A stretch of DNA of 64,000 nucleotides from Planctomycetota bacterium (GTDB taxonomy: Bacteria; Planctomycetota; Planctomycetia; Pirellulales; PNKZ01). Position 1 is the first letter of the stretch; the number at the start of each line of letters is the position of its first letter. The stretch is taken from contig JAFEBQ010000041.1 in NCBI GenBank assembly GCA_018242585.1, positions 1 to 64,000 of the forward strand, given 5' to 3'. Below the pieces are notes generated by a model. That model did no database searches. It saw only the letters and a program-made list of their open reading frames with translations, and was not told where the DNA came from. Positions 1 to 64,000 of the stretch are shown piece after piece. A program made the position numbers and the translations under genes.

Positions 1-17
1 CAAGTGCATAACAGGCT

Positions 18-653
18 CTAGGCCAGCCCCGACGCACAGGCCGCCACCACGCCGAACGCCACCAGCCAGAATGCACTGACCGTTGGTGATACTTCCGGCG
101 GCCCGCTTCGCTCGGCCCCGGCGGTCAAAATCGGCACGGCTATCAACAGCACGAGCGTGGCCAAAACCGAGCGCCGTGAGATCGGCTCGTTGAGCCAGAA
201 GCGTCCCAACAGCGCGCCACCAATGATCGTCAGCCCCAACGTCAACGGCACCGACAGCGCGAGCCCGACGTATTTCAAGCCGATTTGAAAGCCGACGTTG
301 CCGAGCCATTGACCAATCAGCCCCGTGACCGACAGTCCGACCAGCAACCGCGGTGTCGCCAGCAGAGGCAATTGCCGCGCCACGCGCACCGCCAAGATCA
401 ACGCCGCGACGGCGAACGTCGGGCCAGCTTTCATGGTGGCGACCCACAAGGGATCGCAATGCGCGACCTGCCGAAGACACGTGTTTGAGCAGGTGTAGAT
501 AAACGCCGCCATCAGCCCGCACCCGCTGCCGAACAGCACAGGATCGACTTGCCCACGCGGGCGCAGCTTCTTGGCCGCGGCGGCGGGCGCACGTTCAACG
601 GCAGAACACTCGGCGGGGTTCACATCGGCAGGCGGGACTTCGCTTCGGGGCAT
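18..653 (-). CDS. DMT-superfamily (EamA) permease, N-terminal half, cut by in-frame stop
   Basis: This is an inner-membrane permease of the drug/metabolite transporter type; its substrate cannot be told. About 211 residues are readable. A hydrophilic N-terminus of about 35 residues is followed by four or five hydrophobic helices. A full EamA protein has two such repeats (about 10 helices, near 300 residues), so only the first half is here. The ATG at 651-653 was chosen because the hydrophobic core begins soon after it; the ORF runs further upstream without transporter-like sequence. The stop at 18-20 (TAG on the minus strand) falls inside a hydrophobic stretch ending ...ACASGLA. The same frame continues to the window edge as S-L-L-C-T. 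That fits a Tyr-to-stop nonsense change or a sequencing error better than a natural end. The rest of the gene lies outside the window. Confidence 0.7.
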   Translation of the reverse strand: MPRSEVPPADVNPAECSAVERAPAAAAKKLRPRGQVDPVLFGSGCGLMAAFIYTCSNTCLRQVAHCDPLWVATMKAGPTFAVAALILAVRVARQLPLLATPRLLVGLSVTGLIGQWLGNVGFQIGLKYVGLALSVPLTLGLTIIGGALLGRFWLNEPISRRSVLATLVLLIAVPILTAGAERSGPPEVSPTVSAFWLVAFGVVAACASGLA

Positions 654-774
654 CGTATCGGCTATTGTAGACCGACGGCACGACTTTGACGAGGCGAGGG
701 TGTCGCGGTGAATAGTGTCGAAGCAAGCGGTGTCGACGCGACTGCAAGCTTCGTAATCGCAGCATGACGAAACC

Positions 775-1917
775 ATGATCCTCCACGACGACGAGACAGT
801 AGCCCTGGTCACGCAGATTCACGACGCGGGGCACCAAGGCGTGCTGGCCGTCACCGGCGGCGGCAGCGCGGCGCTGGCGGCCTTGCTGGCACAGCCCGGC
901 GCGTCGCGCACGGTGCTCGAAGCGGTCGTGCCGTACGCGGCCGAAGCGCTGACCGCGTGGCTGGGCGCGCGGCCCGAGCAGTTCTGCTCGGTGCGAACCG
1001 CATGCGCAATGGCAATGGCGTCGTATCAACGCGCCCGGGCCTATCGCCCCGACGAAGAAAGCCACCACCTGTTCGGAGTGGGAGCGACGGCCAGCCTGGC
1101 CAGCGATCGGCCCAAGCACGGCTCGCACCGCGTCCACGTTGCGGTCCAGACAGCCGGGGCGACTCGCTGTACATCGCACGAATTGAATAAAGGAGCCCGG
1201 TCGCGCGGCGAGGAAGAAGCGTTCGTCTGCCAACTGATCTTGAACCTGGTGGCTGAAACGTGTGGGGTCGATGCACGACTGAAGCTCGCTCTGTTGGCCG
1301 GCGACGCGACCATGTTGCAACAAGCAAAGGCTCCGCCCGCGTGGGAAGATTTGCTGGCCGGCCGCGTGCCGTCGGTCGCCGTGGGGCACGTGGCGGCGGG
1401 CGTACCGGCGGCGATCTTTCCCGGCGCGTTCAACCCGTTGCACGATGGCCACCGGCAGATGGCGACGATCGCGGCGCGGCGGCTGGGAACGGTGCCCGCT
1501 TTTGAGCTGTCGGTGACCAACGTCGACAAGCCGGCGCTCGACTACCTGGAGATCGAACGTCGGGTGTCGCAGTTTGGCGCCGATGACGCGGTCTGGCTGA
1601 CTTGCGCGCCGACGTTTGTCGAGAAGTCGGGGCTGTTTCCCGGCGCGACATTCGTTGTCGGCGCCGATACGATCGAGCGGATCGCCGCGCCGCGTTATTA
1701 TGGCAATGATCAAGCTGCCACCGACCGGGCGCTCGCCACGCTGGCCCAGCGACGTTGCCGATTCCTGGTGTTCGGACGCACTTGCGAGGGAAGGTTTCAG
1801 GGGCTCGACGAGTTGCGCTTGCCACAGGCCTTGCGGGCCCTGTGCATCGGCGTTCCAGAAAGTGACTTCCGCAACGACGTGTCGTCGACGGAGCTACGCG
1901 GAGGGGCGAGGGGCTAG
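775..1917 (+). CDS. CinA/PncC-like domain fused to HxGH nucleotidyltransferase
   Basis: The protein has two domains in 380 residues. Residues about 5-175 resemble the CinA C-terminal (PncC, NMN amidohydrolase) fold: a TGGGS turn at 27-31, PGAS at 41-44, VVPYAAEAL near 51-59 and GVGATASLASDRPK near 101-114. Residues about 212-375 form a nucleotidylyltransferase domain with FPGAFNPLHDGH (215-226) carrying the HxGH signature and SSTELR (370-375), equivalent to the family's C-terminal ISSTxIR. PncC removes the amide of NMN, and NadD/NMNAT-type enzymes adenylylate mononucleotides, so a joint role in NAD salvage is a reasonable inference. The substrate is not proven, and the canonical catalytic Ser/Lys of PncC are not obvious. 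The ATG at 775 lies about 120 bp from the divergent permease start. The fusion is full length with no sign of a frameshift. Confidence 0.8.
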   Translation: MILHDDETVALVTQIHDAGHQGVLAVTGGGSAALAALLAQPGASRTVLEAVVPYAAEALTAWLGARPEQFCSVRTACAMAMASYQRARAYRPDEESHHLFGVGATASLASDRPKHGSHRVHVAVQTAGATRCTSHELNKGARSRGEEEAFVCQLILNLVAETCGVDARLKLALLAGDATMLQQAKAPPAWEDLLAGRVPSVAVGHVAAGVPAAIFPGAFNPLHDGHRQMATIAARRLGTVPAFELSVTNVDKPALDYLEIERRVSQFGADDAVWLTCAPTFVEKSGLFPGATFVVGADTIERIAAPRYYGNDQAATDRALATLAQRRCRFLVFGRTCEGRFQGLDELRLPQALRALCIGVPESDFRNDVSSTELRGGARG

Positions 1918-1937
1918 AAATAAGTTCCGAGGCGTGC

Positions 1938-2167
1938 GCGATAAACACCCCTCCCTTACAGGGAGGGGCAGGGGGGAGGGTGAAGACGTTCACGACTGAG
2001 AGGCATCGCCAGCAGAGGGCGTTCGAGGTTGCGCGATGTCGATTGGTCGGCGACGCGTTTACCCTCACCTGGCTTGCTGCGCTCGCCATCCTCTCCCTGG
2101 GAGGAAGAGGTGTTTCGCCGGCTTAACTGCGTGAGCGCACCCCCTGCCATCCGAAGCGACGCTAGAC
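1938..2167 (+). repeat. CCCTCCC/GGGAGGG repeat, long form, copy 1
   Basis: The repeat begins with GACAAAC/GATAAAC-ACCCCTCCC, then the palindrome CTCCCTTACAGGGAG and GGGGCAGGGGGGAGGGT. It continues through TTCACGACTGAGAGGCATCG and a second palindromic block ending CCTCTCCCTGGGAGG and TGTTTCGCCGGCTTAA. A closely similar copy lies at 2995-3229 in the same orientation, so the pair brackets the pseudouridine synthase gene. The repeat fills the whole gap between the two genes. Confidence 0.85.
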
Positions 2168-2875
2168 AGACAAAAAATCCTGATCTTCCAACGGCAGAGC
2201 TAACTCGCGCCAGGCGGGAAACAGCGGCGCGATGATCGACACGGGCTCGCGCGTCATCGGATGCAGGAACTCCAATTGCCGGCCGTGCAGGGCGATCGAT
2301 TGCTCGCGGAAGTCCTCGACCGGCGGGCCGAAGCTGGTCAGCGAGCCGTACAGCGTGTCCCCCAACACAGCGTGCCCGCGGGCGGCGGCCTGGACACGAA
2401 TCTGGTGATAGCGCCCGGTGTGCAGCACGACCTCGAGCCAGGTTCCCCACGGGAAGACGCCCAGCACCCGGTAGCTCAGCTCGGCGTCGCGTCCTTCGGG
2501 ATGATCGGCGTCAACGACCAGCCCGCGCGGCTGCCCCTTGATCTTCAACAGTCGATCGCGCCATTTGCCGGACTCGGGCTCGACCACGCCCGAGACGCAT
2601 GCCCAATAGCGCTTGTGTACGGTGCGGTTCTCGAACTGCTCGGAAAGCTTGCGAGCCGCGCGGACATGGCGCGCCACGACCACGGCCCCCGACACCGGCC
2701 GGTCCAGGCGGTGAGGCAACCCCAGGTAGACGTTTCCCGTCTTACCCTCGATCGCGCGAACCCAATCCTTGAGCTGCACCTCCAGGCTGTCGATCCCCTC
2801 GGGAGCGTGCGTCAGTAGTCCGGCCGGCTTGAGGGCGACGATGCACGGGCCGTTGTGATAGAGGATGTGCGGCAA
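2162..2875 (-). CDS. RluA-family RNA pseudouridine synthase
   Basis: This enzyme isomerises uridine to pseudouridine in rRNA or tRNA. The 237 residues hold the catalytic core without an S4 domain. The motif PHRLDRPVSG carries the catalytic Asp at about 58, followed by ARHVRAARKLSEQF, and TGRYHQIRVQ lies near 175-184, as in RluA/RluD. KPAGLLTHAP near the N-terminus is the family's usual first strand. The start is TTG at 2873-2875 with no clear ribosome binding site. Heptad-type CTAG repeats abut it upstream, so the native leader may have been altered. Similar repeats at 1938-2167 and 2995-3229 flank the gene. The modified RNA position cannot be deduced. Confidence 0.92.
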   Translation of the reverse strand: MPHILYHNGPCIVALKPAGLLTHAPEGIDSLEVQLKDWVRAIEGKTGNVYLGLPHRLDRPVSGAVVVARHVRAARKLSEQFENRTVHKRYWACVSGVVEPESGKWRDRLLKIKGQPRGLVVDADHPEGRDAELSYRVLGVFPWGTWLEVVLHTGRYHQIRVQAAARGHAVLGDTLYGSLTSFGPPVEDFREQSIALHGRQLEFLHPMTREPVSIIAPLFPAWRELALPLEDQDFLSV

Positions 2876-2878
2876 AGA

Positions 2879-2910
2879 AGGGGCGAGGGGCTAGAGACTA
2901 GGGGCTAGTT
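2879..2910. repeat. Heptad repeat with CTAG
   Basis: About four heptads of the type GGGCTAG (GGGGCTA-GAGACTA-GGGGCTA) lie directly upstream of the TTG start of the pseudouridine synthase. Related heptads occur at 22793-22822, 20931-20963, 29248-29280 and 63968-64000. Confidence 0.6.
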
Positions 2911-2994
2911 GGAAAGGAGACTGTTGAAAGTGGAGAGTAGAGAATACATCTAGCAGCTCATTCGACAAACACCCCAAGATGCAATCGCCGAGGC

Positions 2995-3229
2995 GCGTTC
3001 GACAAACACCCCTCCCTCTCAGGGAGGGGCAGGGGGGAGGGTAAGAGCGTTCACGGCTGAGAAGCATCGCCATCAGAGGGCGTTCGAGGTTGTGCGATGT
3101 CAAATGGCCTGCCACGCATTTACCCTCACCTGGCTTGCTGCGCTCGCCATCCTCTCCCTGGGAGGGAGAGGTGTTTCGCGGGCTTAACGGCGTAAGTGCG
3201 AGCCCTGCCAAACGAGGCGACGCGCTGAA
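2995..3229 (+). repeat. CCCTCCC/GGGAGGG repeat, long form, copy 2
   Basis: This is a direct-orientation relative of 1938-2167. It shares CACCCCTCCCT-CAGGGAGGGGCAGGGGGGAGGGT, GAGGGCGTTCGAGGTTG, TTTACCCTCACCTGGCTTGC and the CTCTCCCTGGGAGG block, with scattered substitutions. The two copies give rise to short look-alike ORFs (containing LPSPGLLRSPSSPWE) that are repeat translations and not genes. The rest of the 2876-3377 gap holds heptads and two hairpins. Confidence 0.85.
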
Positions 3230-3275
3230 GACGTCACACGTAATCCACGAGCAAGACAACGCGGCGCAAAAGAAA

Positions 3276-3306
3276 CAGCCCACGAGGGTTTGACGCTCGT
3301 GGGCTG
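3276..3306 (-). terminator. Intrinsic terminator of the Gfo/Idh/MocA gene
   Basis: An 11-bp perfect stem (CAGCCCACGAG / CTCGTGGGCTG) with a 9-nt loop lies about 70 bp past the stop of the leftward oxidoreductase gene. On the minus strand it is followed by a TTTCTTTT tract, the expected layout of a rho-independent terminator. Confidence 0.75.
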
Positions 3307-3319
3307 CTCGTTGTCGAAG

Positions 3320-3342
3320 GCCCCCGGTCACTGACCGGGGGC
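3320..3342. repeat. Near-perfect 23-bp palindrome
   Basis: GCCCCCGGTCA-C-TGACCGGGGGC has 11-bp arms around a single base. It lies between the terminator hairpin and the oxidoreductase stop. It resembles the variable-palindrome elements elsewhere in the window but lacks their GGGTRGC end. Confidence 0.7.
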
Positions 3343-3377
3343 TAAAGACTGGTTGCTCGCCAAATGCTGGTGCGAAA

Positions 3378-4838
3378 TCAGACCGCGCCGGCCTTCGGCA
3401 CCACGAACGGCGCCCGATACTCACGGGTCAGCATGGCGTCGGCCGCGGCGTTGTTGATGAACGTCTCGGTCTTGGTATCGAGCGCCAGGGTCTCGCCGCA
3501 CACCACTTGCACGTCGGCCGGCACGCCGTTCTCGCTCAAGTGCTGCGCGAACCGCTCGAACGTCTCGGACTTGTCGGCCGATTGCAGCTTGGACTTCAGA
3601 TCGCCCATCGGCATTGACTTGCCCAGGCGATACGAGATGTTTCCCAAGTGGCACAGGGCGCTCGACAGGTGCCCCTGTTCGATGTCGGCGTTGAGAACCT
3701 TGTAATCCCGCTTGCGAACAGCGTCGAGGAAGTTGTCGAAGTGGACCGAGTCGCCCCCCTTGGGTGTCGAGAACTTGGTCGTCAGGTTCCCCTTCAGGTC
3801 GAAGGCCGAGCCGCCGGCGTAACTGTTGAGTACCAGGTAACCTTCGCTCCCCTCGAAGATAATACCGACCGACGCGTCGCGCAGCGGCTTGGTCTCGAGG
3901 CCGCGAACTTCAAATACCAGCGTCTTGGGGCCGTAATCGGCGTACACCAACTGGGTATTCGCGGTTTCGCCGGCGTCTTCATAGCCCAAGCGGCCACCGT
4001 AGCTGAACACGCGATCGCACAGCGTGTTCGCCCCCAGGCCCCAGCGGGCCACGTCCATCTGGTGAATCCCCTGGTTCCCCAGGTCGCCGTTGCCACATTC
4101 CCACTGCCAGTGCCAGTCGTAGTGGAACTTGGGGCGGGTCAGCGGGCTCATCGGCGCCGGCCCGGCCCACAAGTTGTAATCGACCGAGGCCGGAATCTCG
4201 TACGTGCCGCGCGGGCCGATCGACTTGCGGCGCTTGTAGCACAGGCCGCGAGCGATCTTCACTTCGCCGATCTTGCCATCCTGCAGGAACTTGATCGCAT
4301 CGGCGGTGCCAGCCATCGAGCGGCTTTGCGTGCCGGTCTGGCAAATCTTGTTGTACTTGCGAGCGGCTTCGACGATCCGCCGGCCTTCGCTGACGTTGTG
4401 GCTGACCGGCTTTTCGACATAGACGTCCTTGCCAGCCTGAATGGCCCAGATGCTGCACAGGGCGTGCCAGTGGTTTGGCGTGGCGGTGCTGACGATGTCG
4501 ACCGACTTGTTGTCGAAGACTTCGCGCATGTCGCGGACGAACTTCGGCTTCAGGCCGGTCTTCTTTTCCATGTCGGCACAGGCTTGCTGGCCGACCTTCT
4601 CGTCGGCGTCGCAGATGATCGTCACATCGCAGCCGTTGCGGTTGCCAAAGCCAGCCAGGTGGCTCTTGCCGCGACCGTTGACGCCGATGACCGCCACGCT
4701 CAGTCGTTCGTTGGGGCTGCGAGCGCCGGCGCTCTCGTCCTTCTTCTCGGCGGCGCTCAACAGCGAAGCCGACATGGCGGCAGCCGAGGCCGCGAACATA
4801 GAATCTTGCAAGAACCGGCGGCGCGAAAGATGCGACAT
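3378..4838 (-). CDS. Tat-exported Gfo/Idh/MocA-family oxidoreductase
   Basis: This is an NAD(P)-dependent sugar or cyclitol dehydrogenase-like protein, probably periplasmic. The N-terminus MSHLSRRRFLQD carries a twin-arginine motif, followed by an Ala-rich hydrophobic stretch ending LLSAAEKK. The Rossmann start VAVIGVNGRGKSHLAG follows at about 50. EKPVSHN is the family's conserved Lys-Pro turn, and GDLGNQGIHQMDVARWGLG lies in the C-terminal half. These are typical of the large planctomycete group of secreted Gfo/Idh/MocA proteins. The ATG at 4836-4838 is favoured because it gives the Tat signal an immediate start and has AGGAG about 8 nt upstream (minus strand); the longer ORF adds 20 unlikely residues. 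The substrate is unknown. Confidence 0.92.
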   Translation of the reverse strand: MSHLSRRRFLQDSMFAASAAAMSASLLSAAEKKDESAGARSPNERLSVAVIGVNGRGKSHLAGFGNRNGCDVTIICDADEKVGQQACADMEKKTGLKPKFVRDMREVFDNKSVDIVSTATPNHWHALCSIWAIQAGKDVYVEKPVSHNVSEGRRIVEAARKYNKICQTGTQSRSMAGTADAIKFLQDGKIGEVKIARGLCYKRRKSIGPRGTYEIPASVDYNLWAGPAPMSPLTRPKFHYDWHWQWECGNGDLGNQGIHQMDVARWGLGANTLCDRVFSYGGRLGYEDAGETANTQLVYADYGPKTLVFEVRGLETKPLRDASVGIIFEGSEGYLVLNSYAGGSAFDLKGNLTTKFSTPKGGDSVHFDNFLDAVRKRDYKVLNADIEQGHLSSALCHLGNISYRLGKSMPMGDLKSKLQSADKSETFERFAQHLSENGVPADVQVVCGETLALDTKTETFINNAAADAMLTREYRAPFVVPKAGAV

Positions 4839-5319
4839 GAAGGGAACTCCTGTTCGAGTGCGCGGGACGTGAACCGTGCCGCGATCAGCGGCACGCAATG
4901 GTCGGAAACAACGCTCGGGCGGGCAGGTACTTAAGGCGGGAGAGCCCAGGGGCTCGAAGGCTGTTGATGATACCCTAGCCGGGCTGCGGGGGACAAATGT
5001 TTTTGACGCGCTGCAGTGGGGTTTTAATTGATCAAAAACGAGCGCGTCGGCCCCCTAAGCCCAGGGGTTTCACCCCCTGGGGTCTTTAGGTTTCCCAGGG
5101 GGCGAAGCCCCTGGGCTTGTGATTACCACCAGCAGGCTCGACGTTGCTCCGCTAGCAGCCCGATGGCTCGCTCGGTATAGGTTGCCTAAAACGGTCAAAT
5201 GGCGAACAATTCAGCCCGGCAGGCCCTCCGGAGCGAACCAATTGCATGGCGGAGGGGTCGTTTTCTGGGTAGAATTGAACGCAGGGAGTTGCATCCCGGA
5301 CTAGGAGGACTCATCACTC
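4839..5319. other. Divergent intergenic region
   Basis: This 480-bp gap separates the leftward oxidoreductase from rightward rsfS. It should hold both promoters, but I cannot single out convincing -35/-10 pairs. The only clear structure is the palindromic element at 5056-5118. AGGAGG at 5303-5308 is the rsfS ribosome binding site. Confidence 0.6.
5056..5118. repeat. Double-hairpin element (CCCAGGGG type)
   Basis: Two 25-nt arms, AAGCCCAGGGGTTTCACCCC... and its near-exact reverse complement, are separated by about 12 nt and differ at two positions. Each arm is itself a CCCAGGGG...CCCCTGGG hairpin. The layout is a pair of small hairpins in inverted orientation, as in REPIN-like elements. Confidence 0.75.
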
Positions 5320-5751
5320 GTGGCGACTACTGAACTCAGCCGGGCCGACGTCGATGCGCGGGGCGACCGCTCATTGGAACGGGCCTTGGCCGCCGCTCGT
5401 ACGGCCGCCGAACACCGCGGCCGGGACATTACCATCCTCGACCTGCGCGAACTCACCAGTGAGTTCGACTTCTTCGTGCTGGTCACCGGTTCCAGCCGCC
5501 GGCAATTGCACACCATTGCCGACGAAGTCAATCGCGTGCTACAAAAGCAACTGCACGATCGTCGATTGGGAACCGAAGGCTACGTCGACAGCCGCTGGAT
5601 TCTTCAGGACTATGGCGACGTGGTGGTCCACTGCTTTGACGACGAAGCGCGGAAGTACTACGCGCTCGACCAGCTTTGGTGTACAGCTAAGCGAGTCGAG
5701 TTCGTGCCGCCGGTCGTCGAGCCCGCCCGCCACGCGCCGTGGGAAGAGTAG
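5320..5751 (+). CDS. rsfS: Ribosomal silencing factor RsfS
   Basis: RsfS binds ribosomal protein uL14 on the 50S subunit and blocks subunit joining when translation must be reduced. The 143-residue length fits the family. Family signatures are DITILDLRELTSEFDFFVLVTG, SSRRQLHTIADEV, and the C-terminal block GYVDSRWILQDYGDVVVHCFD followed by ARKYYALDQLW. The start is GTG at 5320, decided by a strong AGGAGG at 5303-5308 with an 11-nt gap. The N-terminal 20 residues are not conserved in the family. argS follows 300 bp downstream on the same strand, separated by repeats, so co-transcription is uncertain. Confidence 0.95.
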   Translation: MATTELSRADVDARGDRSLERALAAARTAAEHRGRDITILDLRELTSEFDFFVLVTGSSRRQLHTIADEVNRVLQKQLHDRRLGTEGYVDSRWILQDYGDVVVHCFDDEARKYYALDQLWCTAKRVEFVPPVVEPARHAPWEE

Positions 5752-5875
5752 AGCGGTAGTTTTTGGATTCGTTCGGGCCTTGCTGCTGATCGCGACGGCT
5801 CTCTTTCAAGTGGGGAGCGGGAATCGGTCAAGGCGTTCAACGCCTTTGGGGCCTCCATCGCCATCGATCGCGCAC

Positions 5876-6020
5876 TAGCCCTTCGCCCCTTGCGGGAGAA
5901 GGTGCCCGAAGGGCGGATGAGGGGTACCGAATAGCTCCTCGCGCCAGCCTGAAGCGCCCCCTCACCCGGTTCGCCATGCGAACCACCCTCTCCCACAAAG
6001 GGCGAGGGTGAAAGACGACC
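5876..6020. repeat. GC-rich intergenic repeats between rsfS and argS
   Basis: Two blocks are visible: CCCTTCGCCCCTTGCGGGAG...AGGGCGGATGAGGGG and CCCCCTCACCCGG...CCACCCTCTCCCACAAAGGG. Their composition and small palindromes are like the CCCTCCC family, but they are not clear copies of it. They end about 25 bp before the argS start. Confidence 0.55.
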
Positions 6021-6047
6021 GTCCTCCATCAACCGTTCGGCAACCGC

Positions 6048-8057
6048 ATGAATCTTTTAGCCCTGGTCCGCGAGCGGCTCGCCGCGGCGTTAACGCCCTA
6101 CGCCACGCCCGAGGAATTGCCGGCCTTGCTCGAGTTGGTCCGGCCGAGCCAGGACGCCAGCTTTGGTGATTACCAGGCTAACTTGGCCATGCCGCTGGGC
6201 AAGAAGCTGGGCCGGCCACCGCGCGACATCGCGGCTGAGATCGTGGCCGCGCTGAAGCTCGACGACATCGCTCACCCACCCGAGGTCGCCGGCCCCGGCT
6301 TCATCAACGTCCGGCTACGCGACGACTGGCTGGCCGGGTGTCTGGGTCGGGCGGTCGCCGATGCGCGGTTGGGCGTGGCGGCGACGACGCAGCCGCGCAC
6401 CTTTGTCATCGACTATTCCGCGCCGAACGTGGCCAAGCCGATGCACGTCGGGCACATTCGCTCGACGGTGATTGGCGATGCCCTGTACCGAACGCTGAAG
6501 TTCCTCGGCCACCGGACGATCAGCGACAACCACCTGGGGGACTGGGGCACCCAGTTCGGGATGATCATCTATGGCTACAAGCACTTTCGCGACGAGGCGG
6601 CGTACCAGAAGTCGCCGGTCGACGAGTTGGCTCGGCTGTACCGGCTGGTGAATCGGCTGGTCGATTATCACGAAGGGCGCGAGCGGCTACCGCTGTTGCG
6701 CAAAGAGCTGGCCGAACGCGAAGCCGATCTGCGCGCCGAGCAGGCCGCCCCGAAAGCCGCCGATCCGCAAGAAGAAAAGAAACGCGTCAAGGCGCTCAAG
6801 CGATTGGAAGGGGTCGTCGCCGACACGCGCAAAGACGTTGACGCGCTGGCCGAGAAGCTGGCCGCGGTCGAGTCGGACGAGAATCTGGCTCACATGGCCT
6901 GGCAACATCCCCACATCGGCCAGGCCGCGCTGCAAGAGACGGCCAAGCTTCACGAAGGAGACGCCGAGAACCTGCGCTTGTGGCACGCGTTCCTGCCGCC
7001 GTGCCGCGAGGCGATCAACGTCGTCTATCGCCGGCTGGGGGTGACGTTCGACGAGACGCTGGGGGAAAGCTTCTACCACGATCAACTGGCCGGCACGGTC
7101 GACGACCTGATCGCGCGGGGAATTGCCCGCGAGAGCGACGGGGCGCTGTGCGTCTTCTTCGACACGCTGCCGGTCACGGCCACCGGGGGCAAAAAGATTG
7201 ACGCCCCGATGATCGTTCGCAAGAAGGACGGGGCGTTTTTGTACGCGACGACCGATCTGGCGACGATCGAATATCGAATGAAGCGGTGGCAGCCCGACGC
7301 CATTTTGTACGTCGTCGACCACCGGCAAAGCTTGCACTTCGAACAACTGTTCGCCACGGCGCGCTTGCTGGGCTTTGACAAGCTGGAACTGCAGCACGTC
7401 AGCTTTGGCACCGTGCTGGGGAGCGATGGCCGGCCGTACAAGACCCGCTCGGGCGACACGGTCGGCTTGACCGGGTTGCTGGACGAGGCGGTCAGCCGGG
7501 CCCGCGAGATCGTTTCGGCCAATGACGAGTCCAAGCCGAGCGGCGCGGACCTTTCGCCCGAACGCCGGCAACAGATCGCCGAGACGGTTGGCATCGCGGC
7601 GTTGAAGTACGCCGACCTGTCGCAGAACCGGACCAGCGACTACACGTTCAGCTACGACAAGATGTTGGCCATGAACGGCAACACGGCCACGTACATGCAA
7701 TACGCCTACGCCCGGGTGCGGAGCATCTTCCGTCGCGGGCAGGTCGACGTCGAAGCGTTGCGAGCGTCGGCCCCGGCTGTGGCGCTCGACGCCCCGGCCG
7801 AGCAAGCCCTGGCGCGGCAGTTGTTGCGGTTCGAGGAAGCGCTGGCGTCGGTGTTGACCGATTACCGGCCGCACCAGTTGACGACGTATCTGTGGGATCT
7901 GGCGAACACGTATTCGACGTTTTTCGAGCAGTGTCCGGTGTTGAAGGCCGAGACGCCCGCCGTGCGCGACAGCCGGTTACTGCTCTGCGACCTGACCGCC
8001 CGGACGATCAAGCAGGGGCTGGAGTTGCTAGGCATCGGCGTGGTCGAGCAGATGTGA
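6048..8057 (+). CDS. argS: Arginyl-tRNA synthetase
   Basis: This enzyme charges tRNA-Arg with arginine using ATP in the cytoplasm. The protein is 669 residues. The N-terminal Add-1 domain covers about 1-110. The class I HIGH motif appears as MHVGHIRST after DYSAPNVAKP, and the KMSKS region is replaced by YKTRSGDTV, as in many ArgRS. The C-terminal DALR anticodon-binding domain includes MQYAYARVRSIFRR and ends ELLGIGVVEQM, close to the common ending. About 80 residues (225-305) of charged helical sequence (QEEKKRVKALKRLE) are inserted before the catalytic core resumes; this makes it longer than the 550-590 residues usual in many bacteria. The ATG at 6048 is the first in the frame and matches the conserved N-terminus. 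Confidence 0.97.
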   Translation: MNLLALVRERLAAALTPYATPEELPALLELVRPSQDASFGDYQANLAMPLGKKLGRPPRDIAAEIVAALKLDDIAHPPEVAGPGFINVRLRDDWLAGCLGRAVADARLGVAATTQPRTFVIDYSAPNVAKPMHVGHIRSTVIGDALYRTLKFLGHRTISDNHLGDWGTQFGMIIYGYKHFRDEAAYQKSPVDELARLYRLVNRLVDYHEGRERLPLLRKELAEREADLRAEQAAPKAADPQEEKKRVKALKRLEGVVADTRKDVDALAEKLAAVESDENLAHMAWQHPHIGQAALQETAKLHEGDAENLRLWHAFLPPCREAINVVYRRLGVTFDETLGESFYHDQLAGTVDDLIARGIARESDGALCVFFDTLPVTATGGKKIDAPMIVRKKDGAFLYATTDLATIEYRMKRWQPDAILYVVDHRQSLHFEQLFATARLLGFDKLELQHVSFGTVLGSDGRPYKTRSGDTVGLTGLLDEAVSRAREIVSANDESKPSGADLSPERRQQIAETVGIAALKYADLSQNRTSDYTFSYDKMLAMNGNTATYMQYAYARVRSIFRRGQVDVEALRASAPAVALDAPAEQALARQLLRFEEALASVLTDYRPHQLTTYLWDLANTYSTFFEQCPVLKAETPAVRDSRLLLCDLTARTIKQGLELLGIGVVEQM

Positions 8058-8071
8058 TTCTGAAAGGCTCG

Positions 8072-8404
8072 CCACGGAAGCACTGAGTCACGGAGGCTTG
8101 CACGGAGAGGAATGAGAGAGGGAGAGAAGAAAGGGGTAGCCCGGACAACTTGTTGTCCGGGTCGCGCTAGCGACAAGAGGGTGGCGAACTCGGTTTCAAC
8201 AACATTGGGTACGGTGCCCGCGCGCCTCTTGTTGCTGCGCAACCCCGACAAGCAAGTTGTCGGGGCTACCCCAGTTGAGGGCGCGACCCACACTTCGAGA
8301 GCCCGGGATTGGAATCGTCGGGCGGCGCTAACCGGGGGCTTACTTCTCCGGCGCTCTATGACGCACGTCTCCGTGCTTCACTCCGTGTCTCTGTGCCTCC
8401 GTGG
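8072..8404. repeat. Inverted repeat of CACGGAG units enclosing a palindromic element
   Basis: The left arm (8072-8108) reads CCACGGAAGCACTGAG..., and the right arm (8369-8404) is CTCCGTGCTTCACTCC...CTCCGTGGC, its imperfect reverse complement. Both are built of short CACGGAG/CACTGAG units. The variable-palindrome element at 8133-8272 lies between them. Together they fill the 8058-8431 gap between convergent argS and accD; no gene is seen. Confidence 0.7.
8133..8272. repeat. Variable-palindrome element (GGGTAGC...GCTACCC)
   Basis: The left end is GGGGTAGCCC, then the hairpin GGACAACTTGTTGTCC and TCGCGCTAGCGACAAGAGG. The right end mirrors it with CCTCTTGTTGCTGCGCAAC, the hairpin CCGACAAGCAAGTTGTCGG and GGCTACCCC. 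Comparable elements lie at 11099, 16785, 24115, 35154 and 58645. Confidence 0.75.
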
Positions 8405-8431
8405 CTAGTCTTCCACGAAGCAGCGAAAAAC

Positions 8432-9343
8432 TCACACAAAGCCGCAGAAGTCAATCATCCGCGCGATTTCGCTCTTCAGCTCCGCGCGGCGGACGACGCG
8501 ATCGACAAAGCCGTGCTCCAGCAGAAATTCGCTGGTCTGAAAGCCTTTGGGCAACTCGGCTCGAATCGTGGCCTCGATGGTCCGCGGGCCGGCAAAGCCG
8601 ATCATCGCGCGCGGTTCGGCAAAGACCACATCCCCCAACGAGGCAAAGCTGGCCGCCACGCCACCCATCGTCGGGTCAGTGAGGACCGAGATGAACAAGC
8701 CGCCGGCGGCGTCATAGCGCGCGAGCGCCGCCGAGACCTTGGCCATTTGCATCAGGGATAGAATCCCTTCGTGCATCCGGGCGCCGCCGCCCGAGCCGCT
8801 GACGATGATCAGCGGCAAGTGCTGCTCGGTGGCCCGTTCAGTCAAGCGAGTTAAACGCTCGCCGACGACTGAACCCATGCTTCCCATGATGAAGGCCGAG
8901 TCGGTGATGCCGACTGCCACGCGGCGGGCGCGGATCATGCCGTGGCCGGTCAGGGCTGCGTCGTTCAGGCCGGTGCGCTTCTGCTCGGCTTGCAACCGCT
9001 GGGCGTACGGCTTCTTGTCGACAAAGCCCAACGGGTCCAGCGGCATCACCTCGGCGTCCCACTCCTCGAACGTGCCGTCGTCCAACAACTGGGCCGTCCG
9101 GTCCTTGGCCGAGATGTACCAGTGATAGTCGCATTGGGGACAGACGTTGAACCGCTTCTCCGCTTCCTTGCGAAAGATCGTCTCGCCACAGCCCGGGCAG
9201 CGCTTCCACAACCCCTCGGGCACCCCGCGCTTGGCGCGCGGCGCGGCGGCCGATGACGAAATCGCGTCCATCGGAGCCGTGGGAACCGGCGTCTGGTCGG
9301 GCAGTTCGCTGGAGGTGGTGGAATCGGTTTTGGCCGAAGCCAT
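8432..9343 (-). CDS. accD: Acetyl-CoA carboxylase carboxyltransferase subunit beta
   Basis: AccD pairs with AccA to move the carboxyl group from biotin-BCCP to acetyl-CoA, the first committed step of fatty-acid synthesis. A 40-residue low-complexity leader comes before the zinc ribbon (Cys 49, 52, 68 and 71 in CPGCGE and CPQCDYH). The crotonase-fold core follows, with [26 protein letters not shown] and [13 protein letters not shown]. The end, [17 protein letters not shown], is the usual AccD terminus. The ATG at 9341-9343 is chosen over a GTG twelve codons upstream because a GGAG lies just ahead of it. It is the last gene of a leftward set with rpe and the phosphatase-like gene, with a 69-bp gap. 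accA is not in the window. Confidence 0.97.
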
Positions 9344-9412
9344 AGTCGGTCGTCTCCGGTACTTCTTCGCCGCGGCCACGCTCGGGTGCGCGACGCGCGA
9401 TTCTTTTCGTGC

Positions 9413-10015
9413 CTAGGCGGTCTCGCTCGTCCGCGCGGCGGCCACCGGAACCGGCGCGGTCCCGCGCTCGATCAGCTCCCACGTGCCGTGCTCGCTCATC
9501 ACTTCCCACAAGTCGCCGACCGGCGTGTGGTTCAGGCACGCCCGGGCCAAACTGGCCAGCGGCTCGGACAACACCAGGCCGACAACGCCATCTTTATTCT
9601 TCTTGGCGATTTTCGCCAGCGCCTCTTGCACGCGTTCGCGAGCCTCGCCCAGGGTTTCCCCTTCGGGCGGGCAGACGCACTCGGGCTGGTCCGAGCATTT
9701 CTGGTAAACCTTGGGGAGCTTGCGTCGCACTTCTTCGACGAGCATCCCCTGCCACAGTCCCAGGCTCATGTTGGTGAGCCCGTCCAGGCATTTTACCTTG
9801 GCGTCGAGCGCCTCGGCGAGCATGGTGGCCGTTTGCCGGGCCGGCTCGCCGTCGGCGGTGTAAATGACGTGCAAATCCAGCGGCCGCAGGGCCGGCGCCA
9901 ACTGTTCGACTTCGCGCACTCCGGTGTCGCACAGCGGGATGTCCAGGCTCCCCTGAATCCGACCTTGCAGGTCGTAATCGGTAGCGCCCGGGCGAATTAG
10001 AGCAATCCTTAACAT
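9413..10015 (-). CDS. Histidine-phosphatase-fold protein lacking both catalytic His
   Basis: The fold matches the phosphoglycerate mutase/histidine phosphatase superfamily. MLRIALIRPGATDYDLQGRIQG aligns with the usual LVRHGET...GRxQG, and IYTADGEPARQTA aligns with the YTSxLxRAxQTA helix. The nucleophile His of RHG is Pro9 here (RPG), and the second catalytic His region reads LVLSEPLAS, with Glu151 where His is expected. It is therefore probably not a classical phosphatase. The ATG at 10013-10015 overlaps the end of rpe by 7 bp, suggesting coupled translation, and accD follows 69 bp on. A binding or regulatory role near pentose-phosphate or lipid metabolism is a guess from context only. Confidence 0.85.
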   Translation of the reverse strand: MLRIALIRPGATDYDLQGRIQGSLDIPLCDTGVREVEQLAPALRPLDLHVIYTADGEPARQTATMLAEALDAKVKCLDGLTNMSLGLWQGMLVEEVRRKLPKVYQKCSDQPECVCPPEGETLGEARERVQEALAKIAKKNKDGVVGLVLSEPLASLARACLNHTPVGDLWEVMSEHGTWELIERGTAPVPVAAARTSETA

Positions 10016-10725
10016 GTTCGTTGCGGTGACCGTGTTGTTTTGGAACTGGCCAGTTCCACCAAGCGGCGGGTGCTGGCCAAATAGTCGCTGGTGCCAAAGA
10101 TCGCCGAACCCACCACCAGCAGTTGGGCTCCGGCCGCGCAGCAATCGGCGATCGTGGCGTCGTTCACGCCCCCATCGATCTCCAACAGCAATTCATCGCC
10201 CGCCAAGCTGCGCAGCTCGGCAAGCTTGTCCAGCGCCCGGCGGTCGAACTTCTGGCCGCCAAAGCCCGGGTTCACACTCATCACCAACACCAGATCGCAA
10301 TCCTTCAGGTACGGCCGCACTGCCGAGACCGGGGTGTCGGGGTTCAAGGCCAGACCAGCCATCGCCCCGATGGCCCGAATCTCGCGCAGCAATGGCCGCG
10401 GATCATGGACTGCCTCGACATGAATGGTCATCGAGTCGGCCCCGGCTTCCCGGTAACGCTCGATGTACTGGGCCGGATTGCTGATCATCAGATGGACGTC
10501 TAGCGGCAGGGTGGTCATCCGCCGAAACGCCTCGACCAGGGGCAATCCATAGGACAGGTTCGGCACAAAGTGGCCGTCCATTACGTCCAGGTGCAGCCCC
10601 GGAACGCCGGCGGCTTCGATGCGGCGCACTTCATTGGCCAACTGGCCAAAGTCGCACATCAACAGCGACGGCAGCACCGCAGGAATCGACCCACGCAGGT
10701 GGGCAATCGTCTCAGAGATGGTCAT
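10009..10725 (-). CDS. rpe: Ribulose-phosphate 3-epimerase
   Basis: Rpe interconverts D-ribulose 5-phosphate and D-xylulose 5-phosphate in the pentose-phosphate pathway. It is a TIM barrel of 238 residues. The N-terminal PAVLPSLLMCDF is followed by the metal-binding HLDVMDGHFVPN at about 45-56, LDVHLMI, VMSVNPGFGGQKF (the phosphate loop) and LLEIDGGVN. The ATG at 10723-10725 starts 16 residues before the first conserved strand; an extended ORF upstream adds nothing family-like. It is the first gene of the leftward rpe - phosphatase-like - accD set. Confidence 0.96.
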   Translation of the reverse strand: MTISETIAHLRGSIPAVLPSLLMCDFGQLANEVRRIEAAGVPGLHLDVMDGHFVPNLSYGLPLVEAFRRMTTLPLDVHLMISNPAQYIERYREAGADSMTIHVEAVHDPRPLLREIRAIGAMAGLALNPDTPVSAVRPYLKDCDLVLVMSVNPGFGGQKFDRRALDKLAELRSLAGDELLLEIDGGVNDATIADCCAAGAQLLVVGSAIFGTSDYLASTRRLVELASSKTTRSPQRTC

Positions 10726-11276
10726 CCGCGGTGAGTCCAACGACTTCCACTCGTGAAGAGCAGACGTGGCTGCATGCAAAAACCGACCGCGCGTCCAAAA
10801 GCTGCCGAACGGCTGGGCGGGTCGCGGACTGCCTGCCCCGCAGACTCGACCGACCCAGACTCAAACGATCTGGTCCGCTGGCAGCCGGCTTGCCCCCGTG
10901 GGCCGCCGCCTGTGACGCGCGTAGGAAGTATCTTATCAGCTTTGAGCGTCGGAATCTGCGCGTGGTTCAAGGGGCGTCGCAAGCTGTTTGCTGGCAATGC
11001 TTTCAGTCAACGCCGCTAGCGGGGACCGTTGTACGGCTTCAAGCCAGCCTGAGTCATGGCATCCACGCCCGAAATCGCGGCTGAATCGTCGCCCCTGGCT
11101 GGCCCGGCCGCTCGCCGGCCGGGTTGCGTAAGCAACAGGAAGAACGCGCGACTCTGGCGACCTATTCCAAGCTCCAACGATCTTCTTGTCGCTGGCGCGA
11201 CCCAGCCGACAAGCGGCTGGGCCACCCTTACTGAGGACGGTCGCCAGAGGGAAGGTCACTGGGCATGCGAGCCCGC
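10726..11276. other. Intergenic region rpe-bcp
   Basis: Both neighbours run leftward, so the promoter of rpe should lie in the left part. I see no gene-like reading frame. The one recognisable structure is the variable-palindrome element at 11099-11226, just past the bcp stop. Confidence 0.6.
11099..11226. repeat. Variable-palindrome element
   Basis: The left hairpin is GGCCCGGCCGCTCGCCGGCC followed by GGTTGCGTAAGCAAC. The right side is CTTCTTGTCGCTGGCGCGAC followed by the hairpin CCAGCCGACAAGCGGCTGG and GCCACCC. The inner TCGC...GCGAC and the outer RGCC/GGCYACC parts match the other copies, while the hairpin tips differ. Confidence 0.7.
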
Positions 11277-11771
11277 CTACTTGGCGGCTTTTGCCGGCTT
11301 TTTCAGCTCGGCCAGGGCGGCCAGCACGTCGTCGTCGTGGCCGTCGACCGAGACCTTCTTCCAGACCTTGGCCACCACGCCGTGGGCGTCGATCAGATAG
11401 GTCGAGCGCTGGATCCCCATCGACTTCTTGCCGTACATGTTCTTCTCGCGCCAGGCCCCGTACTTCTCGGCCACCACATGCTCTTCGTCGGACAACAGCG
11501 GGAAGTTCAGGTCGAACTTGTCGCGAAATCCGGCGTGGCTGTCGACCGTGTCCGTGCTCAGACCCAACACCTGGGCACCTAGCTTGGCCAGTTCGGCCTT
11601 GCGGTCGCGGAAGGCGCAAGCCTCCTTAGTGCAGCCCGGCGTGTTGTCGCGCGGGTAGAAATAGAGCACCACCGGCTTGCCGCGCAGCTCCTTCAGCTTG
11701 ACCTTCGAGCCGCTATCGGTGGGCAGGGTGAAATCGGGGGCCGGCTGGCCGGCTTCGATCCAATCGCTCAT
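11277..11771 (-). CDS. bcp: Thioredoxin-dependent peroxiredoxin (Bcp/PrxQ type)
   Basis: This enzyme reduces peroxides using thioredoxin. The 164 residues have the AhpC/TSA fold. APDFTLPTDSG precedes the active-site block FYPRDNTPGCTKEACAFRD. The peroxidatic Cys47 and the resolving Cys52, five residues later, are the mark of the PrxQ/Bcp group. AEKYGAWREKNMYGKKSMGIQRSTYLID is the usual C-terminal half. A Lys/Ala-rich tail ends the protein. The ATG at 11769-11771 gives the standard N-terminus; the longer ORF is not conserved. The gene appears single. Confidence 0.95.
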   Translation of the reverse strand: MSDWIEAGQPAPDFTLPTDSGSKVKLKELRGKPVVLYFYPRDNTPGCTKEACAFRDRKAELAKLGAQVLGLSTDTVDSHAGFRDKFDLNFPLLSDEEHVVAEKYGAWREKNMYGKKSMGIQRSTYLIDAHGVVAKVWKKVSVDGHDDDVLAALAELKKPAKAAK

Positions 11772-12037
11772 GTTCGACGTTCCTTGCTGGGCAATTCGGC
11801 TATGGTTATCAGTCGGCCGCACGCTCGCGGCGGCCCGTTCGGACGCCGATTGTACAGGCCGCCGCCCCATCGGCGAGCCCCCTTGGCCCGGTCGATAGGG
11901 TCAGACACTTTGGGCCCGATTGCCACTGGGGACATAACCTCTGGCGGTTCTTAGGGTATCATCAGTGGTCTCAGGGCCTGGCAACGGTTAGCGACCAGCG
12001 CACCCCAGGGCAATGTGAACCCGTCCGTTGAGCGACC

Positions 12038-12817
12038 ATGGGCATTCGATTCGCCTGTCAACAATGCGGCCACGCCATGCACGTCAAGGATTTCCTGGCT
12101 GGCAAGCGCGGCATTTGCGATCAGTGCCAGGCCCGGGTCGACATCCCGCTGCAATCGACGATCGAAAAGGTCAAGACCGCCGAGGGGACGATCTATCGGC
12201 CGGTTGCCGCACCCCAGGGGGGTGCCAATGCTCAGATGGCTGGCGAGTCGGCCACCACGATGGCAGCCCCAACCGACACCGCGCAGGGCGCCGCGTTGCA
12301 GCCCACCACGGCCTATGCCCCCGCCGAAACGGCACATGCCCAGCCTGCCGCGTTGACTGCTCCGTCGGGCAAGCCGGCCGCAACGCCGCACGACCCGATC
12401 GACGAGAAACCGGCCGCCGTCTGGTACGTGTTGCCGCCGGGAGGAACGACTCAATACGGCCCGGCCCCCGGCACGTTGTTTCGCGTCTGGATCGATCAGG
12501 GGCGTGTGGGGCCCGAGTCGATGATCTGGCGCGAGGATTGGCCCGAGTGGCGTCGCGCGGCGGAGGTGTTGCCCCAGATGAGCGCGCTGACGCTCCCGCC
12601 CAGCGGTATCGCCTTGGCCACGCCGATTGGCCAGACCGTCTGGAGCGACCCGGTCGCCCGCACGCCAGCCACGCCGAACATCCCAGCCTCGGTGCTGGCC
12701 AAAGGGGAGTATCGCCTGGAACAGCGGCGTCGGAGCACGTGGCTGTGGGCCGGGCTGGCGGTGCTGCTGATCGCGGCGGTCGGACTGGCCGCCGTGATGA
12801 TGCGGATTTATTCGTAA
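12038..12817 (+). CDS. Zinc-ribbon / GYF_2-like membrane protein
   Basis: This is a 259-residue protein of unknown function. The N-terminus FACQQCGHAMHV...GICDQCQARV is a two-CxxC zinc ribbon. An Ala/Thr/Pro-rich linker of about 80 residues follows. WYVLPPGGTTQYGPAPG...WIDQGRVGPESMIWREDW (about 128-172) matches the GYF_2/DUF4339 pattern, a small fold thought to bind proline-rich partners. A single C-terminal membrane helix (WLWAGLAVLLIAAVGLAAVMM) anchors it with the soluble part probably cytoplasmic. The next gene converges from the other strand. Confidence 0.8.
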   Translation: MGIRFACQQCGHAMHVKDFLAGKRGICDQCQARVDIPLQSTIEKVKTAEGTIYRPVAAPQGGANAQMAGESATTMAAPTDTAQGAALQPTTAYAPAETAHAQPAALTAPSGKPAATPHDPIDEKPAAVWYVLPPGGTTQYGPAPGTLFRVWIDQGRVGPESMIWREDWPEWRRAAEVLPQMSALTLPPSGIALATPIGQTVWSDPVARTPATPNIPASVLAKGEYRLEQRRRSTWLWAGLAVLLIAAVGLAAVMMRIYS

Positions 12818-12873
12818 TCCGCCTGACAGCCCGACCCGCTTAACGCCGGTGGACGATGAGAACCACGACGCGA

Positions 12874-14613
12874 CTAATTCGTCGCCGTGGGCACCTGGGC
12901 ACTTTCTACAGCGGCGTGCTCGATCTGTTCGAGCAAGCGCCGACACAAAGTCAGCATCAGCGCCCGGGCTTCGTCGCGCTCGGGATTGGTGATGGGCATG
13001 CCGCTGGTCACGAAGACCTGCGCCTGGATGTACTTGGCCGACGGACCGCCGGCCAATTGCACGCCGGCATGTTGCCAGTTCTGCTTCATGTTCATCAGCC
13101 GGTCGGTCAGCTCGAGCTGCAACCGGGAATCGAGCGACAGGCTGGAGGGAATGAATGGCTTGCCTTGCATGTCGAACATCACAAACACCAGGTAGCCGTA
13201 GCCCAGCGGCATCTGGTTCATTTCGCAATCCATGAACGGCAGATCGGAGTCGCCACGCGCTGCATGGAACGTCGGCGGGCTCACATCCCAACCCAGACCG
13301 CGGTAGCAAACCGTGATGTCGTGCCACTTGGCAAAGGGAAAGTCGACCGAGGCCCAGATGCGGTCGCTGCCTTTGCCATACGCCCAATAGCGCGAGTGGA
13401 CCGCATGGAACGCCTGCTCGATCGAGTGTTTGAACTCGGTCTGCGGGCGACTTCCGCCCCACACGGCCGGCAAGGTATCGGCCGAGAGTTTTTCAAAGGC
13501 GAGCGGCGCGTGCGACGCATCGACCGTTTCGGTCGAACTGCCACCGACCGGGGCCAGCAGGTAGACCTGCCAGAGGACCAGCACCGCAAACGCGACGGTC
13601 ACGGGAATAGTCAGCCACGAATCGATACTGGTGTGACGTAGCGCCGGAAAAACAGCCGTTCCCCGATTGGGCCTGGTCGAATTCCACCAGTACTTCGGAT
13701 CGTGCAAGGTGAAGAACTCGAACAACCGATCGGTGCTCAGCACCATCCCCATGGTGAACGCGAACACCAGCATTCCCAGCAACCAGTGGGGCGTCCCCGT
13801 GGCTAAATCGACGTTCTTTTCCGCCGCGATCGTCACCAGGAAAATTCGCAGCGCATTGGCCGCAAACACCCAGCCAAACGACGACAGCAACAACATCACC
13901 GAGCGAAGAATGCCTCGCTTGGTCCACAAGACAAAGAAAAACGTGCCGGCGAAGCAGGCGTACAACGACTGCACGCCGCTGCACGCTTCCTCGACGAACA
14001 ACTGCCGGCCTGGCAATTCGATGGTGTTTCCCATCAGCAAATGGATGACGCGGAACTGATCGAGCATCTGGCTGCTCCACGAAGCAGTCAGGCTCTGCAT
14101 CTGGGCGATCAGCCGCGTTTCAATCTCGGACGAGTAAGGCACCATCAGCGAGGCGAATACGGCAATCGGCAAGGCGGCCGAAAGCAACTTGCGCCCGCCC
14201 AGCCCATGGGCTAAACCCAACAGCAACAAGAAGACCGCCCACATGGCCGCGCCGGGAATCATCAGCGCGATGGCGATCACATCGCACACCAGCGCCGCGA
14301 CAACGGCGATCAGCATTCCAAACATCTCGCCATGGTGCAGTTGGCCGATCGTCGACAGCCGCTGTTGGACCAGCACAAACACACCCACCGGGATCAACAG
14401 CGCGTAGCCGTGCTGGGGTTTGTCCCACAGATCCCACAAGTGAATCCAAACCAACGGCAGATGGGCCAATAGCAGCACCGCCGCCGCGACTAGCACGCGG
14501 ACGCTGATCTGGGGCAGCGCGAGGGCGCGCCCCGAACCGGCTGGCTTGGGCGATGGTCGAACGGGTGCGACCACGGCCGCCGAATGTTCAGATTCGAGCG
14601 ACACTTGCGACAA
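12874..14613 (-). CDS. Exosortase with fused C-terminal EpsI-like domain (XrtU type?)
   Basis: Exosortases are multi-spanning inner-membrane transpeptidase-like enzymes that sort proteins with C-terminal PEP-CTERM-like tails. The 579 residues start with about eight hydrophobic helices (residues 38-320). The catalytic triad is visible: Cys211 in EEACSGVQS, Arg256 in ALRIFLV and His276 in TPHWLLG. Residues about 345-570 form a soluble domain after one more helix, resembling the EpsI-like partner often encoded separately. Planctomycete exosortase U has this layout, but the subfamily is assigned from memory. The start is TTG at 14611-14613, supported by GAGG (CCTC at 14621-14624 on the plus strand) 7 nt upstream. 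No protein in the window has an evident PEP-CTERM tail. Confidence 0.88.
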   Translation of the reverse strand: MSQVSLESEHSAAVVAPVRPSPKPAGSGRALALPQISVRVLVAAAVLLLAHLPLVWIHLWDLWDKPQHGYALLIPVGVFVLVQQRLSTIGQLHHGEMFGMLIAVVAALVCDVIAIALMIPGAAMWAVFLLLLGLAHGLGGRKLLSAALPIAVFASLMVPYSSEIETRLIAQMQSLTASWSSQMLDQFRVIHLLMGNTIELPGRQLFVEEACSGVQSLYACFAGTFFFVLWTKRGILRSVMLLLSSFGWVFAANALRIFLVTIAAEKNVDLATGTPHWLLGMLVFAFTMGMVLSTDRLFEFFTLHDPKYWWNSTRPNRGTAVFPALRHTSIDSWLTIPVTVAFAVLVLWQVYLLAPVGGSSTETVDASHAPLAFEKLSADTLPAVWGGSRPQTEFKHSIEQAFHAVHSRYWAYGKGSDRIWASVDFPFAKWHDITVCYRGLGWDVSPPTFHAARGDSDLPFMDCEMNQMPLGYGYLVFVMFDMQGKPFIPSSLSLDSRLQLELTDRLMNMKQNWQHAGVQLAGGPSAKYIQAQVFVTSGMPITNPERDEARALMLTLCRRLLEQIEHAAVESAQVPTATN

Positions 14614-14972
14614 GAAAACGCCTCAACGCTAGCGGGCTGTCCACCGTCATCACCGGGCTCGTTTGGTCGAGGCCAGCAGGCAATCAGCCAATGAATGGAA
14701 ACAGCGTCCCTGCTCCCACCAATGCCACACCATTGCTGGGCTCGGAGCCGCCATCTTCAGTTTAGGGAGAATCGCTACCGAGGCAAGCTTTTAGTGCAGC
14801 CCAAACCCCAGGTTCCGACCGACGCAAACCCTGTTCTCGCCCGATCATAACGACGCTGGAACAGGCCCCGGTCGCGCCAGCCGTCACAACCTGCGCCGCT
14901 CGCCATTGAGGAGGCGGAGATCGAGGGGGACTCCCCACCATTGGGGAACGGATATGCGTGTGAGATGCTCCG

Positions 14973-15023
14973 CCAAGCCGGCGGCTTGGCCGCGGAAAAC
15001 TGGCGACCGAGTCGCCGGCTTGG
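14973..15023. repeat. Palindromic element (CCAAGCCGGCGGCTTGG)
   Basis: The outer arms CCAAGCCGGCG/CGCCGGCTTGG enclose two inner small palindromes (GCCGGCGGC and GGCGACCGAGTCGCC). The sibling elements are 26301-26351 and 44783-44832. The rest of the 14614-15084 gap shows no gene or clear signal. Confidence 0.65.
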
Positions 15024-15084
15024 AAGAACGCTGCTTGGTGTGCGTTGGCAAATTGAGGGGAATTGAGCTGGGCCGCCAGCGACC

Positions 15085-16587
15085 TTATTCACCCTTGATC
15101 GTGAACTCGATCGACGCTTGCCCCGCTTTGTTGGCCAGCGTGTCTTCGACCGTGAGCTGCAGGGTGTACTTGCCGCCGTAGATCTTAGTGGGCAAGTGGA
15201 GGAAGTAGCGGATGAAATAGTCGTGCCGCACGTTCTGACAGTTTTCCTCGGTGGCCGGCAGCTCATGCTCGGCCACCCGGCGGCCTTGCGCATCGACAAT
15301 CTGGTAACTGCTCTTCAGCGATGTGCGGTGCCCCTTGGGAGTGGCCTCGCTCTTGAAGTTCTGCAATTCGCAATACAACAGCAGTTGCTGCCCGGCCTTG
15401 AATTCGTACTTGGGAAAATCGGTATGCACGCCGAAGCTGCTCACCTCGGTGCAGAAGGCCAAATTCTTGACCAGCAAGTTGCTCGACTCAGCCAGCCGGT
15501 CCACGGCCTGGGCCAGGTGCGTCGTAGCGTCGGTGAGCCGGCGGTCCCGATCGCGCCCTTGGCCGGCGTCGAGATAGGTCGACATCCCGTACATCTGTTG
15601 CACCCAAAAATCTTGCTCGGCTGGTTGCATGCCGGCGATCGGACGCATGGCGTCCTTCTTGCGGCCGGCCATCAGGTACATCATCCGCAACTGGGCCTGT
15701 TGCGCGAGCACTTCGGGGGACGTCCCGCCATCGGCCGTCGATTCTTCCAGCTTGGCAATCGCCTGCGAAATCATGCCCGGCACGTCCTCGGGCGTCAGCG
15801 GTCGATCGAACGACACCGGCGTGATCGGTGAACTGGTCGTGTCCGGTGCTGCGGCGGTCGAGGTAGCGGCGGCGCTGGTTGCGCTGGGAGTGGCCGGCGC
15901 AGGCGTCGCGGCCGGTGACGCCACGGTCGGCGCGTTGGTCGCTGGCGCTGTCCCGGCTAGTTGCACGGGCGCTGCGGCCGGCGGTTGATTAGCGGGAGCC
16001 GGTGCGGCGACCGGCGTCACGGCAGTCGCCGACACGGTTGCAGTCGCGGTGGTTGCCTCGACGACGGGCCGCGCATCGATGGGCTTGGCCGCATTGGCCA
16101 CCGTGGTCGCTTGTTCCTTCTGGCGCTGCCGGTATTTGAGCGAGGCGCGGAAGACCTGCACCATCTGCGGCCACAGCGCGGGATCGGTCTGCTGCAAGTC
16201 GGCCAACAGTTGCGACTGGGCGACCGGATCGAGGGCGCCGAGTGTTTGCAACTCGGCCATGATCTGGCTGAGCTGTTCGTTGCGCGCGGCGGCGGTGTTC
16301 GACGCCGCGCCGGTTTGCGCCGTTACCACGCCGGCGGGCACGGCCCCGGGCAACGTGACATTTGGCTCGGCGAGCGGGGCGCTGGTCAGCGCGGCAGTGG
16401 CGGCGGCATTCGGCGCGCTATTGCCACGCCGCAAGCCAAAGATCGACGGTCGCGCGACATCGCCACTGGTGCAGCCAGCCGTGGCCATCAGCATCAGCAG
16501 CCAAACGCATCCCCAGCACCGCGGCGCGCGACGAGCTGGCTCGCGCAGGCTGCGACGTGCAATGGGATAGGTAGCGCTCGGCTTCAT
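15085..16587 (-). CDS. Hypothetical lipoprotein with Ala/Thr/Pro-rich linker
   Basis: I do not recognise this family. About 500 residues. The N-terminus MKPSATYPIARRSLREPARR precedes a hydrophobic stretch with lipobox ATAGC, so the mature protein is probably lipid-anchored. Residues about 30-110 contain helical sequence, with a QLLADLQQTDPALWPQM segment. A long Ala/Thr/Pro/Val linker (about 150-255) follows. The C-terminal 240 residues contain YLMAGRKKDAMRPI and a beta-rich end (TKIYGGKYTLQLTVEDT) reminiscent of an extracellular sandwich domain. The ATG at 16585-16587 was chosen because it sits just ahead of the signal peptide; 87 upstream ORF codons are not signal-like. No strong ribosome binding site is seen. 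Confidence 0.75.
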   Translation of the reverse strand: MKPSATYPIARRSLREPARRAPRCWGCVWLLMLMATAGCTSGDVARPSIFGLRRGNSAPNAAATAALTSAPLAEPNVTLPGAVPAGVVTAQTGAASNTAAARNEQLSQIMAELQTLGALDPVAQSQLLADLQQTDPALWPQMVQVFRASLKYRQRQKEQATTVANAAKPIDARPVVEATTATATVSATAVTPVAAPAPANQPPAAAPVQLAGTAPATNAPTVASPAATPAPATPSATSAAATSTAAAPDTTSSPITPVSFDRPLTPEDVPGMISQAIAKLEESTADGGTSPEVLAQQAQLRMMYLMAGRKKDAMRPIAGMQPAEQDFWVQQMYGMSTYLDAGQGRDRDRRLTDATTHLAQAVDRLAESSNLLVKNLAFCTEVSSFGVHTDFPKYEFKAGQQLLLYCELQNFKSEATPKGHRTSLKSSYQIVDAQGRRVAEHELPATEENCQNVRHDYFIRYFLHLPTKIYGGKYTLQLTVEDTLANKAGQASIEFTIKGE

Positions 16588-16784
16588 GTTCGAATCTGCC
16601 GAAACCAAAACACGATCATCGGTGCGGAGGGCGGAATCGATGATGCGTTTGCGGTGGGGAAGGGAGAACAGGCGGGGGCGGAAGAATACGCCAAATCCCC
16701 CCCGCCAGCAAGGCGAAGTGCGTGGCCTGACAGCGCTAATGTCCAGCATCGCGCATGACGCTAGCACTCGCGTCGCTGGCCGAA

Positions 16785-16894
16785 GGGGTGGCCCAGCCGC
16801 TAGCCGGCTGGGTCGCGCAGCGACAGGAAATAGCGCAAGCTCATCCATTCTTCTTGTCGCTTCGCGACACGGCCGACAAGCGGCCGTGCCATCC
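16785..16894. repeat. Variable-palindrome element
   Basis: The left end is GGGGTGGCCCAGCCGCTAGCCGGCTGGG then TCGCGCAGCGACAGGA. The right end is TTCTTGTCGCTTCGCGAC then the hairpin ACGGCCGACAAGCGGCCGT and GCCATCC. It is closely similar in plan to 11099-11226. It occupies most of the 16588-16906 gap upstream of the lipoprotein and downstream of holA. Confidence 0.75.
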
Positions 16895-16906
16895 AGCGTC
16901 GAACGG

Positions 16907-17959
16907 TCACCGGCTTTGCACCTGCGGCTCGGCGGCGGCCGAGATTCGCGCGATCAGCCGTTCCAGGGTCCGTCGCGCCGCGGGTCGTCCGCCCCCTTGG
17001 CTTTTGAGCGCGATGTCGGTGTCGAGCAGCCAGCGATAGAGCTGTTGAGATCGATAACGCCCGAGCCGCTTCAATTGCGTCTCGGCCTTCTCGATAAACA
17101 TGCGGACGCCGGCCGCTTCGAGCGCGCCGCGCAGCGACATCCGTCGTCCCTCGGTCTCAGAACGAAAGACATGCCGCGCCGCGGTGGCCAGCTTGCGCAG
17201 CGACGAAGCGATTTGCCCCAGGATGGCCACTGGCTCTTCACCTGATCGCAACAGGCGATCGAGTTGTTCGAGGGCCGAGGCCGATTGCCCCAGCAAGGCG
17301 GCGTCGAGCATGTCCCAGGTGCTTTTGGTGCGCCAACTGCCCACCAGCCGATGGACGTCGTCGGCCACGATCTTGCGGCCTGGCTCGACCGCTCCGGCCA
17401 GCTTGGACAGTTCCTGATCCAACAGGCCCATCTCGGGCCCGACGATTTCGATCAGCACGTTAGCCGCCGAGCTGTCGAGTTCAGCTTGGTATTGCTTCTT
17501 TGCCCAGCGCTGAGCCCATTTGGACAGCTTAGCTTCGGTCGGCGTCGAGCAATCGATCGTCAAGCCCGACGCCGCGACGGCCTTGGCCAGCCGGGTGTTG
17601 GCGGGCCAGGTCTTGACGTTCAACAACAGGACGCCCGACGAGCGGGGCTTGGCCACGTAATCTTCCAAGGCCGCTCGGTTCTGGGTGACAAAATCGTCGG
17701 CGTTGTCGACCACGGCCAACCGCCGCCCGCCGCCGAACATGGCCATCGTCGACAGCTCGTCAATCACGTCGCGTAGCTCGGCTTCGTCGCCGTCGAAGGT
17801 GGTCATGCTGAACTCATCACCACCCGTCACGGCGTCGCGCAGCCACTGGCTGACCTGCCGCCGAAGCAAATGCTCATCACCGGCCGCCACGCAGACCGGC
17901 GGAATCTTGGCCGGCGGCTTGTCGAGCAGATCGAGTGCGTGAGTTGAAGTAGCAGCCAC
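16907..17959 (-). CDS. holA: DNA polymerase III subunit delta
   Basis: HolA is the delta subunit of the clamp loader that opens the beta clamp at the replication fork. About 350 residues. AGDEHLLRRQVSQWLRDAV at the N-terminus matches the family's GxExxLxxE start. MTTFDGDEAELRDVIDELSTMAMFGGGRRLAVVDNAD is the characteristic first domain. The middle PEMGLLDQELSKLAG and the C-terminal IRR/LRKLATAARHVF collar domain follow. The start is uncertain: a GTG at 17957-17959 just before the conserved HALDLL segment is preferred over a TTG 30 codons upstream, though neither has a good ribosome binding site. Confidence 0.9.
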   Translation of the reverse strand: MAATSTHALDLLDKPPAKIPPVCVAAGDEHLLRRQVSQWLRDAVTGGDEFSMTTFDGDEAELRDVIDELSTMAMFGGGRRLAVVDNADDFVTQNRAALEDYVAKPRSSGVLLLNVKTWPANTRLAKAVAASGLTIDCSTPTEAKLSKWAQRWAKKQYQAELDSSAANVLIEIVGPEMGLLDQELSKLAGAVEPGRKIVADDVHRLVGSWRTKSTWDMLDAALLGQSASALEQLDRLLRSGEEPVAILGQIASSLRKLATAARHVFRSETEGRRMSLRGALEAAGVRMFIEKAETQLKRLGRYRSQQLYRWLLDTDIALKSQGGGRPAARRTLERLIARISAAAEPQVQSR

Positions 17960-18112
17960 GGCGGGAAAGCCTGAATGACGAAGCACGAACGATGAATGCT
18001 GGCACACGAGTGCTGTCGCGAATATAGAGGCGGCAGCCAGATTGCTCAAGCAGCGCGGCTACAGGGTGAGAAGACCAACCACAAAGGCACGACGACACGA
18101 CGGAATTGGGGG

Positions 18113-18280
18113 GAATTGAACCGCAAAGACGCAAAGGTCGCAAAGAAGACCGAAGAAACCAAGCGCTAGCGGGGGCTTGTCACTCAATCTCCGTCCACCC
18201 GAAGCTTATTGATATGCTTCCTCTCTTTCCCTGCTCGTGCATTTTTCTTTGCGCCCTTTGCGTCTTTGCGGTTCAATCTC
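18113..18280. repeat. Long inverted repeat of CGCAAAGA units
   Basis: The left arm 18113-18148 (GAACCGCAAAGACGCAAAG...CGCAAAGAAG) and right arm 18245-18280 (TTCTTTGCGCCCTTTGCG...) are imperfect reverse complements of about 33 bp, spaced by roughly 97 bp. Each arm is a run of 8-9-nt CGCAAAGA units. It lies between the divergent holA and glycosyltransferase genes; nothing else is recognised in 17960-18380. Confidence 0.75.
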
Positions 18281-18380
18281 CCTCTTCGCTGCCGCTGCCT
18301 TCGATCTCTGCTCTTGTCGCAATTCGGCGCTTGAACTACAAGTCCGCGAGTAACTTGCGACTCTTTGCGCGCCGAATGAA

Positions 18381-19937
18381 ATGCCCCCACGCCTGACGAC
18401 AATCATCACCTGGTTTGCGCGGCGGCCGACCGTGGCCGTCATGCTGCTGGCTGCGCTACTGTTTCTGTGGCAGCTTGGCTCGAACCGCGCGCTGACCGAG
18501 CACGAAACGCTCGTCGCCGGCCCGGCCAAGCAGATGGTCGCGTCGGGCGACTGGCTGGTGCTCTGGATCGGCGATCGAACCTGGCTCGAGAAGCCGCCCT
18601 TGCCCGAGTGGCTGGCCGGGCTCTCGTCGATCGCCCTCGGCGGCTTCACCGAAACCAGCGTGCGACTGCCGTTCGCGTTGTGCGGCTTGCTGGTCGTCTG
18701 GCTGCAGATGCGGCTGGCGACGCGCTTATTCAACGGGACCATCGGTTGGCTGTCGGGCCTGGTGCAATGCACCAGCGTCTACATGGTGGCCTATGCCCGA
18801 CTGTGCGAAGCCGACGTGGTGCTGCTGGCCTTGTATCTGGCCGCGCTCACGCTGTTTCACGAAGCTGAATCACGGCGCAAGTCGCTCGCCCCGGCCGAGT
18901 GGCGGCGCTGGCGGTTTGCTTTCTGGATCGTGATCGGACTGACGAATCTGGCCAAAGGAATCGGCTTCGGCGCGCTGCTGGCCTTGTTCACTTGCGCCGG
19001 CTGGTTGATCGTCTCGGGCGATTGGCGCGGCCTGCGACGCTGGGTCTCGCCGCTCGGCATCTTGGCCGCGGTGGCGATTGCCGTCGCCTGGCCGGTGGCG
19101 GTGTCGCTCCGCGACCCGAGCGCGCTCCAGCTTTGGTACGAGCACACCTTCCGCCGCGCGGCCGATGGCATCGGTTACTCGCAGCCTTGGTGGTACTACT
19201 TCAGTCAGTGGCCGGTGCAGTTGCTCCCCTGGACCCCGTGGGTCGTGATCGGCGCTTGGTCGTCGCTGCGCACCGCGTGGCAACAGCTGCGCTCGAGCGA
19301 GCGATTCTGTTGGTTCTGGTTCGCGGGCCAGTTAGCTTTGCTCTCCTGCTCGTCGGGCAAGAATCATCACTATCTGCTCTATGCGCTGCCGGCGCTCGCG
19401 CCGATTGCCGCGAGTGGCTTATTGACCAGCGCGACACACCTGGCGACCTGGGGTGTTCGGCCACATCGCGTGTCGCTGGCGGCCGCAGCGCTGTTCGCCA
19501 CGATTGTCGGCGGACATCTAACGGTCCAGACTTGGGTGATGCCACGCCGCGATCAATCGGCGGCGGATAAGCAATTCTTGCAAATGATCGGCCAACACTT
19601 GCCCGACAACTGCCTGCTAGCCGCCAGCGGTCGACAGGAAATCGCGCGGCACGTGTTCTATGTCGACCGGCCGTTGATCGGCGTCTGGTGCCCTTCGCAT
19701 TTGCCGAATGTGTTGCCGGCGGGCGCGACGACGGCCTATGTGATCGATCGGGCGTCAGGGCGTCACGAATTGGGGATGGTCGGCCGCGTCGAACAAGTGG
19801 CCCAAAGCCCCTACACGCGCAAAGAGCGAAACCTCGACGATCGCTTCACGCTGTTCCGCGTCGAACTCAACACGCCGGCCGGCGGCGCGGCGACCACGGC
19901 TGCCCAGCCGGTAGATCGCCAAGAATTCCAGCGCTAA
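18381..19937 (+). CDS. ArnT/PMT-type (GT39-like) membrane glycosyltransferase
   Basis: This protein would transfer a sugar from a polyprenyl-phosphate carrier to a lipid or protein on the outer face of the inner membrane. Of its 518 residues, about 11-12 segments are hydrophobic. After the first helix, SNRALTEHETLVAGPAKQM supplies the acidic first-loop motif (usually DE) found in GT39/GT-C enzymes, here as EHE. EKPPLPEWLAGLSS is the KPPLxYWL motif of ArnT-like enzymes. A soluble C-terminal portion (about 395-518) follows the last helix. The ATG at 18381 is the first in frame and begins close to the first helix. The acceptor is unknown. Confidence 0.88.
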   Translation: MPPRLTTIITWFARRPTVAVMLLAALLFLWQLGSNRALTEHETLVAGPAKQMVASGDWLVLWIGDRTWLEKPPLPEWLAGLSSIALGGFTETSVRLPFALCGLLVVWLQMRLATRLFNGTIGWLSGLVQCTSVYMVAYARLCEADVVLLALYLAALTLFHEAESRRKSLAPAEWRRWRFAFWIVIGLTNLAKGIGFGALLALFTCAGWLIVSGDWRGLRRWVSPLGILAAVAIAVAWPVAVSLRDPSALQLWYEHTFRRAADGIGYSQPWWYYFSQWPVQLLPWTPWVVIGAWSSLRTAWQQLRSSERFCWFWFAGQLALLSCSSGKNHHYLLYALPALAPIAASGLLTSATHLATWGVRPHRVSLAAAALFATIVGGHLTVQTWVMPRRDQSAADKQFLQMIGQHLPDNCLLAASGRQEIARHVFYVDRPLIGVWCPSHLPNVLPAGATTAYVIDRASGRHELGMVGRVEQVAQSPYTRKERNLDDRFTLFRVELNTPAGGAATTAAQPVDRQEFQR

Positions 19938-20036
19938 CGCACTCTGGCGCTCTCTGACTGCGGGACTTTTGCCCTCGGCGCTTCCCGATGGTTAGAATGA
20001 TCGCGACGATTTGCCATCATTCGAGGAGCTTGGACC

Positions 20037-20927
20037 ATGCGCTGGGAAGGTGGACGCGAGAGCGACAATGTCGAGGACCAGCGCGGCGATGGTGGCGGCG
20101 GCTTCGGTGGTTTCGGCGGCGGGTTTGGCGGCCAGCCGATCATGCTCAGCGGCACCGGGTTGGTGATCCTGATCATTATCAGCCTGGTGTTCGGGCTCAA
20201 TCCGTTGGAACTGTTGCAAGACGCCCAGCAAGGCGCGCCGCCTCCGCCGGCCGTCCACGCGCCCCACGAAGCCGGCCCCGAGGAAGAACATCTCAAGAAG
20301 TTTGTCTCGGTCGTGCTGGCCGAGACCGAGGACGTCTGGACCGAGTTGTTTCGCCAGCAAGGACTGCAATATCGCAAGCCTCACCTGGTGTTGTTCAACG
20401 GTCGAGTCGCCTCGGCGTGCGGCCTGTCATCGGCGGCGACCGGGCCGTTCTATTGCCCAGGTGACGAGCGCGTCTATCTGGACCTGAGCTTTTATCGCGA
20501 GTTGCGGCAGCGATTTCAGGCCCAGGGAGAATTCGCCCAGGCCTATGTGATCGCTCACGAAGTCGGCCATCACGTGCAGAAGCAACTGGGCATCAACGAG
20601 CAAGTCCAGGAAATGCAGCGCCGCAGCGACCGAGTGCGCGCCAACCATCTGTCGGTCTGTCTAGAGTTGCAGGCCGACTTCTTTGCCGGCGTCTGGGCTC
20701 GGCACGCCGACGAGATGCAACACATCCTCGACCCGGGCGATATCGAATCGGCCTTGCGCTGCGCCGCCGCGATTGGCGACGATCGCCTGCAAAAGCAGGC
20801 TCAAGGTTACGTCGTGCCCGACTCGTTCACCCACGGCACCAGCGCCCAGCGCGCCCGCTGGTTTCGCTTGGGCTACGAAACCGGCGACATGACCAAAGGA
20901 GACACGTTCAACGCGAAGGAGCTGTGA
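20037..20927 (+). CDS. ypfJ: Putative neutral zinc metallopeptidase (YpfJ family)
   Basis: This is a membrane-anchored protein of the YpfJ/KPN_02809 family with a zincin-like motif. MRWEGGRESDNVEDQRG and a Gly/Phe-rich stretch (GGGGFGGFGGGFGG) form the conserved N-terminus, followed by one membrane helix (MLSGTGLVILIIISLVFG). The core has ACGLSSAATGPFYCPGDERVYLDLSFY and the metal motif AHEVGHHVQKQLG, then ELQADFFAGVWARH, whose Glu is a likely third ligand. The 296-residue length fits. The start ATG at 20037 has GAGGAG at 20023-20028. The real substrate of this family is not established. Confidence 0.93.
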   Translation: MRWEGGRESDNVEDQRGDGGGGFGGFGGGFGGQPIMLSGTGLVILIIISLVFGLNPLELLQDAQQGAPPPPAVHAPHEAGPEEEHLKKFVSVVLAETEDVWTELFRQQGLQYRKPHLVLFNGRVASACGLSSAATGPFYCPGDERVYLDLSFYRELRQRFQAQGEFAQAYVIAHEVGHHVQKQLGINEQVQEMQRRSDRVRANHLSVCLELQADFFAGVWARHADEMQHILDPGDIESALRCAAAIGDDRLQKQAQGYVVPDSFTHGTSAQRARWFRLGYETGDMTKGDTFNAKEL

Positions 20928-20930
20928 GGA

Positions 20931-20963
20931 AGAAGTTGCTGGTTGCAAGTTGCTAGTTGCTAG
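20931..20963. repeat. Heptad repeat GTTGCTA
   Basis: Four tandem heptads, GTTGCTG-GTTGCAA-GTTGCTA-GTTGCTA, begin 3 bp after the ypfJ stop. The same kind of array follows the DUF58 gene at 63968 and appears inverted at 29248. Confidence 0.75.
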
Positions 20964-21007
20964 AGTTCGACCTTAGCTGCCAGCGCTTAGCGCAATCAGC
21001 GAAGCGT

Positions 21008-21068
21008 GTGCGACAAACACCCCTCCCTTTCAGGGAGGGGCAGGGGGGAGGGTAACGACGTTGCAGGC
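21008..21068 (+). repeat. CCCTCCC/GGGAGGG repeat, short form
   Basis: GACAAACACCCCTCCCTTTC then AGGGAGGGGCAGGGGGGAGG and GTAACGACGTTGCAGGCC. It ends about 50 bp upstream of the ThuA-like start. It is nearly identical to 22860-22920. Confidence 0.9.
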
Positions 21069-21117
21069 CAAACAAGATTCCAGCCACGCAGGCTTCGATC
21101 GAAAGCGAGAAACCAAC

Positions 21118-22029
21118 ATGCTTCGCATCGTATTCAGCACCTTCGCCATCGTCACCGCCGGCCTGGTGAACGTGGCCCAAGCCGGCGAGCCGGCTCGGTT
21201 GCCGCCTGGCGTCGTCGTCGAAGAAACTTGCCCTGACGCCAAGCTGACCAAGATCGTCTTCGTCGCCGGCAGCAGCTTCTACAAGCCCGGCGAGCACGAG
21301 TACCTCGGCGGCGCGGCCGTGCTGATGCGCCTGGCCCGACAAACGCCTGGCGTGTTTCCGGTTCTGGCGGTCGATTGGCCGCGGCGGGCCGAGACGTTCG
21401 CCGGCGCCAAGGCGATCGTGTTTTACCTGGACTGCGGCGACAAACATCCGCTGCGCGACGAAGCTAAGCTGGCCGAGGTACAGCGACTGGCCGACGCCGG
21501 CGTCGGACTGGTCGGCTGCCATCAGTTCGTCGACATTCCCAAGGAGCTGAATCCGGCCATGCAGCGACTGGTCGGCGCGGCGTGGGAGAAAGGGGCCTCG
21601 CAACGCGGGCACTGGGTGTCGGACTTCAAGACCTTTCCCCAGCACCCAACCACGCGCGGCGTCACGCCCTTTACGATCGACGACGGCTGGTTGTTCAAGC
21701 TGCGATTCATCGACGGCATGACCGGCATCACGCCGCTGGTGCGAACGGTTTCGCCCAAGGTGAAAGCGCCCGAGTACGACGACAACGCAATCGTCGGTTG
21801 GGCCTGCAATCGTGAGTGTGCCACCAAGCAGGGAATGGCCCGGTCGTTCGTCTTTACCGGTTGTCATCTGCACAAAAGCCTGGCCGAGCCGGGCTATCGA
21901 CGATTCCTGACCAATGGCATCCTCTGGGCCGCCGGCGCCGAGATTCCCAGCAATGGCGCGCCGGTTGAACTCGACGCGGCCACGCTGGGCAGCTACCTGC
22001 CGCCACCGCCCGCCGGCGAAACCAAGTAA
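21118..22029 (+). CDS. Secreted ThuA-like domain protein
   Basis: This is a 303-residue exported protein with a ThuA/class I glutamine-amidotransferase-like fold. ThuA relatives act in trehalose or sugar metabolism, but most planctomycete members are uncharacterised. LRIVFSTFAIVTAGLVNVAQA is a signal peptide cleaved before GEPARL. KIVFVAGSSFYKPGEHEYLGGAAVLMRLA is the family's first strand and H-x-Y motif. GVGLVGCHQFVDIPKELNPAMQRLVGAAWEKG contains the Cys-His of the amidotransferase-like turn. DGWLFKLRF and GMARSFVFTGCHLHKSLAEPGYRRFLTNGILWAAG complete it. The ATG at 21118 is chosen because it starts the signal peptide; the longer TTG-start ORF begins inside the repeat. Confidence 0.88.
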   Translation: MLRIVFSTFAIVTAGLVNVAQAGEPARLPPGVVVEETCPDAKLTKIVFVAGSSFYKPGEHEYLGGAAVLMRLARQTPGVFPVLAVDWPRRAETFAGAKAIVFYLDCGDKHPLRDEAKLAEVQRLADAGVGLVGCHQFVDIPKELNPAMQRLVGAAWEKGASQRGHWVSDFKTFPQHPTTRGVTPFTIDDGWLFKLRFIDGMTGITPLVRTVSPKVKAPEYDDNAIVGWACNRECATKQGMARSFVFTGCHLHKSLAEPGYRRFLTNGILWAAGAEIPSNGAPVELDAATLGSYLPPPPAGETK

Positions 22030-22055
22030 TCACCCTCCACACGACGCGCACGCAT

Positions 22056-22781
22056 ATGAAACCATTTTGGGGCGAGTTGATCGGCACGATGATCCTGGTC
22101 GTGCTGGGGGATGGAGTCGTGGCCAACGTGCTGTTGGCGCGCACCAAAGGGAACAATGCCGGCTGGATCGTGGTTTCGGCAGGCTGGGGTCTGGCGGTAG
22201 CGATTGCCGTTTACCTGGTCAATGTGGTGAGCGGCGGGCATTTGAATCCGGCCGTCACCGTGGCGATGGCCACGCTCGGCAAACTCTTGTGGGCCGATGT
22301 ACCAGTTTACGTGGCGGCGCAAATGCTGGGTGCGTTCCTCGGCGCGGTGCTCGTCTGGCTGGCGTACTGGCCCCACTGGGTGGCGACCGAGGATCAAAAC
22401 GCGAAGCTGGCGGTGTTTTGCACCGCGCCGGCCATTCGCCGCATGTGCGCCAACTTCTTGTGCGAGTTGATCGGCACGTTCGTGCTGGTGCTGGGCGTGC
22501 TGGCCATCTTGCGGCCCGACAATCTCAGGCCGGGCACCGGACTGGCGTTGGGCATCGGGCCGCTCTTGGTCGGCTTGCTGGTCTGGTCGATTGGCTTATC
22601 GCTCGGCGGACCGACCGGCTATGCGATCAACCCAGCACGCGATCTGGGGCCACGCCTGGCCCACGCGCTATTGCCGATCGCCGGTAAGGGCCCCAGCGAC
22701 TGGGCCTACGCCTGGGTTCCGGTCCTAGGCCCGATCGCCGGCGGCGTGCTGGGCGCCAAGTTCTTTCAATGGTGTTGGTGA
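22056..22781 (+). CDS. glpF: Glycerol-facilitator-type aquaporin (MIP family)
   Basis: This is an inner-membrane channel for glycerol or other small neutral solutes. The 241 residues have six helices and two half-helices with NPA boxes in SGGHLNPAVTVAM and YAINPARDLGPRLAH. The Asp directly after the second NPAR is the feature that separates glycerol facilitators from water-only channels. ELIGTMILVVLGDGVVANVLL is the typical first helix, and ELIGTFVLVLGVLAI marks the internal repeat. The gene follows the ThuA-like gene by 26 bp on the same strand and is probably co-transcribed with it. No glycerol kinase gene is nearby. Confidence 0.95.
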   Translation: MKPFWGELIGTMILVVLGDGVVANVLLARTKGNNAGWIVVSAGWGLAVAIAVYLVNVVSGGHLNPAVTVAMATLGKLLWADVPVYVAAQMLGAFLGAVLVWLAYWPHWVATEDQNAKLAVFCTAPAIRRMCANFLCELIGTFVLVLGVLAILRPDNLRPGTGLALGIGPLLVGLLVWSIGLSLGGPTGYAINPARDLGPRLAHALLPIAGKGPSDWAYAWVPVLGPIAGGVLGAKFFQWCW

Positions 22782-22792
22782 GGGGGGGAAGA

Positions 22793-22822
22793 GGGGTTAG
22801 GGACTAGAGGCTAGGGGCTAGG
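22793..22822. repeat. Heptad repeat GGNCTAG
   Basis: Tandem heptads GGGTTAG-GGACTAG-AGGCTAG-GGGCTAG begin about 12 bp past the glpF stop. They are related to 2879-2910. Confidence 0.7.
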
Positions 22823-22859
22823 GAAGACAAGACAGCGCGACGTGAGACGATCGCAGCAT

Positions 22860-22920
22860 GCGCGACAAACACCCCTCCCTTTCAGGGAGGGGCAGGGGGG
22901 AGGGTAAGGACGTTGCAGGC
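22860..22920 (+). repeat. CCCTCCC/GGGAGGG repeat, short form, overlapping the next gene's start
   Basis: It has the same sequence as 21008-21068 down to GACGTTGCAGGCC. The TTG in its last block is the only usable start codon of the following gene. Confidence 0.9.
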
Positions 22921-23992
22921 CGACAAAGCATCAAGGCGCACTCGCCCCACACAAATCATCGCGCTGCTCCTGGCACTGGGAAGCACCAGCATCCTGCGCG
23001 CCGCCGATAACACGCCGCCAACCGCCAACGACACCGGCCCAACCGACACAGCCATCCGCGCCGCGGTCGCCAAGTCGATCCCGCTGCTCGAACGTGCCGC
23101 GCGCAGCTCGCTCGAACAGCGCGGCAAGCAATGTTTCACCTGTCATCACGAAGGGCTCGTCGTGATGGCCCTCGCGCCAGCCGAAGCCCGCGGCTTTGCC
23201 GTCGACAAGAAACTGTGGCAAGAGCAGGTCGATCACACAGCGGCGTTCCTGGCCAAGAATCGCGACCGCTACCGCCAGGGGCGCGGGCAGGGGGGGCACA
23301 TCGACATGGCGGGTTACGCCTTGTGGACGCTCGACACCGCCCGCTGGCCGGCCGACGAGACGACCGCCGCGGTGGCCGAGTTCTTTTTGAAGTTCCAGGC
23401 CGACGCCGAGCATTACCAGCCGGCGTCCCACCGCCCGCCGAGCGAGCACAGCTTCTTCACCAGCAGCTATGTCGCTCTGCGCGGCTTGAAGGTTTATGGC
23501 ACGCCAGAACTGCGAACCCAGATCGCCGAGCGGACGGCCCAGGTTGGCAAATGGATTCGCCAGACCGAGGCGATCGAGACCGAGGACAATATCTTTCGGC
23601 TCCGCGCGTTGAAATTGCTTGAGGCCGACGCGGACGAAGTGAAGCTCGCGACGACAACATTGCAAGCCGCTCAACAACCGGATGGCGGCTGGCGGCAACT
23701 TCCTGACATGCAATCGGACTCCTACGCGACAAGCACGGCACTGCTGGCCCTGCACGAGGAAGGAGGCCTGGCGACCGACAATCCAGCGTATCGGCGCGGG
23801 CTGCGATTCCTGATCGACCAACAGCAAGAAGATGGCTCGTGGCACGTGGCCTCGCGGGCTAAGGCGTTCCAGGTCTACTACGAATCAGGCTACCCACACG
23901 GCAAGGATCAGTTCATCTCGATGACCGCCGCCTGCTGGGCCACGCGAGCGCTGCTGTTGGCGCTGCCGATAAACTCAGTGCCAGCGAAGTAA
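22913..23992 (+). CDS. Secreted CxxCH protein with terpene-cyclase-like alpha/alpha repeats
   Basis: This exported protein of 359 residues has unknown function. A signal peptide (QIIALLLALGSTSILRA) leads to a possible c-type heme motif CFTCHH near residue 74. Alpha/alpha-barrel repeats of the squalene-cyclase/prenyltransferase type follow, seen as GHIDMAGYALWTLDTARWPADE, LQAAQQPDGGWRQLP (QPDGGW is the QW-like turn), YATSTALLALHEEGGL and FLIDQQQEDGSWHV. The start is unusual: only TTG at 22913 is available, and it lies inside the dispersed repeat. No ATG or GTG occurs between there and the signal peptide. A repeat insertion may have replaced the original leader. Confidence 0.75.
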   Translation: MQADKASRRTRPTQIIALLLALGSTSILRAADNTPPTANDTGPTDTAIRAAVAKSIPLLERAARSSLEQRGKQCFTCHHEGLVVMALAPAEARGFAVDKKLWQEQVDHTAAFLAKNRDRYRQGRGQGGHIDMAGYALWTLDTARWPADETTAAVAEFFLKFQADAEHYQPASHRPPSEHSFFTSSYVALRGLKVYGTPELRTQIAERTAQVGKWIRQTEAIETEDNIFRLRALKLLEADADEVKLATTTLQAAQQPDGGWRQLPDMQSDSYATSTALLALHEEGGLATDNPAYRRGLRFLIDQQQEDGSWHVASRAKAFQVYYESGYPHGKDQFISMTAACWATRALLLALPINSVPAK

Positions 23993-24001
23993 TCCCAGTT
24001 A

Positions 24002-24073
24002 GGGTACGCACCACGTGCGTACCATTGTGCGATTATTGACGCCACAGTTCAGGTACGCACGGGTGCGTACCCT
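24002..24073. repeat. Double-hairpin element (GGTACGCAC type)
   Basis: GGGTACGCACCACGTGCGTACC and GGTACGCACGGGTGCGTACCC are two palindromes in inverted arrangement with a 28-nt spacer. With the element at 24115-24200 and the terminator at 24245 it fills the 23993-24337 gap between convergent genes. Confidence 0.8.
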
Positions 24074-24114
24074 ACGGAAACTGTCTGCACGATGGAAGAC
24101 TAACCATCACATTC

Positions 24115-24200
24115 GGGTGCCATGCTCAAGCCCCCAAGGCTTGAGCATGTGCAGCGCCAATACGGCATGCTCAAGGCTTAAGGCCTTGAGCATGGCACCC
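24115..24200. repeat. Variable-palindrome element (GGGTGCC...GGCACCC)
   Basis: GGGTGCCATGCTCAAGCCCC continues to a hairpin closing CTTGAGCATG. After a short spacer it repeats inverted as GGCATGCTCAAGG...CCTTGAGCATGGCACCC. The outer ends match the GGGTRSC ends of the other elements. Confidence 0.8.
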
Positions 24201-24244
24201 TTGGATGTTGTCGCGGCGAGCGACGAGTTCTGATCACCAAAAGA

Positions 24245-24276
24245 AAACGGCGTGGAGCTTGCACTCCACGCCGTTT
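24245..24276 (-). terminator. Intrinsic terminator of the YTV-repeat gene
   Basis: A perfect 13-bp stem AAACGGCGTGGAG/CTCCACGCCGTTT with a 6-nt loop lies 61 bp past the stop of the leftward gene. On the minus strand it is followed by a TTTCTTTT tract. Confidence 0.85.
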
Positions 24277-24337
24277 CTATTTTCGACGCACTCGGCTTTC
24301 GCCGGGCGATGGTTAACCACCCACCTGCCGCGGCCGC

Positions 24338-25954
24338 TTACTGGCCGCAGTCGCCTTTGCACGGAATGCAAACCTTGCAGACGATCGTCTTGGGGACCAT
24401 TTGGCAGACGCGGACCGGCACTTCCTTTTCGATCTGCACCGGCACGCAGACGTTGTAGGCGACCTGCTTCTCGACCGCCACCGTCTTGCAAACCGTCACT
24501 TGCCGTTCGCACGTCCGCTGCTCAGGCACCATCACGCAATACGGCACCTCGCGGGTCCGCTGCTCGCAGACCATCTCGGTGACGGTGCGATTGACGGTTC
24601 GCACTTCGGGGCGACAGACGTTGACCTGGTACTCGAACTGCTCGGGGACGCAGACGACCTTCTGTACCGTGCAGGTCCGCTGCTCGGGAACCATCACACA
24701 ATATGGCACGTCGCGAGTCCGCTCCTCGGCCACCAGGCGGCAGACGGTTTCCTGGACATCACGCGTCTCGGGCCGGCAAACCGGCACCGTGTAGGTGAAC
24801 TGCTCGGGGACGCAGACCTGCTTCTGCACCGTCACGGTTCGCTGCTGCGGCACCAGCACGCAATACGGCTGCTCGCAGGTCCGCTGCTCGGCGACCATCT
24901 TGCAGACAGCCTGTTGCACTTGCCGCGTTTCGGGGCGGCAGAGTTGCACGGTATAGGTACACGGCACGTTGACCACTTGCGGACGATAGGCCGTAACCGA
25001 AACCGGCTTGTAAACGTACTTGGGAACCCAAACCTGGCGCGTGACCACCGGGACCGCGGCGCACTGGCCACAGCCGGCGTAGCCGCCGCAGCCACGGCAA
25101 GGCGCACAGGGAACTTGTTGACAGGCCCAGCCACCTTGATCGACGCAGACCGACCGCTGCTCGACGACGGGGACCATCTGGCAGACTTGCCGCGTCCCTT
25201 GCCGCTGCTCGTAGTAGGGGACCATGACCGTTACGTTTTGCGTGACCGTTTCATAGACCGGCTTGTACGCGGTGTAGGTCTGCTGACGCACGCGGGTCTC
25301 GGGAACCTGGACCGTGATGGTTTGTTCTTCGGCGACGCACTTCATCACCTGGCGCGTGCCGGTACGGGTTTCGCTGCCGGGGACCATGACCGTCACTTGC
25401 CGGGTCACCGTCTCGTTGACCGGCTTGTGAACGACGTAGGTTTCCTTGCGAACGCGGGTTTCGGGGACTTGGACCGTGTAGGTCCGCTCTTCGCTGACCG
25501 TGCGGGCGACGTTGCGCGTGCCAACGCGGGTCTCGACGGTGGGGACCATGACGGTGATCTTTTCTTCGATCGTCCGCTGCACCGGCTTGGCGACGGTATA
25601 GGCCACCGTGCGCGTGCGCTGCTCGGGGACCATGACCGTGTAGGTGTTGACCACGGTTTTGGTCTCGGGAACTTGCTGGTAGCAGGTCACCGTTTTCTCG
25701 CGCGCTTCGGTGACGTACTGGGTGACGTTGATCTTGCGCATCTCGGTGACCCATTGTGGCACCAGGATGGTCTTCTCGACCAACTGGTACTGCGGCGCGC
25801 AGGTCTTGGCGATACAGCAATCACAGCCTGCCTTCGCGCACCCGGCGCGGGCGTGGCGGAAGCCGACGCTGGTGGCCGGCGTTGCCGCGTAGAGCGTCGA
25901 CGCCAGACTGGCGAGCGCGACGAGCGCCGTGGCAATACAAAGTTGTCGTCTCAT
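24338..25954 (-). CDS. Cysteine-rich YTV-repeat protein, probable cell-wall component
   Basis: The 538 residues are almost entirely tandem repeats. A signal peptide (LCIATALVALASLASTLYA) is followed by a Cys-rich segment (CAKAGCDCCIAKTC). About four repeats of the type YTVMVPxxETRxGTRxVxxxV come first. A second Cys-rich patch (CAPCRGCGGYAGCGQC) lies near 295-310. A second repeat type, roughly VCRPETRxVQxxVCxMVAEQRTC...YCVMVPEQRT, fills the rest with Cys at fixed spacings. YTV-domain proteins were described from Rhodopirellula baltica and linked to its protein cell wall, so a disulfide-linked surface layer is likely. The ATG at 25952-25954 is preferred over one three codons earlier because GGAAGG (25964-25969) lies 9 nt upstream of it. 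Confidence 0.88.
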   Translation of the reverse strand: MRRQLCIATALVALASLASTLYAATPATSVGFRHARAGCAKAGCDCCIAKTCAPQYQLVEKTILVPQWVTEMRKINVTQYVTEAREKTVTCYQQVPETKTVVNTYTVMVPEQRTRTVAYTVAKPVQRTIEEKITVMVPTVETRVGTRNVARTVSEERTYTVQVPETRVRKETYVVHKPVNETVTRQVTVMVPGSETRTGTRQVMKCVAEEQTITVQVPETRVRQQTYTAYKPVYETVTQNVTVMVPYYEQRQGTRQVCQMVPVVEQRSVCVDQGGWACQQVPCAPCRGCGGYAGCGQCAAVPVVTRQVWVPKYVYKPVSVTAYRPQVVNVPCTYTVQLCRPETRQVQQAVCKMVAEQRTCEQPYCVLVPQQRTVTVQKQVCVPEQFTYTVPVCRPETRDVQETVCRLVAEERTRDVPYCVMVPEQRTCTVQKVVCVPEQFEYQVNVCRPEVRTVNRTVTEMVCEQRTREVPYCVMVPEQRTCERQVTVCKTVAVEKQVAYNVCVPVQIEKEVPVRVCQMVPKTIVCKVCIPCKGDCGQ

Positions 25955-26300
25955 TGGTTGCATCCTTCCGTTCTCTGCGAAACCTGACGACCGTCCCCAT
26001 GTGCGACCACGCGAAGCACGTCCACGGTCGTCTCACCCTGCTCGGTCGGACTGACTCGATTGGCGCGGCGAGCGCGCAATGGCGCTCCGTTCGACATCGT
26101 GGGGTCAAGTCGCAGCACGCGCGTTGACTGGCCCCAGCGGCCTCGCAAGCCAAAAGGTCCGACGTTGGCGATTCTAGTTCGACGAAATCGTGTGTCCATG
26201 CGCCGGGGGACGAAGAACGCCGGCTTTTCCGCCAGGTCGGGCCCCCCTGACGAATCGAAAAGTGTGGCGAATCGGATAGCCACGATCGAGCGGGGTATCA

Positions 26301-26351
26301 CCAAGCCGGCGACTTTGTCGCCGTTCGTCGGCGGCCGAGCCGCCGGCTTGG
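26301..26351. repeat. Palindromic element (CCAAGCCGGCGAC)
   Basis: The outer arms CCAAGCCGGC/GCCGGCTTGG enclose the small hairpins GGCGACTTTGTCGCC and GCGGCCGAGCCGC. It is a sibling of 14973-15023 and 44783-44832. Confidence 0.7.
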
Positions 26352-26425
26352 TACGCGGAAACTCTCATGCCGACAAGCGGTTACGGCTTGCGCACTCTTG
26401 CGATGGGCGTGATTTCAGCAAAGCT

Positions 26426-26488
26426 CAGGGACAGCCGTCCCTGGGTCGTGGCTCGCGCGGGCTGCTACCCAGGGACAGCGATCCCTCG
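26426..26488. repeat. Double-hairpin element (CAGGGACAGCCGTCCCTGGG)
   Basis: Two hairpins, CAGGGACAGCCGTCCCTG and CCAGGGACAGCGATCCCT, are separated by about 23 nt. Confidence 0.65.
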
Positions 26489-26573
26489 GCTTTCAGCGAG
26501 CAAGCGACGACAAATGACAATGATGCGCCTTCGCACGCCGCGCTGCAATCAGAATCACGTCGCCAAGGGACGA

Positions 26574-29087
26574 TTACTTCTCAACCGTCACGCGCAGCGG
26601 CTTGGCCGTGTAGCTCATCTTCATCACGAAGTTGACCGACACGTGAGCCTGGACCGGGACGATCTGATCGGCGACCGGCTTGGCGTCCTTGGCCGTGGTC
26701 AGGACGATCACGCCCGAGGTCTGCTCGCCGGTCAGCAAGGTCTTGCTCTTTTTGTCGTCGATGGTCACGCCGGCGGGCAAGCTGTTGCCGCTGATGCCAC
26801 CCAGGTGCCGGTAGATCAGGTCGAGCGAGACGTTCTTGTTGAAACCTGGCGCGCGCTCGATGGTGATCTCGATCGGCTTCGATTCGCCCGGCTTGAGCGT
26901 GACGTGCTCGGGCTTGATGTTGACGCGGCGCAGATCGAACGGCGCGCCGACCGAGACGGTCAGCATTTCGACTTGCATCAAACCGCGGCCGCCGCCGGGC
27001 AGGTACGTCTCTTGCCAAGGCACCGCCACGGCCGACAACTGCGGCGCGTCGGCCGCGTCGTTGTGCCGGCCGGTTCCTGCGATGCGGATGTTGGCCGCGC
27101 CGAGTGCCGCGTTGTCGGCGGCGGTCAGAACGATGCAGCCATCGTTCTCGCCCGGCAGTATCCTTCCGCACTCGGCCGTCACGCCGGTGGGCAGTCCCGT
27201 GGCCGTCAGCTTGATCTCGCCGGCAAAGCCGTTCTTGCGATAGACGCGAACGAACAACGCCGCCGACAGACCCGGCGCGAGCAAGGCCTTGTCGCTGTCC
27301 ACGTGCAACGTGAAGAACGGCTGACTGCGCGTGACTGACAGCAAGTACACGTGGGTCGGACTGCCGCCGCTGAACAGATCGCGCAGCTCCAGCGTGTAGC
27401 GACCATCGGCCGGCGCGGTCCAGTTTTCGATCAGCGAGTCGCCATAGGTGAAACGGTGAATCGTGACGTCGTCGTTTTCCAGTAGCCGCGCGCCCTTGTC
27501 GTTCAGCACGGCCAACACCGGATCGAGCGACGACTGATGCCGGCGGGCCAGCACCTCGAACGTGAAGGCTTCGCCTTTCTTGGCCTCGAACGTGAAGTAG
27601 TCGATCTCGCCTGGCTGGGCGACTCGACCACACACAGCGGCCGGTGCAGTGACCGGCAACGCCGCGGTCAAGGTGTGATTGTCGGCGGTCACGGTCGACA
27701 AGGGGAGGCGGCTAACCACGACGGGCACGGGCCCGACACGCTTGCCACCATCGAGCGTCGCGGTTACCCAGGTGGGGCCATCGGGGACGTCGGCCGGAAT
27801 GGTGACCGAGGCTTTGGCCGCCGGCGGCAGATGGAAGCCCAGCAACTCGACGCTGGTCGTCTTGCCCGGCGGCACGGCCGAGGGGAATGCCGCCGTCACC
27901 AGCGGCGCGTCGGCGACCTCGACGGCGTACTGCCAATAAATATTCCCCTGATAGCGGACGTCGCGAATCTCGAGCGTGTAGTCGCCGGCGTGCTCAAAGC
28001 GGTATTGAAAGGCCGGATCGGCGAAGAAGAAGTTGTCACCCGACGCGACCACGGTCCCTTGCTCGTTCCGCAAGGTGATGATCGGGTCGACGTGAATCTG
28101 CAGGTCGTGAATCCGATCTTCGCAGCGTGCCGCGCGGCAATGAAAGACCAGCGTCGTGCCGGCCTCGACGTGGAACTTGTAGTAATCGACGTCTTCGGCC
28201 TTTTCGATCGCGCCGCACAGGCAGGCAGGCAGCGTGAATTTCTGGGCGTCGGCCGGCGCGTCGTTCTTCGGTTGCTCGCCGACAACGGGCCAGTTCGTCA
28301 GCACCAACTGGCCCAGCGTCGACACGCCTTGCGGAGTGACCACGCGAAAGTCGCGCACGCCGGGCATCTGGTCGGCGGCGACATCGAACTTGAGCTTGAT
28401 CTTGGGAACCGGCTTCTTGTCGGCGACCTTGGGCGGCTCGGCGGGCTTTTTGACCTCGGGAGCGGGCTTCGCGGGCTCGGCTTTCTTTTGCTCGGCAACC
28501 TTCTTGGCGTCGTCAGCCCTTTTGTCGTCGGCGATCTTCTTGGCGTCGTCGGCCTGCTTCGGTTCAGCTTTCTGCGCGACTGCTTGCGGTTTTGCCGTCG
28601 CGGCGGCCGGCTGCTTCGCTGGCTCCTGCTGTACGTCGCTTTTCTTGGCTTCTTCTTTCTTCGCCTCGGCCTTCTTGCCATCGTCTTTCTTCGTGTCCGC
28701 TTTTTTCTCGGGCGTTGGCTTCTTCGCTTCGATCTTGACGGTTTGCGTGGTGACTTGCGGCTTGACGGTCGCCGTCGGCTTGGCAGTTGTCGTCGCGGAG
28801 GCCGGTGGAGTGACCGCGGCCAAGACAGGCGCTGCCGGCGGTTCGGGCAGAATGGCGGTGCCACGCACGCCGGGTCCGGTGACGAGCACCTGCGACGCGC
28901 CGTCCAGGTTGTAGCGCGCCGACAGCGTGTGTTCCGAGGTCTTGCCGATCTGGGCGGCCAGCGGCGCCAGGTCCATGACCATCGGATACGAGATTGGCTC
29001 CTGGGCCGAGGCGCCTTGCGGCACTGAGAGGATCGACGATACGGAACAAGCGGCGATGACGAATATCATTAACCGACGGCAATGCAT
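26574..29087 (-). CDS. Secreted protein with PPC-type domains and Lys/Ala-rich insert
   Basis: An 837-residue exported protein. A signal peptide (MIFVIAACSVSSILSVPQGASA) is followed by an Ig-like segment (HTLSARYNLDGASQVLVTG). Residues about 110-255 are very rich in Lys, Ala, Pro, Glu and Asp (KKADTKKDDGKKAEAKK...). Two bacterial pre-peptidase C-terminal (PPC)-like beta domains follow, each with D-Y-F/Y-x-F and a YTLEIRD/YTLELRD ending. Further sandwich domains resemble CARDB/NPCBM-associated repeats (GESKPIEITIERAPGFNKNV). In planctomycetes such genes usually sit next to DUF1549/DUF1553 genes, as here. The function of the pair is unknown; polysaccharide or sulfatase-linked degradation is often suggested. 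The ATG at 29085-29087 begins the signal peptide. Confidence 0.82.
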   Translation of the reverse strand: MHCRRLMIFVIAACSVSSILSVPQGASAQEPISYPMVMDLAPLAAQIGKTSEHTLSARYNLDGASQVLVTGPGVRGTAILPEPPAAPVLAAVTPPASATTTAKPTATVKPQVTTQTVKIEAKKPTPEKKADTKKDDGKKAEAKKEEAKKSDVQQEPAKQPAAATAKPQAVAQKAEPKQADDAKKIADDKRADDAKKVAEQKKAEPAKPAPEVKKPAEPPKVADKKPVPKIKLKFDVAADQMPGVRDFRVVTPQGVSTLGQLVLTNWPVVGEQPKNDAPADAQKFTLPACLCGAIEKAEDVDYYKFHVEAGTTLVFHCRAARCEDRIHDLQIHVDPIITLRNEQGTVVASGDNFFFADPAFQYRFEHAGDYTLEIRDVRYQGNIYWQYAVEVADAPLVTAAFPSAVPPGKTTSVELLGFHLPPAAKASVTIPADVPDGPTWVTATLDGGKRVGPVPVVVSRLPLSTVTADNHTLTAALPVTAPAAVCGRVAQPGEIDYFTFEAKKGEAFTFEVLARRHQSSLDPVLAVLNDKGARLLENDDVTIHRFTYGDSLIENWTAPADGRYTLELRDLFSGGSPTHVYLLSVTRSQPFFTLHVDSDKALLAPGLSAALFVRVYRKNGFAGEIKLTATGLPTGVTAECGRILPGENDGCIVLTAADNAALGAANIRIAGTGRHNDAADAPQLSAVAVPWQETYLPGGGRGLMQVEMLTVSVGAPFDLRRVNIKPEHVTLKPGESKPIEITIERAPGFNKNVSLDLIYRHLGGISGNSLPAGVTIDDKKSKTLLTGEQTSGVIVLTTAKDAKPVADQIVPVQAHVSVNFVMKMSYTAKPLRVTVEK

Positions 29088-29147
29088 TCCGACGTTCTCC
29101 TCAAGTGTATCGGCACGCACGAATCAAATGTCGTCTGGCCGGCAGCG

Positions 29148-29200
29148 TCTTTACCCTCCCCCAGCCCCTCCCTGAAAGGGAGGGGTGTTCACCGCGCGTC
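29148..29200 (-). repeat. CCCTCCC/GGGAGGG repeat, short form, inverted
   Basis: TTTACCCTCCCCCAGCCCC then TCCCTGAAAGGGAGGGGTGTTC: the minus-strand version of the family. It lies between the PPC gene start and the DUF1549 gene end. Confidence 0.88.
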
Positions 29201-29247
29201 GCTGACAATTACTCGCCACGGCGCAGCCTTTGTCCTGGCACGTCTTT

Positions 29248-29280
29248 CCTAGCAACTAGCCGCTAGCAACCAGCAACTTT
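29248..29280. repeat. Heptad repeat, inverted
   Basis: CCTAGCAACTAGCCGCTAGC then AACCAGCAACTT is the reverse complement of four GTTGCTA-type heptads. It lies just past the DUF1549/DUF1553 gene stop. Confidence 0.7.
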
Positions 29281-29297
29281 TTGTCTCGCCCATCTGC

Positions 29298-31814
29298 TCA
29301 ATGCACAAACAAGAAGTGCTTCGAGTTGATCAGCGACCAGAGCAGGTCTTCGCAGAACACTTGCAACGACGGGCTTTCGGCCAACAGCTTCTCGCACGTC
29401 TTGCGCTCGTTCTCGCTGGGCAGTCGCGATAACGTGGCCAGGTACAATTCGTCAATGATCTCATTCGCCGGCTTTTTGGCGTTCAGCGCGACGCGTAGCC
29501 GCCCCTTGCTGTCGTTGATCTTGGCCGACAGGGTGTCGCCGTTCAGCGTATGCAACGCTTGCGACAGATTTTCGTCCGCCACGCGCTCGCACTCACAGAC
29601 CGTCGCACGCCGCGGCTTGCCGAAGGTATTCAGGAAGTAGTCCGGATAGTTCGAGTCGGGCAGCTCGATGGCCCGCGTGCCCAGCGGCAAGCTTTTGAAC
29701 TTGGTCTGGGTGCCCGTCACGAAGTCGATGGCGTCTAGCAACGGCTCGGCCGCCAGGCGCTTCACCGTGTAGTGGCTGAAGAACTTGCTGTCGGCGGCGT
29801 TGGCCTCGGTGGGCTGCGAGTCAAGCTGATACAACCGCGAGGTCATGATCACCCGCATCAGGTGCTTGACGTCGAACTTGTGGGCGGTGAAGTCGCGGGC
29901 CAACGCGTCCAACAGTGCCGGGTTCGTGGCCGGGTTCGTCGCCCGCATGTCGTCGACCGGCTCGACCAGGCCATGCCCCAGCAGATTCGCCACGTAGCGG
30001 TTGACGATGTTGCGAGCAAAGAATGGATTCTCGGCCGACGTCAGCCAGGCGGCCAACGGCACGCGCCGATCCGAAGCGTCGGCCACTGGTTCCCCTTCCA
30101 GCGGCGTCGGCGTCAGCGTCTTGCCGGTCTTGGGATGGCGCACTTCGCCAGCGCTTTTCACCATCACGACTTGCTCGCGGCTAAACAGGCCGAACTCCAG
30201 GCTGTTCTTGGTGCCGACGCGCGAGAAGAACGCGGCAAAGCTGTAGTAGTCCTGCTGGCTGTACTTCTCGAACGGGTGATGATGGCACTTGGCGCAGGTA
30301 AGCCGCACACCCAGGAACAACTGCGCCGTCGTCTCGGCCAGATCCTCGGGATTGGTCGCCACGCGGTAATAGTTGGCCGGGCCATTGCGGTAGATCGAAC
30401 CCTGGGCCGTGATCAGCTCGCGCACGAACTGATCGATCGGCTTGTTGGCGCGCATCGACTCGAGAATCCAGTTGTGCATCGCCCACATTCCTTGTTCGCC
30501 CAGGGTGTCACTGCTCGAGCGAATCAGATCGGCCCACTTGACCGACCAGTAGGCGGCGTAATCGTTGTTGTGAACGTCCAGCTTTGGATCACCCGTCAGC
30601 CCTAGCAGTCGATCGATAAGGTGTTCGCGCTTCTTGGGTTCCTTCGACGCGAGGAATGCCTTGGTCTCGTCAATCGACGGCAAGGTGCCGACCGCGTCGA
30701 GAAACGCCCGGCGCAGGAACGTGCTGTCGTCGCACAACGGCGAAGGTTCGATGCCCAGTTGCTTGAATTTGGCCGAGGCCAGTTCGTCGACGAAGTTGCT
30801 GTTTTTCCAGCCGGCTAGTTTCACGTCGGTGCTGAACGGCACCACGACCATGCACACGGCGGCCTGCCCTTCGTAGCGCACCAGGACCGGCGCTTGCCCC
30901 CGCCCCACGGTCTGGAAATGACCATTGCGGTCGACTTTGGCCACCGACTCGTCCGGCGTGTCGAACTTGGCCATGGCCGTCACGTCGCGCGTCGTGCCGT
31001 TCGAGTAGGTGGCGTCGACGCGCAGTTGTTGATCGACCCCCGTGCCGCACACGCGCTGGTCGGGATAGACGGTCAGCTTGGCGACGTGCGGATCGTCGGC
31101 CTTGGGGGCCGGCGCGCCGGCGGCCAGCCAGGCCCGCAGAATCTCGCACTCGATGCCACTGTCTTGCAGCCGTCGTCCGCCGCCGTGGACCACATGTCCG
31201 GTCGGCTTCATCAGCACCAGACTTTGCTCCGGGTCATTCAAGTTGGCGCGGCGCCCTTGACGATCGCGGACCATCGCCTGGTAATCTTCGTCCGGCGCAT
31301 AGCCGAATACCGAAAGCTTGAAGCCCCCCTTGCCATGCTGGCTGGCGTGGCACGCCGCGGCGTTGCAGCCGGCCTTGCTCAAAAGCGGCGAGATGTCCGT
31401 TGTGAAGTTCACTTTGCCCGTGGCCAACACGTCGGTGACCTCGACGGGAACGGTGATGGACTTCTCGCGTTTGGCGACTTGGACGGTGATGGTCGCTTTG
31501 CCGTTGCCGCGCGCTCGGAGTCGTCCGGTCGGCGTGACGGTGACGATCTTGTCGTCGCTCGACTTGAACGTGGCCTGGTTGGTCAAATCGCCTCGCCGCG
31601 CGAGGACTTCGCTCGCCACCTTGCCCGACGGCGGCGCGCCGTCGGTGACGACCAATTGCATCTGGGCAAAGTTGCCGACCAGCTTGGCCTCGGCCGGTGT
31701 CACCTGGTATTCGCCTGGCGCGGCCGGCGTCGATGCGGCGTGCAACGGCGCAACAACCAATAGAAGAGTGGTCAAAGCGCCAAGACTTGCTAGCAGGCGG
31801 CTCGTGGCGAGCAT
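29298..31814 (-). CDS. DUF1549/DUF1553 protein with Ig-like and cytochrome-like parts
   Basis: An 838-residue exported protein. A signal peptide (LLASLGALTTLLLVVAPLHA) leads to a Big_2-like Ig domain (about 30-135) and a cytochrome-like segment FTTDISPLLSKAGCNAAACHAS. The spacing here is C-x4-CH and not the classical CxxCH. A second Big_2-like domain (about 235-325) precedes DUF1549 (WKNSNFVDELASAKFKQLGIEPSPLCDDSTFLRRAFLDAVGTLP) and DUF1553 (VPLAAWLTSAENPFFARNIVNRYVANLLGHGLVEPVDDMR). LGVRLTCAKCHHHPFEKYSQQDYYSFAAFF contains a true CAKCHHHPF heme-type motif. The family is abundant in planctomycetes and of unknown role, perhaps redox-linked glycan breakdown. The ATG at 31812-31814 begins the signal peptide. 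The PPC gene follows in the same direction. Confidence 0.9.
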   Translation of the reverse strand: MLATSRLLASLGALTTLLLVVAPLHAASTPAAPGEYQVTPAEAKLVGNFAQMQLVVTDGAPPSGKVASEVLARRGDLTNQATFKSSDDKIVTVTPTGRLRARGNGKATITVQVAKREKSITVPVEVTDVLATGKVNFTTDISPLLSKAGCNAAACHASQHGKGGFKLSVFGYAPDEDYQAMVRDRQGRRANLNDPEQSLVLMKPTGHVVHGGGRRLQDSGIECEILRAWLAAGAPAPKADDPHVAKLTVYPDQRVCGTGVDQQLRVDATYSNGTTRDVTAMAKFDTPDESVAKVDRNGHFQTVGRGQAPVLVRYEGQAAVCMVVVPFSTDVKLAGWKNSNFVDELASAKFKQLGIEPSPLCDDSTFLRRAFLDAVGTLPSIDETKAFLASKEPKKREHLIDRLLGLTGDPKLDVHNNDYAAYWSVKWADLIRSSSDTLGEQGMWAMHNWILESMRANKPIDQFVRELITAQGSIYRNGPANYYRVATNPEDLAETTAQLFLGVRLTCAKCHHHPFEKYSQQDYYSFAAFFSRVGTKNSLEFGLFSREQVVMVKSAGEVRHPKTGKTLTPTPLEGEPVADASDRRVPLAAWLTSAENPFFARNIVNRYVANLLGHGLVEPVDDMRATNPATNPALLDALARDFTAHKFDVKHLMRVIMTSRLYQLDSQPTEANAADSKFFSHYTVKRLAAEPLLDAIDFVTGTQTKFKSLPLGTRAIELPDSNYPDYFLNTFGKPRRATVCECERVADENLSQALHTLNGDTLSAKINDSKGRLRVALNAKKPANEIIDELYLATLSRLPSENERKTCEKLLAESPSLQVFCEDLLWSLINSKHFLFVH

Positions 31815-32185
31815 GGTCAGACCTCGTGCGTGCGAAAGAAGACGACGATCCATCGACGATCAGCCCGAGTCGATCTCGGGCGCAGGCAGGCTGCGGGGAA
31901 TCGCTCGGTTCGTGGGCGGTATCGAGCCCTGGTGCGGTGATTCGCCGTACCAACAATTATGGCCGTATCAAGGACCGTTGTCCCGACCGCGAACGATTCA
32001 TTTTCAGGCAGGCTCGAACGCACCGGGCGAGGTTCGCCGGCCGGAAGGTCCGAGGTGTACAGGAAGGCAACGTATCAACTGTTCATTATGTACTGTTGAG
32101 GTCGCCGATGCCAAGCTAGTTTTCCCTCTGGGGGGTGGGCGTTGGAGGCGTGTTCATGGCGGTCGCGGCTGCCTAGAATCGATGC
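31815..32185. other. Divergent intergenic region
   Basis: It lies between the leftward DUF1549/DUF1553 gene and the rightward small membrane protein. Open frames on both strands exist but none looks protein-like. No repeat or confident promoter is seen. Confidence 0.5.
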
Positions 32186-32539
32186 ATGCTCAATTCAGCG
32201 AAGTCGAGACGACAGTTAGGTTTGGCACTTTTGTGCGCGGGCGTCGTCGGGCTCGTTTCGTTCATCATCTGGGAGCCGGCCCGAGGGGCGTGGCACTTTC
32301 TTTCCCCAATGTTGTTTACTTGGTCACTGGTGTTCCTGATCGTGGGAACCGGGCTGACGTTTTGGCGCACGATCGATCGTTGCCTGGTCGTTTCGCTTGA
32401 GTTCGGCTACCTGTCTCCGTTCGCGCTCCTTTGGCAGTTGCTGTTGGCGATGATCGGTTGGAGTTGGCAACTATTGCGTCGCGTCTTGACCGGCGACGCG
32501 CGGCATCGGGAATCGCGACGGGAGAACCGTACGGAATAG
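32186..32539 (+). CDS. Small hypothetical membrane protein
   Basis: I do not recognise this 117-residue protein. It has about three hydrophobic segments: LGLALLCAGVVGLVSFII, FLSPMLFTWSLVFLIVGTGL and the weaker FALLWQLLLAMIGWSWQLL. It ends in a basic tail (RHRESRRENRTE). The ATG at 32186 is the first in frame; no clear ribosome binding site precedes it. It is the only gene-like frame in the stretch ahead of the tRNA. It could be a real small inner-membrane protein or a fortuitous frame; the clean hydrophobic pattern favours the former. Confidence 0.5.
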   Translation: MLNSAKSRRQLGLALLCAGVVGLVSFIIWEPARGAWHFLSPMLFTWSLVFLIVGTGLTFWRTIDRCLVVSLEFGYLSPFALLWQLLLAMIGWSWQLLRRVLTGDARHRESRRENRTE

Positions 32540-32622
32540 CATCCCAGCACGCAAGTCGAACGTGGCATGAGCGATAGCTCTGCGTTGGCGTCACCCAGGT
32601 CGGCTTGTCGGCAGGGGAGCGC

Positions 32623-32628
32623 TATAGT
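32623..32628 (+). promoter_or_regulatory. Possible -10 box of tRNA-Ser
   Basis: TATAGT lies 17 nt upstream of the mature tRNA 5' end. No good -35 box is found at the usual distance, so the assignment is weak. Confidence 0.35.
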
Positions 32629-32645
32629 ACGATTGTCCGCTGCCC

Positions 32646-32727
32646 GGAGGGTAAGCGAATGGCTAGCAGGCTGACTCGAAATCAGTTGCCGAGAAATCGG
32701 TTGTGGGTTCGACTCCCATGCCCTCCG
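32646..32727 (+). tRNA. tRNA-Ser (anticodon CGA)
   Basis: The acceptor stem is GGAGGGT (32646-32652) with GCCCTCC (32720-32726) and discriminator G. The anticodon arm is GCTGA-CTCGAAA-TCAGT, so the anticodon is CGA, reading UCG serine codons. The variable arm CCGA-GAAA-TCGG is a hairpin, as expected for class II tRNA-Ser. The T arm is GTGGG-TTCGACT-CCCAT. The D arm (GCGAATGGCTAGCAG) pairs poorly in my hand fold. CCA is not encoded; the sequence continues CCT. A strong terminator follows. Confidence 0.88.
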
Positions 32728-32750
32728 CCTTGGTAAGTCGCTAGCAGAAA

Positions 32751-32784
32751 AAGGGTTCCGACACACGCCGTCGGAACCCTTTTT
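32751..32784 (+). terminator. Intrinsic terminator after tRNA-Ser
   Basis: AAGGGTTCCGAC/GTCGGAACCCTT is a 12-bp perfect stem with a 7-nt loop, running into TTTTT. It ends the tRNA transcript. The remaining stretch up to 32941 holds only an imperfect palindrome (AATCCTGCAGGATT). Confidence 0.92.
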
Positions 32785-32941
32785 CGTTACCTCTCCCCCA
32801 GCAGTACAGACTGTTACCAGACCGTTGCATCGCCTGCGAATCCTGCAGGATTCCTAGATGACCCGCGAGGTCTTGGCAGGATTCCTGATCGCCCGAATGA
32901 GCATCGTGAAATCGCCCCCCGACGATGGCTTACGTGGCCCG

Positions 32942-33499
32942 CTATTCGAACAGCGTCGACTGCTGTTCGGCTGGCTTTGGATAGGTCACCTGCGCGCCAC
33001 TGAGCCGGCCCCCCTCGGTTAGCGAGTGAGGCTGAATCGCGCCGTTAGGCATGATGTGTTGGGCCGTAATTCCGCGAGCGAGCAGGTAATCGGCAATCAG
33101 CCGGCGATGGCACCGCCAGAACAAACCTTCAGCGCACATGATCGCGCTGGGAAGGCGAGTGGCGATTTCCAGAGCTGACTCGACGCCGGCGCGAAACTCG
33201 GCTGTCTGCATGTAATCGGCGTAGTTCTGGAAACTTTTGTTGCGCAGACCGGCGTTTTCTGGTGAAGATGCTCCGCTGGAGCGCCGCCCCCCCAGGGCCT
33301 CGATCCAGTGGTATTCCATGCCAACCCCGGTCAGCGCCTCGGCAAGCGCCGCTTGATGAAACTGGGGCTGCCGCCGCGAACCAGGGAACCGGCGAACGTC
33401 GATCAAAGCGGCAACACCGTGCTGTTGCAACAGCGCGATGAACCTCTCGATGGGATGTGTCGAGTGACCAATCGTAAATAACGCCGGAGACGTTGCCAT
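32942..33499 (-). CDS. DUF488-family protein
   Basis: This 185-residue protein belongs to the DUF488 family, whose biochemical role is unknown. The marks are LFTIGHSTHPIERFIALLQQHGVAALIDVRRFPGSRRQPQF at the N-terminus, YHWIEALGGRR in the middle, and CAEGLFWRCHRRLIADYLLARG. The Cys/His pair in the last block (CAEG..W.CHR) is conserved across the family and could bind metal or act in redox chemistry. The ATG at 33497-33499 is placed just before the conserved start; 35 upstream ORF codons are not family-like. It is separated from the EF-hand gene upstream by about 100 bp on the same strand. Confidence 0.9.
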   Translation of the reverse strand: MATSPALFTIGHSTHPIERFIALLQQHGVAALIDVRRFPGSRRQPQFHQAALAEALTGVGMEYHWIEALGGRRSSGASSPENAGLRNKSFQNYADYMQTAEFRAGVESALEIATRLPSAIMCAEGLFWRCHRRLIADYLLARGITAQHIMPNGAIQPHSLTEGGRLSGAQVTYPKPAEQQSTLFE

Positions 33500-33604
33500 A
33501 GGCGCCTCGCGTGGCCAGAATGGACGACCAGCCCCATCGTCCATTATTGCGAGATCCGCGCACTGGAAAAGTCGTCTCCCAGGCCAGGCGATTGGCGTCT
33601 TCAC

Positions 33605-34690
33605 TCAGAGGGAACGCCCGGGCAATGCAACCTCATCGACGCGAGTCAGCGTCAGCAGCCAGTTGCCGCGGCCGCCGTTCATCGAGTCCGGCCGGCTCCC
33701 CTTATTGTTGACGCACCAGAGGAGTTGGTTCCCTTGCATCTGATAGATGCCCAAACAAGCCTGGCCGCGGCGATCTCCTTCGGTGTACACCGCGTCCATG
33801 TTCCCTGACTTGCCATTGCCAGTCATGGTGAACGTGCCGGCCCCCAGGCTCTGACCACGACCGCCAGGACCATACTCGCGGCCAATAATCGTATAGCCGT
33901 TGACGGTCAGCTCGATCTGCCCGCGACCTTCGATCGTGCCGCGCCACACGGTCGGTCCGGTCGGCTTGGCTCCTTTGCCGCTGGCGCCCAGACTGGCCGA
34001 GCCGCTGGCCGAGGCCACCAAGGTTTCGGCCGCCCCTTGCAATTCGCTGAGTTCGAGCGCGTGATCCTTGTTGGTGTCCAGGCGGACGAAGCTTTGCACC
34101 ATCTTGCCCCATTCGACGCGCGAGACCCGACTGTCGCCGTTGGCGTCGGCCAGCTTCATGATCAAGTCAGCGGCCCCGCCGGTCGCTTCGAGTTCGCGCG
34201 GGGCGAGCGAGTTGTCCTTGTCGGCGTCGAGTCGGGCAAAAGTCTGGGTAAAGCGCGACCACTCGGCGCGTGTGATCAGTCCATCGCCGTCGGCGTCAAT
34301 AAAGCGAATCCCTTCCGGCGGTGGTTCGTCGCCGGCGGGTTTGCCGTCGCCTGTCGATGCGCCGCCGGCCGACACCTTGGGAGCGGTCGAAGCGGGCTTG
34401 CCGCGTAGCCGTTCATAGGCGGCCAGAAACTCGTCGCGAGTGACCTTGTCGCTTGGCCCGCGCCCCAAGTCTTTGAAGACACGTTCCAGGAACGAGCGCG
34501 AGCCGGGGGTCGCTTCGTCGAGGGTTAACGTGCCGTCTCCCGAGCTGTCGAGCTGTCGGAACATCGCCTCGGCCGCCGCCGAGGCGGGATCGCCGCGTCC
34601 GACGCTGGGCAGACTGTTCCAGACGCCCCAGGCGAAAGCGGGGAGCAGAAGAGCGACCAGGCGGAGGTTGCGCCGCTGGGGAAGAGGCAT
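33605..34690 (-). CDS. Secreted EF-hand protein
   Basis: A 361-residue exported protein with five calcium-binding loops: DSSGDGTLTLDE, DADGDGLITRAE, DADKDNSLAPRE, DANGDSRVSRVE and DTNKDHALELSE. A signal peptide (RLVALLLPAFAWGVWNSLP) precedes them. The C-terminal 120 residues form a separate beta-rich domain (WRGTIEGRGQIELTVNGYTIIGREYGPG...GQACLGIYQMQGNQLLWCVN), similar in style to planctomycete TIGR03067-like domains. EF-hand proteins are frequent in Pirellulales and usually uncharacterised. The ATG at 34688-34690 starts the signal peptide. Confidence 0.85.
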   Translation of the reverse strand: MPLPQRRNLRLVALLLPAFAWGVWNSLPSVGRGDPASAAAEAMFRQLDSSGDGTLTLDEATPGSRSFLERVFKDLGRGPSDKVTRDEFLAAYERLRGKPASTAPKVSAGGASTGDGKPAGDEPPPEGIRFIDADGDGLITRAEWSRFTQTFARLDADKDNSLAPRELEATGGAADLIMKLADANGDSRVSRVEWGKMVQSFVRLDTNKDHALELSELQGAAETLVASASGSASLGASGKGAKPTGPTVWRGTIEGRGQIELTVNGYTIIGREYGPGGRGQSLGAGTFTMTGNGKSGNMDAVYTEGDRRGQACLGIYQMQGNQLLWCVNNKGSRPDSMNGGRGNWLLTLTRVDEVALPGRSL

Positions 34691-35312
34691 GATCGTCCCC
34701 CTTTGAACCAAGGAGTATGTATTGTCGAGCGGTGAAAAGCGGTTCGCGGACCTTGTTCAACGGGTACCGCCGGGCAACCTTCGGCGGAACCCATTGCCAA
34801 TCAGGCTGTTGTGACCTGGCTGGCTATGCGACCCGAGCCGTCGTGGGCGCGGCGCACGCCCCTCCCAACAGTAAAAACGAAAAGCAAACGAGGTTGTCTA
34901 CTGAAAGTCTTCGCGCGTTTGGCGGAAGAGGTGGGCCACCGCCGGCGGTCGCACGCTCAAAATCACCCGTAAGTAATGTCATCGCCTTGGCCGTCCGGAC
35001 GCGCGACCTTGCCGATTGCGGGCACTATTCAGGCCGTCGCCGGGCGGGCCGAATCGCTCATGCCCGTAACTCGAAATCCCGCTGAGGATTCGGTCGATAA
35101 GACCAACGGGTCTGCGGAGAGCAAATCACCGGAGCACGGGTTTCATTGGCAGCGGGTAGCACCGACAACTTGTTGTCGGTGTCGCGCAGCGACAAGAGGG
35201 GGTGGAACATGTGTCCTGATCCCTCTTGCGGCTGCGCCGCCCAGACAAGCGAGTTGTCTGGGTCCCCATCGTTGTGGTAGCGACCGCAACATCCGAGCAG
35301 CGGCAGGTGTTC
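34691..35312. other. Divergent intergenic region
   Basis: This 620-bp gap lies between the leftward EF-hand gene and the rightward barrel gene. Apart from the palindromic element at 35154-35267, it holds only short non-protein-like frames. Promoters must be here but I cannot place them. Confidence 0.55.
35154..35267. repeat. Variable-palindrome element (GGGTAGC...)
   Basis: GGGTAGCACC is followed by the hairpin GACAACTTGTTGTC, GGTGTCGCGCAGCGACAAG and AGGG. The right side is CCCTCTTGCGGCTGCGCCGC, then CAGACAAGCGAGTTGTCTGG and GTCCCC. Its inner hairpin matches that of 8133-8272. Confidence 0.75.
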
Positions 35313-36152
35313 ATGATTCCTAACTTTCACAATCAGGCAGCGCGCTACCTTTGGGCGCTGGCCGTCTTGTTCGTCGCCGGCCAGGCTGACGCCCAAGTCT
35401 TTCGACGGCCAGCCCAGCCCGAGGAAGTGGCCAAGCGAGATGACTTCGAGACCGACCGAGATTCGTTCACCTTCGCCACCTCGACGGCGGCGGTGAAAAC
35501 CACGATCGTCGAATCTTCGTACTCGTACATCGACAATCGCGTTGGCCCCTCGTCGCACAGCTATCCCGAGTTGCTCGTCCGCCACGGCATCACCGATTGG
35601 CTCGAGCTGCGCGTCGGCTGGAACTACGAGCAGGGGGGGCCGGGAGCCGTCTCGGGCAACGAAGTCGGCGGCGAAGATTTGCAAGCCGAGACGGAAGGGC
35701 GGTTGCTCTACGGCGCGAAGGTCTGGCTGACGCGCCAGGACGGCTTGCGCCCCAACAGCTCGTTCATCGTCCAGGGCTATACGCCGACGGCGGGGCCATC
35801 GACCGCCTCGACGATCGACGTCGGCCAGGCGTTCGGCTGGAAGTTCTCGAACGGCTGGAGTTGGAACTCGGCGCTGCGATACGCCAACGGCTATGAAGGC
35901 GACAGCGTGTTCGGCCAATGGGCGCCGTCAACCGTGCTGGACATTCCCTTGGGGCAACGCTGGCGCGCGCACGCCGAGTATTTCGCCATCATCTCCTCGG
36001 GCAAGCAAGTGCCGCTCAACGAGCACTTTGCCAGCTTTGGCGCGCACGTGATGTTGACGCCCAACATCGAGTTTGGCGACCGCTTCGGCGTGGGCCTGAA
36101 CGACGTGACGCCAGGCTTCTTCAACAACATCGGTCTCGGCTGGCGCTTTTGA
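35313..36152 (+). CDS. Outer-membrane beta-barrel, phenol-degradation MetA-like 'transporter'
   Basis: A 279-residue exported protein. A signal peptide (YLWALAVLFVAGQADAQ) precedes alternating strands typical of an outer-membrane barrel: SYPELLVRHGITDWLELRVGWNYEQGG, LLYGAKVWLTRQDG, FGWKFSNGWSWNSALRYANG and AHAEYFAIISSGKQVPLNEHFASFGAHVML. It ends NNIGLGWRF with the C-terminal Phe recognised by the barrel assembly machinery. The pattern matches the Phenol_MetA_deg (PF13557-like) family, whose transport role is not proven. The ATG at 35313 begins the signal peptide. The phnX gene converges from the right after 16 bp. Confidence 0.8.
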   Translation: MIPNFHNQAARYLWALAVLFVAGQADAQVFRRPAQPEEVAKRDDFETDRDSFTFATSTAAVKTTIVESSYSYIDNRVGPSSHSYPELLVRHGITDWLELRVGWNYEQGGPGAVSGNEVGGEDLQAETEGRLLYGAKVWLTRQDGLRPNSSFIVQGYTPTAGPSTASTIDVGQAFGWKFSNGWSWNSALRYANGYEGDSVFGQWAPSTVLDIPLGQRWRAHAEYFAIISSGKQVPLNEHFASFGAHVMLTPNIEFGDRFGVGLNDVTPGFFNNIGLGWRF

Positions 36153-36168
36153 CGCCCGCGTCGGCGCG

Positions 36169-37002
36169 TCAGGGCCGTTCACCAGCGGCCAGTCGCCGCT
36201 CGATTTCATCGAGCACCGGCAACAGGTCGGCCACCGAGTCGATGGTGTAATGCGCGCCGGCGGCGGCCAGACGCGCCGCCGCGTCAGCACACAGCTTGTC
36301 ACGCTCGGCGGAAGCCAGCGCCTCGAGCGCCGCGCGCGACAGCCCCACCTCATTGCCGGTTCGAATCACGCCCACGGTCCACATGCCGGCGTTCCGCCCA
36401 GCTTCGATCCCCACGCGCGTGTCATCGACGATGACAATCGATTCGAGAGGGAAGACGCCAAGCCGGCGAGCGTTCTCCAGGTTGAGCCACGGCGCGGGGC
36501 GTCCTTCTTTCAGGTCGCTGGCGCAGAGCATTTCGTCGGGCCGGTAACCTTGCCGCTCGGCCAACGGCATCAGCACGTCCATCATCTCGCGAACGTAGCC
36601 GGTGCTGGAACCGATCTTCATTCCCCGCTGGCGACAGGCGGCCACCACGTCGGCCGCGCCGGGCAACAGGTCGGCGTAATCGGTCAGGCATTTCAACTGC
36701 ATGGGCAGGAACGCGACGTACAGCCGATCGACGTCGACGCTCGTCGGCGCGCGACGATGGGCCTGCCGCCAGCGTTCGGCTACGGCCGGCATCTGTAATA
36801 GCGTTTCAATGTGCGCTCGCTTGGCCATTCCCATCGGCTCGCGGGCCTCGGCTTCGGTGATGGCCACGCCTTCGTCGGCAAACACGCGAACGAACGTCGC
36901 CGTCGGCGCGCGCGAGCCAAAATCGATCGTCGTACCGGCCCAGTCGAACAGGACGGCTTGAAGTGGGCCTCGGTATCGCGCGCCGGTCGAATAGCGTTGC
37001 AT
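36169..37002 (-). CDS. phnX: Phosphonoacetaldehyde hydrolase
   Basis: PhnX splits phosphonoacetaldehyde into acetaldehyde and phosphate through a Schiff base. The HAD-fold protein has 277 residues. The nucleophile motif is LFDWAGTTID with Asp20. The lysine that forms the imine is Lys61 in GMAKRAHIETLL. The cap domain follows, with GMKIGSSTGYVREMMDVL and the distal HAD motif VIVDDTRVGIEAGRNAGMWTVGV. The ATG at 37000-37002 is preceded by GGAAGGA on the minus strand. It is the last gene of the leftward phnZ - FAD oxidase - phnX operon, 47 bp after the oxidase. The usual partner PhnW (AEP transaminase) is not in the window. Confidence 0.95.
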   Translation of the reverse strand: MQRYSTGARYRGPLQAVLFDWAGTTIDFGSRAPTATFVRVFADEGVAITEAEAREPMGMAKRAHIETLLQMPAVAERWRQAHRRAPTSVDVDRLYVAFLPMQLKCLTDYADLLPGAADVVAACRQRGMKIGSSTGYVREMMDVLMPLAERQGYRPDEMLCASDLKEGRPAPWLNLENARRLGVFPLESIVIVDDTRVGIEAGRNAGMWTVGVIRTGNEVGLSRAALEALASAERDKLCADAAARLAAAGAHYTIDSVADLLPVLDEIERRLAAGERP

Positions 37003-37049
37003 CGAGATTCTCGTTCCTTCCGACAATTCCTAGTGGTGGCCGAGCGGCG

Positions 37050-38180
37050 TCACGAGCGCGTTTGCCACATTTGCTCGGCCAGCCCCAACGACAACGTCAT
37101 GCCAGCGCCCCCCGTGGCGGTGCAAATGGTCACTCCTGGCTGTGGTTCGGCGGTCAACACGTGCAGCCGCGGATGCTTGGCATAGATGCCATGCCAGCGC
37201 TGGCCGATGGTCCAATCGGGCAAGACCAGAAACCGCCGCAGCTCGGCCAAGATCAGTTCATCGATCCGCTGCTTGTCGAACGGTTCGATCTGGGCATCGT
37301 ATTCATGCGAATCGCCGAGCACGACCTCGCCCAGTTCGTTTTGCGACGCCATCACGTGGATGCCATAGGCGTCCAACTCGGGACACTCGGCCGCCACGCG
37401 CTGCTTCAGCGCTGGCAACGACGGACAGCGTTCAAAGCTGTCGTAATGCCGCAACGTCAGCCCACCGGCCAGATGCGGCCCCAAGCGCCAATCGCCCGAC
37501 TGAGCCACCGTGCGCAGCATTTGCAGTTTGCAGCGTCGCAATCCCGCCGTGGCGAACACCTCGGGAAACAAGGTCTCGAAGTCCGCGCCGCCACAGACGA
37601 TGGTCCGCTCGGCCCGCCAGTTGCGACCATCGGTCGCCGTCAGCCGGGTGCCGTCGACACGGGCGATCGTGGTCTCGTACTCCAGCAGCACGTCATAGGT
37701 CGATTGCAGCCAGCGCGGCAACACGCGGAGCGTCTGCCGCGGGTCGACGCACATTTCGCTGGCGCTCCACAAGCCGGCCAGCAATCCCTCGCGGCGCACG
37801 CCCGGCGAATGATCGCACACGGCTGCCGGGGTAATCAGTTCACAGCGATACTCGCGACCGGCTTGCGAGAAGAACTCTTCCAGCACCGCCAACTCGTCCG
37901 CGCGGTAGGCCAGATGCAACGACCCGCAAGGGTTCAACCAGAAGCCGGCGCCGCGGGCCGCCTCGATCCACAGCTCGCGACTCAGCAGGGCCGTCTGGTG
38001 CAACTCGCCAGCCGGCTGGCCCACGGGCCAGATCATGCCAAAGTTACGAATCGACGCTCCCTGCGCGGCCGCGCTGCGCTCGAACAACAACACCGACTTG
38101 CCCCGTCGCGCCGCGGCCCAGGCGTGGGCCAAGCCGACAATGCCAGCCCCGACAATCGCGACATCGGCCGACGCAGTCAT
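37050..38180 (-). CDS. TIGR03364-type FAD-dependent oxidoreductase of phosphonate loci
   Basis: A 376-residue DAO-fold flavoenzyme. The FAD-binding start is VAIVGAGIVGLAHAWAAARRGKSVLLFER. SIRNFGMIWPVGQPAGE and the C-terminal YAKHPRLHVLTAEPQPGVTICTATGGAGMTLSLGLAEQMW match the phosphonate-cluster family TIGR03364 as I remember it. Enzymes of this kind have been reported to oxidise 2-aminoethylphosphonate or its N-methyl forms to phosphonoacetaldehyde, which would feed the adjacent PhnX without PhnW; I hold this from memory. The ATG at 38178-38180 is only 4 bp past the phnZ stop, so the genes are translationally coupled. Confidence 0.85.
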   Translation of the reverse strand: MTASADVAIVGAGIVGLAHAWAAARRGKSVLLFERSAAAQGASIRNFGMIWPVGQPAGELHQTALLSRELWIEAARGAGFWLNPCGSLHLAYRADELAVLEEFFSQAGREYRCELITPAAVCDHSPGVRREGLLAGLWSASEMCVDPRQTLRVLPRWLQSTYDVLLEYETTIARVDGTRLTATDGRNWRAERTIVCGGADFETLFPEVFATAGLRRCKLQMLRTVAQSGDWRLGPHLAGGLTLRHYDSFERCPSLPALKQRVAAECPELDAYGIHVMASQNELGEVVLGDSHEYDAQIEPFDKQRIDELILAELRRFLVLPDWTIGQRWHGIYAKHPRLHVLTAEPQPGVTICTATGGAGMTLSLGLAEQMWQTRS

Positions 38181-38184
38181 GGGC

Positions 38185-38745
38185 TTAACCTTTCACTGGT
38201 TGCGGTCGCGCGGCACGTTCGACGTAGGAAAAAAAGTGTTCAAGCGGCGGCGTCCGCAGATTGGCAACCTTGGCCGTGTCGTCCCAGCGGCGAAGTCGCA
38301 CTGCCTCGCGCCAATGGCTCAGTTTCTCGAAGTCGGCCCGTTCGTCCGCGTTCATCACCCCACCTTGCAAGTGCAAGCTCTGTATCGACGGCGGACTAAG
38401 TTGATCGAAATAGCTGACGTCAACCGTACACAGATAGCGCTTGGCCGCCACGTGCCATCGAACCGGCTCGGTGACCGATGCGTCGAACCAGCGGGTCAGC
38501 CAGTGATAGCCGGCGTTTTCGTGATGGTCGTCGATCCCTTGCTCGGGGGCGTCGTCCGGCAAGTCGTGAAGCAGGTGCCCAATGTCGTGTAACAACGCCG
38601 CGGTGATCAGCGCCGCGTCGGCCCCTTCCTGCTCGGCCGACCAGGCGGCCTGCAGGGCGTGTTCCACCTGGGTGACACATTCGCCCCCATATTGCGAGTT
38701 GCCACACTGCTGAAACAACTCGGCAATTTGTGCCACGGAAGTCAT
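38185..38745 (-). CDS. phnZ: PhnZ-like HD-domain phosphonate oxygenase
   Basis: PhnZ is a mixed-valence di-iron oxygenase that cleaves 2-amino-1-hydroxyethylphosphonate to glycine and phosphate. The protein has 186 residues. SQYGGECVTQVEHALQAA contains Tyr19 and Glu22, equivalent to the lid residues of PhnZ. The metal site includes LLHDIGH (His53, Asp54, His57) and DDHHENAGYHWL. RWHVAAKRYLC and SYFDQLSPPSIQSL are further family blocks. The ATG at 38743-38745 gives the standard N-terminus. It opens the leftward operon. The hydroxylase PhnY that normally makes its substrate is not in the window. Confidence 0.88.
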   Translation of the reverse strand: MTSVAQIAELFQQCGNSQYGGECVTQVEHALQAAWSAEQEGADAALITAALLHDIGHLLHDLPDDAPEQGIDDHHENAGYHWLTRWFDASVTEPVRWHVAAKRYLCTVDVSYFDQLSPPSIQSLHLQGGVMNADERADFEKLSHWREAVRLRRWDDTAKVANLRTPPLEHFFSYVERAARPQPVKG

Positions 38746-38966
38746 CGCGCCGCCCTGGGTTGGATGCTTACGGACTGAAAGTGAACGCCTGTGAACCTGC
38801 GCCATTGTTCACGATCGGTTGCCAGTTGCAACCTGGGGCGGCGAGTTCACCGGCGGCTAATGAAACGCTCATTCGCGGCTGTTAAGATGCGCGGCTTGCC
38901 CGCCGTTTTGTGGGAAATCTGTTTGGTCCGGGTTGCGGCCTTATCGGTCGCACTGTTTTGCGAGAC
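38746..38966. other. Divergent promoter region of the phosphonate locus
   Basis: A 221-bp gap separates leftward phnZ and the rightward DUF5690 transporter. It must carry promoters for both operons. No clear Pho-box tandem repeats or -35/-10 pairs could be recognised. Confidence 0.5.
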
Positions 38967-40316
38967 ATGGTGATGTCGACCGCCCAGCTTCGCTTTCGCC
39001 CGAGCAGTGCGCCCGTCGAAGTCCCCACCTGGGTCTTTACCCTGTGGGCCATGACGGCGGCCTTTGGCACGTACTTTTGCATGTATGGTTTTCGCAAGCC
39101 GTTCACCGCGGCCGGGTTCGAGGAACTGTCACTGTGGGGGATCGGTTACAAGACAGTTCTCGTCTCGGCCCAAGTCTTCGGTTACATGCTGTCCAAGTTC
39201 CTGGGCATCAAGGTCATTGCTGAAATCGCGCCCAATCGCCGAGCCTTCGGCATCCTGGTGCTCGTCGCGCTGTCACAGGCCGCATTGCTAGGGTTTGGGC
39301 TGACGCCAGCGCCGTACAACGCGATCTTTCTGTTCCTCAACGGGCTGCCGTTGGGCATGGTTTTTGGCATGGTGCTCGGCGCGCTCGAAGGGCGCGCGCT
39401 AACCGAGTTGCTGGCCGCGGGCTTGTGCGCCAGCTTTATTGTTGCCGATGGATTCACCAAATCGGTGGGTGGCTGGTTGCTGGCCGCCGGGGTGAGCGAG
39501 TCGTGGATGCCGTTCACGGCGGGGCTAGTCTTCTTGCTGCCGCTGGTGGTGTTCGTGGCAATGCTGGGCTGTCTGCCGCCCCCCAGCGAGCGTGACGTGG
39601 CCGCCCGCAGCGAGCGGCAACCAATGACGGCCGCCGACCGCCGCGAGTTCTTCCTGCGCTATGCGGTGGGGCTGACTGGCATCATGGCGATGTACCTGAG
39701 CGTGACGATCTTGCGGAGCATCCGCGCCGATTTCGCGCGCGAAATCTGGCAAAGCCTGGGCTACGCGGATCGTCCCGGCGTGTTCACGACTTCAGAAATG
39801 ATTGTCGGCTTCAGCGTGATGGCGCTGACGGCGCTGGGCGTTTTGATTCGCAATAATCGCTTGGCGTTTTTTGTGGCAATGGGAATGTCGCTGGCGGGCT
39901 TACTGCTGATTCCCGTGGCCATCCTGGGGCGCCGCTGGGGCCTGGATGGCTTTGTGTTCATGGTGCTGATCGGTCTCGGTCTATACCTGCCCTACGTGGC
40001 GGTTCATACGAGCATTTTCGAGCGGCTGATTGCCATGACCCGCGACCGGGGTAATATTGGATTCTTGATGTACCTGGCTGACTCGTTCGGGTACTTGGGC
40101 TACGTGGCGGTGATGATTGGGCACAGCGCGTTTCTGTCGGCCGGGGGTGGCGACGAAGTCAAGGAGAACTTCTTGCACTTCTTCGAGCCTGCTTGTTGGA
40201 TCATCAGTGCTGCCGGCGGGGTGTGCCTGTTGGTCGCGTGGATCTATTTTGCTCGTCGCGTGGTGACCGAAACGGTGACCTGTGAAGAACCGGCGCCGGC
40301 GGCGGGAACCGCATGA
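38967..40316 (+). CDS. DUF5690 (MFS-like) membrane transporter of the phosphonate locus
   Basis: A membrane protein of about 449 residues with 10-12 hydrophobic helices. VFTLWAMTAAFGTYFCMYGFRKPFTAA is a typical first-helix block of the DUF5690/organophosphate-antiporter-like group (compare the YxxRK turn of GlpT/UhpT). A soluble loop (PPPSERDVAARSERQPMTAADRREFFLRY) divides two halves. DSFGYLGYVAVMIGHSA lies near the end. Its place between phnZ and the TIGR03366 dehydrogenase suggests uptake of an organophosphonate; this is inference. The start is uncertain: ATG codons at 38967 and 38973 both lack a strong ribosome binding site. Confidence 0.82.
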   Translation: MVMSTAQLRFRPSSAPVEVPTWVFTLWAMTAAFGTYFCMYGFRKPFTAAGFEELSLWGIGYKTVLVSAQVFGYMLSKFLGIKVIAEIAPNRRAFGILVLVALSQAALLGFGLTPAPYNAIFLFLNGLPLGMVFGMVLGALEGRALTELLAAGLCASFIVADGFTKSVGGWLLAAGVSESWMPFTAGLVFLLPLVVFVAMLGCLPPPSERDVAARSERQPMTAADRREFFLRYAVGLTGIMAMYLSVTILRSIRADFAREIWQSLGYADRPGVFTTSEMIVGFSVMALTALGVLIRNNRLAFFVAMGMSLAGLLLIPVAILGRRWGLDGFVFMVLIGLGLYLPYVAVHTSIFERLIAMTRDRGNIGFLMYLADSFGYLGYVAVMIGHSAFLSAGGGDEVKENFLHFFEPACWIISAAGGVCLLVAWIYFARRVVTETVTCEEPAPAAGTA

Positions 40317-40344
40317 GTCGTGGGCCATTTTTGAAAGCCGTCGC

Positions 40345-41427
40345 ATGAGCACTGTGGCCGCGATGGTGTTCTCGGGCGCAGGTCGCCCATTGGAGGCGAA
40401 GCGATTCGCGCTCCCCACTCTTGGCGAGCGGGAGGTGCTCGTGCGCGTCACGGGCTGCACTCTCTGTGGTAGCGATCTGCATACGTACACGGGGCGGCGC
40501 AGCGTGCCGGTACCGACCGTGTTGGGCCATGAGATCCTGGGGCACATCGCCGTATTCGGCCCCGGCGCGGCGCGGCAAGACTTCACCGGCCAGCCACTCG
40601 CCGAGGGTGATCGCGTCACCTGGGCCATCGTGGCCAACTGTGGCGATTGCTTTTATTGTCGGCGTGACTTGCCAGCCAAGTGCCTGCACAGCGTCAAGTT
40701 TGGCCACGAACCGTTGCGCGACGGCCAAGAGTTGACTGGCGGGCTGGCCGAGTATTGCGTCTTGCCGCGCGGCTCGGCGATCTTTCGCTTGCCCGATCAG
40801 CTAAGCGACAAGGTCGCCTGTCCAGCTAACTGCGCCACGGCCACCGTGGCCGCGGTGTTGGAAGCGGCCGGCGCGGTTCGCAAACGAGCAGTGTTGGTCC
40901 TGGGGGCCGGCATGCTTGGGCTGACGGCGTGTGCCATGGCCAATCTGGCCGGCGCCAGCGCGGTGATCTGCTGCGATGTGCTCCCCGAGCGGCGACAAAA
41001 GGCAATGGCGTTTGGCGCTTCGGCCGTGGCCAGCCCAGACAACGTGGCCGAGTTCGTCACTCAATTGACCGACGGGCATGGAGTCGACGCGGTGCTCGAA
41101 TTGTCGGGCTCGACCGATGCGCTGGAGCAATCGTTGCCGCTGTTGCGGCTGGGCGGGACTGCGGTCTTGGCCGGCGCGGTTTTCCCGACGCGGCCGCTGA
41201 CGCTCGAACCCGAGCGACTGGTGCGCCGCAACCTGACGCTGCGCGGTGTTCACAATTACGCGCCGCGGCACCTGGAAGCGGCGCTGCGGTTCTTGGCCGC
41301 GGCCGAGCGATTCCCGTTTGCGTCGTTGGTGTCGAGTTGGTTGCCGTTGGCACATGCCGAGCAAGCGTTTCAACAGGCACACCACGGCCACGCCTATCGC
41401 ATTGGCGTGCGCTGCGCGCCTGAATAA
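40345..41427 (+). CDS. TIGR03366-type zinc alcohol dehydrogenase of phosphonate loci
   Basis: A 360-residue medium-chain dehydrogenase. The catalytic zinc site is CTLCGSDLHT (Cys41) with GHEILGH (His62, Glu63). The structural-zinc lobe is ANCGDCFYCRRDLPAKCLH. The NAD(P)-binding loop is VLVLGAGMLGLTACAMA. The sequence fits the family TIGR03366, predicted to act in phosphonate catabolism and found beside PhnX/PhnZ genes. Its substrate may be an alcohol or aldehyde made in the pathway. The ATG at 40345 lies 28 bp past the transporter stop, so the two are probably co-transcribed. Confidence 0.88.
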   Translation: MSTVAAMVFSGAGRPLEAKRFALPTLGEREVLVRVTGCTLCGSDLHTYTGRRSVPVPTVLGHEILGHIAVFGPGAARQDFTGQPLAEGDRVTWAIVANCGDCFYCRRDLPAKCLHSVKFGHEPLRDGQELTGGLAEYCVLPRGSAIFRLPDQLSDKVACPANCATATVAAVLEAAGAVRKRAVLVLGAGMLGLTACAMANLAGASAVICCDVLPERRQKAMAFGASAVASPDNVAEFVTQLTDGHGVDAVLELSGSTDALEQSLPLLRLGGTAVLAGAVFPTRPLTLEPERLVRRNLTLRGVHNYAPRHLEAALRFLAAAERFPFASLVSSWLPLAHAEQAFQQAHHGHAYRIGVRCAPE

Positions 41428-41543
41428 TCCGAGGTAATCGCTTCCCCTCGCGATTGTCGGCATTTAGGTTTCACGCCACGGCTTCGCTGTGTTAAGGTAG
41501 TGGTTCCCGCCGCACGCCCCCGCCTTTACTCGAAGGACTCCCC

Positions 41544-42812
41544 ATGTCGATATTTGATCGTCGCCAGTTTCTGGGTACATCGCTCGGTGGCCTGGCTGGT
41601 CTGGCCGCGGCCGGTCTGCCCGCATGGAGCATAGCGCGCGAGACGGCAACCGCCCAGGGGAAGCTCGACTCGCTGTTTCTCACCTGGCAACGCGACCCCA
41701 CGACGACGATGACCGTGCAATGGCTGGCGCCGGCCAGCACCGCCGCCGACGCCACGGTTCGCTGTACCCTGGCCAAGGGAGAAGGATCGGCTCACACGGC
41801 CGGCGCCGCGCACAAGCCTTACCCGATGACCGACCTGCAAGTCTTTCGCGCCGAGTTAACCGGGCTGAAGCCGGGGACCGAGTATCAATTCACGGTCGGC
41901 AAAGGTGAAACGAGCTACCGCTTTCGCACCATGCCGGCCAAGGCGACCGACGCGTTTCAATTCATCTCGGGTGGCGACTGCGACGTCAACGAACACGCGG
42001 TGACGAACAACTTGCTGGCCGCGCGGCAGGATCCGATGTTCACGATCATCGGCGGCGACCTGGGCTACGACGACGGCAAGAAAGTCGACAAGAGCCTGGG
42101 CTTCATCCGCAATTACAGCCAGCAGATGGTCGATAGCCAGAACCGGTTGATTCCGCTGATCGTCTGCTTGGGCAATCACGAGGTCGACGGTGGCTATGGC
42201 AAGCCGCGCGAGAAGGCGCCGTTCTATTTCGCGCTGCACGACGGGCTTTACAAGGACCAGAGCTACGCCACGCTCGACTTCGGCGATTACTTGAGCCTGG
42301 TCCTGTTGGACTCGGGACATATCTCGCCGATCGACGGCGAACAGACCGCCTGGCTCCAAAAGGCGTTGGCCGCGCGGGCCGACGTGCCCCATTTGTTCGC
42401 CGTGAACCACGTGCCGTCCTACCCATCGTATCGCAGTCCCGATACCAGCTCGTCGAAAGACGGCACCGGCGAACTGAGCCGGAAACATTGGGTGCCGCTA
42501 TTCGAGAAGCACAACGTCGGCGCGGTCTTTGAGCACCACGACCATACATTCAAGCGGACCCATGCGCTACGGGGTGGCACGCCGAGCAGCAATGGCGTCG
42601 TCTACCTAGGGGACGGTTCCTGGGGCAAGCTGCGTGCGCCGAAGGAACCCGAGTCTCGCCCCTATCTGGCCAAGACCGACGCGGCGTTCCATCTGTCGAT
42701 CCATCGCCTGGAAGGGGAGCAATGCTTCCACTTGGCGCAAGAAGAAGGGGGCCGGATCGTCGACGCATGCGTAACGGCCAAACGGGCACTGCGCACCAAG
42801 ACACGCTCGTAA
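41544..42812 (+). CDS. Tat-exported metallophosphoesterase (purple-acid-phosphatase-like)
   Basis: A 422-residue exported phosphatase-like enzyme. RRQFLGTSLGGLAGLAAAGLPAW is a twin-arginine signal. A fibronectin-like N-terminal domain (LFLTWQRDPTTTMTVQWLAP...ELTGLKPGTEYQFTVG) is typical of purple acid phosphatases. The metal-site motifs are FISGGDCDVN, GGDLGYDDG, CLGNHEVDGG, AVNHVPSYPS and EHHDHTFKR. Standing next to the phosphonate locus it may release phosphate from extracellular esters, though a shared transcript is not shown. GAAGGA at 41532-41537 precedes the ATG at 41544. Confidence 0.9.
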   Translation: MSIFDRRQFLGTSLGGLAGLAAAGLPAWSIARETATAQGKLDSLFLTWQRDPTTTMTVQWLAPASTAADATVRCTLAKGEGSAHTAGAAHKPYPMTDLQVFRAELTGLKPGTEYQFTVGKGETSYRFRTMPAKATDAFQFISGGDCDVNEHAVTNNLLAARQDPMFTIIGGDLGYDDGKKVDKSLGFIRNYSQQMVDSQNRLIPLIVCLGNHEVDGGYGKPREKAPFYFALHDGLYKDQSYATLDFGDYLSLVLLDSGHISPIDGEQTAWLQKALAARADVPHLFAVNHVPSYPSYRSPDTSSSKDGTGELSRKHWVPLFEKHNVGAVFEHHDHTFKRTHALRGGTPSSNGVVYLGDGSWGKLRAPKEPESRPYLAKTDAAFHLSIHRLEGEQCFHLAQEEGGRIVDACVTAKRALRTKTRS

Positions 42813-42858
42813 AGCCGAAGCACTTCACAGACACGGCTTACTGATTTGATACCGAAAG

Positions 42859-42918
42859 GCGAGCACGCAAACACCCCTCCCTTCCAGGGAGGGGCAGGGG
42901 GGAGGGTCGAGGCGTTCA
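42859..42918 (+). repeat. CCCTCCC/GGGAGGG repeat, short form
   Basis: CAAACACCCCTCCCTTCCAG then GGAGGGGCAGGGGGGAGGGT and CGAGGCGTTC. It forms an inverted pair with 42978-43024. Confidence 0.88.
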
Positions 42919-42977
42919 CCGCCAATAATGCTACCACCAGGACTCCGTTACCGAATCAATTGCCGATCGGCCCGCAA

Positions 42978-43024
42978 CCCGTTTACCCTCCCTCAGTCCC
43001 TCCCTGGAAGGGAGGGATGTTCAT
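42978..43024 (-). repeat. CCCTCCC/GGGAGGG repeat, short form, inverted
   Basis: GTTTACCCTCCCTCAGTCCC then TCCCTGGAAGGGAGGGATGTTC. With the copy 60 bp to its left it could form one long hairpin between convergent genes; nothing else is seen in 42813-43086. Confidence 0.85.
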
Positions 43025-43086
43025 CGCGCGACTTGCGACGCATATCGCGATTGCACGCCGTTCCGCGAAGTTCAGCGGCTCAACAA

Positions 43087-44709
43087 TCACGTCACACGTT
43101 GCCACAACTCGCGGCACGTCGGCGCCGCCGACTCCCACGTCGCTCGATAGACCTTGAGTACTCGCCACGAGTCACTTGGCGCAAGGCGCACTCCCAGCTC
43201 AGCCGCCAATCGCCCCAAGGCCACCAGATCTGCCGACTGCCAATCGATCCGCTCGCGCCGCGAGCGACGCAATCGCGCCCCGACATTCACGGCCACCGAC
43301 CAGCGCCCTTCATGTTCATAAACGACCAGATCCCGTGGGCTAATCTGCTGGAAATAGATCCGCCAGACGTGCAGTTGCCCCAACAGCCGCACCGCCGAGC
43401 CGGCCAACATGACAAGCTGCCGCGCGCATTCGTCTGCTGGTAGTCTCGCCAGCCAAGCCGCGTGTTCGGCCAACGATCGCTGACTCGCGAGGGGTTGCAC
43501 GACGAGCGTCGCCTCGACTTCACTCTCGCCGTTTCGTGGTGTCGCCAAGAGCATCCCTCGCGGCGTGGCAATCCCCCGCGCCCAAAGCGATTGATTGTCA
43601 TGCCACAGCGATCGGGCGTGTCGATAACGCCAGCGCGCAGGCAGCCAATCCATTCCGCCGGCGATGCGAAGCAGGTCGACGGGCTGTGCGTCGCCGCCTA
43701 GCCTCACCAGCTCACGTCTGGCGCGCAAACTATCGAGCGTGGCCAGCAAGCTTGGAATCAACTCGGCCGGCACGTCGCGCGTGGCGAACCAATCGGCCGC
43801 GTCAGTCGCGCCCTGGTGATAGTCGCGATTCTCTTGCCAGGCCCGCCGGTCGCGGCGCGTGACCAGGCGGATCGAGTAATCATCGGTCAAGCGCGACACT
43901 TCCGCCGCCGCTTCGCGCAGCGTCGGTCGCGCCGTCCCCAGATCGGCGCGCCCCTCCAAATACTGCCGCAGCCAGCGCAGTCGCTCGCGCCGCGAGGCGC
44001 GGCCTCGCCAATCGTGATTGAGCATCACCAGATTCAGCGTCGCCGCACGCCACGACAGCGCCCGCCGCAGCTCGACTCCTGGGACATCGACTAGAAACAG
44101 TCGCGGCCCGGCCGCACGCGCACCCGTCGTCGACACGGCCGAAGCATCCGCCGGCGCGACCAGCAGATTCCCCCCGTGCAAATCGTTGTGACACACTCCC
44201 GCACGATGGGCCGCCGCGACCAGCGCCGCCAATGCGTCGATCAAATGCCGCCGCTCGTCGCAAGTTTCGCTCGATGCGCGTCCGGCCGGCAACTCGGCCA
44301 CGTACTCGTTCAACGACCGCGCCCCGGCAACCGCCACGGTGACCAGCACGTTGTCGGTGGCGGCGCCGGCGGCCCAGCCGCACGCCACGGGCTCGACCGT
44401 GGGGAGCGCGCGCCGCTGCAATTCCAGGGTTCGCGAGAACTCTCGCTGGGCCGCCGAGCCGAACCAGCGCTGCCAGACTCGCCGCCAAAAGCCGACCCGG
44501 TGATCGTGCTTGACGAAGAACGACTGGTGCGGGAGATCGACGCGATAGACCGTGCGATGCCGGCCATGCTTGACGACTTCGACTTGTCCCTGACGGAACC
44601 AGTCGTCCAGCGGCAATTCGTCGCGCTCGGCCAGCTTGCGCCACGCCGGCGAGAACCGCCAGCGCAGCGAGGCGACCTGCTTCAGCGGCTGGTTTGCTTT
44701 ACTCGACAC
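43087..44709 (-). CDS. WaaP/Kdo-kinase-like protein with a second degenerate kinase half
   Basis: A 540-residue protein. Residues about 40-250 are a lipopolysaccharide-kinase (Kdo/WaaP)-like domain: ATP-site Lys67 in SFFVKHDH, catalytic loop CHNDLHGGNLL (Asp176, Asn181) and metal Asp208 in LFLVDVPGVE. These enzymes phosphorylate LPS core sugars. Residues about 358-540 look like a second copy: RYRHARSLWHDNQSLWARGI parallels the N-lobe. The catalytic loop reads IYFQQISPRDLVVYE without the HxD/HRD His-Asp, and the DFG-equivalent is SVAVNVGARL. It is therefore probably a pseudokinase. The start codon at 44707-44709 opens the frame ahead of the N-lobe; no obvious ribosome binding site was checked out. 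No other LPS gene is adjacent. Confidence 0.82.
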   Translation of the reverse strand: MSSKANQPLKQVASLRWRFSPAWRKLAERDELPLDDWFRQGQVEVVKHGRHRTVYRVDLPHQSFFVKHDHRVGFWRRVWQRWFGSAAQREFSRTLELQRRALPTVEPVACGWAAGAATDNVLVTVAVAGARSLNEYVAELPAGRASSETCDERRHLIDALAALVAAAHRAGVCHNDLHGGNLLVAPADASAVSTTGARAAGPRLFLVDVPGVELRRALSWRAATLNLVMLNHDWRGRASRRERLRWLRQYLEGRADLGTARPTLREAAAEVSRLTDDYSIRLVTRRDRRAWQENRDYHQGATDAADWFATRDVPAELIPSLLATLDSLRARRELVRLGGDAQPVDLLRIAGGMDWLPARWRYRHARSLWHDNQSLWARGIATPRGMLLATPRNGESEVEATLVVQPLASQRSLAEHAAWLARLPADECARQLVMLAGSAVRLLGQLHVWRIYFQQISPRDLVVYEHEGRWSVAVNVGARLRRSRRERIDWQSADLVALGRLAAELGVRLAPSDSWRVLKVYRATWESAAPTCRELWQRVT

Positions 44710-44782
44710 GCATCCATGCTCCGTCGATTGGCTCGCGCGGCGGATCTAGAACACTCCCGCGTCGAGCCAAGTTTATCTGCCC

Positions 44783-44832
44783 CCAAGCCGGTGGCTCTGC
44801 CACCGATTCTCGGCGACAAGTCGCCGACTTGG
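44783..44832. repeat. Palindromic element (CCAAGCCGGTGGC)
   Basis: CCAAGCCGGTGGCTCTGCCACC is followed by CGGCGACAAGTCGCCG and ACTTGG. It belongs to the 14973/26301 group and sits in the short gap between two leftward genes. Confidence 0.7.
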
Positions 44833-44863
44833 TATCAACATTACCATACGCTCGCGAGAGTGA

Positions 44864-45871
44864 TTAAAACACTCCCGCGTCGCGATCGTAGCCCAGTTCG
44901 GCCGCTTGCTTCAGGTCGCTCTGGGCTTCTTCCTTGCGTCCCAGCTTCTCGTAAACTTCGCCCCGATGGTGCATCATCACCGCCAAGTTCTCGCGATACA
45001 TCCGCCGCTCGCGTTCGAGCGCCGCCTTGGCCGGCTTGCGTCGTTCCAACATCTGTAAGTTCGTCGCCTCGGACTTCTGGGTCAGCTCGATGGCCTGGGT
45101 CAAGTCCTTCAGCGCCGCGTCATGGTTCCCCAGCAGAAATTGCAGGTAGCCGCGGGTGTCGATGAAGGCCGCGTTGTCGCCGCCGACAAAGTTGATGGCG
45201 TTTTCGATGTCGACCAGCGCATCTTTCAGCTCCACGCCGGCCACCGCGCGGGCGTAGGCCCGGGCGTTCAGCGGAGCGGCATCGCGGGCCAGGCTGCGCG
45301 TGACGGCCTGATTGGCGTCGTCGATCGCCTTGCGAAACTCGTGCTTGCGCTGCCAAAGCATGCTGCGATACAGGTAAGCTTCCGACGTGCGCGACAGGGC
45401 CACCGCCCGGTGGGCGTCGTCGAGCGCCAGATCGACGCGCCCCGCTTCGAGTTGAATCGCGCTGCGCAGCCGGAAGATCTCGGCGATCTTGCGGTCCTTG
45501 GTGCCGCGTGGCTGAGCGGCATCGTCGGTCGGCGCGTCCAGGGGGCCTGCGGCCGGTTTCAGCGCCTCGTCGGCGCCGGCCCATTCGAGCGCGCGATCCA
45601 GGTTGGCAATCGCGTCGTCCAACTCTCCTTGGTCATAGTCAGTGATCGCGCGCTGGCAGAGAAAGCCGATCCAGGTCCAACGGGCGTTCTCGCCCAGCGA
45701 CGACTCGAAGAACATCCCCACCGTCACCGCGGCCAGCAAGGCCAGCAACAGCAACCGTCCCCAGCGCCGGCTGGGCAGGCTGCTGCGCTTGATGGGCAAC
45801 GGCCCTTCGTCGCCGAACTTCTGCGGCAAGGGAAAGCCATGCTGATCGACTTGGGGGTCAGGACGTTTCAT
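44864..45871 (-). CDS. Membrane-anchored TPR protein
   Basis: A 335-residue protein with a cytoplasmic N-terminal tail of about 37 residues and one membrane helix (WGRLLLLALLAAVTVGMFF). A row of tetratricopeptide repeats follows: RAITDYDQGELDDAIANLDRAL, LRSAIQLEAGRVDLALDDAHRAV, LNARAYARAVAGVELKDALVDIENAI, GYLQFLLGNHDAALKDLTQAI and HRGEVYEKLGRKEEAQSDLKQA. TPRs mediate protein contacts; the partner is unknown. The ATG at 45869-45871 is the natural start. The next gene upstream is divergent. Confidence 0.82.
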   Translation of the reverse strand: MKRPDPQVDQHGFPLPQKFGDEGPLPIKRSSLPSRRWGRLLLLALLAAVTVGMFFESSLGENARWTWIGFLCQRAITDYDQGELDDAIANLDRALEWAGADEALKPAAGPLDAPTDDAAQPRGTKDRKIAEIFRLRSAIQLEAGRVDLALDDAHRAVALSRTSEAYLYRSMLWQRKHEFRKAIDDANQAVTRSLARDAAPLNARAYARAVAGVELKDALVDIENAINFVGGDNAAFIDTRGYLQFLLGNHDAALKDLTQAIELTQKSEATNLQMLERRKPAKAALERERRMYRENLAVMMHHRGEVYEKLGRKEEAQSDLKQAAELGYDRDAGVF

Positions 45872-46129
45872 CGGGGCGAGTGGGATGCCTTGGCAAGATT
45901 ACAATCGGCAGCGGAGAGCTGATAAAGGCCGCGCACGGTCGGGCTCTGGTTACGCCGTCCTTCCCCGGGTGCTTGGCGTGGCCATCAGGCCGGCTCAGGG
46001 TACGTTCCGAGCCTCGGGATCGGAGGACAGGAACCTGCTTAAACCTAGCTCTTACCAGCAATAACGGCAAGCTCGGCAAGTCTTTCCACATTGCTAGCGA
46101 AGTATTGCGAGACTAGGTGAAACAGGTGA

Positions 46130-46158
46130 TTGACGAAAGCAGGCGGCGGCGCTACTAT
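46130..46158 (+). promoter_or_regulatory. Sigma-70-type promoter
   Basis: TTGACG (46130-46135) and TACTAT (46153-46158) are separated by exactly 17 bp. This is the best promoter match noticed in the window. Transcription would start near 46165 and read the 107-aa gene. Confidence 0.7.
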
Positions 46159-46259
46159 CGGCAGTGTGCTTGCCGAGAACGCCTGGCGCGGGCCCATCGG
46201 CCCCTAGGTTGAAGTACCGCTGCGCCAGCCACGCGATCTCGCAAGCTGTCAAGCATGGT

Positions 46260-46282
46260 CGCCAAACGCGAACCGTTTGGCG
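46260..46282 (+). promoter_or_regulatory. Leader hairpin upstream of the bL12-like gene
   Basis: CGCCAAACG-CGAAC-CGTTTGGCG is a perfect 9-bp stem in the 5' leader, about 32 nt before the AGGAGG ribosome binding site. It has no T-run, so it is not an intrinsic terminator. It may stabilise or regulate the mRNA. Confidence 0.5.
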
Positions 46283-46328
46283 CTCGGTCATCGATCTGAG
46301 GGTTGCTCAACTTAAGGAGGGACTTTCG

Positions 46329-46652
46329 ATGCCACTGTTCGAAATTGAAACTGACTGCCACATCATTATCAGCTGGGCGGGTGACCAGGACGCCGCGGCT
46401 GAGGTCGTGCAGAAGGCCTATCCTGGCGAACGCATCGTACGCATGACCAAGCGCCCGCGCGACACTTGGGTGATCTCGAAGGCCGCGCTGGGCATCGCCG
46501 GCCCGACTGATCCTTGCCACACGGCGCGCGACTGTCTGAGCAAAGCTTCCGGCGACAAGGTGCATGCCATCCGGTTGTACATGCACGAGACGGGGACCGA
46601 CCTGGAACGCGCCCGCCGCGCGATCGAGTCGAACATGGTCATGGGTTGGTAA
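46329..46652 (+). CDS. Small conserved-looking protein with bL12 C-terminal-like motif
   Basis: A 107-residue soluble protein I cannot name. The last third, KVHAIRLYMHETGTDLERARRAIES (from Lys77), reads like the helix-turn of the ribosomal protein bL12 C-terminal domain (KxxxIKxxRxxTGLxLKEAKxxVE). The N-terminal half (LFEIETDCHIIISWAGDQDAAAEVVQKAYPGERIVRM) is probably alpha/beta. There are three Cys (10, 63, 69). The ATG at 46329 is fixed by AAGGAGG at 46314-46320 with an 8-nt gap, and a strong promoter lies 170 bp upstream. High expression is therefore likely. It is not bL12 itself, because it lacks the dimerisation domain and hinge. Confidence 0.75.
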   Translation: MPLFEIETDCHIIISWAGDQDAAAEVVQKAYPGERIVRMTKRPRDTWVISKAALGIAGPTDPCHTARDCLSKASGDKVHAIRLYMHETGTDLERARRAIESNMVMGW

Positions 46653-46752
46653 GGCCCTGGCCTTAGTTCTCTGAGCCGATTCGTGAGCGGCCGCAGTCTG
46701 ATCGTGGTTACTACCTAGACGCGGCCGCGCTGCCAAAGAGAGTCAACCGCCC

Positions 46753-46827
46753 GGGGCGCGCCGACCCCGGGGCGCGCCGACCCCGGGCCGCGCCGACTCC
46801 GGGCCGCGCCGACTCCGGGCCGCGAGC
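46753..46827. repeat. 16-bp GC-rich tandem repeat, about 4.5 units
   Basis: Units are GGGGCGCGCCGACCCC (46753-46768, 46769-46784), GGGCCGCGCCGACTCC (46785-46800, 46801-46816) and a partial GGGCCGCGAGC. It lies between convergent genes, 100 bp past the 107-aa gene. Confidence 0.92.
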
Positions 46828-46872
46828 AGCTTCTTTTTCGTTACGTGCGACACTCTTGCAGCGCTGGTTCGA

Positions 46873-48471
46873 TCACTTCGCTGGCATGTGATCGTTCTTC
46901 ACCTTCTCGTAGCGCGGAGTTGCCGGCCAGAGAATCCAATCGCCGGGGGCCTTTTCGTCGACTGCTTTGCGGAACTCTCCATGTAAGAGAATCCAGCGCC
47001 ATTCGCCCCGTTCTTGCAGGCTCGTATCGGTGGGCGGCAATTCAAGAGCGAGGCCAGGCACTCGTAAAGGAATCCCTCCGTCGTCGCGACGATTGAATCC
47101 GACGGAGTAGACCAAAGGCTGCTCGTCGACAATGCGATAACGCAACGCCTCTCCGTTGAACCGATCGACAGGAATCTTTGGCAGGTACACGGGAACCAAC
47201 TCCGCAGCCGCTCGGGGCCAATGCCCCAGCTTTTCACGAAAACGAAAGACCGCACTAACCAGGCGCAATGCGTCAACCTGTTGATAGTATTGTTCTCGGG
47301 CCCTCAGCTCTTTCCATTTGCCACCGGCGTAGGGGACACCCGTCAGCGAAACAATTTGATTCCGCCGAACGCTAAATATTCGCTCACTCGCGGCGGTATA
47401 TGCACTCGCGCCATCCATCCAGACGCATGCACCATCCTCGCGTTCGATGGTTTCCAGCAAACTTTCGCTCGTGGCGTGCAACTCGTGGCGCGACATTGTG
47501 AAAAGCGAGCTTACCGGTGCGAGCCAATCGCTCGGCAGACGGCTCTGTTCGTGTTCGCCACAGAACTTACGCGCAGCAGGCGCGAAAAAGCATCCTCCAT
47601 CATGGCCGTCGTCGGTACAAATGCGCTGCAACATGTCGATGGCAATCAGCCGATATCGGTCGACCTCATAATTGTGCCGATCATCGACATAGGCAACGGC
47701 GCGCTTTTCGATCGCTATCAGTGCATTCGCGGTTAGTGTGGAGGGAAATTTCTCAAGGATATATGCCCAATGGAAGATCGCTTGACCGAAGAGAATATCG
47801 GCAACTAGCGTCTGACAGGCGACGGGCTCCGCACGACCGTGCCCGGCAACGGCAATCATGGCTTCCAAGTCGGCAGCGGCACGATCGCCATCACCTTGAG
47901 ACGCTGCCCACACAGCGTCGCCGGCCAACACTCGCATCAAGATTCGCAATGCGAAGATCGCATCATTGGAGCAAAACACAATCGGCGGGTTCCCGATGCA
48001 TGTCTGACTCGGACGAGTTTGGACGTCGTCGAGTTCGTTGGACATTCCAGCAGCGATCACCTTGGGCGACTCTTCGAATGACACGTCCAGCGAATAAATG
48101 AATCCGAGTTTGGGGCGATGAGACGCTTCACGAACCTCCGCTAACCGTGCCGCATGACGCGCGAGGTACGCAGGTACATCAGGGTCAGTGAACACCTGCC
48201 CTGCAAGGTCCACCCAATTCTCAGGCCAATCCCCATTGAGTTCTTGGGCGGCGCGTGCATAAATCGGCCAGGCACGCTGCTCCACGGGAATGGCCAGCAC
48301 CTTTTCGTTCAACTCGGCAAGAATATTCCGCTTGATCTGCGGCGGGTTCGACCAGTAACGCCAGGCGAGAATGCCGTAGACGACGAGCAAAACAACCAGC
48401 ACGCCGCCGGTCCACTTGAGCAGCCGCCGCGTCCAGCGTCGCAACCGGGATTGATGAGGGACTTCTGGCAT
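46873..48471 (-). CDS. Hypothetical membrane-anchored protein
   Basis: I do not recognise this family. 532 residues: a basic N-terminus (PHQSRLRRWTRRLLKW), one membrane helix (TGGVLVVLLVVYGILAWRYW) and a large soluble, mostly helical domain. The C-terminal 120 residues, with LRLVSAVFRFREKLGHWPRAAAELVPVYLPKIPVDRFNGEALRYR, resemble the end of many planctomycete proteins. There an 'FRxxxGxYPxxLxELVPxYLxxxPxDPFxGxPLxYR' block, related to type II secretion pseudopilin-like tails, is common. The ATG at 48469-48471 is chosen over an upstream GTG. The role is unknown. Confidence 0.75.
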   Translation of the reverse strand: MPEVPHQSRLRRWTRRLLKWTGGVLVVLLVVYGILAWRYWSNPPQIKRNILAELNEKVLAIPVEQRAWPIYARAAQELNGDWPENWVDLAGQVFTDPDVPAYLARHAARLAEVREASHRPKLGFIYSLDVSFEESPKVIAAGMSNELDDVQTRPSQTCIGNPPIVFCSNDAIFALRILMRVLAGDAVWAASQGDGDRAAADLEAMIAVAGHGRAEPVACQTLVADILFGQAIFHWAYILEKFPSTLTANALIAIEKRAVAYVDDRHNYEVDRYRLIAIDMLQRICTDDGHDGGCFFAPAARKFCGEHEQSRLPSDWLAPVSSLFTMSRHELHATSESLLETIEREDGACVWMDGASAYTAASERIFSVRRNQIVSLTGVPYAGGKWKELRAREQYYQQVDALRLVSAVFRFREKLGHWPRAAAELVPVYLPKIPVDRFNGEALRYRIVDEQPLVYSVGFNRRDDGGIPLRVPGLALELPPTDTSLQERGEWRWILLHGEFRKAVDEKAPGDWILWPATPRYEKVKNDHMPAK

Positions 48472-48550
48472 GATGCGACACACTCGACCGCGCTAACCGG
48501 TGGCTGACGCCCCGGCTCTTGCCATTCATTGACGCTACAAACAATCTTCA

Positions 48551-48577
48551 GGGTGCCACTGGTGGCTTGTCTACCAT
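48551..48577. repeat. Half of a GGGTGCC palindromic element
   Basis: GGGTGCCACTGGTGGCTTGT then CTACCA has the GGGTGCC end and an ACTGGTGG...CCACCAGT-like hairpin with one mismatch. It mirrors the half element at 58829-58857. Confidence 0.55.
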
Positions 48578-48599
48578 TGCGACTCTCGCTCGGGCACGC

Positions 48600-48815
48600 C
48601 TAGGATTCTGAGCCGTTGGCCTGAGCGCGTGCGAACTCAGCGGCCACCTGCTCAGCAGGAATCTCGACAACTTCGCCGTTGCGCGAGAAGACCATCGGTA
48701 CGCCAGCCTTTCGGTGACGCTCGATTGCGGCCAATAGGGCTTGGTCCATCGCCCGATCGATAGGCGTACCCTGCGCAAACAGGTCGTCGATGTTTACTTC
48801 GTGATCAGTCGCCAT
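48600..48815 (-). CDS. Small protein paired with zeta-like kinase (possible antitoxin)
   Basis: A 71-residue protein, MATDHEVNIDDLFAQGTPID at its start. A helical segment (RAMDQALLAAIERHRKAG) leads to a beta turn (VPMVFSRNGEVVEIPAEQV) and a short helical tail. The helix plus 'GxPMVxxxxGxVVxIPxEQ' pattern is one I associate with small proteins encoded next to zeta-type kinases. Its ATG (48813-48815) overlaps the end of the kinase gene by 11 bp, so the two are coupled. An antitoxin or accessory role is inferred from this pairing; the order (kinase first) is the reverse of most toxin-antitoxin operons. Confidence 0.7.
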   Translation of the reverse strand: MATDHEVNIDDLFAQGTPIDRAMDQALLAAIERHRKAGVPMVFSRNGEVVEIPAEQVAAEFARAQANGSES

Positions 48816-49401
48816 GAGCGTACGCTCCCTTGATTCGGTCCCAGAGCACAGGATCGTCAACCTGATCAGCCACCTCGTGCCGGCCAGACGCAATCACCCG
48901 CAATCTCCTGATCGACGAAGCATTATACATCCGCCAGCTCATCGCCAGTGGCTGGTAGATACCAAAAAAGTTCTTCAAACCTGCCTCATAGCGACGACGA
49001 ATCGTCTCTTCAGGCACATCATGCCCGCCCAACCGAACACGATTCGCCACTCGCTTCACCGCTGCACTAGCGCTCGACAGCCACAGATAAACAAGATGAA
49101 CATGGTAGCCCTGTTGAATCAACTGACTGAGTCTTGGTGCATGGGATCGCGCCGCCAGCGTCGTTTCAAATGCGAAATCGACCCGATGTCTGGCAAGTTC
49201 ATCCAGACGTTCCAGCATGATCCGACCAGCCTCAAACGCGGCGCTGGCCGGGTCGAAACCGGCCAGCCCCTCGGCGATCACATCAGCGTTGACGAATTGC
49301 GTCACCGACAGCACGTCGTGCAACAGCGCCGGCGCTAACGTCGATTTGCCGGCGCCGTTTGGGCCAGCCAACACGATCAACTTGGGCGTCTTGGCGGCCA
49401 T
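48805..49401 (-). CDS. Zeta-toxin-like P-loop kinase
   Basis: A 198-residue P-loop protein. Walker A is GPNGAGKST (13-21). FVNADVIAEGLAGFDPASAAFEAGRIMLERLDELA is the substrate and helix region seen in zeta toxins. DFAFETTLAARSHAPRL supplies the conserved FETT element. YLWLSSASAAVKRVANRVRLGGHDVPEETIRRRYEAGLKNFFGIYQPL carries the Arg-rich lid typical of the group. Zeta toxins phosphorylate UDP-GlcNAc, blocking peptidoglycan synthesis; whether this homologue does so is unknown. It begins 9 bp after the 1045-aa gene's stop, so it may be at the end of the ExbBD operon, and it overlaps a small partner gene. Confidence 0.88.
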   Translation of the reverse strand: MAAKTPKLIVLAGPNGAGKSTLAPALLHDVLSVTQFVNADVIAEGLAGFDPASAAFEAGRIMLERLDELARHRVDFAFETTLAARSHAPRLSQLIQQGYHVHLVYLWLSSASAAVKRVANRVRLGGHDVPEETIRRRYEAGLKNFFGIYQPLAMSWRMYNASSIRRLRVIASGRHEVADQVDDPVLWDRIKGAYAHGD

Positions 49402-49410
49402 CGCGAACCG

Positions 49411-52400
49411 TTAGCGCTCTTCCGGGCCTTCCAGGGTCTGGTAGATCGGCAGGTGCCGGTAATAGACTTCGAGCATCAGCAGGTCGAGCGCCGTGATGTA
49501 AATCCGCCCGCCGAATTCACCCCACCGGTCCGGCACCGGTCGGGCCGGGTCCCAACTGCCGGCCAGCGGACCTGACTGAACCTGTGAATCGACGAGCAAC
49601 GTGCGGAGCGCGCCGTTCCACTGCTCCCAATACTCGCCTTGCATCTGGAACATCACCTGCGTCGCGTAGTACCAATAATACGCGTCGCGCTGACCCGACG
49701 GACGAGCGGCCGTGGCCCGGCCATACTCGGGGAGTTGCCGCCCTAGCCAGCGGGCCCCTTCGACCATGCTCGGCTGATCGCGTCGCCAGCCCAGGTATTG
49801 CCGCATCAACAACGCCTCGGCCGTCATCACGCGGCTCGGCTCGCGCTGCGAAGCTTGCGTGCTGCGCGGGCGATAAGCGTAATGAGCCGGATCGCCGCCG
49901 GCGCCCTGGGCTTCGTCGAGCCAGTGGCTCACCTTGGCGTAAGTAGTCGACGGCACGGCCAAGCCGGCCAACTCGCCGCTCTTTAATGCCATCACTTGCC
50001 AGCCCGAGACCGAAGTGTCGCTCCCCTGGCGCGGCGCATAACGCCAGCCGCCGTCGGTCGGATGTTGCGCCGCGATGATGAAGTTCAGTGCGTTCTGCGC
50101 CGGGGCGCGCAGTTGCGCGTCGCGCGTCATGCCGTACGCCTCGCACAGCGCGATCGACGCGATGCCGTGACTGTACAACCAGACGTTCAGCGCCGAACGC
50201 TGGTCTAGCGGCACGAACAAGTCGCCGTCGGGCTTCTGCCGGCTGACCAGGTGTTGCAGGCCGCGACCAACCACGTCGCGATACTTGCCGTCGGTGTGCG
50301 TGTAGCCCGCTCCCAGGAAGGCGAGCAAGGCCAAGCCCGTGCCGGCCGTGTTCGATTGCATGATCATGCCGCTCGGGTCGCCCGTCTCGGCGCCGGCGTT
50401 GAAAGCGTGCAGGCTCCAACTACCGTCGGCTGATTGCACGCGAGCCAAAAAGGCCAGCCCCAACTCGACCGCGCGTTCGGTCCCTTCGGTGCCTCCGTAA
50501 GCGCGGGCCGTCTCGCCACGGCGCGAGCGGTCGCGCTGCTTCAAGCCGGCCACGGCCGTGTCGCGCACGTGGGCGTCGACGGCTTGCTGGCCGCCGGCTT
50601 TTTCCAGGATCAGCCGCGGCGTGGCGGCGTGGACCACTTCGCTTTCGGGTCGCGCGCGGCGCAGTGGCACACCGGCGTCGGCCGCGGTCGATCCGGTCAG
50701 ACCGCCGGCTTCGCCGGGAGTTTCGCTGCGTGACGGAGCGGGCTGGCCAATCGACGAGCGGGCCAGCGCGCCGCCGGCGTTCGACTCGATGGTGCTGCGA
50801 CGTCCCATCCCGCTCGCCGGTCCCAAGGCCAACGCGCCGCGCGTGCCGGACGGGCGTGAATCGTTGCCGCCGGGCGAGCCCGTCGAGGGTCGCGCGGCCA
50901 GTTGCGGAACGCTGAGTTGTCCCATGCCGTCGCCGGCCGGGGCCGCGCGCTGCGGCGCGCCCCCAGCGCCGGGCATGGTGCGAGCGCCGACGTAGTCGCT
51001 GGGGCTGGCCGGTTCGTTGTCGGCCCCGTTGCGGACGGCGGCCATCGCGCCGGCCCCATGCAACAGACCAGCCGCTCCGCCCGCGCCGGTCGCTTCGCTT
51101 TGAGCGCCCGAGGCGCCGAACGAGCTGCCGGCACCCATCGGTCCCAGTTGTGTCGCGCCAGGCGCGCCCAAGCTGGAACCCGCCGCCAACTGCCCGGCCG
51201 CGCTCGATGCGCGCTGGCCAAAGCTACCCGGCGCGGCTTGCAACTCGCCGGCGGCTTGCGAACCGGTCGTACCTGGCGAGCCGGCCGAGGCCTGGCGATG
51301 GCCGGCGGTGCCGTGCATGCCGACGACGGCCGGGGCGCGTTCTTGCGGCATGGTAGCGGCTTCGGCGCCGCTGATGCCGTGCGTGCGGATCATCGGTTCA
51401 CCCGCCGCGGTCGGTTGACCGGCGCCGGGGAGCGTGGCCGTGCGCGAAGGGGTGGCCGCCGGCGCGGCGACCGAGGCGGGAGCGTTATTCATCGCGGCGG
51501 TCATCGGCGCGGCGGTCGTCTGGGATGCGGCGCCCGTGAAGCGGCCGGTCGGTTCCAGCGGGCGAACCGTGGTATCGCGTGTGACCGTGGGATTGTTCAA
51601 CGTCGGCACGGCGGCATTCGGTTCGGCCATCACCGGCTGAGAACGCTCTTGTCGGTTGAGCATGGCCAGTTCCAGCCGCGTGTTCATTGGCTGCTGGGCC
51701 GAGCTGGCTTGCCGATCGGGAAGCTGCGGTGTCGGCGCGGCGCGCTGGGACAATTGCGTTTGCGCCTCGGGCATGTTCGCTTGTGGCGTGGCCGAGGCGG
51801 CCTGACGCTGAGTCTGCGCTGGGCTCAGGTCCTCGTGTGCCGTGGCCGCCGACCGCAGCACCGTGGCGCGCTCGGCCGGCGACAGTTGCGGCTCGGGGCG
51901 GACCATCTCGGCGCGTTTCTGCTCGGCTTGCTGCTCGGCGCGGCGCGGGGCCGACACCTCGGCGCGGGCCAGCTCGAGCGGCTGGGCCTGCTGCTCGGCT
52001 TTCTCTTGCTTTTTCATCTCGCGTGGCCGCGTGACCTGCTCCTCGGGCTGCGACTGGCGTTCCTCGGCCTTGGTCGCCACGCGCTGCGGGTTGGCCTCGA
52101 CCGGCTCCTGGAACATTTGCAACTCGTTGGGAGTCGCTTCGTGCGCGTCGGGGGTGTGATAGTCGGGCATCAGGACCGGTTCGTAAGGCCGGGCCACGAT
52201 TCCTTCGTCATTGACATGCACTGGCTGGATTTCCCAGCGATACAGCCCCAGCGACATCACCAGATGGATCACCAGGCTGAGCAGCAGCGCCAGTTGCATG
52301 CGACGCTGGATGTGCGCGCTGATCAAGCGGGCTGCGCCGATGACCAGCAGGGTCACCAGCGCGAGCGCCCCGAGTTGCGCCCAGGCGTTTTGCCAAATGA

Positions 52401-52548
52401 CCGTCGACTCGAAATCGCCGTGGGCGGCGATCACGCCCCCCGAAGCCGCCGCCAAGAGCACCAGCAACAGATTGACCGGCCAGCCGCGATCGTCGAAATC
52501 GTCGATCGCGGGCAAGTGCGGCGCGTGGCTGGTGGTGTGGGGCGACAT
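49411..52548 (-). CDS. Giant membrane protein with disordered linker and cyclase-fold domain
   Basis: A 1045-residue protein. Helices lie at about 27-43 (LLLVLLAAASGGVIAAH) and 55-72 (AQLGALALVTLLVIGAARL), with a further one at about 84-101 (MQLALLLSLVIHLVMSLGLY). A long Ala/Gln/Pro/Gly/Thr-rich linker (about 130-690) follows; its first part is Glu/Arg/Gln charged. The C-terminal 330 residues form an alpha/alpha toroid of the squalene-cyclase/prenyltransferase kind (GLAFLARVQSADGSWSLHAFN, GLALLAFLGAGYTHTDGKY, ALNFIIAAQHPTDGGWRYAP). It lies directly downstream of exbB-exbD, 40 bp after exbD, so it may be the energised partner of that motor. The catalytic Asp motif of true cyclases is not evident. 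Confidence 0.82.
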   Translation of the reverse strand: MSPHTTSHAPHLPAIDDFDDRGWPVNLLLVLLAAASGGVIAAHGDFESTVIWQNAWAQLGALALVTLLVIGAARLISAHIQRRMQLALLLSLVIHLVMSLGLYRWEIQPVHVNDEGIVARPYEPVLMPDYHTPDAHEATPNELQMFQEPVEANPQRVATKAEERQSQPEEQVTRPREMKKQEKAEQQAQPLELARAEVSAPRRAEQQAEQKRAEMVRPEPQLSPAERATVLRSAATAHEDLSPAQTQRQAASATPQANMPEAQTQLSQRAAPTPQLPDRQASSAQQPMNTRLELAMLNRQERSQPVMAEPNAAVPTLNNPTVTRDTTVRPLEPTGRFTGAASQTTAAPMTAAMNNAPASVAAPAATPSRTATLPGAGQPTAAGEPMIRTHGISGAEAATMPQERAPAVVGMHGTAGHRQASAGSPGTTGSQAAGELQAAPGSFGQRASSAAGQLAAGSSLGAPGATQLGPMGAGSSFGASGAQSEATGAGGAAGLLHGAGAMAAVRNGADNEPASPSDYVGARTMPGAGGAPQRAAPAGDGMGQLSVPQLAARPSTGSPGGNDSRPSGTRGALALGPASGMGRRSTIESNAGGALARSSIGQPAPSRSETPGEAGGLTGSTAADAGVPLRRARPESEVVHAATPRLILEKAGGQQAVDAHVRDTAVAGLKQRDRSRRGETARAYGGTEGTERAVELGLAFLARVQSADGSWSLHAFNAGAETGDPSGMIMQSNTAGTGLALLAFLGAGYTHTDGKYRDVVGRGLQHLVSRQKPDGDLFVPLDQRSALNVWLYSHGIASIALCEAYGMTRDAQLRAPAQNALNFIIAAQHPTDGGWRYAPRQGSDTSVSGWQVMALKSGELAGLAVPSTTYAKVSHWLDEAQGAGGDPAHYAYRPRSTQASQREPSRVMTAEALLMRQYLGWRRDQPSMVEGARWLGRQLPEYGRATAARPSGQRDAYYWYYATQVMFQMQGEYWEQWNGALRTLLVDSQVQSGPLAGSWDPARPVPDRWGEFGGRIYITALDLLMLEVYYRHLPIYQTLEGPEER

Positions 52549-52588
52549 GGCTGGTGGCGTGGAACGCCGGCTCGACGAACTTGATTGC

Positions 52589-53020
52589 TTAGGTGACCGG
52601 GGCGGTCGTGACGCGATAGTCCCGAATCTTGGCGCGGTTGCACAGGTTCATCACCGCGGCCACGAACTCGAAGGGCACGCGCTTGTCGGCGCGGATATAG
52701 ACGGTCTGGCGGCCGGGATTGTCGGCCGAGGATTTTTGCAGCACGCCCAGCAGTTGTTGCTCGTTGAGGTGCTGGCCGTTGACGATGAACTGGCCTTGCT
52801 GGTTGACGTTGATGAACAGTTCCTTGGGGCGGGCGGTGATCGGCATCGCCTCGCTGGCGTCGGGAAGGATGACGTTCATGTCCCGCTCGGCTTCCTCGAA
52901 CTGGGTCGCCACCAGAAAGAAGATCAGCAGCAAAAAGACGCAGTCGATCATCGGCGTCATATTGATGCCGCCCGAGACGAACCCTTTGTTGATTTGCACA
53001 GGCATGGAGGTGTCAGCCAT
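52589..53020 (-). CDS. exbD: ExbD/TolR-family biopolymer transport protein
   Basis: A 143-residue inner-membrane protein. A short cytoplasmic N-terminus is followed by one helix (INMTPMIDCVFLLLIFFLVATQF) containing the Asp26 that takes part in proton flow. A periplasmic domain has ELFINVNQQGQFIVNGQ and QTVYIRADKRVPFEFVAAVMNLC. It pairs with the ExbB-like protein encoded 46 bp upstream to form a proton-driven motor. The ATG at 53018-53020 fits the family start. Confidence 0.95.
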   Translation of the reverse strand: MADTSMPVQINKGFVSGGINMTPMIDCVFLLLIFFLVATQFEEAERDMNVILPDASEAMPITARPKELFINVNQQGQFIVNGQHLNEQQLLGVLQKSSADNPGRQTVYIRADKRVPFEFVAAVMNLCNRAKIRDYRVTTAPVT

Positions 53021-53066
53021 TCAGGGCACAAGCGATCCAGACAGCAAAAATGTCTCAGGCAGTGGA

Positions 53067-54125
53067 CTAGTTGGCGACCACGGGGGGTTCGGGCGTCACG
53101 GGGGGAGCCGGCGGCGGCGCGGCCGCGGCGCGCTGGACATCGCTGGTGCGAGCCACACGGAGCTTGCCTTCGTAGCGTTCCAATTGCGGCAAGAGCGAGC
53201 TCAGCAGCTCGTCGATGTCCTGGAATAAAACCTGGATGCGTCCTTCGAAGTAGTGGGCAAAGACCGAAGCCGGAATCGCCACCACCAGCCCGCCGAACGT
53301 GGTGATCAACGCGGTGTAGATGCCTTCGGCCAGGTATTGGTACTTGTTGGCGCCGGCGCCAAGGTTGGCCGCGTCGAAGAAGCAGCGGATCATCCCCTGG
53401 ACCGTGCCGAGCAACCCCAGCAAGGGCGCTACGCTGACCGCCAGGTTGATCGTCCGTACGTTGCGATACAGCTTGGTCGCTTCGCGGTTGCTGGCTTCGG
53501 CCACGGTGTGCTCGACTTCGGAGTGCGGACGGCCGACCTTGAGTAGCACCGACCGCAGCACGTTGGCGGCGGCCGACGGGAATTGCTGACAAAGCTGGTA
53601 CGCCGCCCGCGGGTCGAGTCCGCCGGGCTTCGACGCCAACTGGTTCAAGCTATCGACCAACTGCGCCGGAATGACCCGACCGCGGCGCAGGCCGAAGAGC
53701 CGTTCGATGGCCAAGATGATGACCAGCACCGAGAGGAGCGTGATGGGGATCATCAGCACGCCACCCTTCAACCAGTAAAGTTGGAACATCGAGTGAATCT
53801 TGTCGCCGACTTTCTCTTCACTGGCGGGTTGGGCCGCGGCTGGCTTGGCCTTTTTGCCGGCGGCGAGGGCGGCCTCGGCTTCACGCTCGGCCTGGCGCTG
53901 ACGCTCGACGTCGACTGGGGCCGTGCGCGCCGGCGGGGCAGGGGCCTGGGCTTGGACCGAGATGCTTAGGCCGGCGAGGGCGCACGCCAGAATCAGTGCG
54001 GCCAGGCTGCGACGCCGTTTACCCTCCCCCAGCCCCTCCCTGGAAGGGAGGGGTGCTTGTTGGGCGCGCTTCACGCCGGCGCCTTCGGGCGGTGCGCATC
54101 GTTGATCGTTCACGTCAGTTCGCAT
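53067..54125 (-). CDS. exbB: MotA/TolQ/ExbB proton-channel protein
   Basis: A 352-residue inner-membrane motor subunit. The TolQ/ExbB core has helices at GGVLMIPITLLSVLVIILAIERLFGL, then INLAVSVAPLLGLLGTVQGMIRCF and YTALITTFGGLVVAIPASVFAHYF, which carry the family's Thr/Gly signatures. The N-terminus is unusual. Starting from the ATG at 54123-54125, which overlaps the upstream TPR gene by 11 bp, residues about 17-38 (QQAPLPSREGLGEGKRRR) are a translation of the dispersed CCCTCCC repeat. A signal-like helix (SLAALILACALAGLSISVQA) and an Ala/Pro/Glu-rich linker follow. No other ATG exists between the repeat and that helix. Confidence 0.92.
   Translation of the reverse strand: MRTDVNDQRCAPPEGAGVKRAQQAPLPSREGLGEGKRRRSLAALILACALAGLSISVQAQAPAPPARTAPVDVERQRQAEREAEAALAAGKKAKPAAAQPASEEKVGDKIHSMFQLYWLKGGVLMIPITLLSVLVIILAIERLFGLRRGRVIPAQLVDSLNQLASKPGGLDPRAAYQLCQQFPSAAANVLRSVLLKVGRPHSEVEHTVAEASNREATKLYRNVRTINLAVSVAPLLGLLGTVQGMIRCFFDAANLGAGANKYQYLAEGIYTALITTFGGLVVAIPASVFAHYFEGRIQVLFQDIDELLSSLLPQLERYEGKLRVARTSDVQRAAAAPPPAPPVTPEPPVVAN
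54013..54065 (-). repeat. CCCTCCC/GGGAGGG repeat inside exbB
   Basis: TTTACCCTCCCCCAGCCCCT then CCCTGGAAGGGAGGGGTGCT: an inverted-orientation copy of the family, read in frame within the 5' end of exbB. It differs from the intergenic copies by only a few bases. Confidence 0.88.
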
Positions 54126-57100
54126 TGCCGAGTTCCTTGAGTCGATCCTGGGCAAGCTTCGCTTGCTCGCTGTTCGGGAATTTTTCGACCAGCTCGCGGT
54201 ACGAGCGGCGAGCCTGGTCGGGTTGTTTCAAGACTTCGAAGCAGCGGCCCGTTTCATAGTGGGCCGCCGCTTGCCAGCGCGGACTGTCGTAGGTCAGCAC
54301 GCGGAAGTAGTTCTTGATCGCTTGCTGGTGTTCGCGGCGCTCGAAGTGGATTTCCCCCATCATGAATCGCGCTCGGGCCGCGACTTCATCGCCCGTCAGC
54401 TCGGTGACTTCTTCAAAGTGCTTCAGTGCGTCGGCCGGCTTGTCGAGCGATTGTTCCGCCACGGCTTGCTCGTACAACAACTCGGGGGCATAAGGCCCGC
54501 GCGGGTCAAGCGCCAGGCCGGCCTGCACGCTTTGCAAACTTTGCTTCCACTGTTTCAGTTTCGCGGCCGCCTGGCCCGTGTGCAGCAGCGACAAGACCTT
54601 CATCCCGGGAGCTTTTGGCTCCTGAACCTTGGCATACAGGGCCAGAGCTTGCTCGAACTGATCTTGCTTGAAGAACGTCTCGGCTTCCATGAAAGCCGCG
54701 TCGGCCGAGAGGTCGCCTTTGGCAAATTGCTGCCGCTGCTTCTGGAACGTCGCGCGGGCCTTTTCGTAATCGCCTTGGCGGAAGTACGACCAGCCCAGGC
54801 GGTGCAAGATCGACTCGGTCAACGACGACTCACCGGCGCGCGTCAACGCCGAGGCGTACGCCTCGGCAGCGCGGCTGAACTCTTCGGCCTGGTAATAGTG
54901 GTCGGCCAGTTGGCACTGGGCCTCGGCGAACAGGGGGCTGTCGGGAAACTTCTTGACCAGTTGCTGGAAGGCGTCGAGCGAATCCTTTTCGCGGCCGGCG
55001 TTCTTGGCGGCCCAGGCCAACTCGTTCCAGGCCCGATCGGCGCCGACGTATTTGGCATCGTCCTTCAACAACTTCTGAAACGTGTCGATCGCCGCGGGCA
55101 GTTGCTCGGCCGCCACCAGGCACAACCCCAGGTTGTAGCGCGCGTCGGAACGCTCGGCCGTCGTCGGCTTGGTGTCGAGGAACGCCTGGAAGTCGCCAAT
55201 CGCGCGCTGGTAATCCTTCAGGCTGTAACGAGCCACGCCGCGCGCGTAGAGCGTGCGGGCCGCGACGTCGGCGACCGGCTTGGCGGCCAGCAGTTGGTCA
55301 TAGGCCGCGACCGCGTCCTTGCCATTGCCTTGCGAGAAGAGCGCCCAGCCCAAGCCGTAGCGGGCCTGCGGCGCGAGGGGGCTGTTGCCGAATCGCTTGA
55401 GCAACTCTTGATAGTGTTGCACTGCGGCTGGAAGATCGTCGGCGGCATAGGCGTATTCGGCCGCGCGGAAGTACAGCTTGTCGGCCACCGGCCCGGACGA
55501 GAACTCTTGCATGCCGCGCTGCAACATCGCCCGGGCGCGCTTCAGGTCGTTCTTGTCGCGCGCAATCTGGGCCAGCAGCAACAGCGTCTCGTCGGCTTGC
55601 TTGCTCTGCGGCGCGGCGGCCAGCGACGCCTCGAGGGCCTCGGCCGCTTCCTTTGGCTTCTTCTGCTGCAGGTAGCTATTGCCCAACAGATAATAAGCCT
55701 GGGCGTTGGCGTCGGCCGTGGCCAGCTTGCCGGCCAGCGGCTTCAGCGCCGAAACCGCGTCGGAATACCGCTCGCCCAGCGACAGCGCCAGCCCGCGACG
55801 CAGCGACCAGGTCGGCACCTCGGCGTGCTGGGGATAGTCGCGCAGCAGCTTGCCGTAGTCGGCTTCGGCCCCTTTGAAGTCGCGGGCCAGGAGCTTGCTC
55901 TCGGCCGAGACATAGCGCACGGCGGGCACGAGTTCGTGCTGGGGATACTGCTTCAGAAACTTTTGGCTGCGCGAGGCCGCGGCCGAGTAATCGTTTTGCT
56001 TCAAGGCGCAGAACGAGGCCATGTACAGAGCCTCGGCCGCCAGATCGTGCTGCGCGTGCTGCTCGGCCACGGCGTTGTAAGCCGTCGAAGCGTCCGCGAG
56101 CCGAGCGGGCATTTCGTACAGCGCGTCGGCGCGATCGAGCATCAGCCGCGCGGCCCAAGTGCTCTTGCCCGCTTTCTTCAGCGCTGCATCGACGCGCTCG
56201 GCGGCCTTGGCCGGTTGACCTTCGCGGAGGTACGCGCGGGTGATCCAGTGAACTGCTTCCCACGATGCGTCGCTGTCACCGGCGGCCAGCGGCTCGAACT
56301 CAACACGCGCGTCGGCGAACTTGTCGTCCAGGAACAAGCACTTGCCCGCAGTCATGCGCGCCGTCGGCACCGACGACGATTGGGGGTAGCGATTGATCAG
56401 GTCGCGATAGAGCGAGGCAGCTTTGGCGTATTGCTTCTGTTCAAAGCGGGCGTCAGCCTGACGGCGCAGGGCGTAATCGGCCGGGCCAAACCCCTGGGCC
56501 GCGGCTGCTGTCGCGAACAGCGGCTCGGCTTCGGCCGGCTTGTCCAATTGCATCAGCGCGTCGCCGCGGCGCATGGTCACTTCGGTAACCAAGCGATGTT
56601 GCGGGTAAAGCTGCAAGAAGGCGGCAAAGTTATCCGCGGCTGGCTGAAAGCGTTCCAACTCGGCCTGCGTCACACCCAGCGCGTACCAGGCGTCGGGCGC
56701 TAACGTGTCGTCCGGAAATTGCTTGACGAACTCGATGTAGAACTTCACCGCGTCGGTCTTGCGGCCGGCGGCATAGGCGGCTTCGCCTTGATAGAAGATC
56801 GCCTGGGGCAAGTATCGCCCCTGGGGATACTTCTGGGCCAGCGTGGCCAGGGTTTGTTGCGCGCGGTCGAGCATGTCGGCCTTGCCTGACTGGCCGACGT
56901 TGTATTGGGACAACCCTAAGTAGTAATACGTGGCCGGCAGCAGATCGAGCTTCTCGCCGTCGGTGGTCTCGGCCACCAGCGCGCCGGCCGGAAACTTCGC
57001 CGCGTCGTCGAGCAGCTTCTGAAACGTGGCCGCCGCGTCGGCGTACTGCTTGAGCTTGAGCTGGCACACGCCCAGGTAATGTCGAGCCCTGGGCGCCAAC

Positions 57101-57372
57101 GGATCGGCACCCTGCTTGGCGACGAACTTGGTCCATTCTTCGGCGGCCAGGTCGAACTGGTCCCGGTTCTGCAACTGAACCGCCGTGGCGTACAGCCGAG
57201 TGGCGGCTTCGCTGCTCCCGCTGGCCGCCCCGGCCGCGGCATCGCCAGCGGGCTTGCCCGGGTTGCCCGCCGGGGCCTGGGCGTGCGCGTTCAAGGTCAG
57301 CAGGCTGGTGAACAACCCGGCCAGCAGCAGACGAACCGACAGACGGCATGAGGAATCGAGATACTTCGGCAT
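54115..57372 (-). CDS. Large secreted TPR protein of the ExbBD operon
   Basis: A 1085-residue protein with a signal peptide (LLLAGLFTSLLTLNAHAQA) and about 20 or more tetratricopeptide-type repeats through its whole length. Examples are AEEWTKFVAKQGADPLAPRARHYLGVCQLKLKQYADAAATFQKLLD, AIFYQGEAAYAAGRKTDAVKFYIEFVKQFP and, at the end, YETGRCFEVLKQPDQARRSYRELVEKFPNSEQAKLAQDRL. The repeat style, with ...KFP(N/D)SPxAxxA..., matches YbgF/CpoB and BamD-like periplasmic TPRs. CpoB works with the Tol motor in other bacteria, so a periplasmic partner of the adjacent ExbBD is a reasonable guess. It heads the leftward operon; exbB starts within its last codons. The ATG at 57370-57372 opens the signal peptide. 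Confidence 0.88.
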   Translation of the reverse strand: MPKYLDSSCRLSVRLLLAGLFTSLLTLNAHAQAPAGNPGKPAGDAAAGAASGSSEAATRLYATAVQLQNRDQFDLAAEEWTKFVAKQGADPLAPRARHYLGVCQLKLKQYADAAATFQKLLDDAAKFPAGALVAETTDGEKLDLLPATYYYLGLSQYNVGQSGKADMLDRAQQTLATLAQKYPQGRYLPQAIFYQGEAAYAAGRKTDAVKFYIEFVKQFPDDTLAPDAWYALGVTQAELERFQPAADNFAAFLQLYPQHRLVTEVTMRRGDALMQLDKPAEAEPLFATAAAAQGFGPADYALRRQADARFEQKQYAKAASLYRDLINRYPQSSSVPTARMTAGKCLFLDDKFADARVEFEPLAAGDSDASWEAVHWITRAYLREGQPAKAAERVDAALKKAGKSTWAARLMLDRADALYEMPARLADASTAYNAVAEQHAQHDLAAEALYMASFCALKQNDYSAAASRSQKFLKQYPQHELVPAVRYVSAESKLLARDFKGAEADYGKLLRDYPQHAEVPTWSLRRGLALSLGERYSDAVSALKPLAGKLATADANAQAYYLLGNSYLQQKKPKEAAEALEASLAAAPQSKQADETLLLLAQIARDKNDLKRARAMLQRGMQEFSSGPVADKLYFRAAEYAYAADDLPAAVQHYQELLKRFGNSPLAPQARYGLGWALFSQGNGKDAVAAYDQLLAAKPVADVAARTLYARGVARYSLKDYQRAIGDFQAFLDTKPTTAERSDARYNLGLCLVAAEQLPAAIDTFQKLLKDDAKYVGADRAWNELAWAAKNAGREKDSLDAFQQLVKKFPDSPLFAEAQCQLADHYYQAEEFSRAAEAYASALTRAGESSLTESILHRLGWSYFRQGDYEKARATFQKQRQQFAKGDLSADAAFMEAETFFKQDQFEQALALYAKVQEPKAPGMKVLSLLHTGQAAAKLKQWKQSLQSVQAGLALDPRGPYAPELLYEQAVAEQSLDKPADALKHFEEVTELTGDEVAARARFMMGEIHFERREHQQAIKNYFRVLTYDSPRWQAAAHYETGRCFEVLKQPDQARRSYRELVEKFPNSEQAKLAQDRLKELGNAN

Positions 57373-57604
57373 AGCGATCTACATTCTAGGCAGGGGAGGG
57401 CCAGCCAGGCTGGCCGAGGGGGCACGAAGCAAAGCCACGATCAGCCCCGCTGAGGCCGCTCGGAATACTCCTTTTTACCGTACCTGAACGGGCGAGTGCA
57501 AATCTTGCCCCGGTCGCGACTTGCTACGCGGTTGCCGACCTGAGGCGAGACTTCTATGATGGCGGCCGCAGCCCATTTTCCGGCCAGATAAGGTCGGGGC
57601 AGCA

Positions 57605-58630
57605 ATGCCGAATCACCAAGAGGAAACCGCCGCTTTGAAACCGATGGAAATCGACATTCCGGTGTCGTATTGGATTGCCTTTGGCCTGTTCGTCACCGTG
57701 ATGCTGGTACTGGACCTGACGGTCTTTCACCGCAAATCGCACGAGCCGACCACCCGCGAGTCGTTTTTCTGGACGGTTTTCTGGTGCAGCCTGGCGGTCG
57801 GATTCGCTGGCGTGGTCTGGTGGATGTACGACAAGCAGCAGCCGGGCATCGGCTGGGACAAGGCGGTGCTGTTCATCTCGGGCTATCTGACCGAGTGGTC
57901 GTTGTCGATGGACAACGTGTTTGTGTTCGTGGTCATTCTGACCCACTTCAAGATTCCGCTGAAGTACCAGTACCGGGTGCTGTTCTGGGGCATCCTGGCG
58001 GCCGTGGTGATGCGATTGGTGTTCATTGTCGTCGGCGCCGCGATCGTCGAGCGGTTTGAATGGGTGCTCTATCCGCTGGGGGCGTTCTTGATCTACACCG
58101 GCGCGACGCTGGTGTTCAAGGAAGATGAAGTCGACCCCGAACAGAGCAAGACGTTGATCTGGTCGCGCAAATTGTTGCCGGTGGCCCCGGGCGATCACAC
58201 CGTACACGGCGAAAAATTCTTCGTCCGTCACGAAGGCAAGCTGATGTGCACCACGCTGTTCCTGGTGCTGTGCGTGATCAACATCACCGACATCGTGTTC
58301 GCCGTCGACAGCGTGCCAGCTATTTTCGGCATTATTCCCGACGATACGTTCCTGATCTTCACGTCGAACGTGTTCGCCATCTTGGGGCTGCGGGCGCTAT
58401 ACTTTCTGTTGGCCGATTTCATGGGGATGTTCCATTACTTGAAGTACGGGCTGAGCGGCATCTTGATCTTTGTCGGCGGTAAGATGGTCATCAAACACTG
58501 GATTCAGATTCCCAATCTGATTTCGCTGTTGGTCATTGGCGCCTTGCTGGCGCTGTCGATTGGGGCCTCGATGATGTTTCCGCCCTACAAGGAAGAAGAG
58601 CACGCCGGGGCAGGGGGCGGGAAGTTGTAA
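57605..58630 (+). CDS. TerC-family integral membrane protein
   Basis: A 341-residue protein of the TerC/Alx family, linked to metal (Mn) export or tellurite resistance. It has about eight helices. The family marks are FISGYLTEWSLSMDNVFVFVVI with its conserved acidic residues, KYQYRVLFWGILAAVVMRLVFIVVGAAIV, LCVINITDIVFAVDSVPAIFGI and SNVFAILGLRALYFLL. The second DxVFAVDSVPA block mirrors the first, showing the internal repeat. The ATG at 57605 lacks a strong ribosome binding site. The 232-bp upstream gap shows no yybP-ykoY-like (Mn riboswitch) structure that I can recognise. It stands alone. Confidence 0.95.
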   Translation: MPNHQEETAALKPMEIDIPVSYWIAFGLFVTVMLVLDLTVFHRKSHEPTTRESFFWTVFWCSLAVGFAGVVWWMYDKQQPGIGWDKAVLFISGYLTEWSLSMDNVFVFVVILTHFKIPLKYQYRVLFWGILAAVVMRLVFIVVGAAIVERFEWVLYPLGAFLIYTGATLVFKEDEVDPEQSKTLIWSRKLLPVAPGDHTVHGEKFFVRHEGKLMCTTLFLVLCVINITDIVFAVDSVPAIFGIIPDDTFLIFTSNVFAILGLRALYFLLADFMGMFHYLKYGLSGILIFVGGKMVIKHWIQIPNLISLLVIGALLALSIGASMMFPPYKEEEHAGAGGGKL

Positions 58631-58644
58631 ACAGGTCAACCACT

Positions 58645-58797
58645 GGGTGGCCCAGGTGCTTGCACCTGGGCGGCCGAAGACCGCAAGAAACCTCGGGCAG
58701 CGGTTTCACCAGGTGGTGGCTCGCTTTCATGGTTGGCGCGGCGATCGAGGTTTCTTGTTGCTGCGCAACACCGGTTGCAGAGCAACCGGTGCTACCC
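58645..58797. repeat. Variable-palindrome element (GGGTGGC...GCTACCC)
   Basis: GGGTGGCCCAGGTGCTTGCA continues the hairpin to CCTGGGC, then CCGCAAGAAACCTCG. The right side is CGAGGTTTCTTGTTGCTGCG, then the hairpin ACCGGTTGCAGAGCAACCGGT and GCTACCC. It begins 15 bp past the TerC gene. Confidence 0.8.
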
Positions 58798-58828
58798 GAT
58801 GACTTGATCATTGACTCATCCTGATTCG

Positions 58829-58857
58829 CACTGGTGGACAAGCCACCAGTGGCACCC
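58829..58857. repeat. Half of a GGGTGCC palindromic element
   Basis: CACTGGTGGACAAGCCACCA then GTGGCACCC: a hairpin with the GGCACCC end, the mirror of 48551-48577. Confidence 0.65.
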
Positions 58858-58880
58858 TGATACCAGGCTCGACGAGAAAC

Positions 58881-59330
58881 GTGACTGGCGAACCACACGT
58901 TATCCGGTTGCGGGGGCCTTGGCGGTACGAGCTGCCCGAGGGAGCAAGCTTGCCCGAGTTGGCGGGTGTGCCGCTGCCTCGCACCGGGACGCTCAATCTG
59001 CCGGCCGAGCGATGCCGATTGCACGACCTAGGCTACTCCGGCCCGGTGACTTACCGGCGGCGATTTCACACGCCGACGGGTTTGGAACCGGGCGTGCAGG
59101 TGCTCCTGGTCATTGCCGAATCGAACTGCGCCGGCGCAATCCTGCTGAACGGCAAATCGCTGGGGAACCTCGCTACAAACACGACGTTCACCTCGCCGCC
59201 GGTCGAGCAACTGCTGGCCGCGCACAACGAAGTCGTTCTTCACATCTCCGCTCCGGGCGAAATGCCCGGGCAGGTTTACCTGGAAATCCGGGCGGCGAAC
59301 CTCTTGGCTGGCGGAACCAGCTTCCCATAA
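58881..59330 (+). CDS. Single jelly-roll (GH2 sugar-binding-like) domain protein
   Basis: A 149-residue protein whose whole length resembles the galactose-binding-like beta-sandwich at the start of glycoside hydrolase family 2 enzymes. The features are IRLRGPWRYEL, LPRTGTLNLPAERCRL, GPVTYRRRFHTPTGLEPG, LLVIAESNCAGAILLNGKSLGNL and EVVLHISAPGEMPGQVYLEIRAA. No catalytic barrel follows. The start is GTG at 58881 without a clear ribosome binding site. It has no signal peptide. It could be a small carbohydrate-binding protein or a remnant of a larger enzyme; the intact domain favours the former. Confidence 0.65.
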   Translation: MTGEPHVIRLRGPWRYELPEGASLPELAGVPLPRTGTLNLPAERCRLHDLGYSGPVTYRRRFHTPTGLEPGVQVLLVIAESNCAGAILLNGKSLGNLATNTTFTSPPVEQLLAAHNEVVLHISAPGEMPGQVYLEIRAANLLAGGTSFP

Positions 59331-59554
59331 CTCGCCATCCTGCATATAGTTATGTGAACGCGCCGGCGTCTGGCCCGATCTGTGGGTTGCCCGACGACGA
59401 CGCATGCCCGATGGTAAAGCATCTTGGCTGTCGTCCGGGCTCCCGGGCGTTGGCCCACGGGAACCGTTCCGACCCGAGAACTGTCAGTAATAGATGACGG
59501 TTCGAAGGTGGAATCGGGGACGACCGCAAGGAACGAGAAATCGAGGGCGATTAG

Positions 59555-61999
59555 ATGGGCCCGGAGCGGCGCAGCCACGGTTGGCTCGCACTGTTGGTTA
59601 CCCTGGGATGGCTGGCCGGACTTTGTGGTCCGGCCCTGGCACAGCCTGGCTTTGGTCAAAGCCAGTTTGAACTGTCCGGCAATGTTCACCTGCCCGAGAT
59701 CGATTCCGCCACGCGGCAGCACCTGAATCGCGTCGAAGCGTTGATCAATAACCGCCAATGGGACGAGGCGGTCGACACCCTGCAACAGGTGATGGAGAAC
59801 CAGGCCGACCATGTGGTGTCGGTCGATGGGCGTCTGTACCTGAGCGTCCGCGACTTCTGCCAGTGGAAGATCAGCCAGTTGCCCGAGGAAGCCCTGGCGG
59901 CCTATCGCGGCCGGGTTGACCCGCTGGCCAAGGTCTGGCTCGAACAGGGGCAATCGTCGCGCGATCCCGCGCCGCTCGTCCAGTTGCTCGACACGATGTT
60001 CTGTAGCAGCTACGGCGACTCGGCATTGCTCGCACTGGGGGACCTGGCGCTCGAGCGGGGCGAAACCGGCGTCGCGGCTGATTACTGGCGTCGGCTGATC
60101 GAATCGCCTCCGCACAAAGTCTCGCGCGAGAACTTCAACAAGCTGCTCGAAGCGGCTGACGTCAACGACGCCCAGCGCGAACTGCTGAACACCCACTACC
60201 AGGCCGACCCGGCGCGCGATGGCAAGTGGCTGAACCTGAAAGCTGTGGTCGGAGATCGCCGCGGAATTGATACCGACCTGATCGCGGTGGCGAGATTGTT
60301 CCGCGAGCACCGGCTGAGCGATCCCTGGCTGGTTTATCCGGGAACCGATTTGCCGCTCGCGGAAGTGTTGGCGCGATTGGTGCTGGTCGAGATTCTCGAA
60401 CGCTCGGACCAGGCCCCGCAACTGGTAGAATGGTTTGCCCGCGAGCATGGCAACGCCGAGGGGCGCTTTGCGGGACGTGTTCAGCCGCTGGCCGCGGCGC
60501 TCGAAACCTTATTGAAGCAAAGCACCGATTGGCCGCGAGCCAGGCCGCAAACCGACTGGCCGACGTTCGCCGGCGCGCCGTCGCGGTTGTTCATCGCTGA
60601 ACCGACGCTGCAGTTGCGCAAATGGGCCTGGAAGATCGCGCTGCCCAAGCCGACCGAAAACGGCATGCACGTCAGCGAGTCGCGCTACGATCAGTCGAGT
60701 TACTTTCCCGTGGTGGTCGGGCGAACAGTATTCGTCGCCACGGCCACCCAAATCGACGCCTACAACCTCGACACCGGGGCGCCGGCTTGGGGAACGGCGG
60801 CAATCTTTGAAGACCGTGACACGACGCAGAACTTCAACATGGGACGCCCGCCGCTCGGCGTGGCCCGCTACACGTTGACGGCCCACGACGGCAAGCTGTT
60901 CGCGCGAATGGGTTCGCCCGTCACCAGCAGCTCGCCGCAAAGCCAGCGCTCTCAGTCACACCAGAGCTACCTGATCTGCTTGGACCTGGAACGGGAAGGA
61001 ACGCTGCTCTGGGACACGCGGCTGATCGAGCCGCTGGAAGAGCGCTGGAGCTACGACGGCGTGCCGGTGTCGGACGGGCGAAATGTGTACGTCGCCATGC
61101 GGCGGAGCGAAGTGCATCCCAAGGCGTTCGTGGCCTGTCTCGACGCGCAAACCGGTCGCCAGCGCTGGCGGCGCGAAGTTTGTAGCGCCGAAACCCTGGC
61201 CCAAGGCACGAACGACGAAATCACGCACAACCTGCTGACGCTGCAAGGGGGCGCGCTCTACTTCAGCACGAATCTCGGCGCGATCGCCTCGTTGGCGACC
61301 GGCGACGGGCGCGTCCGCTGGATCTATCGCTATCCGCGCTATCAGGGAAAGATTCAGATCACGAATCCGCCGGTGAACTTCTGTCGCGACCTGACTCCTT
61401 GCGTGTACGACCGGGGGACGATCTATGCCGCGCCAGCCGACAGTTCGCACGTGATGGCGTTGAACGCGACCACCGGCGAGTTCTTGTGGCAGACGTTCGA
61501 CATCAACGACGCCCAGGTTCACTTGCTGGGCGTGGCGCAAGGAAACGTGATCGCCACGGGCCGGAACATGCGCTGGATCGAAATCGCCACCAATGGCAAG
61601 ATCGGTCCCTTCTGGCCCGACATGCCGCGCGTCAACGGGCGCGCCGGCTATGGGCGTGGCTTGCTTTCGGACGGGCGCGTCTATTGGCCAGGCATCGATC
61701 CCATTCAAGGGCAAAGGATTTATGTCTTTGACCAGGCCAGCGGTCGACAAGTGGCGCAGCCCATCGAATTGACCATCGTGCGCGAAGCGGCAGCGGGAAA
61801 TCTGATCGTGGCCAGCGACCATTTGCTGGTGGTTTCGCCCGACTCGATTTATGCTTTCCCGTTGTTGGGCGTCGGCGATGTCGCGGGCGCGGACAAGCCA
61901 GCCGACGAGGAATCATCGAACGCCCCCGCCAAGCCCCCCCAGTCCGACGCCCCCCAGCCTGAACCGAAAGGCGCCACGCCCGCCACGCCACGCCCCTAG
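59555..61999 (+). CDS. Secreted PQQ-like beta-propeller protein
   Basis: An 814-residue exported protein. A signal peptide (WLALLVTLGWLAGLCGPALA) is followed by a helical TPR-like region (about 50-320, e.g. VEALINNRQWDEAVDTLQQVM). A beta-propeller of the PQQ-dehydrogenase/BamB type starts at about 335, seen as VVVGRTVFVATATQIDAYNLDTGAPAW, AFVACLDAQTGRQRWRREV, IASLATGDGRVRWIYRYPRYQG and SSHVMALNATTGEFLWQTF. A Pro/Ala/Asp-rich tail ends it. No PQQ-dehydrogenase catalytic residues were recognised, so a binding or scaffolding role is more likely. GAGGG precedes the ATG at 59555. It heads an operon with moxR (42 bp) and a DUF58 gene. Confidence 0.85.
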   Translation: MGPERRSHGWLALLVTLGWLAGLCGPALAQPGFGQSQFELSGNVHLPEIDSATRQHLNRVEALINNRQWDEAVDTLQQVMENQADHVVSVDGRLYLSVRDFCQWKISQLPEEALAAYRGRVDPLAKVWLEQGQSSRDPAPLVQLLDTMFCSSYGDSALLALGDLALERGETGVAADYWRRLIESPPHKVSRENFNKLLEAADVNDAQRELLNTHYQADPARDGKWLNLKAVVGDRRGIDTDLIAVARLFREHRLSDPWLVYPGTDLPLAEVLARLVLVEILERSDQAPQLVEWFAREHGNAEGRFAGRVQPLAAALETLLKQSTDWPRARPQTDWPTFAGAPSRLFIAEPTLQLRKWAWKIALPKPTENGMHVSESRYDQSSYFPVVVGRTVFVATATQIDAYNLDTGAPAWGTAAIFEDRDTTQNFNMGRPPLGVARYTLTAHDGKLFARMGSPVTSSSPQSQRSQSHQSYLICLDLEREGTLLWDTRLIEPLEERWSYDGVPVSDGRNVYVAMRRSEVHPKAFVACLDAQTGRQRWRREVCSAETLAQGTNDEITHNLLTLQGGALYFSTNLGAIASLATGDGRVRWIYRYPRYQGKIQITNPPVNFCRDLTPCVYDRGTIYAAPADSSHVMALNATTGEFLWQTFDINDAQVHLLGVAQGNVIATGRNMRWIEIATNGKIGPFWPDMPRVNGRAGYGRGLLSDGRVYWPGIDPIQGQRIYVFDQASGRQVAQPIELTIVREAAAGNLIVASDHLLVVSPDSIYAFPLLGVGDVAGADKPADEESSNAPAKPPQSDAPQPEPKGATPATPRP

Positions 62000-62041
62000 C
62001 CCCTTCGACGTTTCCAAGCACCACCCTGGTGAAAGCTAACT

Positions 62042-63100
62042 ATGTCGTTCGCAGAAGACGATCTCCAAGCGGTTTCCCGGCTCAAGAAAGCTCACGAGCA
62101 AATCACCTCGGAATTGGGCAAAGTCATCGTCGGCCAGCAACAGGTGATCGAAGAGTTGCTGATCGCGATCTTTGCTCGGGGACACTGCTTGCTAGTGGGC
62201 GTGCCGGGCTTGGCCAAGACGTTGATGATCCGCACATTGGCCGAGACGTTGTCGCTCGATTTCAGCCGCATTCAATTCACGCCCGACCTGATGCCGGCCG
62301 ACATCACCGGCACGGAAGTCATTCAAGAAGACAAGTCGACAGGCAGCCGATCGTTCAAGTTCCTCAAAGGGCCGATCTTCGCCAACGTGATCCTAGCCGA
62401 CGAAATCAACCGCACGCCTCCCAAGACCCAGGCCGCGCTCTTGGAAGCGATGCAAGAGCACCAGGTCACGGTCGGTGGCCAGCGGCACCGGCTCACCGAG
62501 CCGTTCTTCGTCTTGGCCACGCAGAACCCGATCGAGCAAGAAGGAACCTACCCGCTGCCCGAGGCGCAGCTGGACCGGTTCATGTTCAACACCTTCGTCG
62601 ACTATCCGAGCGAAGAAGAAGAGCTGCAGATCGTCAAGCGGACGACGGTCGAAGCCACGCAACAACTTTCGCCCACTCTGTCGGCCGACGACATCCTGCA
62701 CCTGCAACACCTGGTGCGCAAGGTGCCGGTGGCCGATCACGTGGCCCGTTACGCCTTGCGATTCACCCGCGTCACGCGCCGCAACCAGGACGATACGCCC
62801 GACTTCATCAACGACTATGTCAGTTGGGGCGCCGGCCCGCGCGCCAGCCAGTACCTGGTGCTGGGGGCCAAGTCGCGCGCCGTGCTGCACGGACGCTACC
62901 ACGCCACGTGCGAAGACATTCGCGCGGTCGCGGCGCCGGTGCTGCGACACCGGATCATGACGAACTTCAACGCCGAAGCCGAAGGGATCAAGCCCGACTG
63001 GATTGTCCAGCGGTTGTGCGAGACGATCCCGTCGCCCGAGGAACAGGTCGCCGAACGTGGAAACTTACCAGAAGTATTTCGATCCGCGGACGTTGGCTAG
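62042..63100 (+). CDS. moxR: MoxR-family AAA+ ATPase
   Basis: A 352-residue cytoplasmic AAA+ protein of the MoxR group, thought to act as a chaperone for metal-containing or extracytoplasmic complexes. Walker A is GVPGLAKT, Walker B is [23 protein letters not shown], and sensor 1 is [25 protein letters not shown]. The N-terminal [22 protein letters not shown] is standard. The end overlaps the DUF58 gene by 44 bp. MoxR-DUF58 pairs usually precede von Willebrand factor-type membrane proteins, which would lie beyond the window. Confidence 0.96.
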
Positions 63101-63962
63101 CCTGGAAGGGCTGGAGCTGCGCGCGAAACGAATTGTCGAAGGCTACGTCTCCGGCGTCCATCGCAGTCCGTATCACGGCTTCTCGATCGAATTTGCCGAA
63201 CACCGCGAATACGTTCCCGGCGACGACTTGCGCTTCGTCGACTGGAAGGTGTTTGGCAAGACCGACAAGATTTATCTCAAGCAGTTCGAAGAAGAAACCA
63301 ATCTGATCAGCTACATGCTGCTCGACACCAGCGAGAGCATGCGCTATCAGAGTTCGCAAGCCGCGATGTCGAAGTTGGAGTACGCCCAGTGCATCGTGGC
63401 GGCGCTGTCGTACCTGGTCTTGCAACAGCAAGACAGCGTCGGCCTGGTGACCTTTGACCGCGAAGTGCGGAGCTTCGTTCGGGCCAGCGGCAACCCGTCG
63501 CACCTGAAACAGTTGCTCCACGTGATGAGCAACGCCGCGGCCGAACGCAAGACGCGACTGGGGCCCGTGCTGCACGATCTGGCCGAGCGGCTCAAGAAGC
63601 GCGGCGTGGTGCTGGTGCTCAGCGATTTCTTCGACGACGTGCCGGCCATGCTGACCGGACTGAAGCACTTCCGCCACCGGCGGCACGAAGTGATCGTGTT
63701 TCACATCCTGGACCCAGCCGAGCTCGATTTTCCGTTTGACCGGATGACGTTGTTCAAGGGACTGGAAGAGTGGCCCGATCTGTTGACCGACCCGCGGTCG
63801 CTGCGCAAGGCGTACCTCGAAGAGTTCGGCGCGTTCCAAAAGCAGCTTCGCGTCGGCTGTCGGAACGCCGGCATCGACTACTTCGAGATGCGCACCGACC
63901 AGCCGTTGGACATGGCCCTGACCACGTACCTGACGCGACGGATGATGCAGTACAAGATGTGA
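63057..63962 (+). CDS. DUF58 (vWA-like) protein
   Basis: A 301-residue cytoplasmic protein partnering with MoxR. The DUF58 signature is [56 protein letters not shown]. The vWA-like fold follows, with [10 protein letters not shown] (DxSxS metal-site motif), [18 protein letters not shown] and [10 protein letters not shown]. The start is GTG at 63057, giving [24 protein letters not shown], the usual N-terminus, and a 44-bp overlap with moxR. The operon probably continues to the right of the window. Confidence 0.95.
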
Positions 63963-63967
63963 GGGAG

Positions 63968-64000
63968 AAGTTGCTGGTTGCGAGTTCCTAGTTGCTAGTT
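63968..64000. repeat. Heptad repeat GTTGCTA
   Basis: GTTGCTG-GTTGCGA-GTTCCTA-GTTGCTA begins 6 bp past the DUF58 stop, the same arrangement as after ypfJ at 20931. It runs to the window edge. Confidence 0.7.

Follow-up and report, generated by a model that had tools for sequence, protein, structure and literature searches.

What kind of machine, if any, is encoded by a planctomycete operon in which an ExbB/ExbD motor lies between a large TPR protein and a giant protein with a terpene-cyclase-like end? We analyzed this locus in a window of 64,000 nucleotides, positions 1 to 64,000 of contig JAFEBQ010000041.1 of a Planctomycetota genome (GCA_018242585.1; 5.57 Mb, 56 contigs). The original prediction, made from the letters of the DNA, had joined five genes, for the TPR protein, ExbB, ExbD, the giant and a zeta-toxin-like kinase, into one trans-envelope machine.

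Layout of the operon and its motor

All five genes are real: each is an open frame on the minus strand, at the position first reported for it (Table 1). The gaps are 46 bp between the genes for ExbB and ExbD, 40 bp between those for ExbD and the giant, and 9 bp between the giant and the kinase. The longest frame for ExbB spans 53067-54155, and translation most likely begins at the ATG at 54125, giving an 11-bp overlap with the stop of the TPR gene.

Table 1. Features of the operon in the window and of a second toroid operon elsewhere in the same genome
Feature	Position	Strand	Details
TPR protein	54115..57372	-	1085 aa; TPR_16 8.1e-63 (Pfam)
ExbB/TolQ-like motor subunit	53067..54125	-	352 aa from ATG at 54125; MotA_ExbB 4.2e-24 (Pfam)
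ExbD/TolR-like motor subunit	52589..53020	-	143 aa; ExbD 1.4e-28 (Pfam)
Giant transducer (putative): three helices, linker, toroid	49411..52548	-	1045 aa; SQHop_cyclase_C 3.5e-6 on last 376 aa (Pfam)
Third helix of the giant with S91-x3-H95 (LLSLVIHLVMSLGLY), core of SHLS-type motor-binding motif	52234..52299	-	hydropathy and motif
VLMPDY, motor-box-like strand	52159..52176	-	about 30 aa past H95; post hoc pattern
Ala/Gly/Pro-rich linker	50542..52233	-	about 560 aa; composition
C-terminal alpha/alpha toroid (modelled)	49414..50541	-	aa 670-1045; AlphaFold2 and Foldseek
Zeta-toxin-like kinase, passenger outside the module	48805..49401	-	Zeta_toxin 6.4e-13 (Pfam)
71-aa kinase partner, antitoxin-like by position, passenger	48600..48815	-	frame adjoining kinase
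Second operon (L098), toroid	183948-184970		contig C12, own genome
Second operon (L098), ExbB	186487-186849		contig C12, own genome

The TPR protein is probably periplasmic, judging from a signal-peptide-like start recognised by eye. It matched the tol_pal_ybgF profile at 3.3e-104 across 11 stretches, a score that is due to its TPR repeats, and a lipobox-like pattern was present in 4 of 75 TPR frames with uncurated start codons. Among solved structures, TolQ was nearest to the ExbB subunit (1.5e-6) and ExbD to the ExbD subunit (4.3e-13). The proton-path residues are retained almost throughout the relatives: the equivalents of TolQ Thr145 and Thr178 in 75 and 76 of 77 ExbBs, respectively, and that of ExbD Asp25 in 87 of 89 sequences. 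By these residues, the two subunits belong to the ExbB/TolQ and ExbD/TolR families. Furthermore, the docking side of ExbB TM1 carries Ser in 36 of 37 anchorable sequences; a TM1 Trp showed no conservation among them.

Conservation of the module and the kinase pair

We compared the locus with relatives taken from chosen toroid matches of a 57-genome search (own genome included), all 37 copies above 300 bits in 8 genomes, 80 named contigs (the 80 best among 546 confirmed stretches) and further loci from the phylum. Removal of 12 N-terminally cut frames and 4 duplicates left 163 distinct toroid ORFs whose N-terminus could be read, a non-random set since loci were picked by toroid similarity or long frames. 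Toroid ORFs of more than 820 aa were called giants (n=107; 78 with at least 5.5 kb upstream), and no two of their toroids were 97% or more identical. Conservation of gene order had been set beforehand as a test, scored as TPR-ExbB-ExbD on the same strand within 3.5 kb, and this order was found upstream of 61 of the 78 giants. That giants would mostly occur without exbBD, which had been named in advance as a finding against the machine, is contradicted by adjacent ExbB and ExbD genes in 63 of the 78. Apart from the full sets, two loci had ExbB-ExbD; the 15 giants without an adjacent ExbB and ExbD pair comprised seven with ExbD only, one with the TPR gene only and seven with none. The complete TPR-ExbB-ExbD-giant arrangement is held by Neorhodopirellula pilleata and Stieleria tagensis, and an ExbD-giant arrangement by Blastopirellula marina DSM 3645. 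A search of 294 genomes of the phylum found the toroid itself in 268 (E <= 0.001, some matches weak; six candidates scored per genome).

In six genomes with a giant that is not beside ExbB, we searched for the motor elsewhere. Four of them had a close ExbB (49-55%) by a TPR gene, as a separate TPR-ExbB-ExbD cluster (G011, G014), as TPR-ExbB (G020) or as TPR-ExbB at a contig end (G001). A fifth, G040, has TPR-giant, and the genome search found no close ExbB in it; in G010, a TPR-ExbB-ExbD cluster, whose ExbB is at 41%, lies apart from the propeller-type giant. Across 53 genomes, the giant's N-terminus (E below 1e-20) and its type of ExbB (matches chosen by hand, about 50% identity or more) were both present in 29 and both absent in 21; one had the N-terminus only (G040) and two the ExbB only (G030 and G052, whose giants have a shorter N-terminus). 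This co-occurrence gives a Fisher p of 1.6e-11, which is uncorrected for kinship and overstates the evidence because the genomes are related. One entry (G037) consists of two contig pieces, and 19 of 20 rows of A4 are drawn from these genomes. The 21 negatives include two genomes with propeller-type giants and less similar ExbBs (G010, G016) as well as incomplete genomes, namely G041, whose giant is cut at a contig end, and G005, which carries the replacement domain described below. Presence and absence shift jointly within three families (f2, f3, f12), and apparently likewise in f20, whose negative genome is G041, 73% complete and with the cut giant.

Thus, the TPR protein, ExbB, ExbD and the giant form a conserved module. 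An overlooked fifth gene was considered and rejected, as no neighbour cluster exceeded 15 of 89 loci; the largest lay on the opposite strand (frames picked by length, neighbours unannotated).

The kinase did not hold its place in the machine and lies outside this module. A scan of 180 sources picked up only the window's own copy, and the six other genomes of the family gave no match. On these results, the kinase with its 71-aa partner looks like a passenger. Relatives of the kinase occur in 16 of 53 genomes (own included), with four matches containing an internal stop, and in each of five further loci scanned the kinase adjoined a relative of the partner (two clear matches, 1.1e-9 and 2.6e-8; three weak, 3.3e-4 to 6.7e-4). 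The pair is patchy in occurrence and looks like a toxin-antitoxin module. The proposal that the whole gene set, kinase pair included, is one regulated machine draws on the short gap between giant and kinase; it is extremely improbable, given that the kinase was not found in the six family genomes and the other 179 sources and that elsewhere it accompanies its own partner.

Anchor helix, linker and end domain of the giant

The giant does have the three hydrophobic helices ascribed to it; hydropathy alone places them at about aa 24-42, 59-77 and 84-102. TonB and TolA are described as binding the motor via a Ser-3x-His-6x-Leu-3x-Ser (SHLS) motif (PMC12905483, PMC12204202), and we scored the core of this motif among the relatives. 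A small residue-x3-His pattern ([SAGC]-x3-H) occurred in any helix of 95 of 107 giants (Ser in 73, Ala, Gly or Cys in 22) and of 43 of 45 toroid proteins of 481-820 aa. It was concentrated in the anchor helix, where 90 of 105 giants carried it, compared to 14 of the 197 helices that precede it in these giants; 5 of the 15 misses carry the motif in a helix that the script had cut otherwise. Scoring by the last helix gave 83 of 99 giants versus 21 of 214, and the background rate was 85 of 1491 helices of other ORFs, where hydropathy cuts of 1.3 (toroid proteins) and 1.6 (background) were used to call helices. Giants inside ExbB-ExbD operons had the motif in 72 of 76 cases, or 73 with L140, which was scored without His and by eye has Gly-x3-His. 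The His is replaced in giants of three intact operons, L121 (Asn), L051 (Tyr) and L071, and also in the giants L130, L156 (Asn) and L044 (Tyr).

The remainder of SHLS is less well kept: the Leu, at H+7, was present in only 32 of 95 giants, and the last Ser (H+11) was mostly not kept among them. S-x3-H was present in all six canonical planctomycete TonBs examined, four loci from 35 matches and the two of the own genome (SLVFH, SLAFH). A phmmer comparison of the giant's third helix with solved structures returned chance-level matches only. Lys and Arg were richer before the anchor helix than after it in 53 of 95 giants and poorer in 21, a bias consistent with a helix oriented N-in, C-out and with a toroid in the periplasm. 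Short toroid proteins were of little use as a control, the filter leaving a helix in only 1 of 11, one of which (L194) is probably a fragment of a giant; in a looser scan, 1 of 10 had A-x3-H, at a signal peptide (L104). The conserved residues on both sides suggest that the third helix would be the one that binds the motor.

The linker that follows varied from 76 to 1798 aa (median 619) among 95 giants and would span the periplasm. About 31 residues past the His, 29 of the 95 giants have a VTLPDY-like strand, compared to 0.9 expected from shuffles, and the pattern occurred once further down a linker; it was composed after the sequences were seen and is absent in the other 66. This strand is a candidate equivalent of the motor box of PMC12204202. 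Taken together, the S-x3-H helix, the long linker and, in some members, the motor-box-like strand mark the giant itself as a putative TonB/TolA-like transducer. TonB would thus be replaced, rather than missing, in this operon. The statement that no TonB, TolB or Pal is present is accurate for the operon but not for the genome, which has two TonB_C genes elsewhere, along with two Plug and three OmpA domains. Neither Pal nor a separate TolB is among the window's operon genes, so the locus does not qualify as Tol-Pal. TonB_C was found in 22 of 40 relatives, and the toroid in 57 of 57 genomes.

At its C-terminus the giant is predicted to form the terpene-cyclase-like toroid that had been proposed for it, with an AlphaFold2 model of mean pLDDT 91.5 and pTM 0.92 (40 sequences). 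Foldseek matched this model to MstE (7.6e-7), squalene-hopene cyclase (8.0e-7) and GH76 (4.2e-6), and TM-scores against the two best class II terpene cyclases were 0.57-0.60 by query length. Of the 40 invariant columns in the toroid alignment, 12 are Trp or Tyr, and the toroid carries QxxDGSW-like repeats. DxDD is the catalytic motif of class II terpene cyclases. We did not find it in the translation of the window's toroid, the one toroid read for it, and Pfam reported neither a TonB_C nor a vWA match in the giant; by the model and Pfam together, its end domain is not of the TonB/TolA C-terminal fold.

Replacement of the toroid, fused propellers and paralogues

In one genus of the window's family (g4), the gene after TPR-ExbB-ExbD encodes a giant that keeps the three helices, an SLLFH motif and the linker, but has about 229 differing last residues in place of the toroid. 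The replacement end domain had no Pfam match and no useful PDB match. Of 7 genomes of the family, 4 contained it, and each of these belongs to genus g4. In three (G003, G004, G006) anchor and replacement domain lie on the same contig in a frame of equal length; in the fourth (G005) the anchor was not found and one copy of the domain sits in a 279-aa frame. One replacement giant is encoded at L235, 5516-8392 (minus strand). A second copy in G005 (L247, 59% identical) is joined to a different membrane protein.

These observations bear on the reading of the giant as a membrane-anchored terpene-cyclase-type enzyme to which exbBD is a functionally unrelated neighbour. The modelled alpha/alpha toroid fold, shared with class II terpene cyclases such as MstE and squalene-hopene cyclase, and the QxxDGSW-like repeats are what such an enzyme would have. 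Unlike those cyclases, however, the window's toroid is without DxDD and is tethered to a motor-binding type of helix; the S-x3-H helix, the co-occurrence with ExbB and a genus that keeps the anchor but not the toroid make this reading very unlikely. A plain cyclase was rejected on the missing DxDD in the window and the end-domain replacement in g4.

Twelve giants carry a long insert between helices 1 and 2, as judged by motif position, and all six inserts scanned matched PD40. The PorE, CHU_0125 and TolB profiles matched the two inserts tested, all below the cut-off, with PorE and CHU_0125 outscoring TolB. For a propeller model (pLDDT 78.2; 5 sequences), the 17 top-ranking PDB matches were all TolB (E from 3.5e-13, TM about 0.5). 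In a toroid tree built by a quick method, the propeller proteins branched basally in the clade of giants and close to the second operon type; a further entry (L095) was labelled propeller-type without a PD40 check. It is possible that the propeller is ancestral and was later lost.

The own genome contains a second TPR-ExbB-ExbD-toroid operon (L098, contig C12) with a 663-aa transducer. Other toroid paralogues are solitary and have a one-helix S-x3-H anchor, and ten short toroid proteins without such an anchor form a separate clade. Toroid copies above 300 bits numbered 2 to 6 per genome in 8 genomes, and neither ExbB nor ExbD lay upstream of 29 of the 45 mid-sized paralogues (481-820 aa). One short toroid protein (L103, contig C41, 73581-74534), in which no helix motif was found, is encoded on the same contig as the operon, about 16 kb upstream of its TPR end; its toroid match counts one TGA inside. 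Three solitary toroid proteins (L074, L075, L076) have two Cys-x2-Cys pairs before the helix that by eye look zinc-ribbon-like. Three more ExbB clusters of the own genome, on contigs C16, C25 and C9 (L113/L241, L114/L242, L115), have two ExbD genes each and no toroid within the stretch examined. Near an ExbB-ExbD-ExbD set and a toroid gene, L077 (16506-17561, plus strand) encodes a 351-aa protein with an AWLISIVVH helix and, by eye, a vWA-like DRSGSMGG; it looks like the vWA transducer described in PMC12204202.

A proposed transducer akin to Ton and Tol-Pal

Compared with the Ton system, the module has the same ExbB/ExbD motor with its key residues and the same order of S-x3-H helix, linker and globular end domain. 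It differs in its alpha/alpha toroid, its three helices where Ton has one, its very long linker and its TPR gene, and a true TonB coexists in the same genome. With Tol-Pal it shares an ExbB nearest to TolQ, a TPR partner and, in some relatives, a TolB-like propeller, whereas its ExbD is nearest to ExbD among solved structures, a toroid stands in place of the TolA end domain, and the propeller, if present, is fused into the transducer. The layout is shared with the vWA force transducers of the PVC group (Williams-Jones et al. 2025, PMC12204202), described as TPR, tolQ, tolR and an S-x3-H transducer, again with an end domain unrelated to those of TonB and TolA; theirs is a vWA end with a tolR pair, in contrast to the toroid and single exbD here. 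Neither 'toroid' nor 'cyclase' appears in the main text of that paper. Among the papers listed from the open-licence PMC literature there was no report of a toroid-tipped transducer, the literature search found no paper on cyclase-like repeats with ExbD or in planctomycetes, and a term search in the text of the P. limnophila essential-gene paper (PMC10632474) gave no match. The toroid-tipped transducer would combine a known motor logic with an end domain new to the literature searched.

We consider it likely that the module is a PMF-driven trans-envelope machine built like Ton and Tol-Pal, with the giant replacing TonB or TolA. Gene order and co-occurrence support the trans-envelope part of the original prediction well, while its kinase drops out and the giant takes over as the TonB/TolA-like component. 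ExbB and ExbD would form the inner-membrane motor, on which the giant's third helix would dock through Ser/small-x3-His. The linker would cross the periplasm, and the toroid would grip a partner in the outer membrane or wall that the motor pulls, turns or recharges. By analogy with CpoB, the TPR protein may be a periplasmic partner. Complex formation, force transduction and the location of the toroid are what we infer from these features.

As to the module's job, we tentatively favor Tol-like maintenance or constriction of the outer membrane or wall, as the first-ranked of several candidates, ahead of import and of secretion or motility, and short of probable. ExbBD powers import in the Ton system, and the toroid might play the part of TonB here by opening a receptor in the outer membrane for a glycan or another substrate; its model also resembles alpha/alpha toroids that handle sugars, GH76 among them. 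However, no neighbour family stood beside more than 15 of 89 giants, so that no receptor is a constant neighbour, and the own genome has TonB_C and Plug genes elsewhere. We regard import as unlikely. A motor for surface motility, adhesion or secretion, comparable to vWA transducers or gliding systems, would accord with the layout of TPR, tolQ, tolR and S-x3-H transducer shared with the former (PMC12204202) and with the propeller of two relatives, which is nearer the PorE and CHU_0125 than the TolB profiles, all below the cut-off. Among the unannotated neighbours at the 89 loci, however, nothing of this type was recognised as constant, and this role seems less likely still. Among the same unannotated neighbours no outer-membrane gene was recognised as constant either.

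Planctomycetes are reported to lack FtsZ (PMC5147048), TonB was found in only four of them (PMC3422733), and their Tol-Pal set is described as largely reduced (PMC8871954). An outer membrane is nevertheless reported for them. It is conceivable, if somewhat doubtful, that a Tol-like machinery of their own exists in Planctomycetota, made up of a family of transducers tipped with toroids, at most two of them in dedicated TPR-ExbB-ExbD operons and others perhaps sharing motors, with an ancestral fused TolB-like propeller and an end domain replaceable as a unit; it would carry out Tol-Pal-type envelope work in cells that divide without FtsZ. If the module works as proposed, the toroid would join the vWA class of 2025 (PMC12204202) as a further new class of end domain in proton-driven transducers, and its natural replacement would show motor anchor and end domain to be units with separate evolution. 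For the question of how planctomycetes act on their outer membrane, the module provides named, testable genes.
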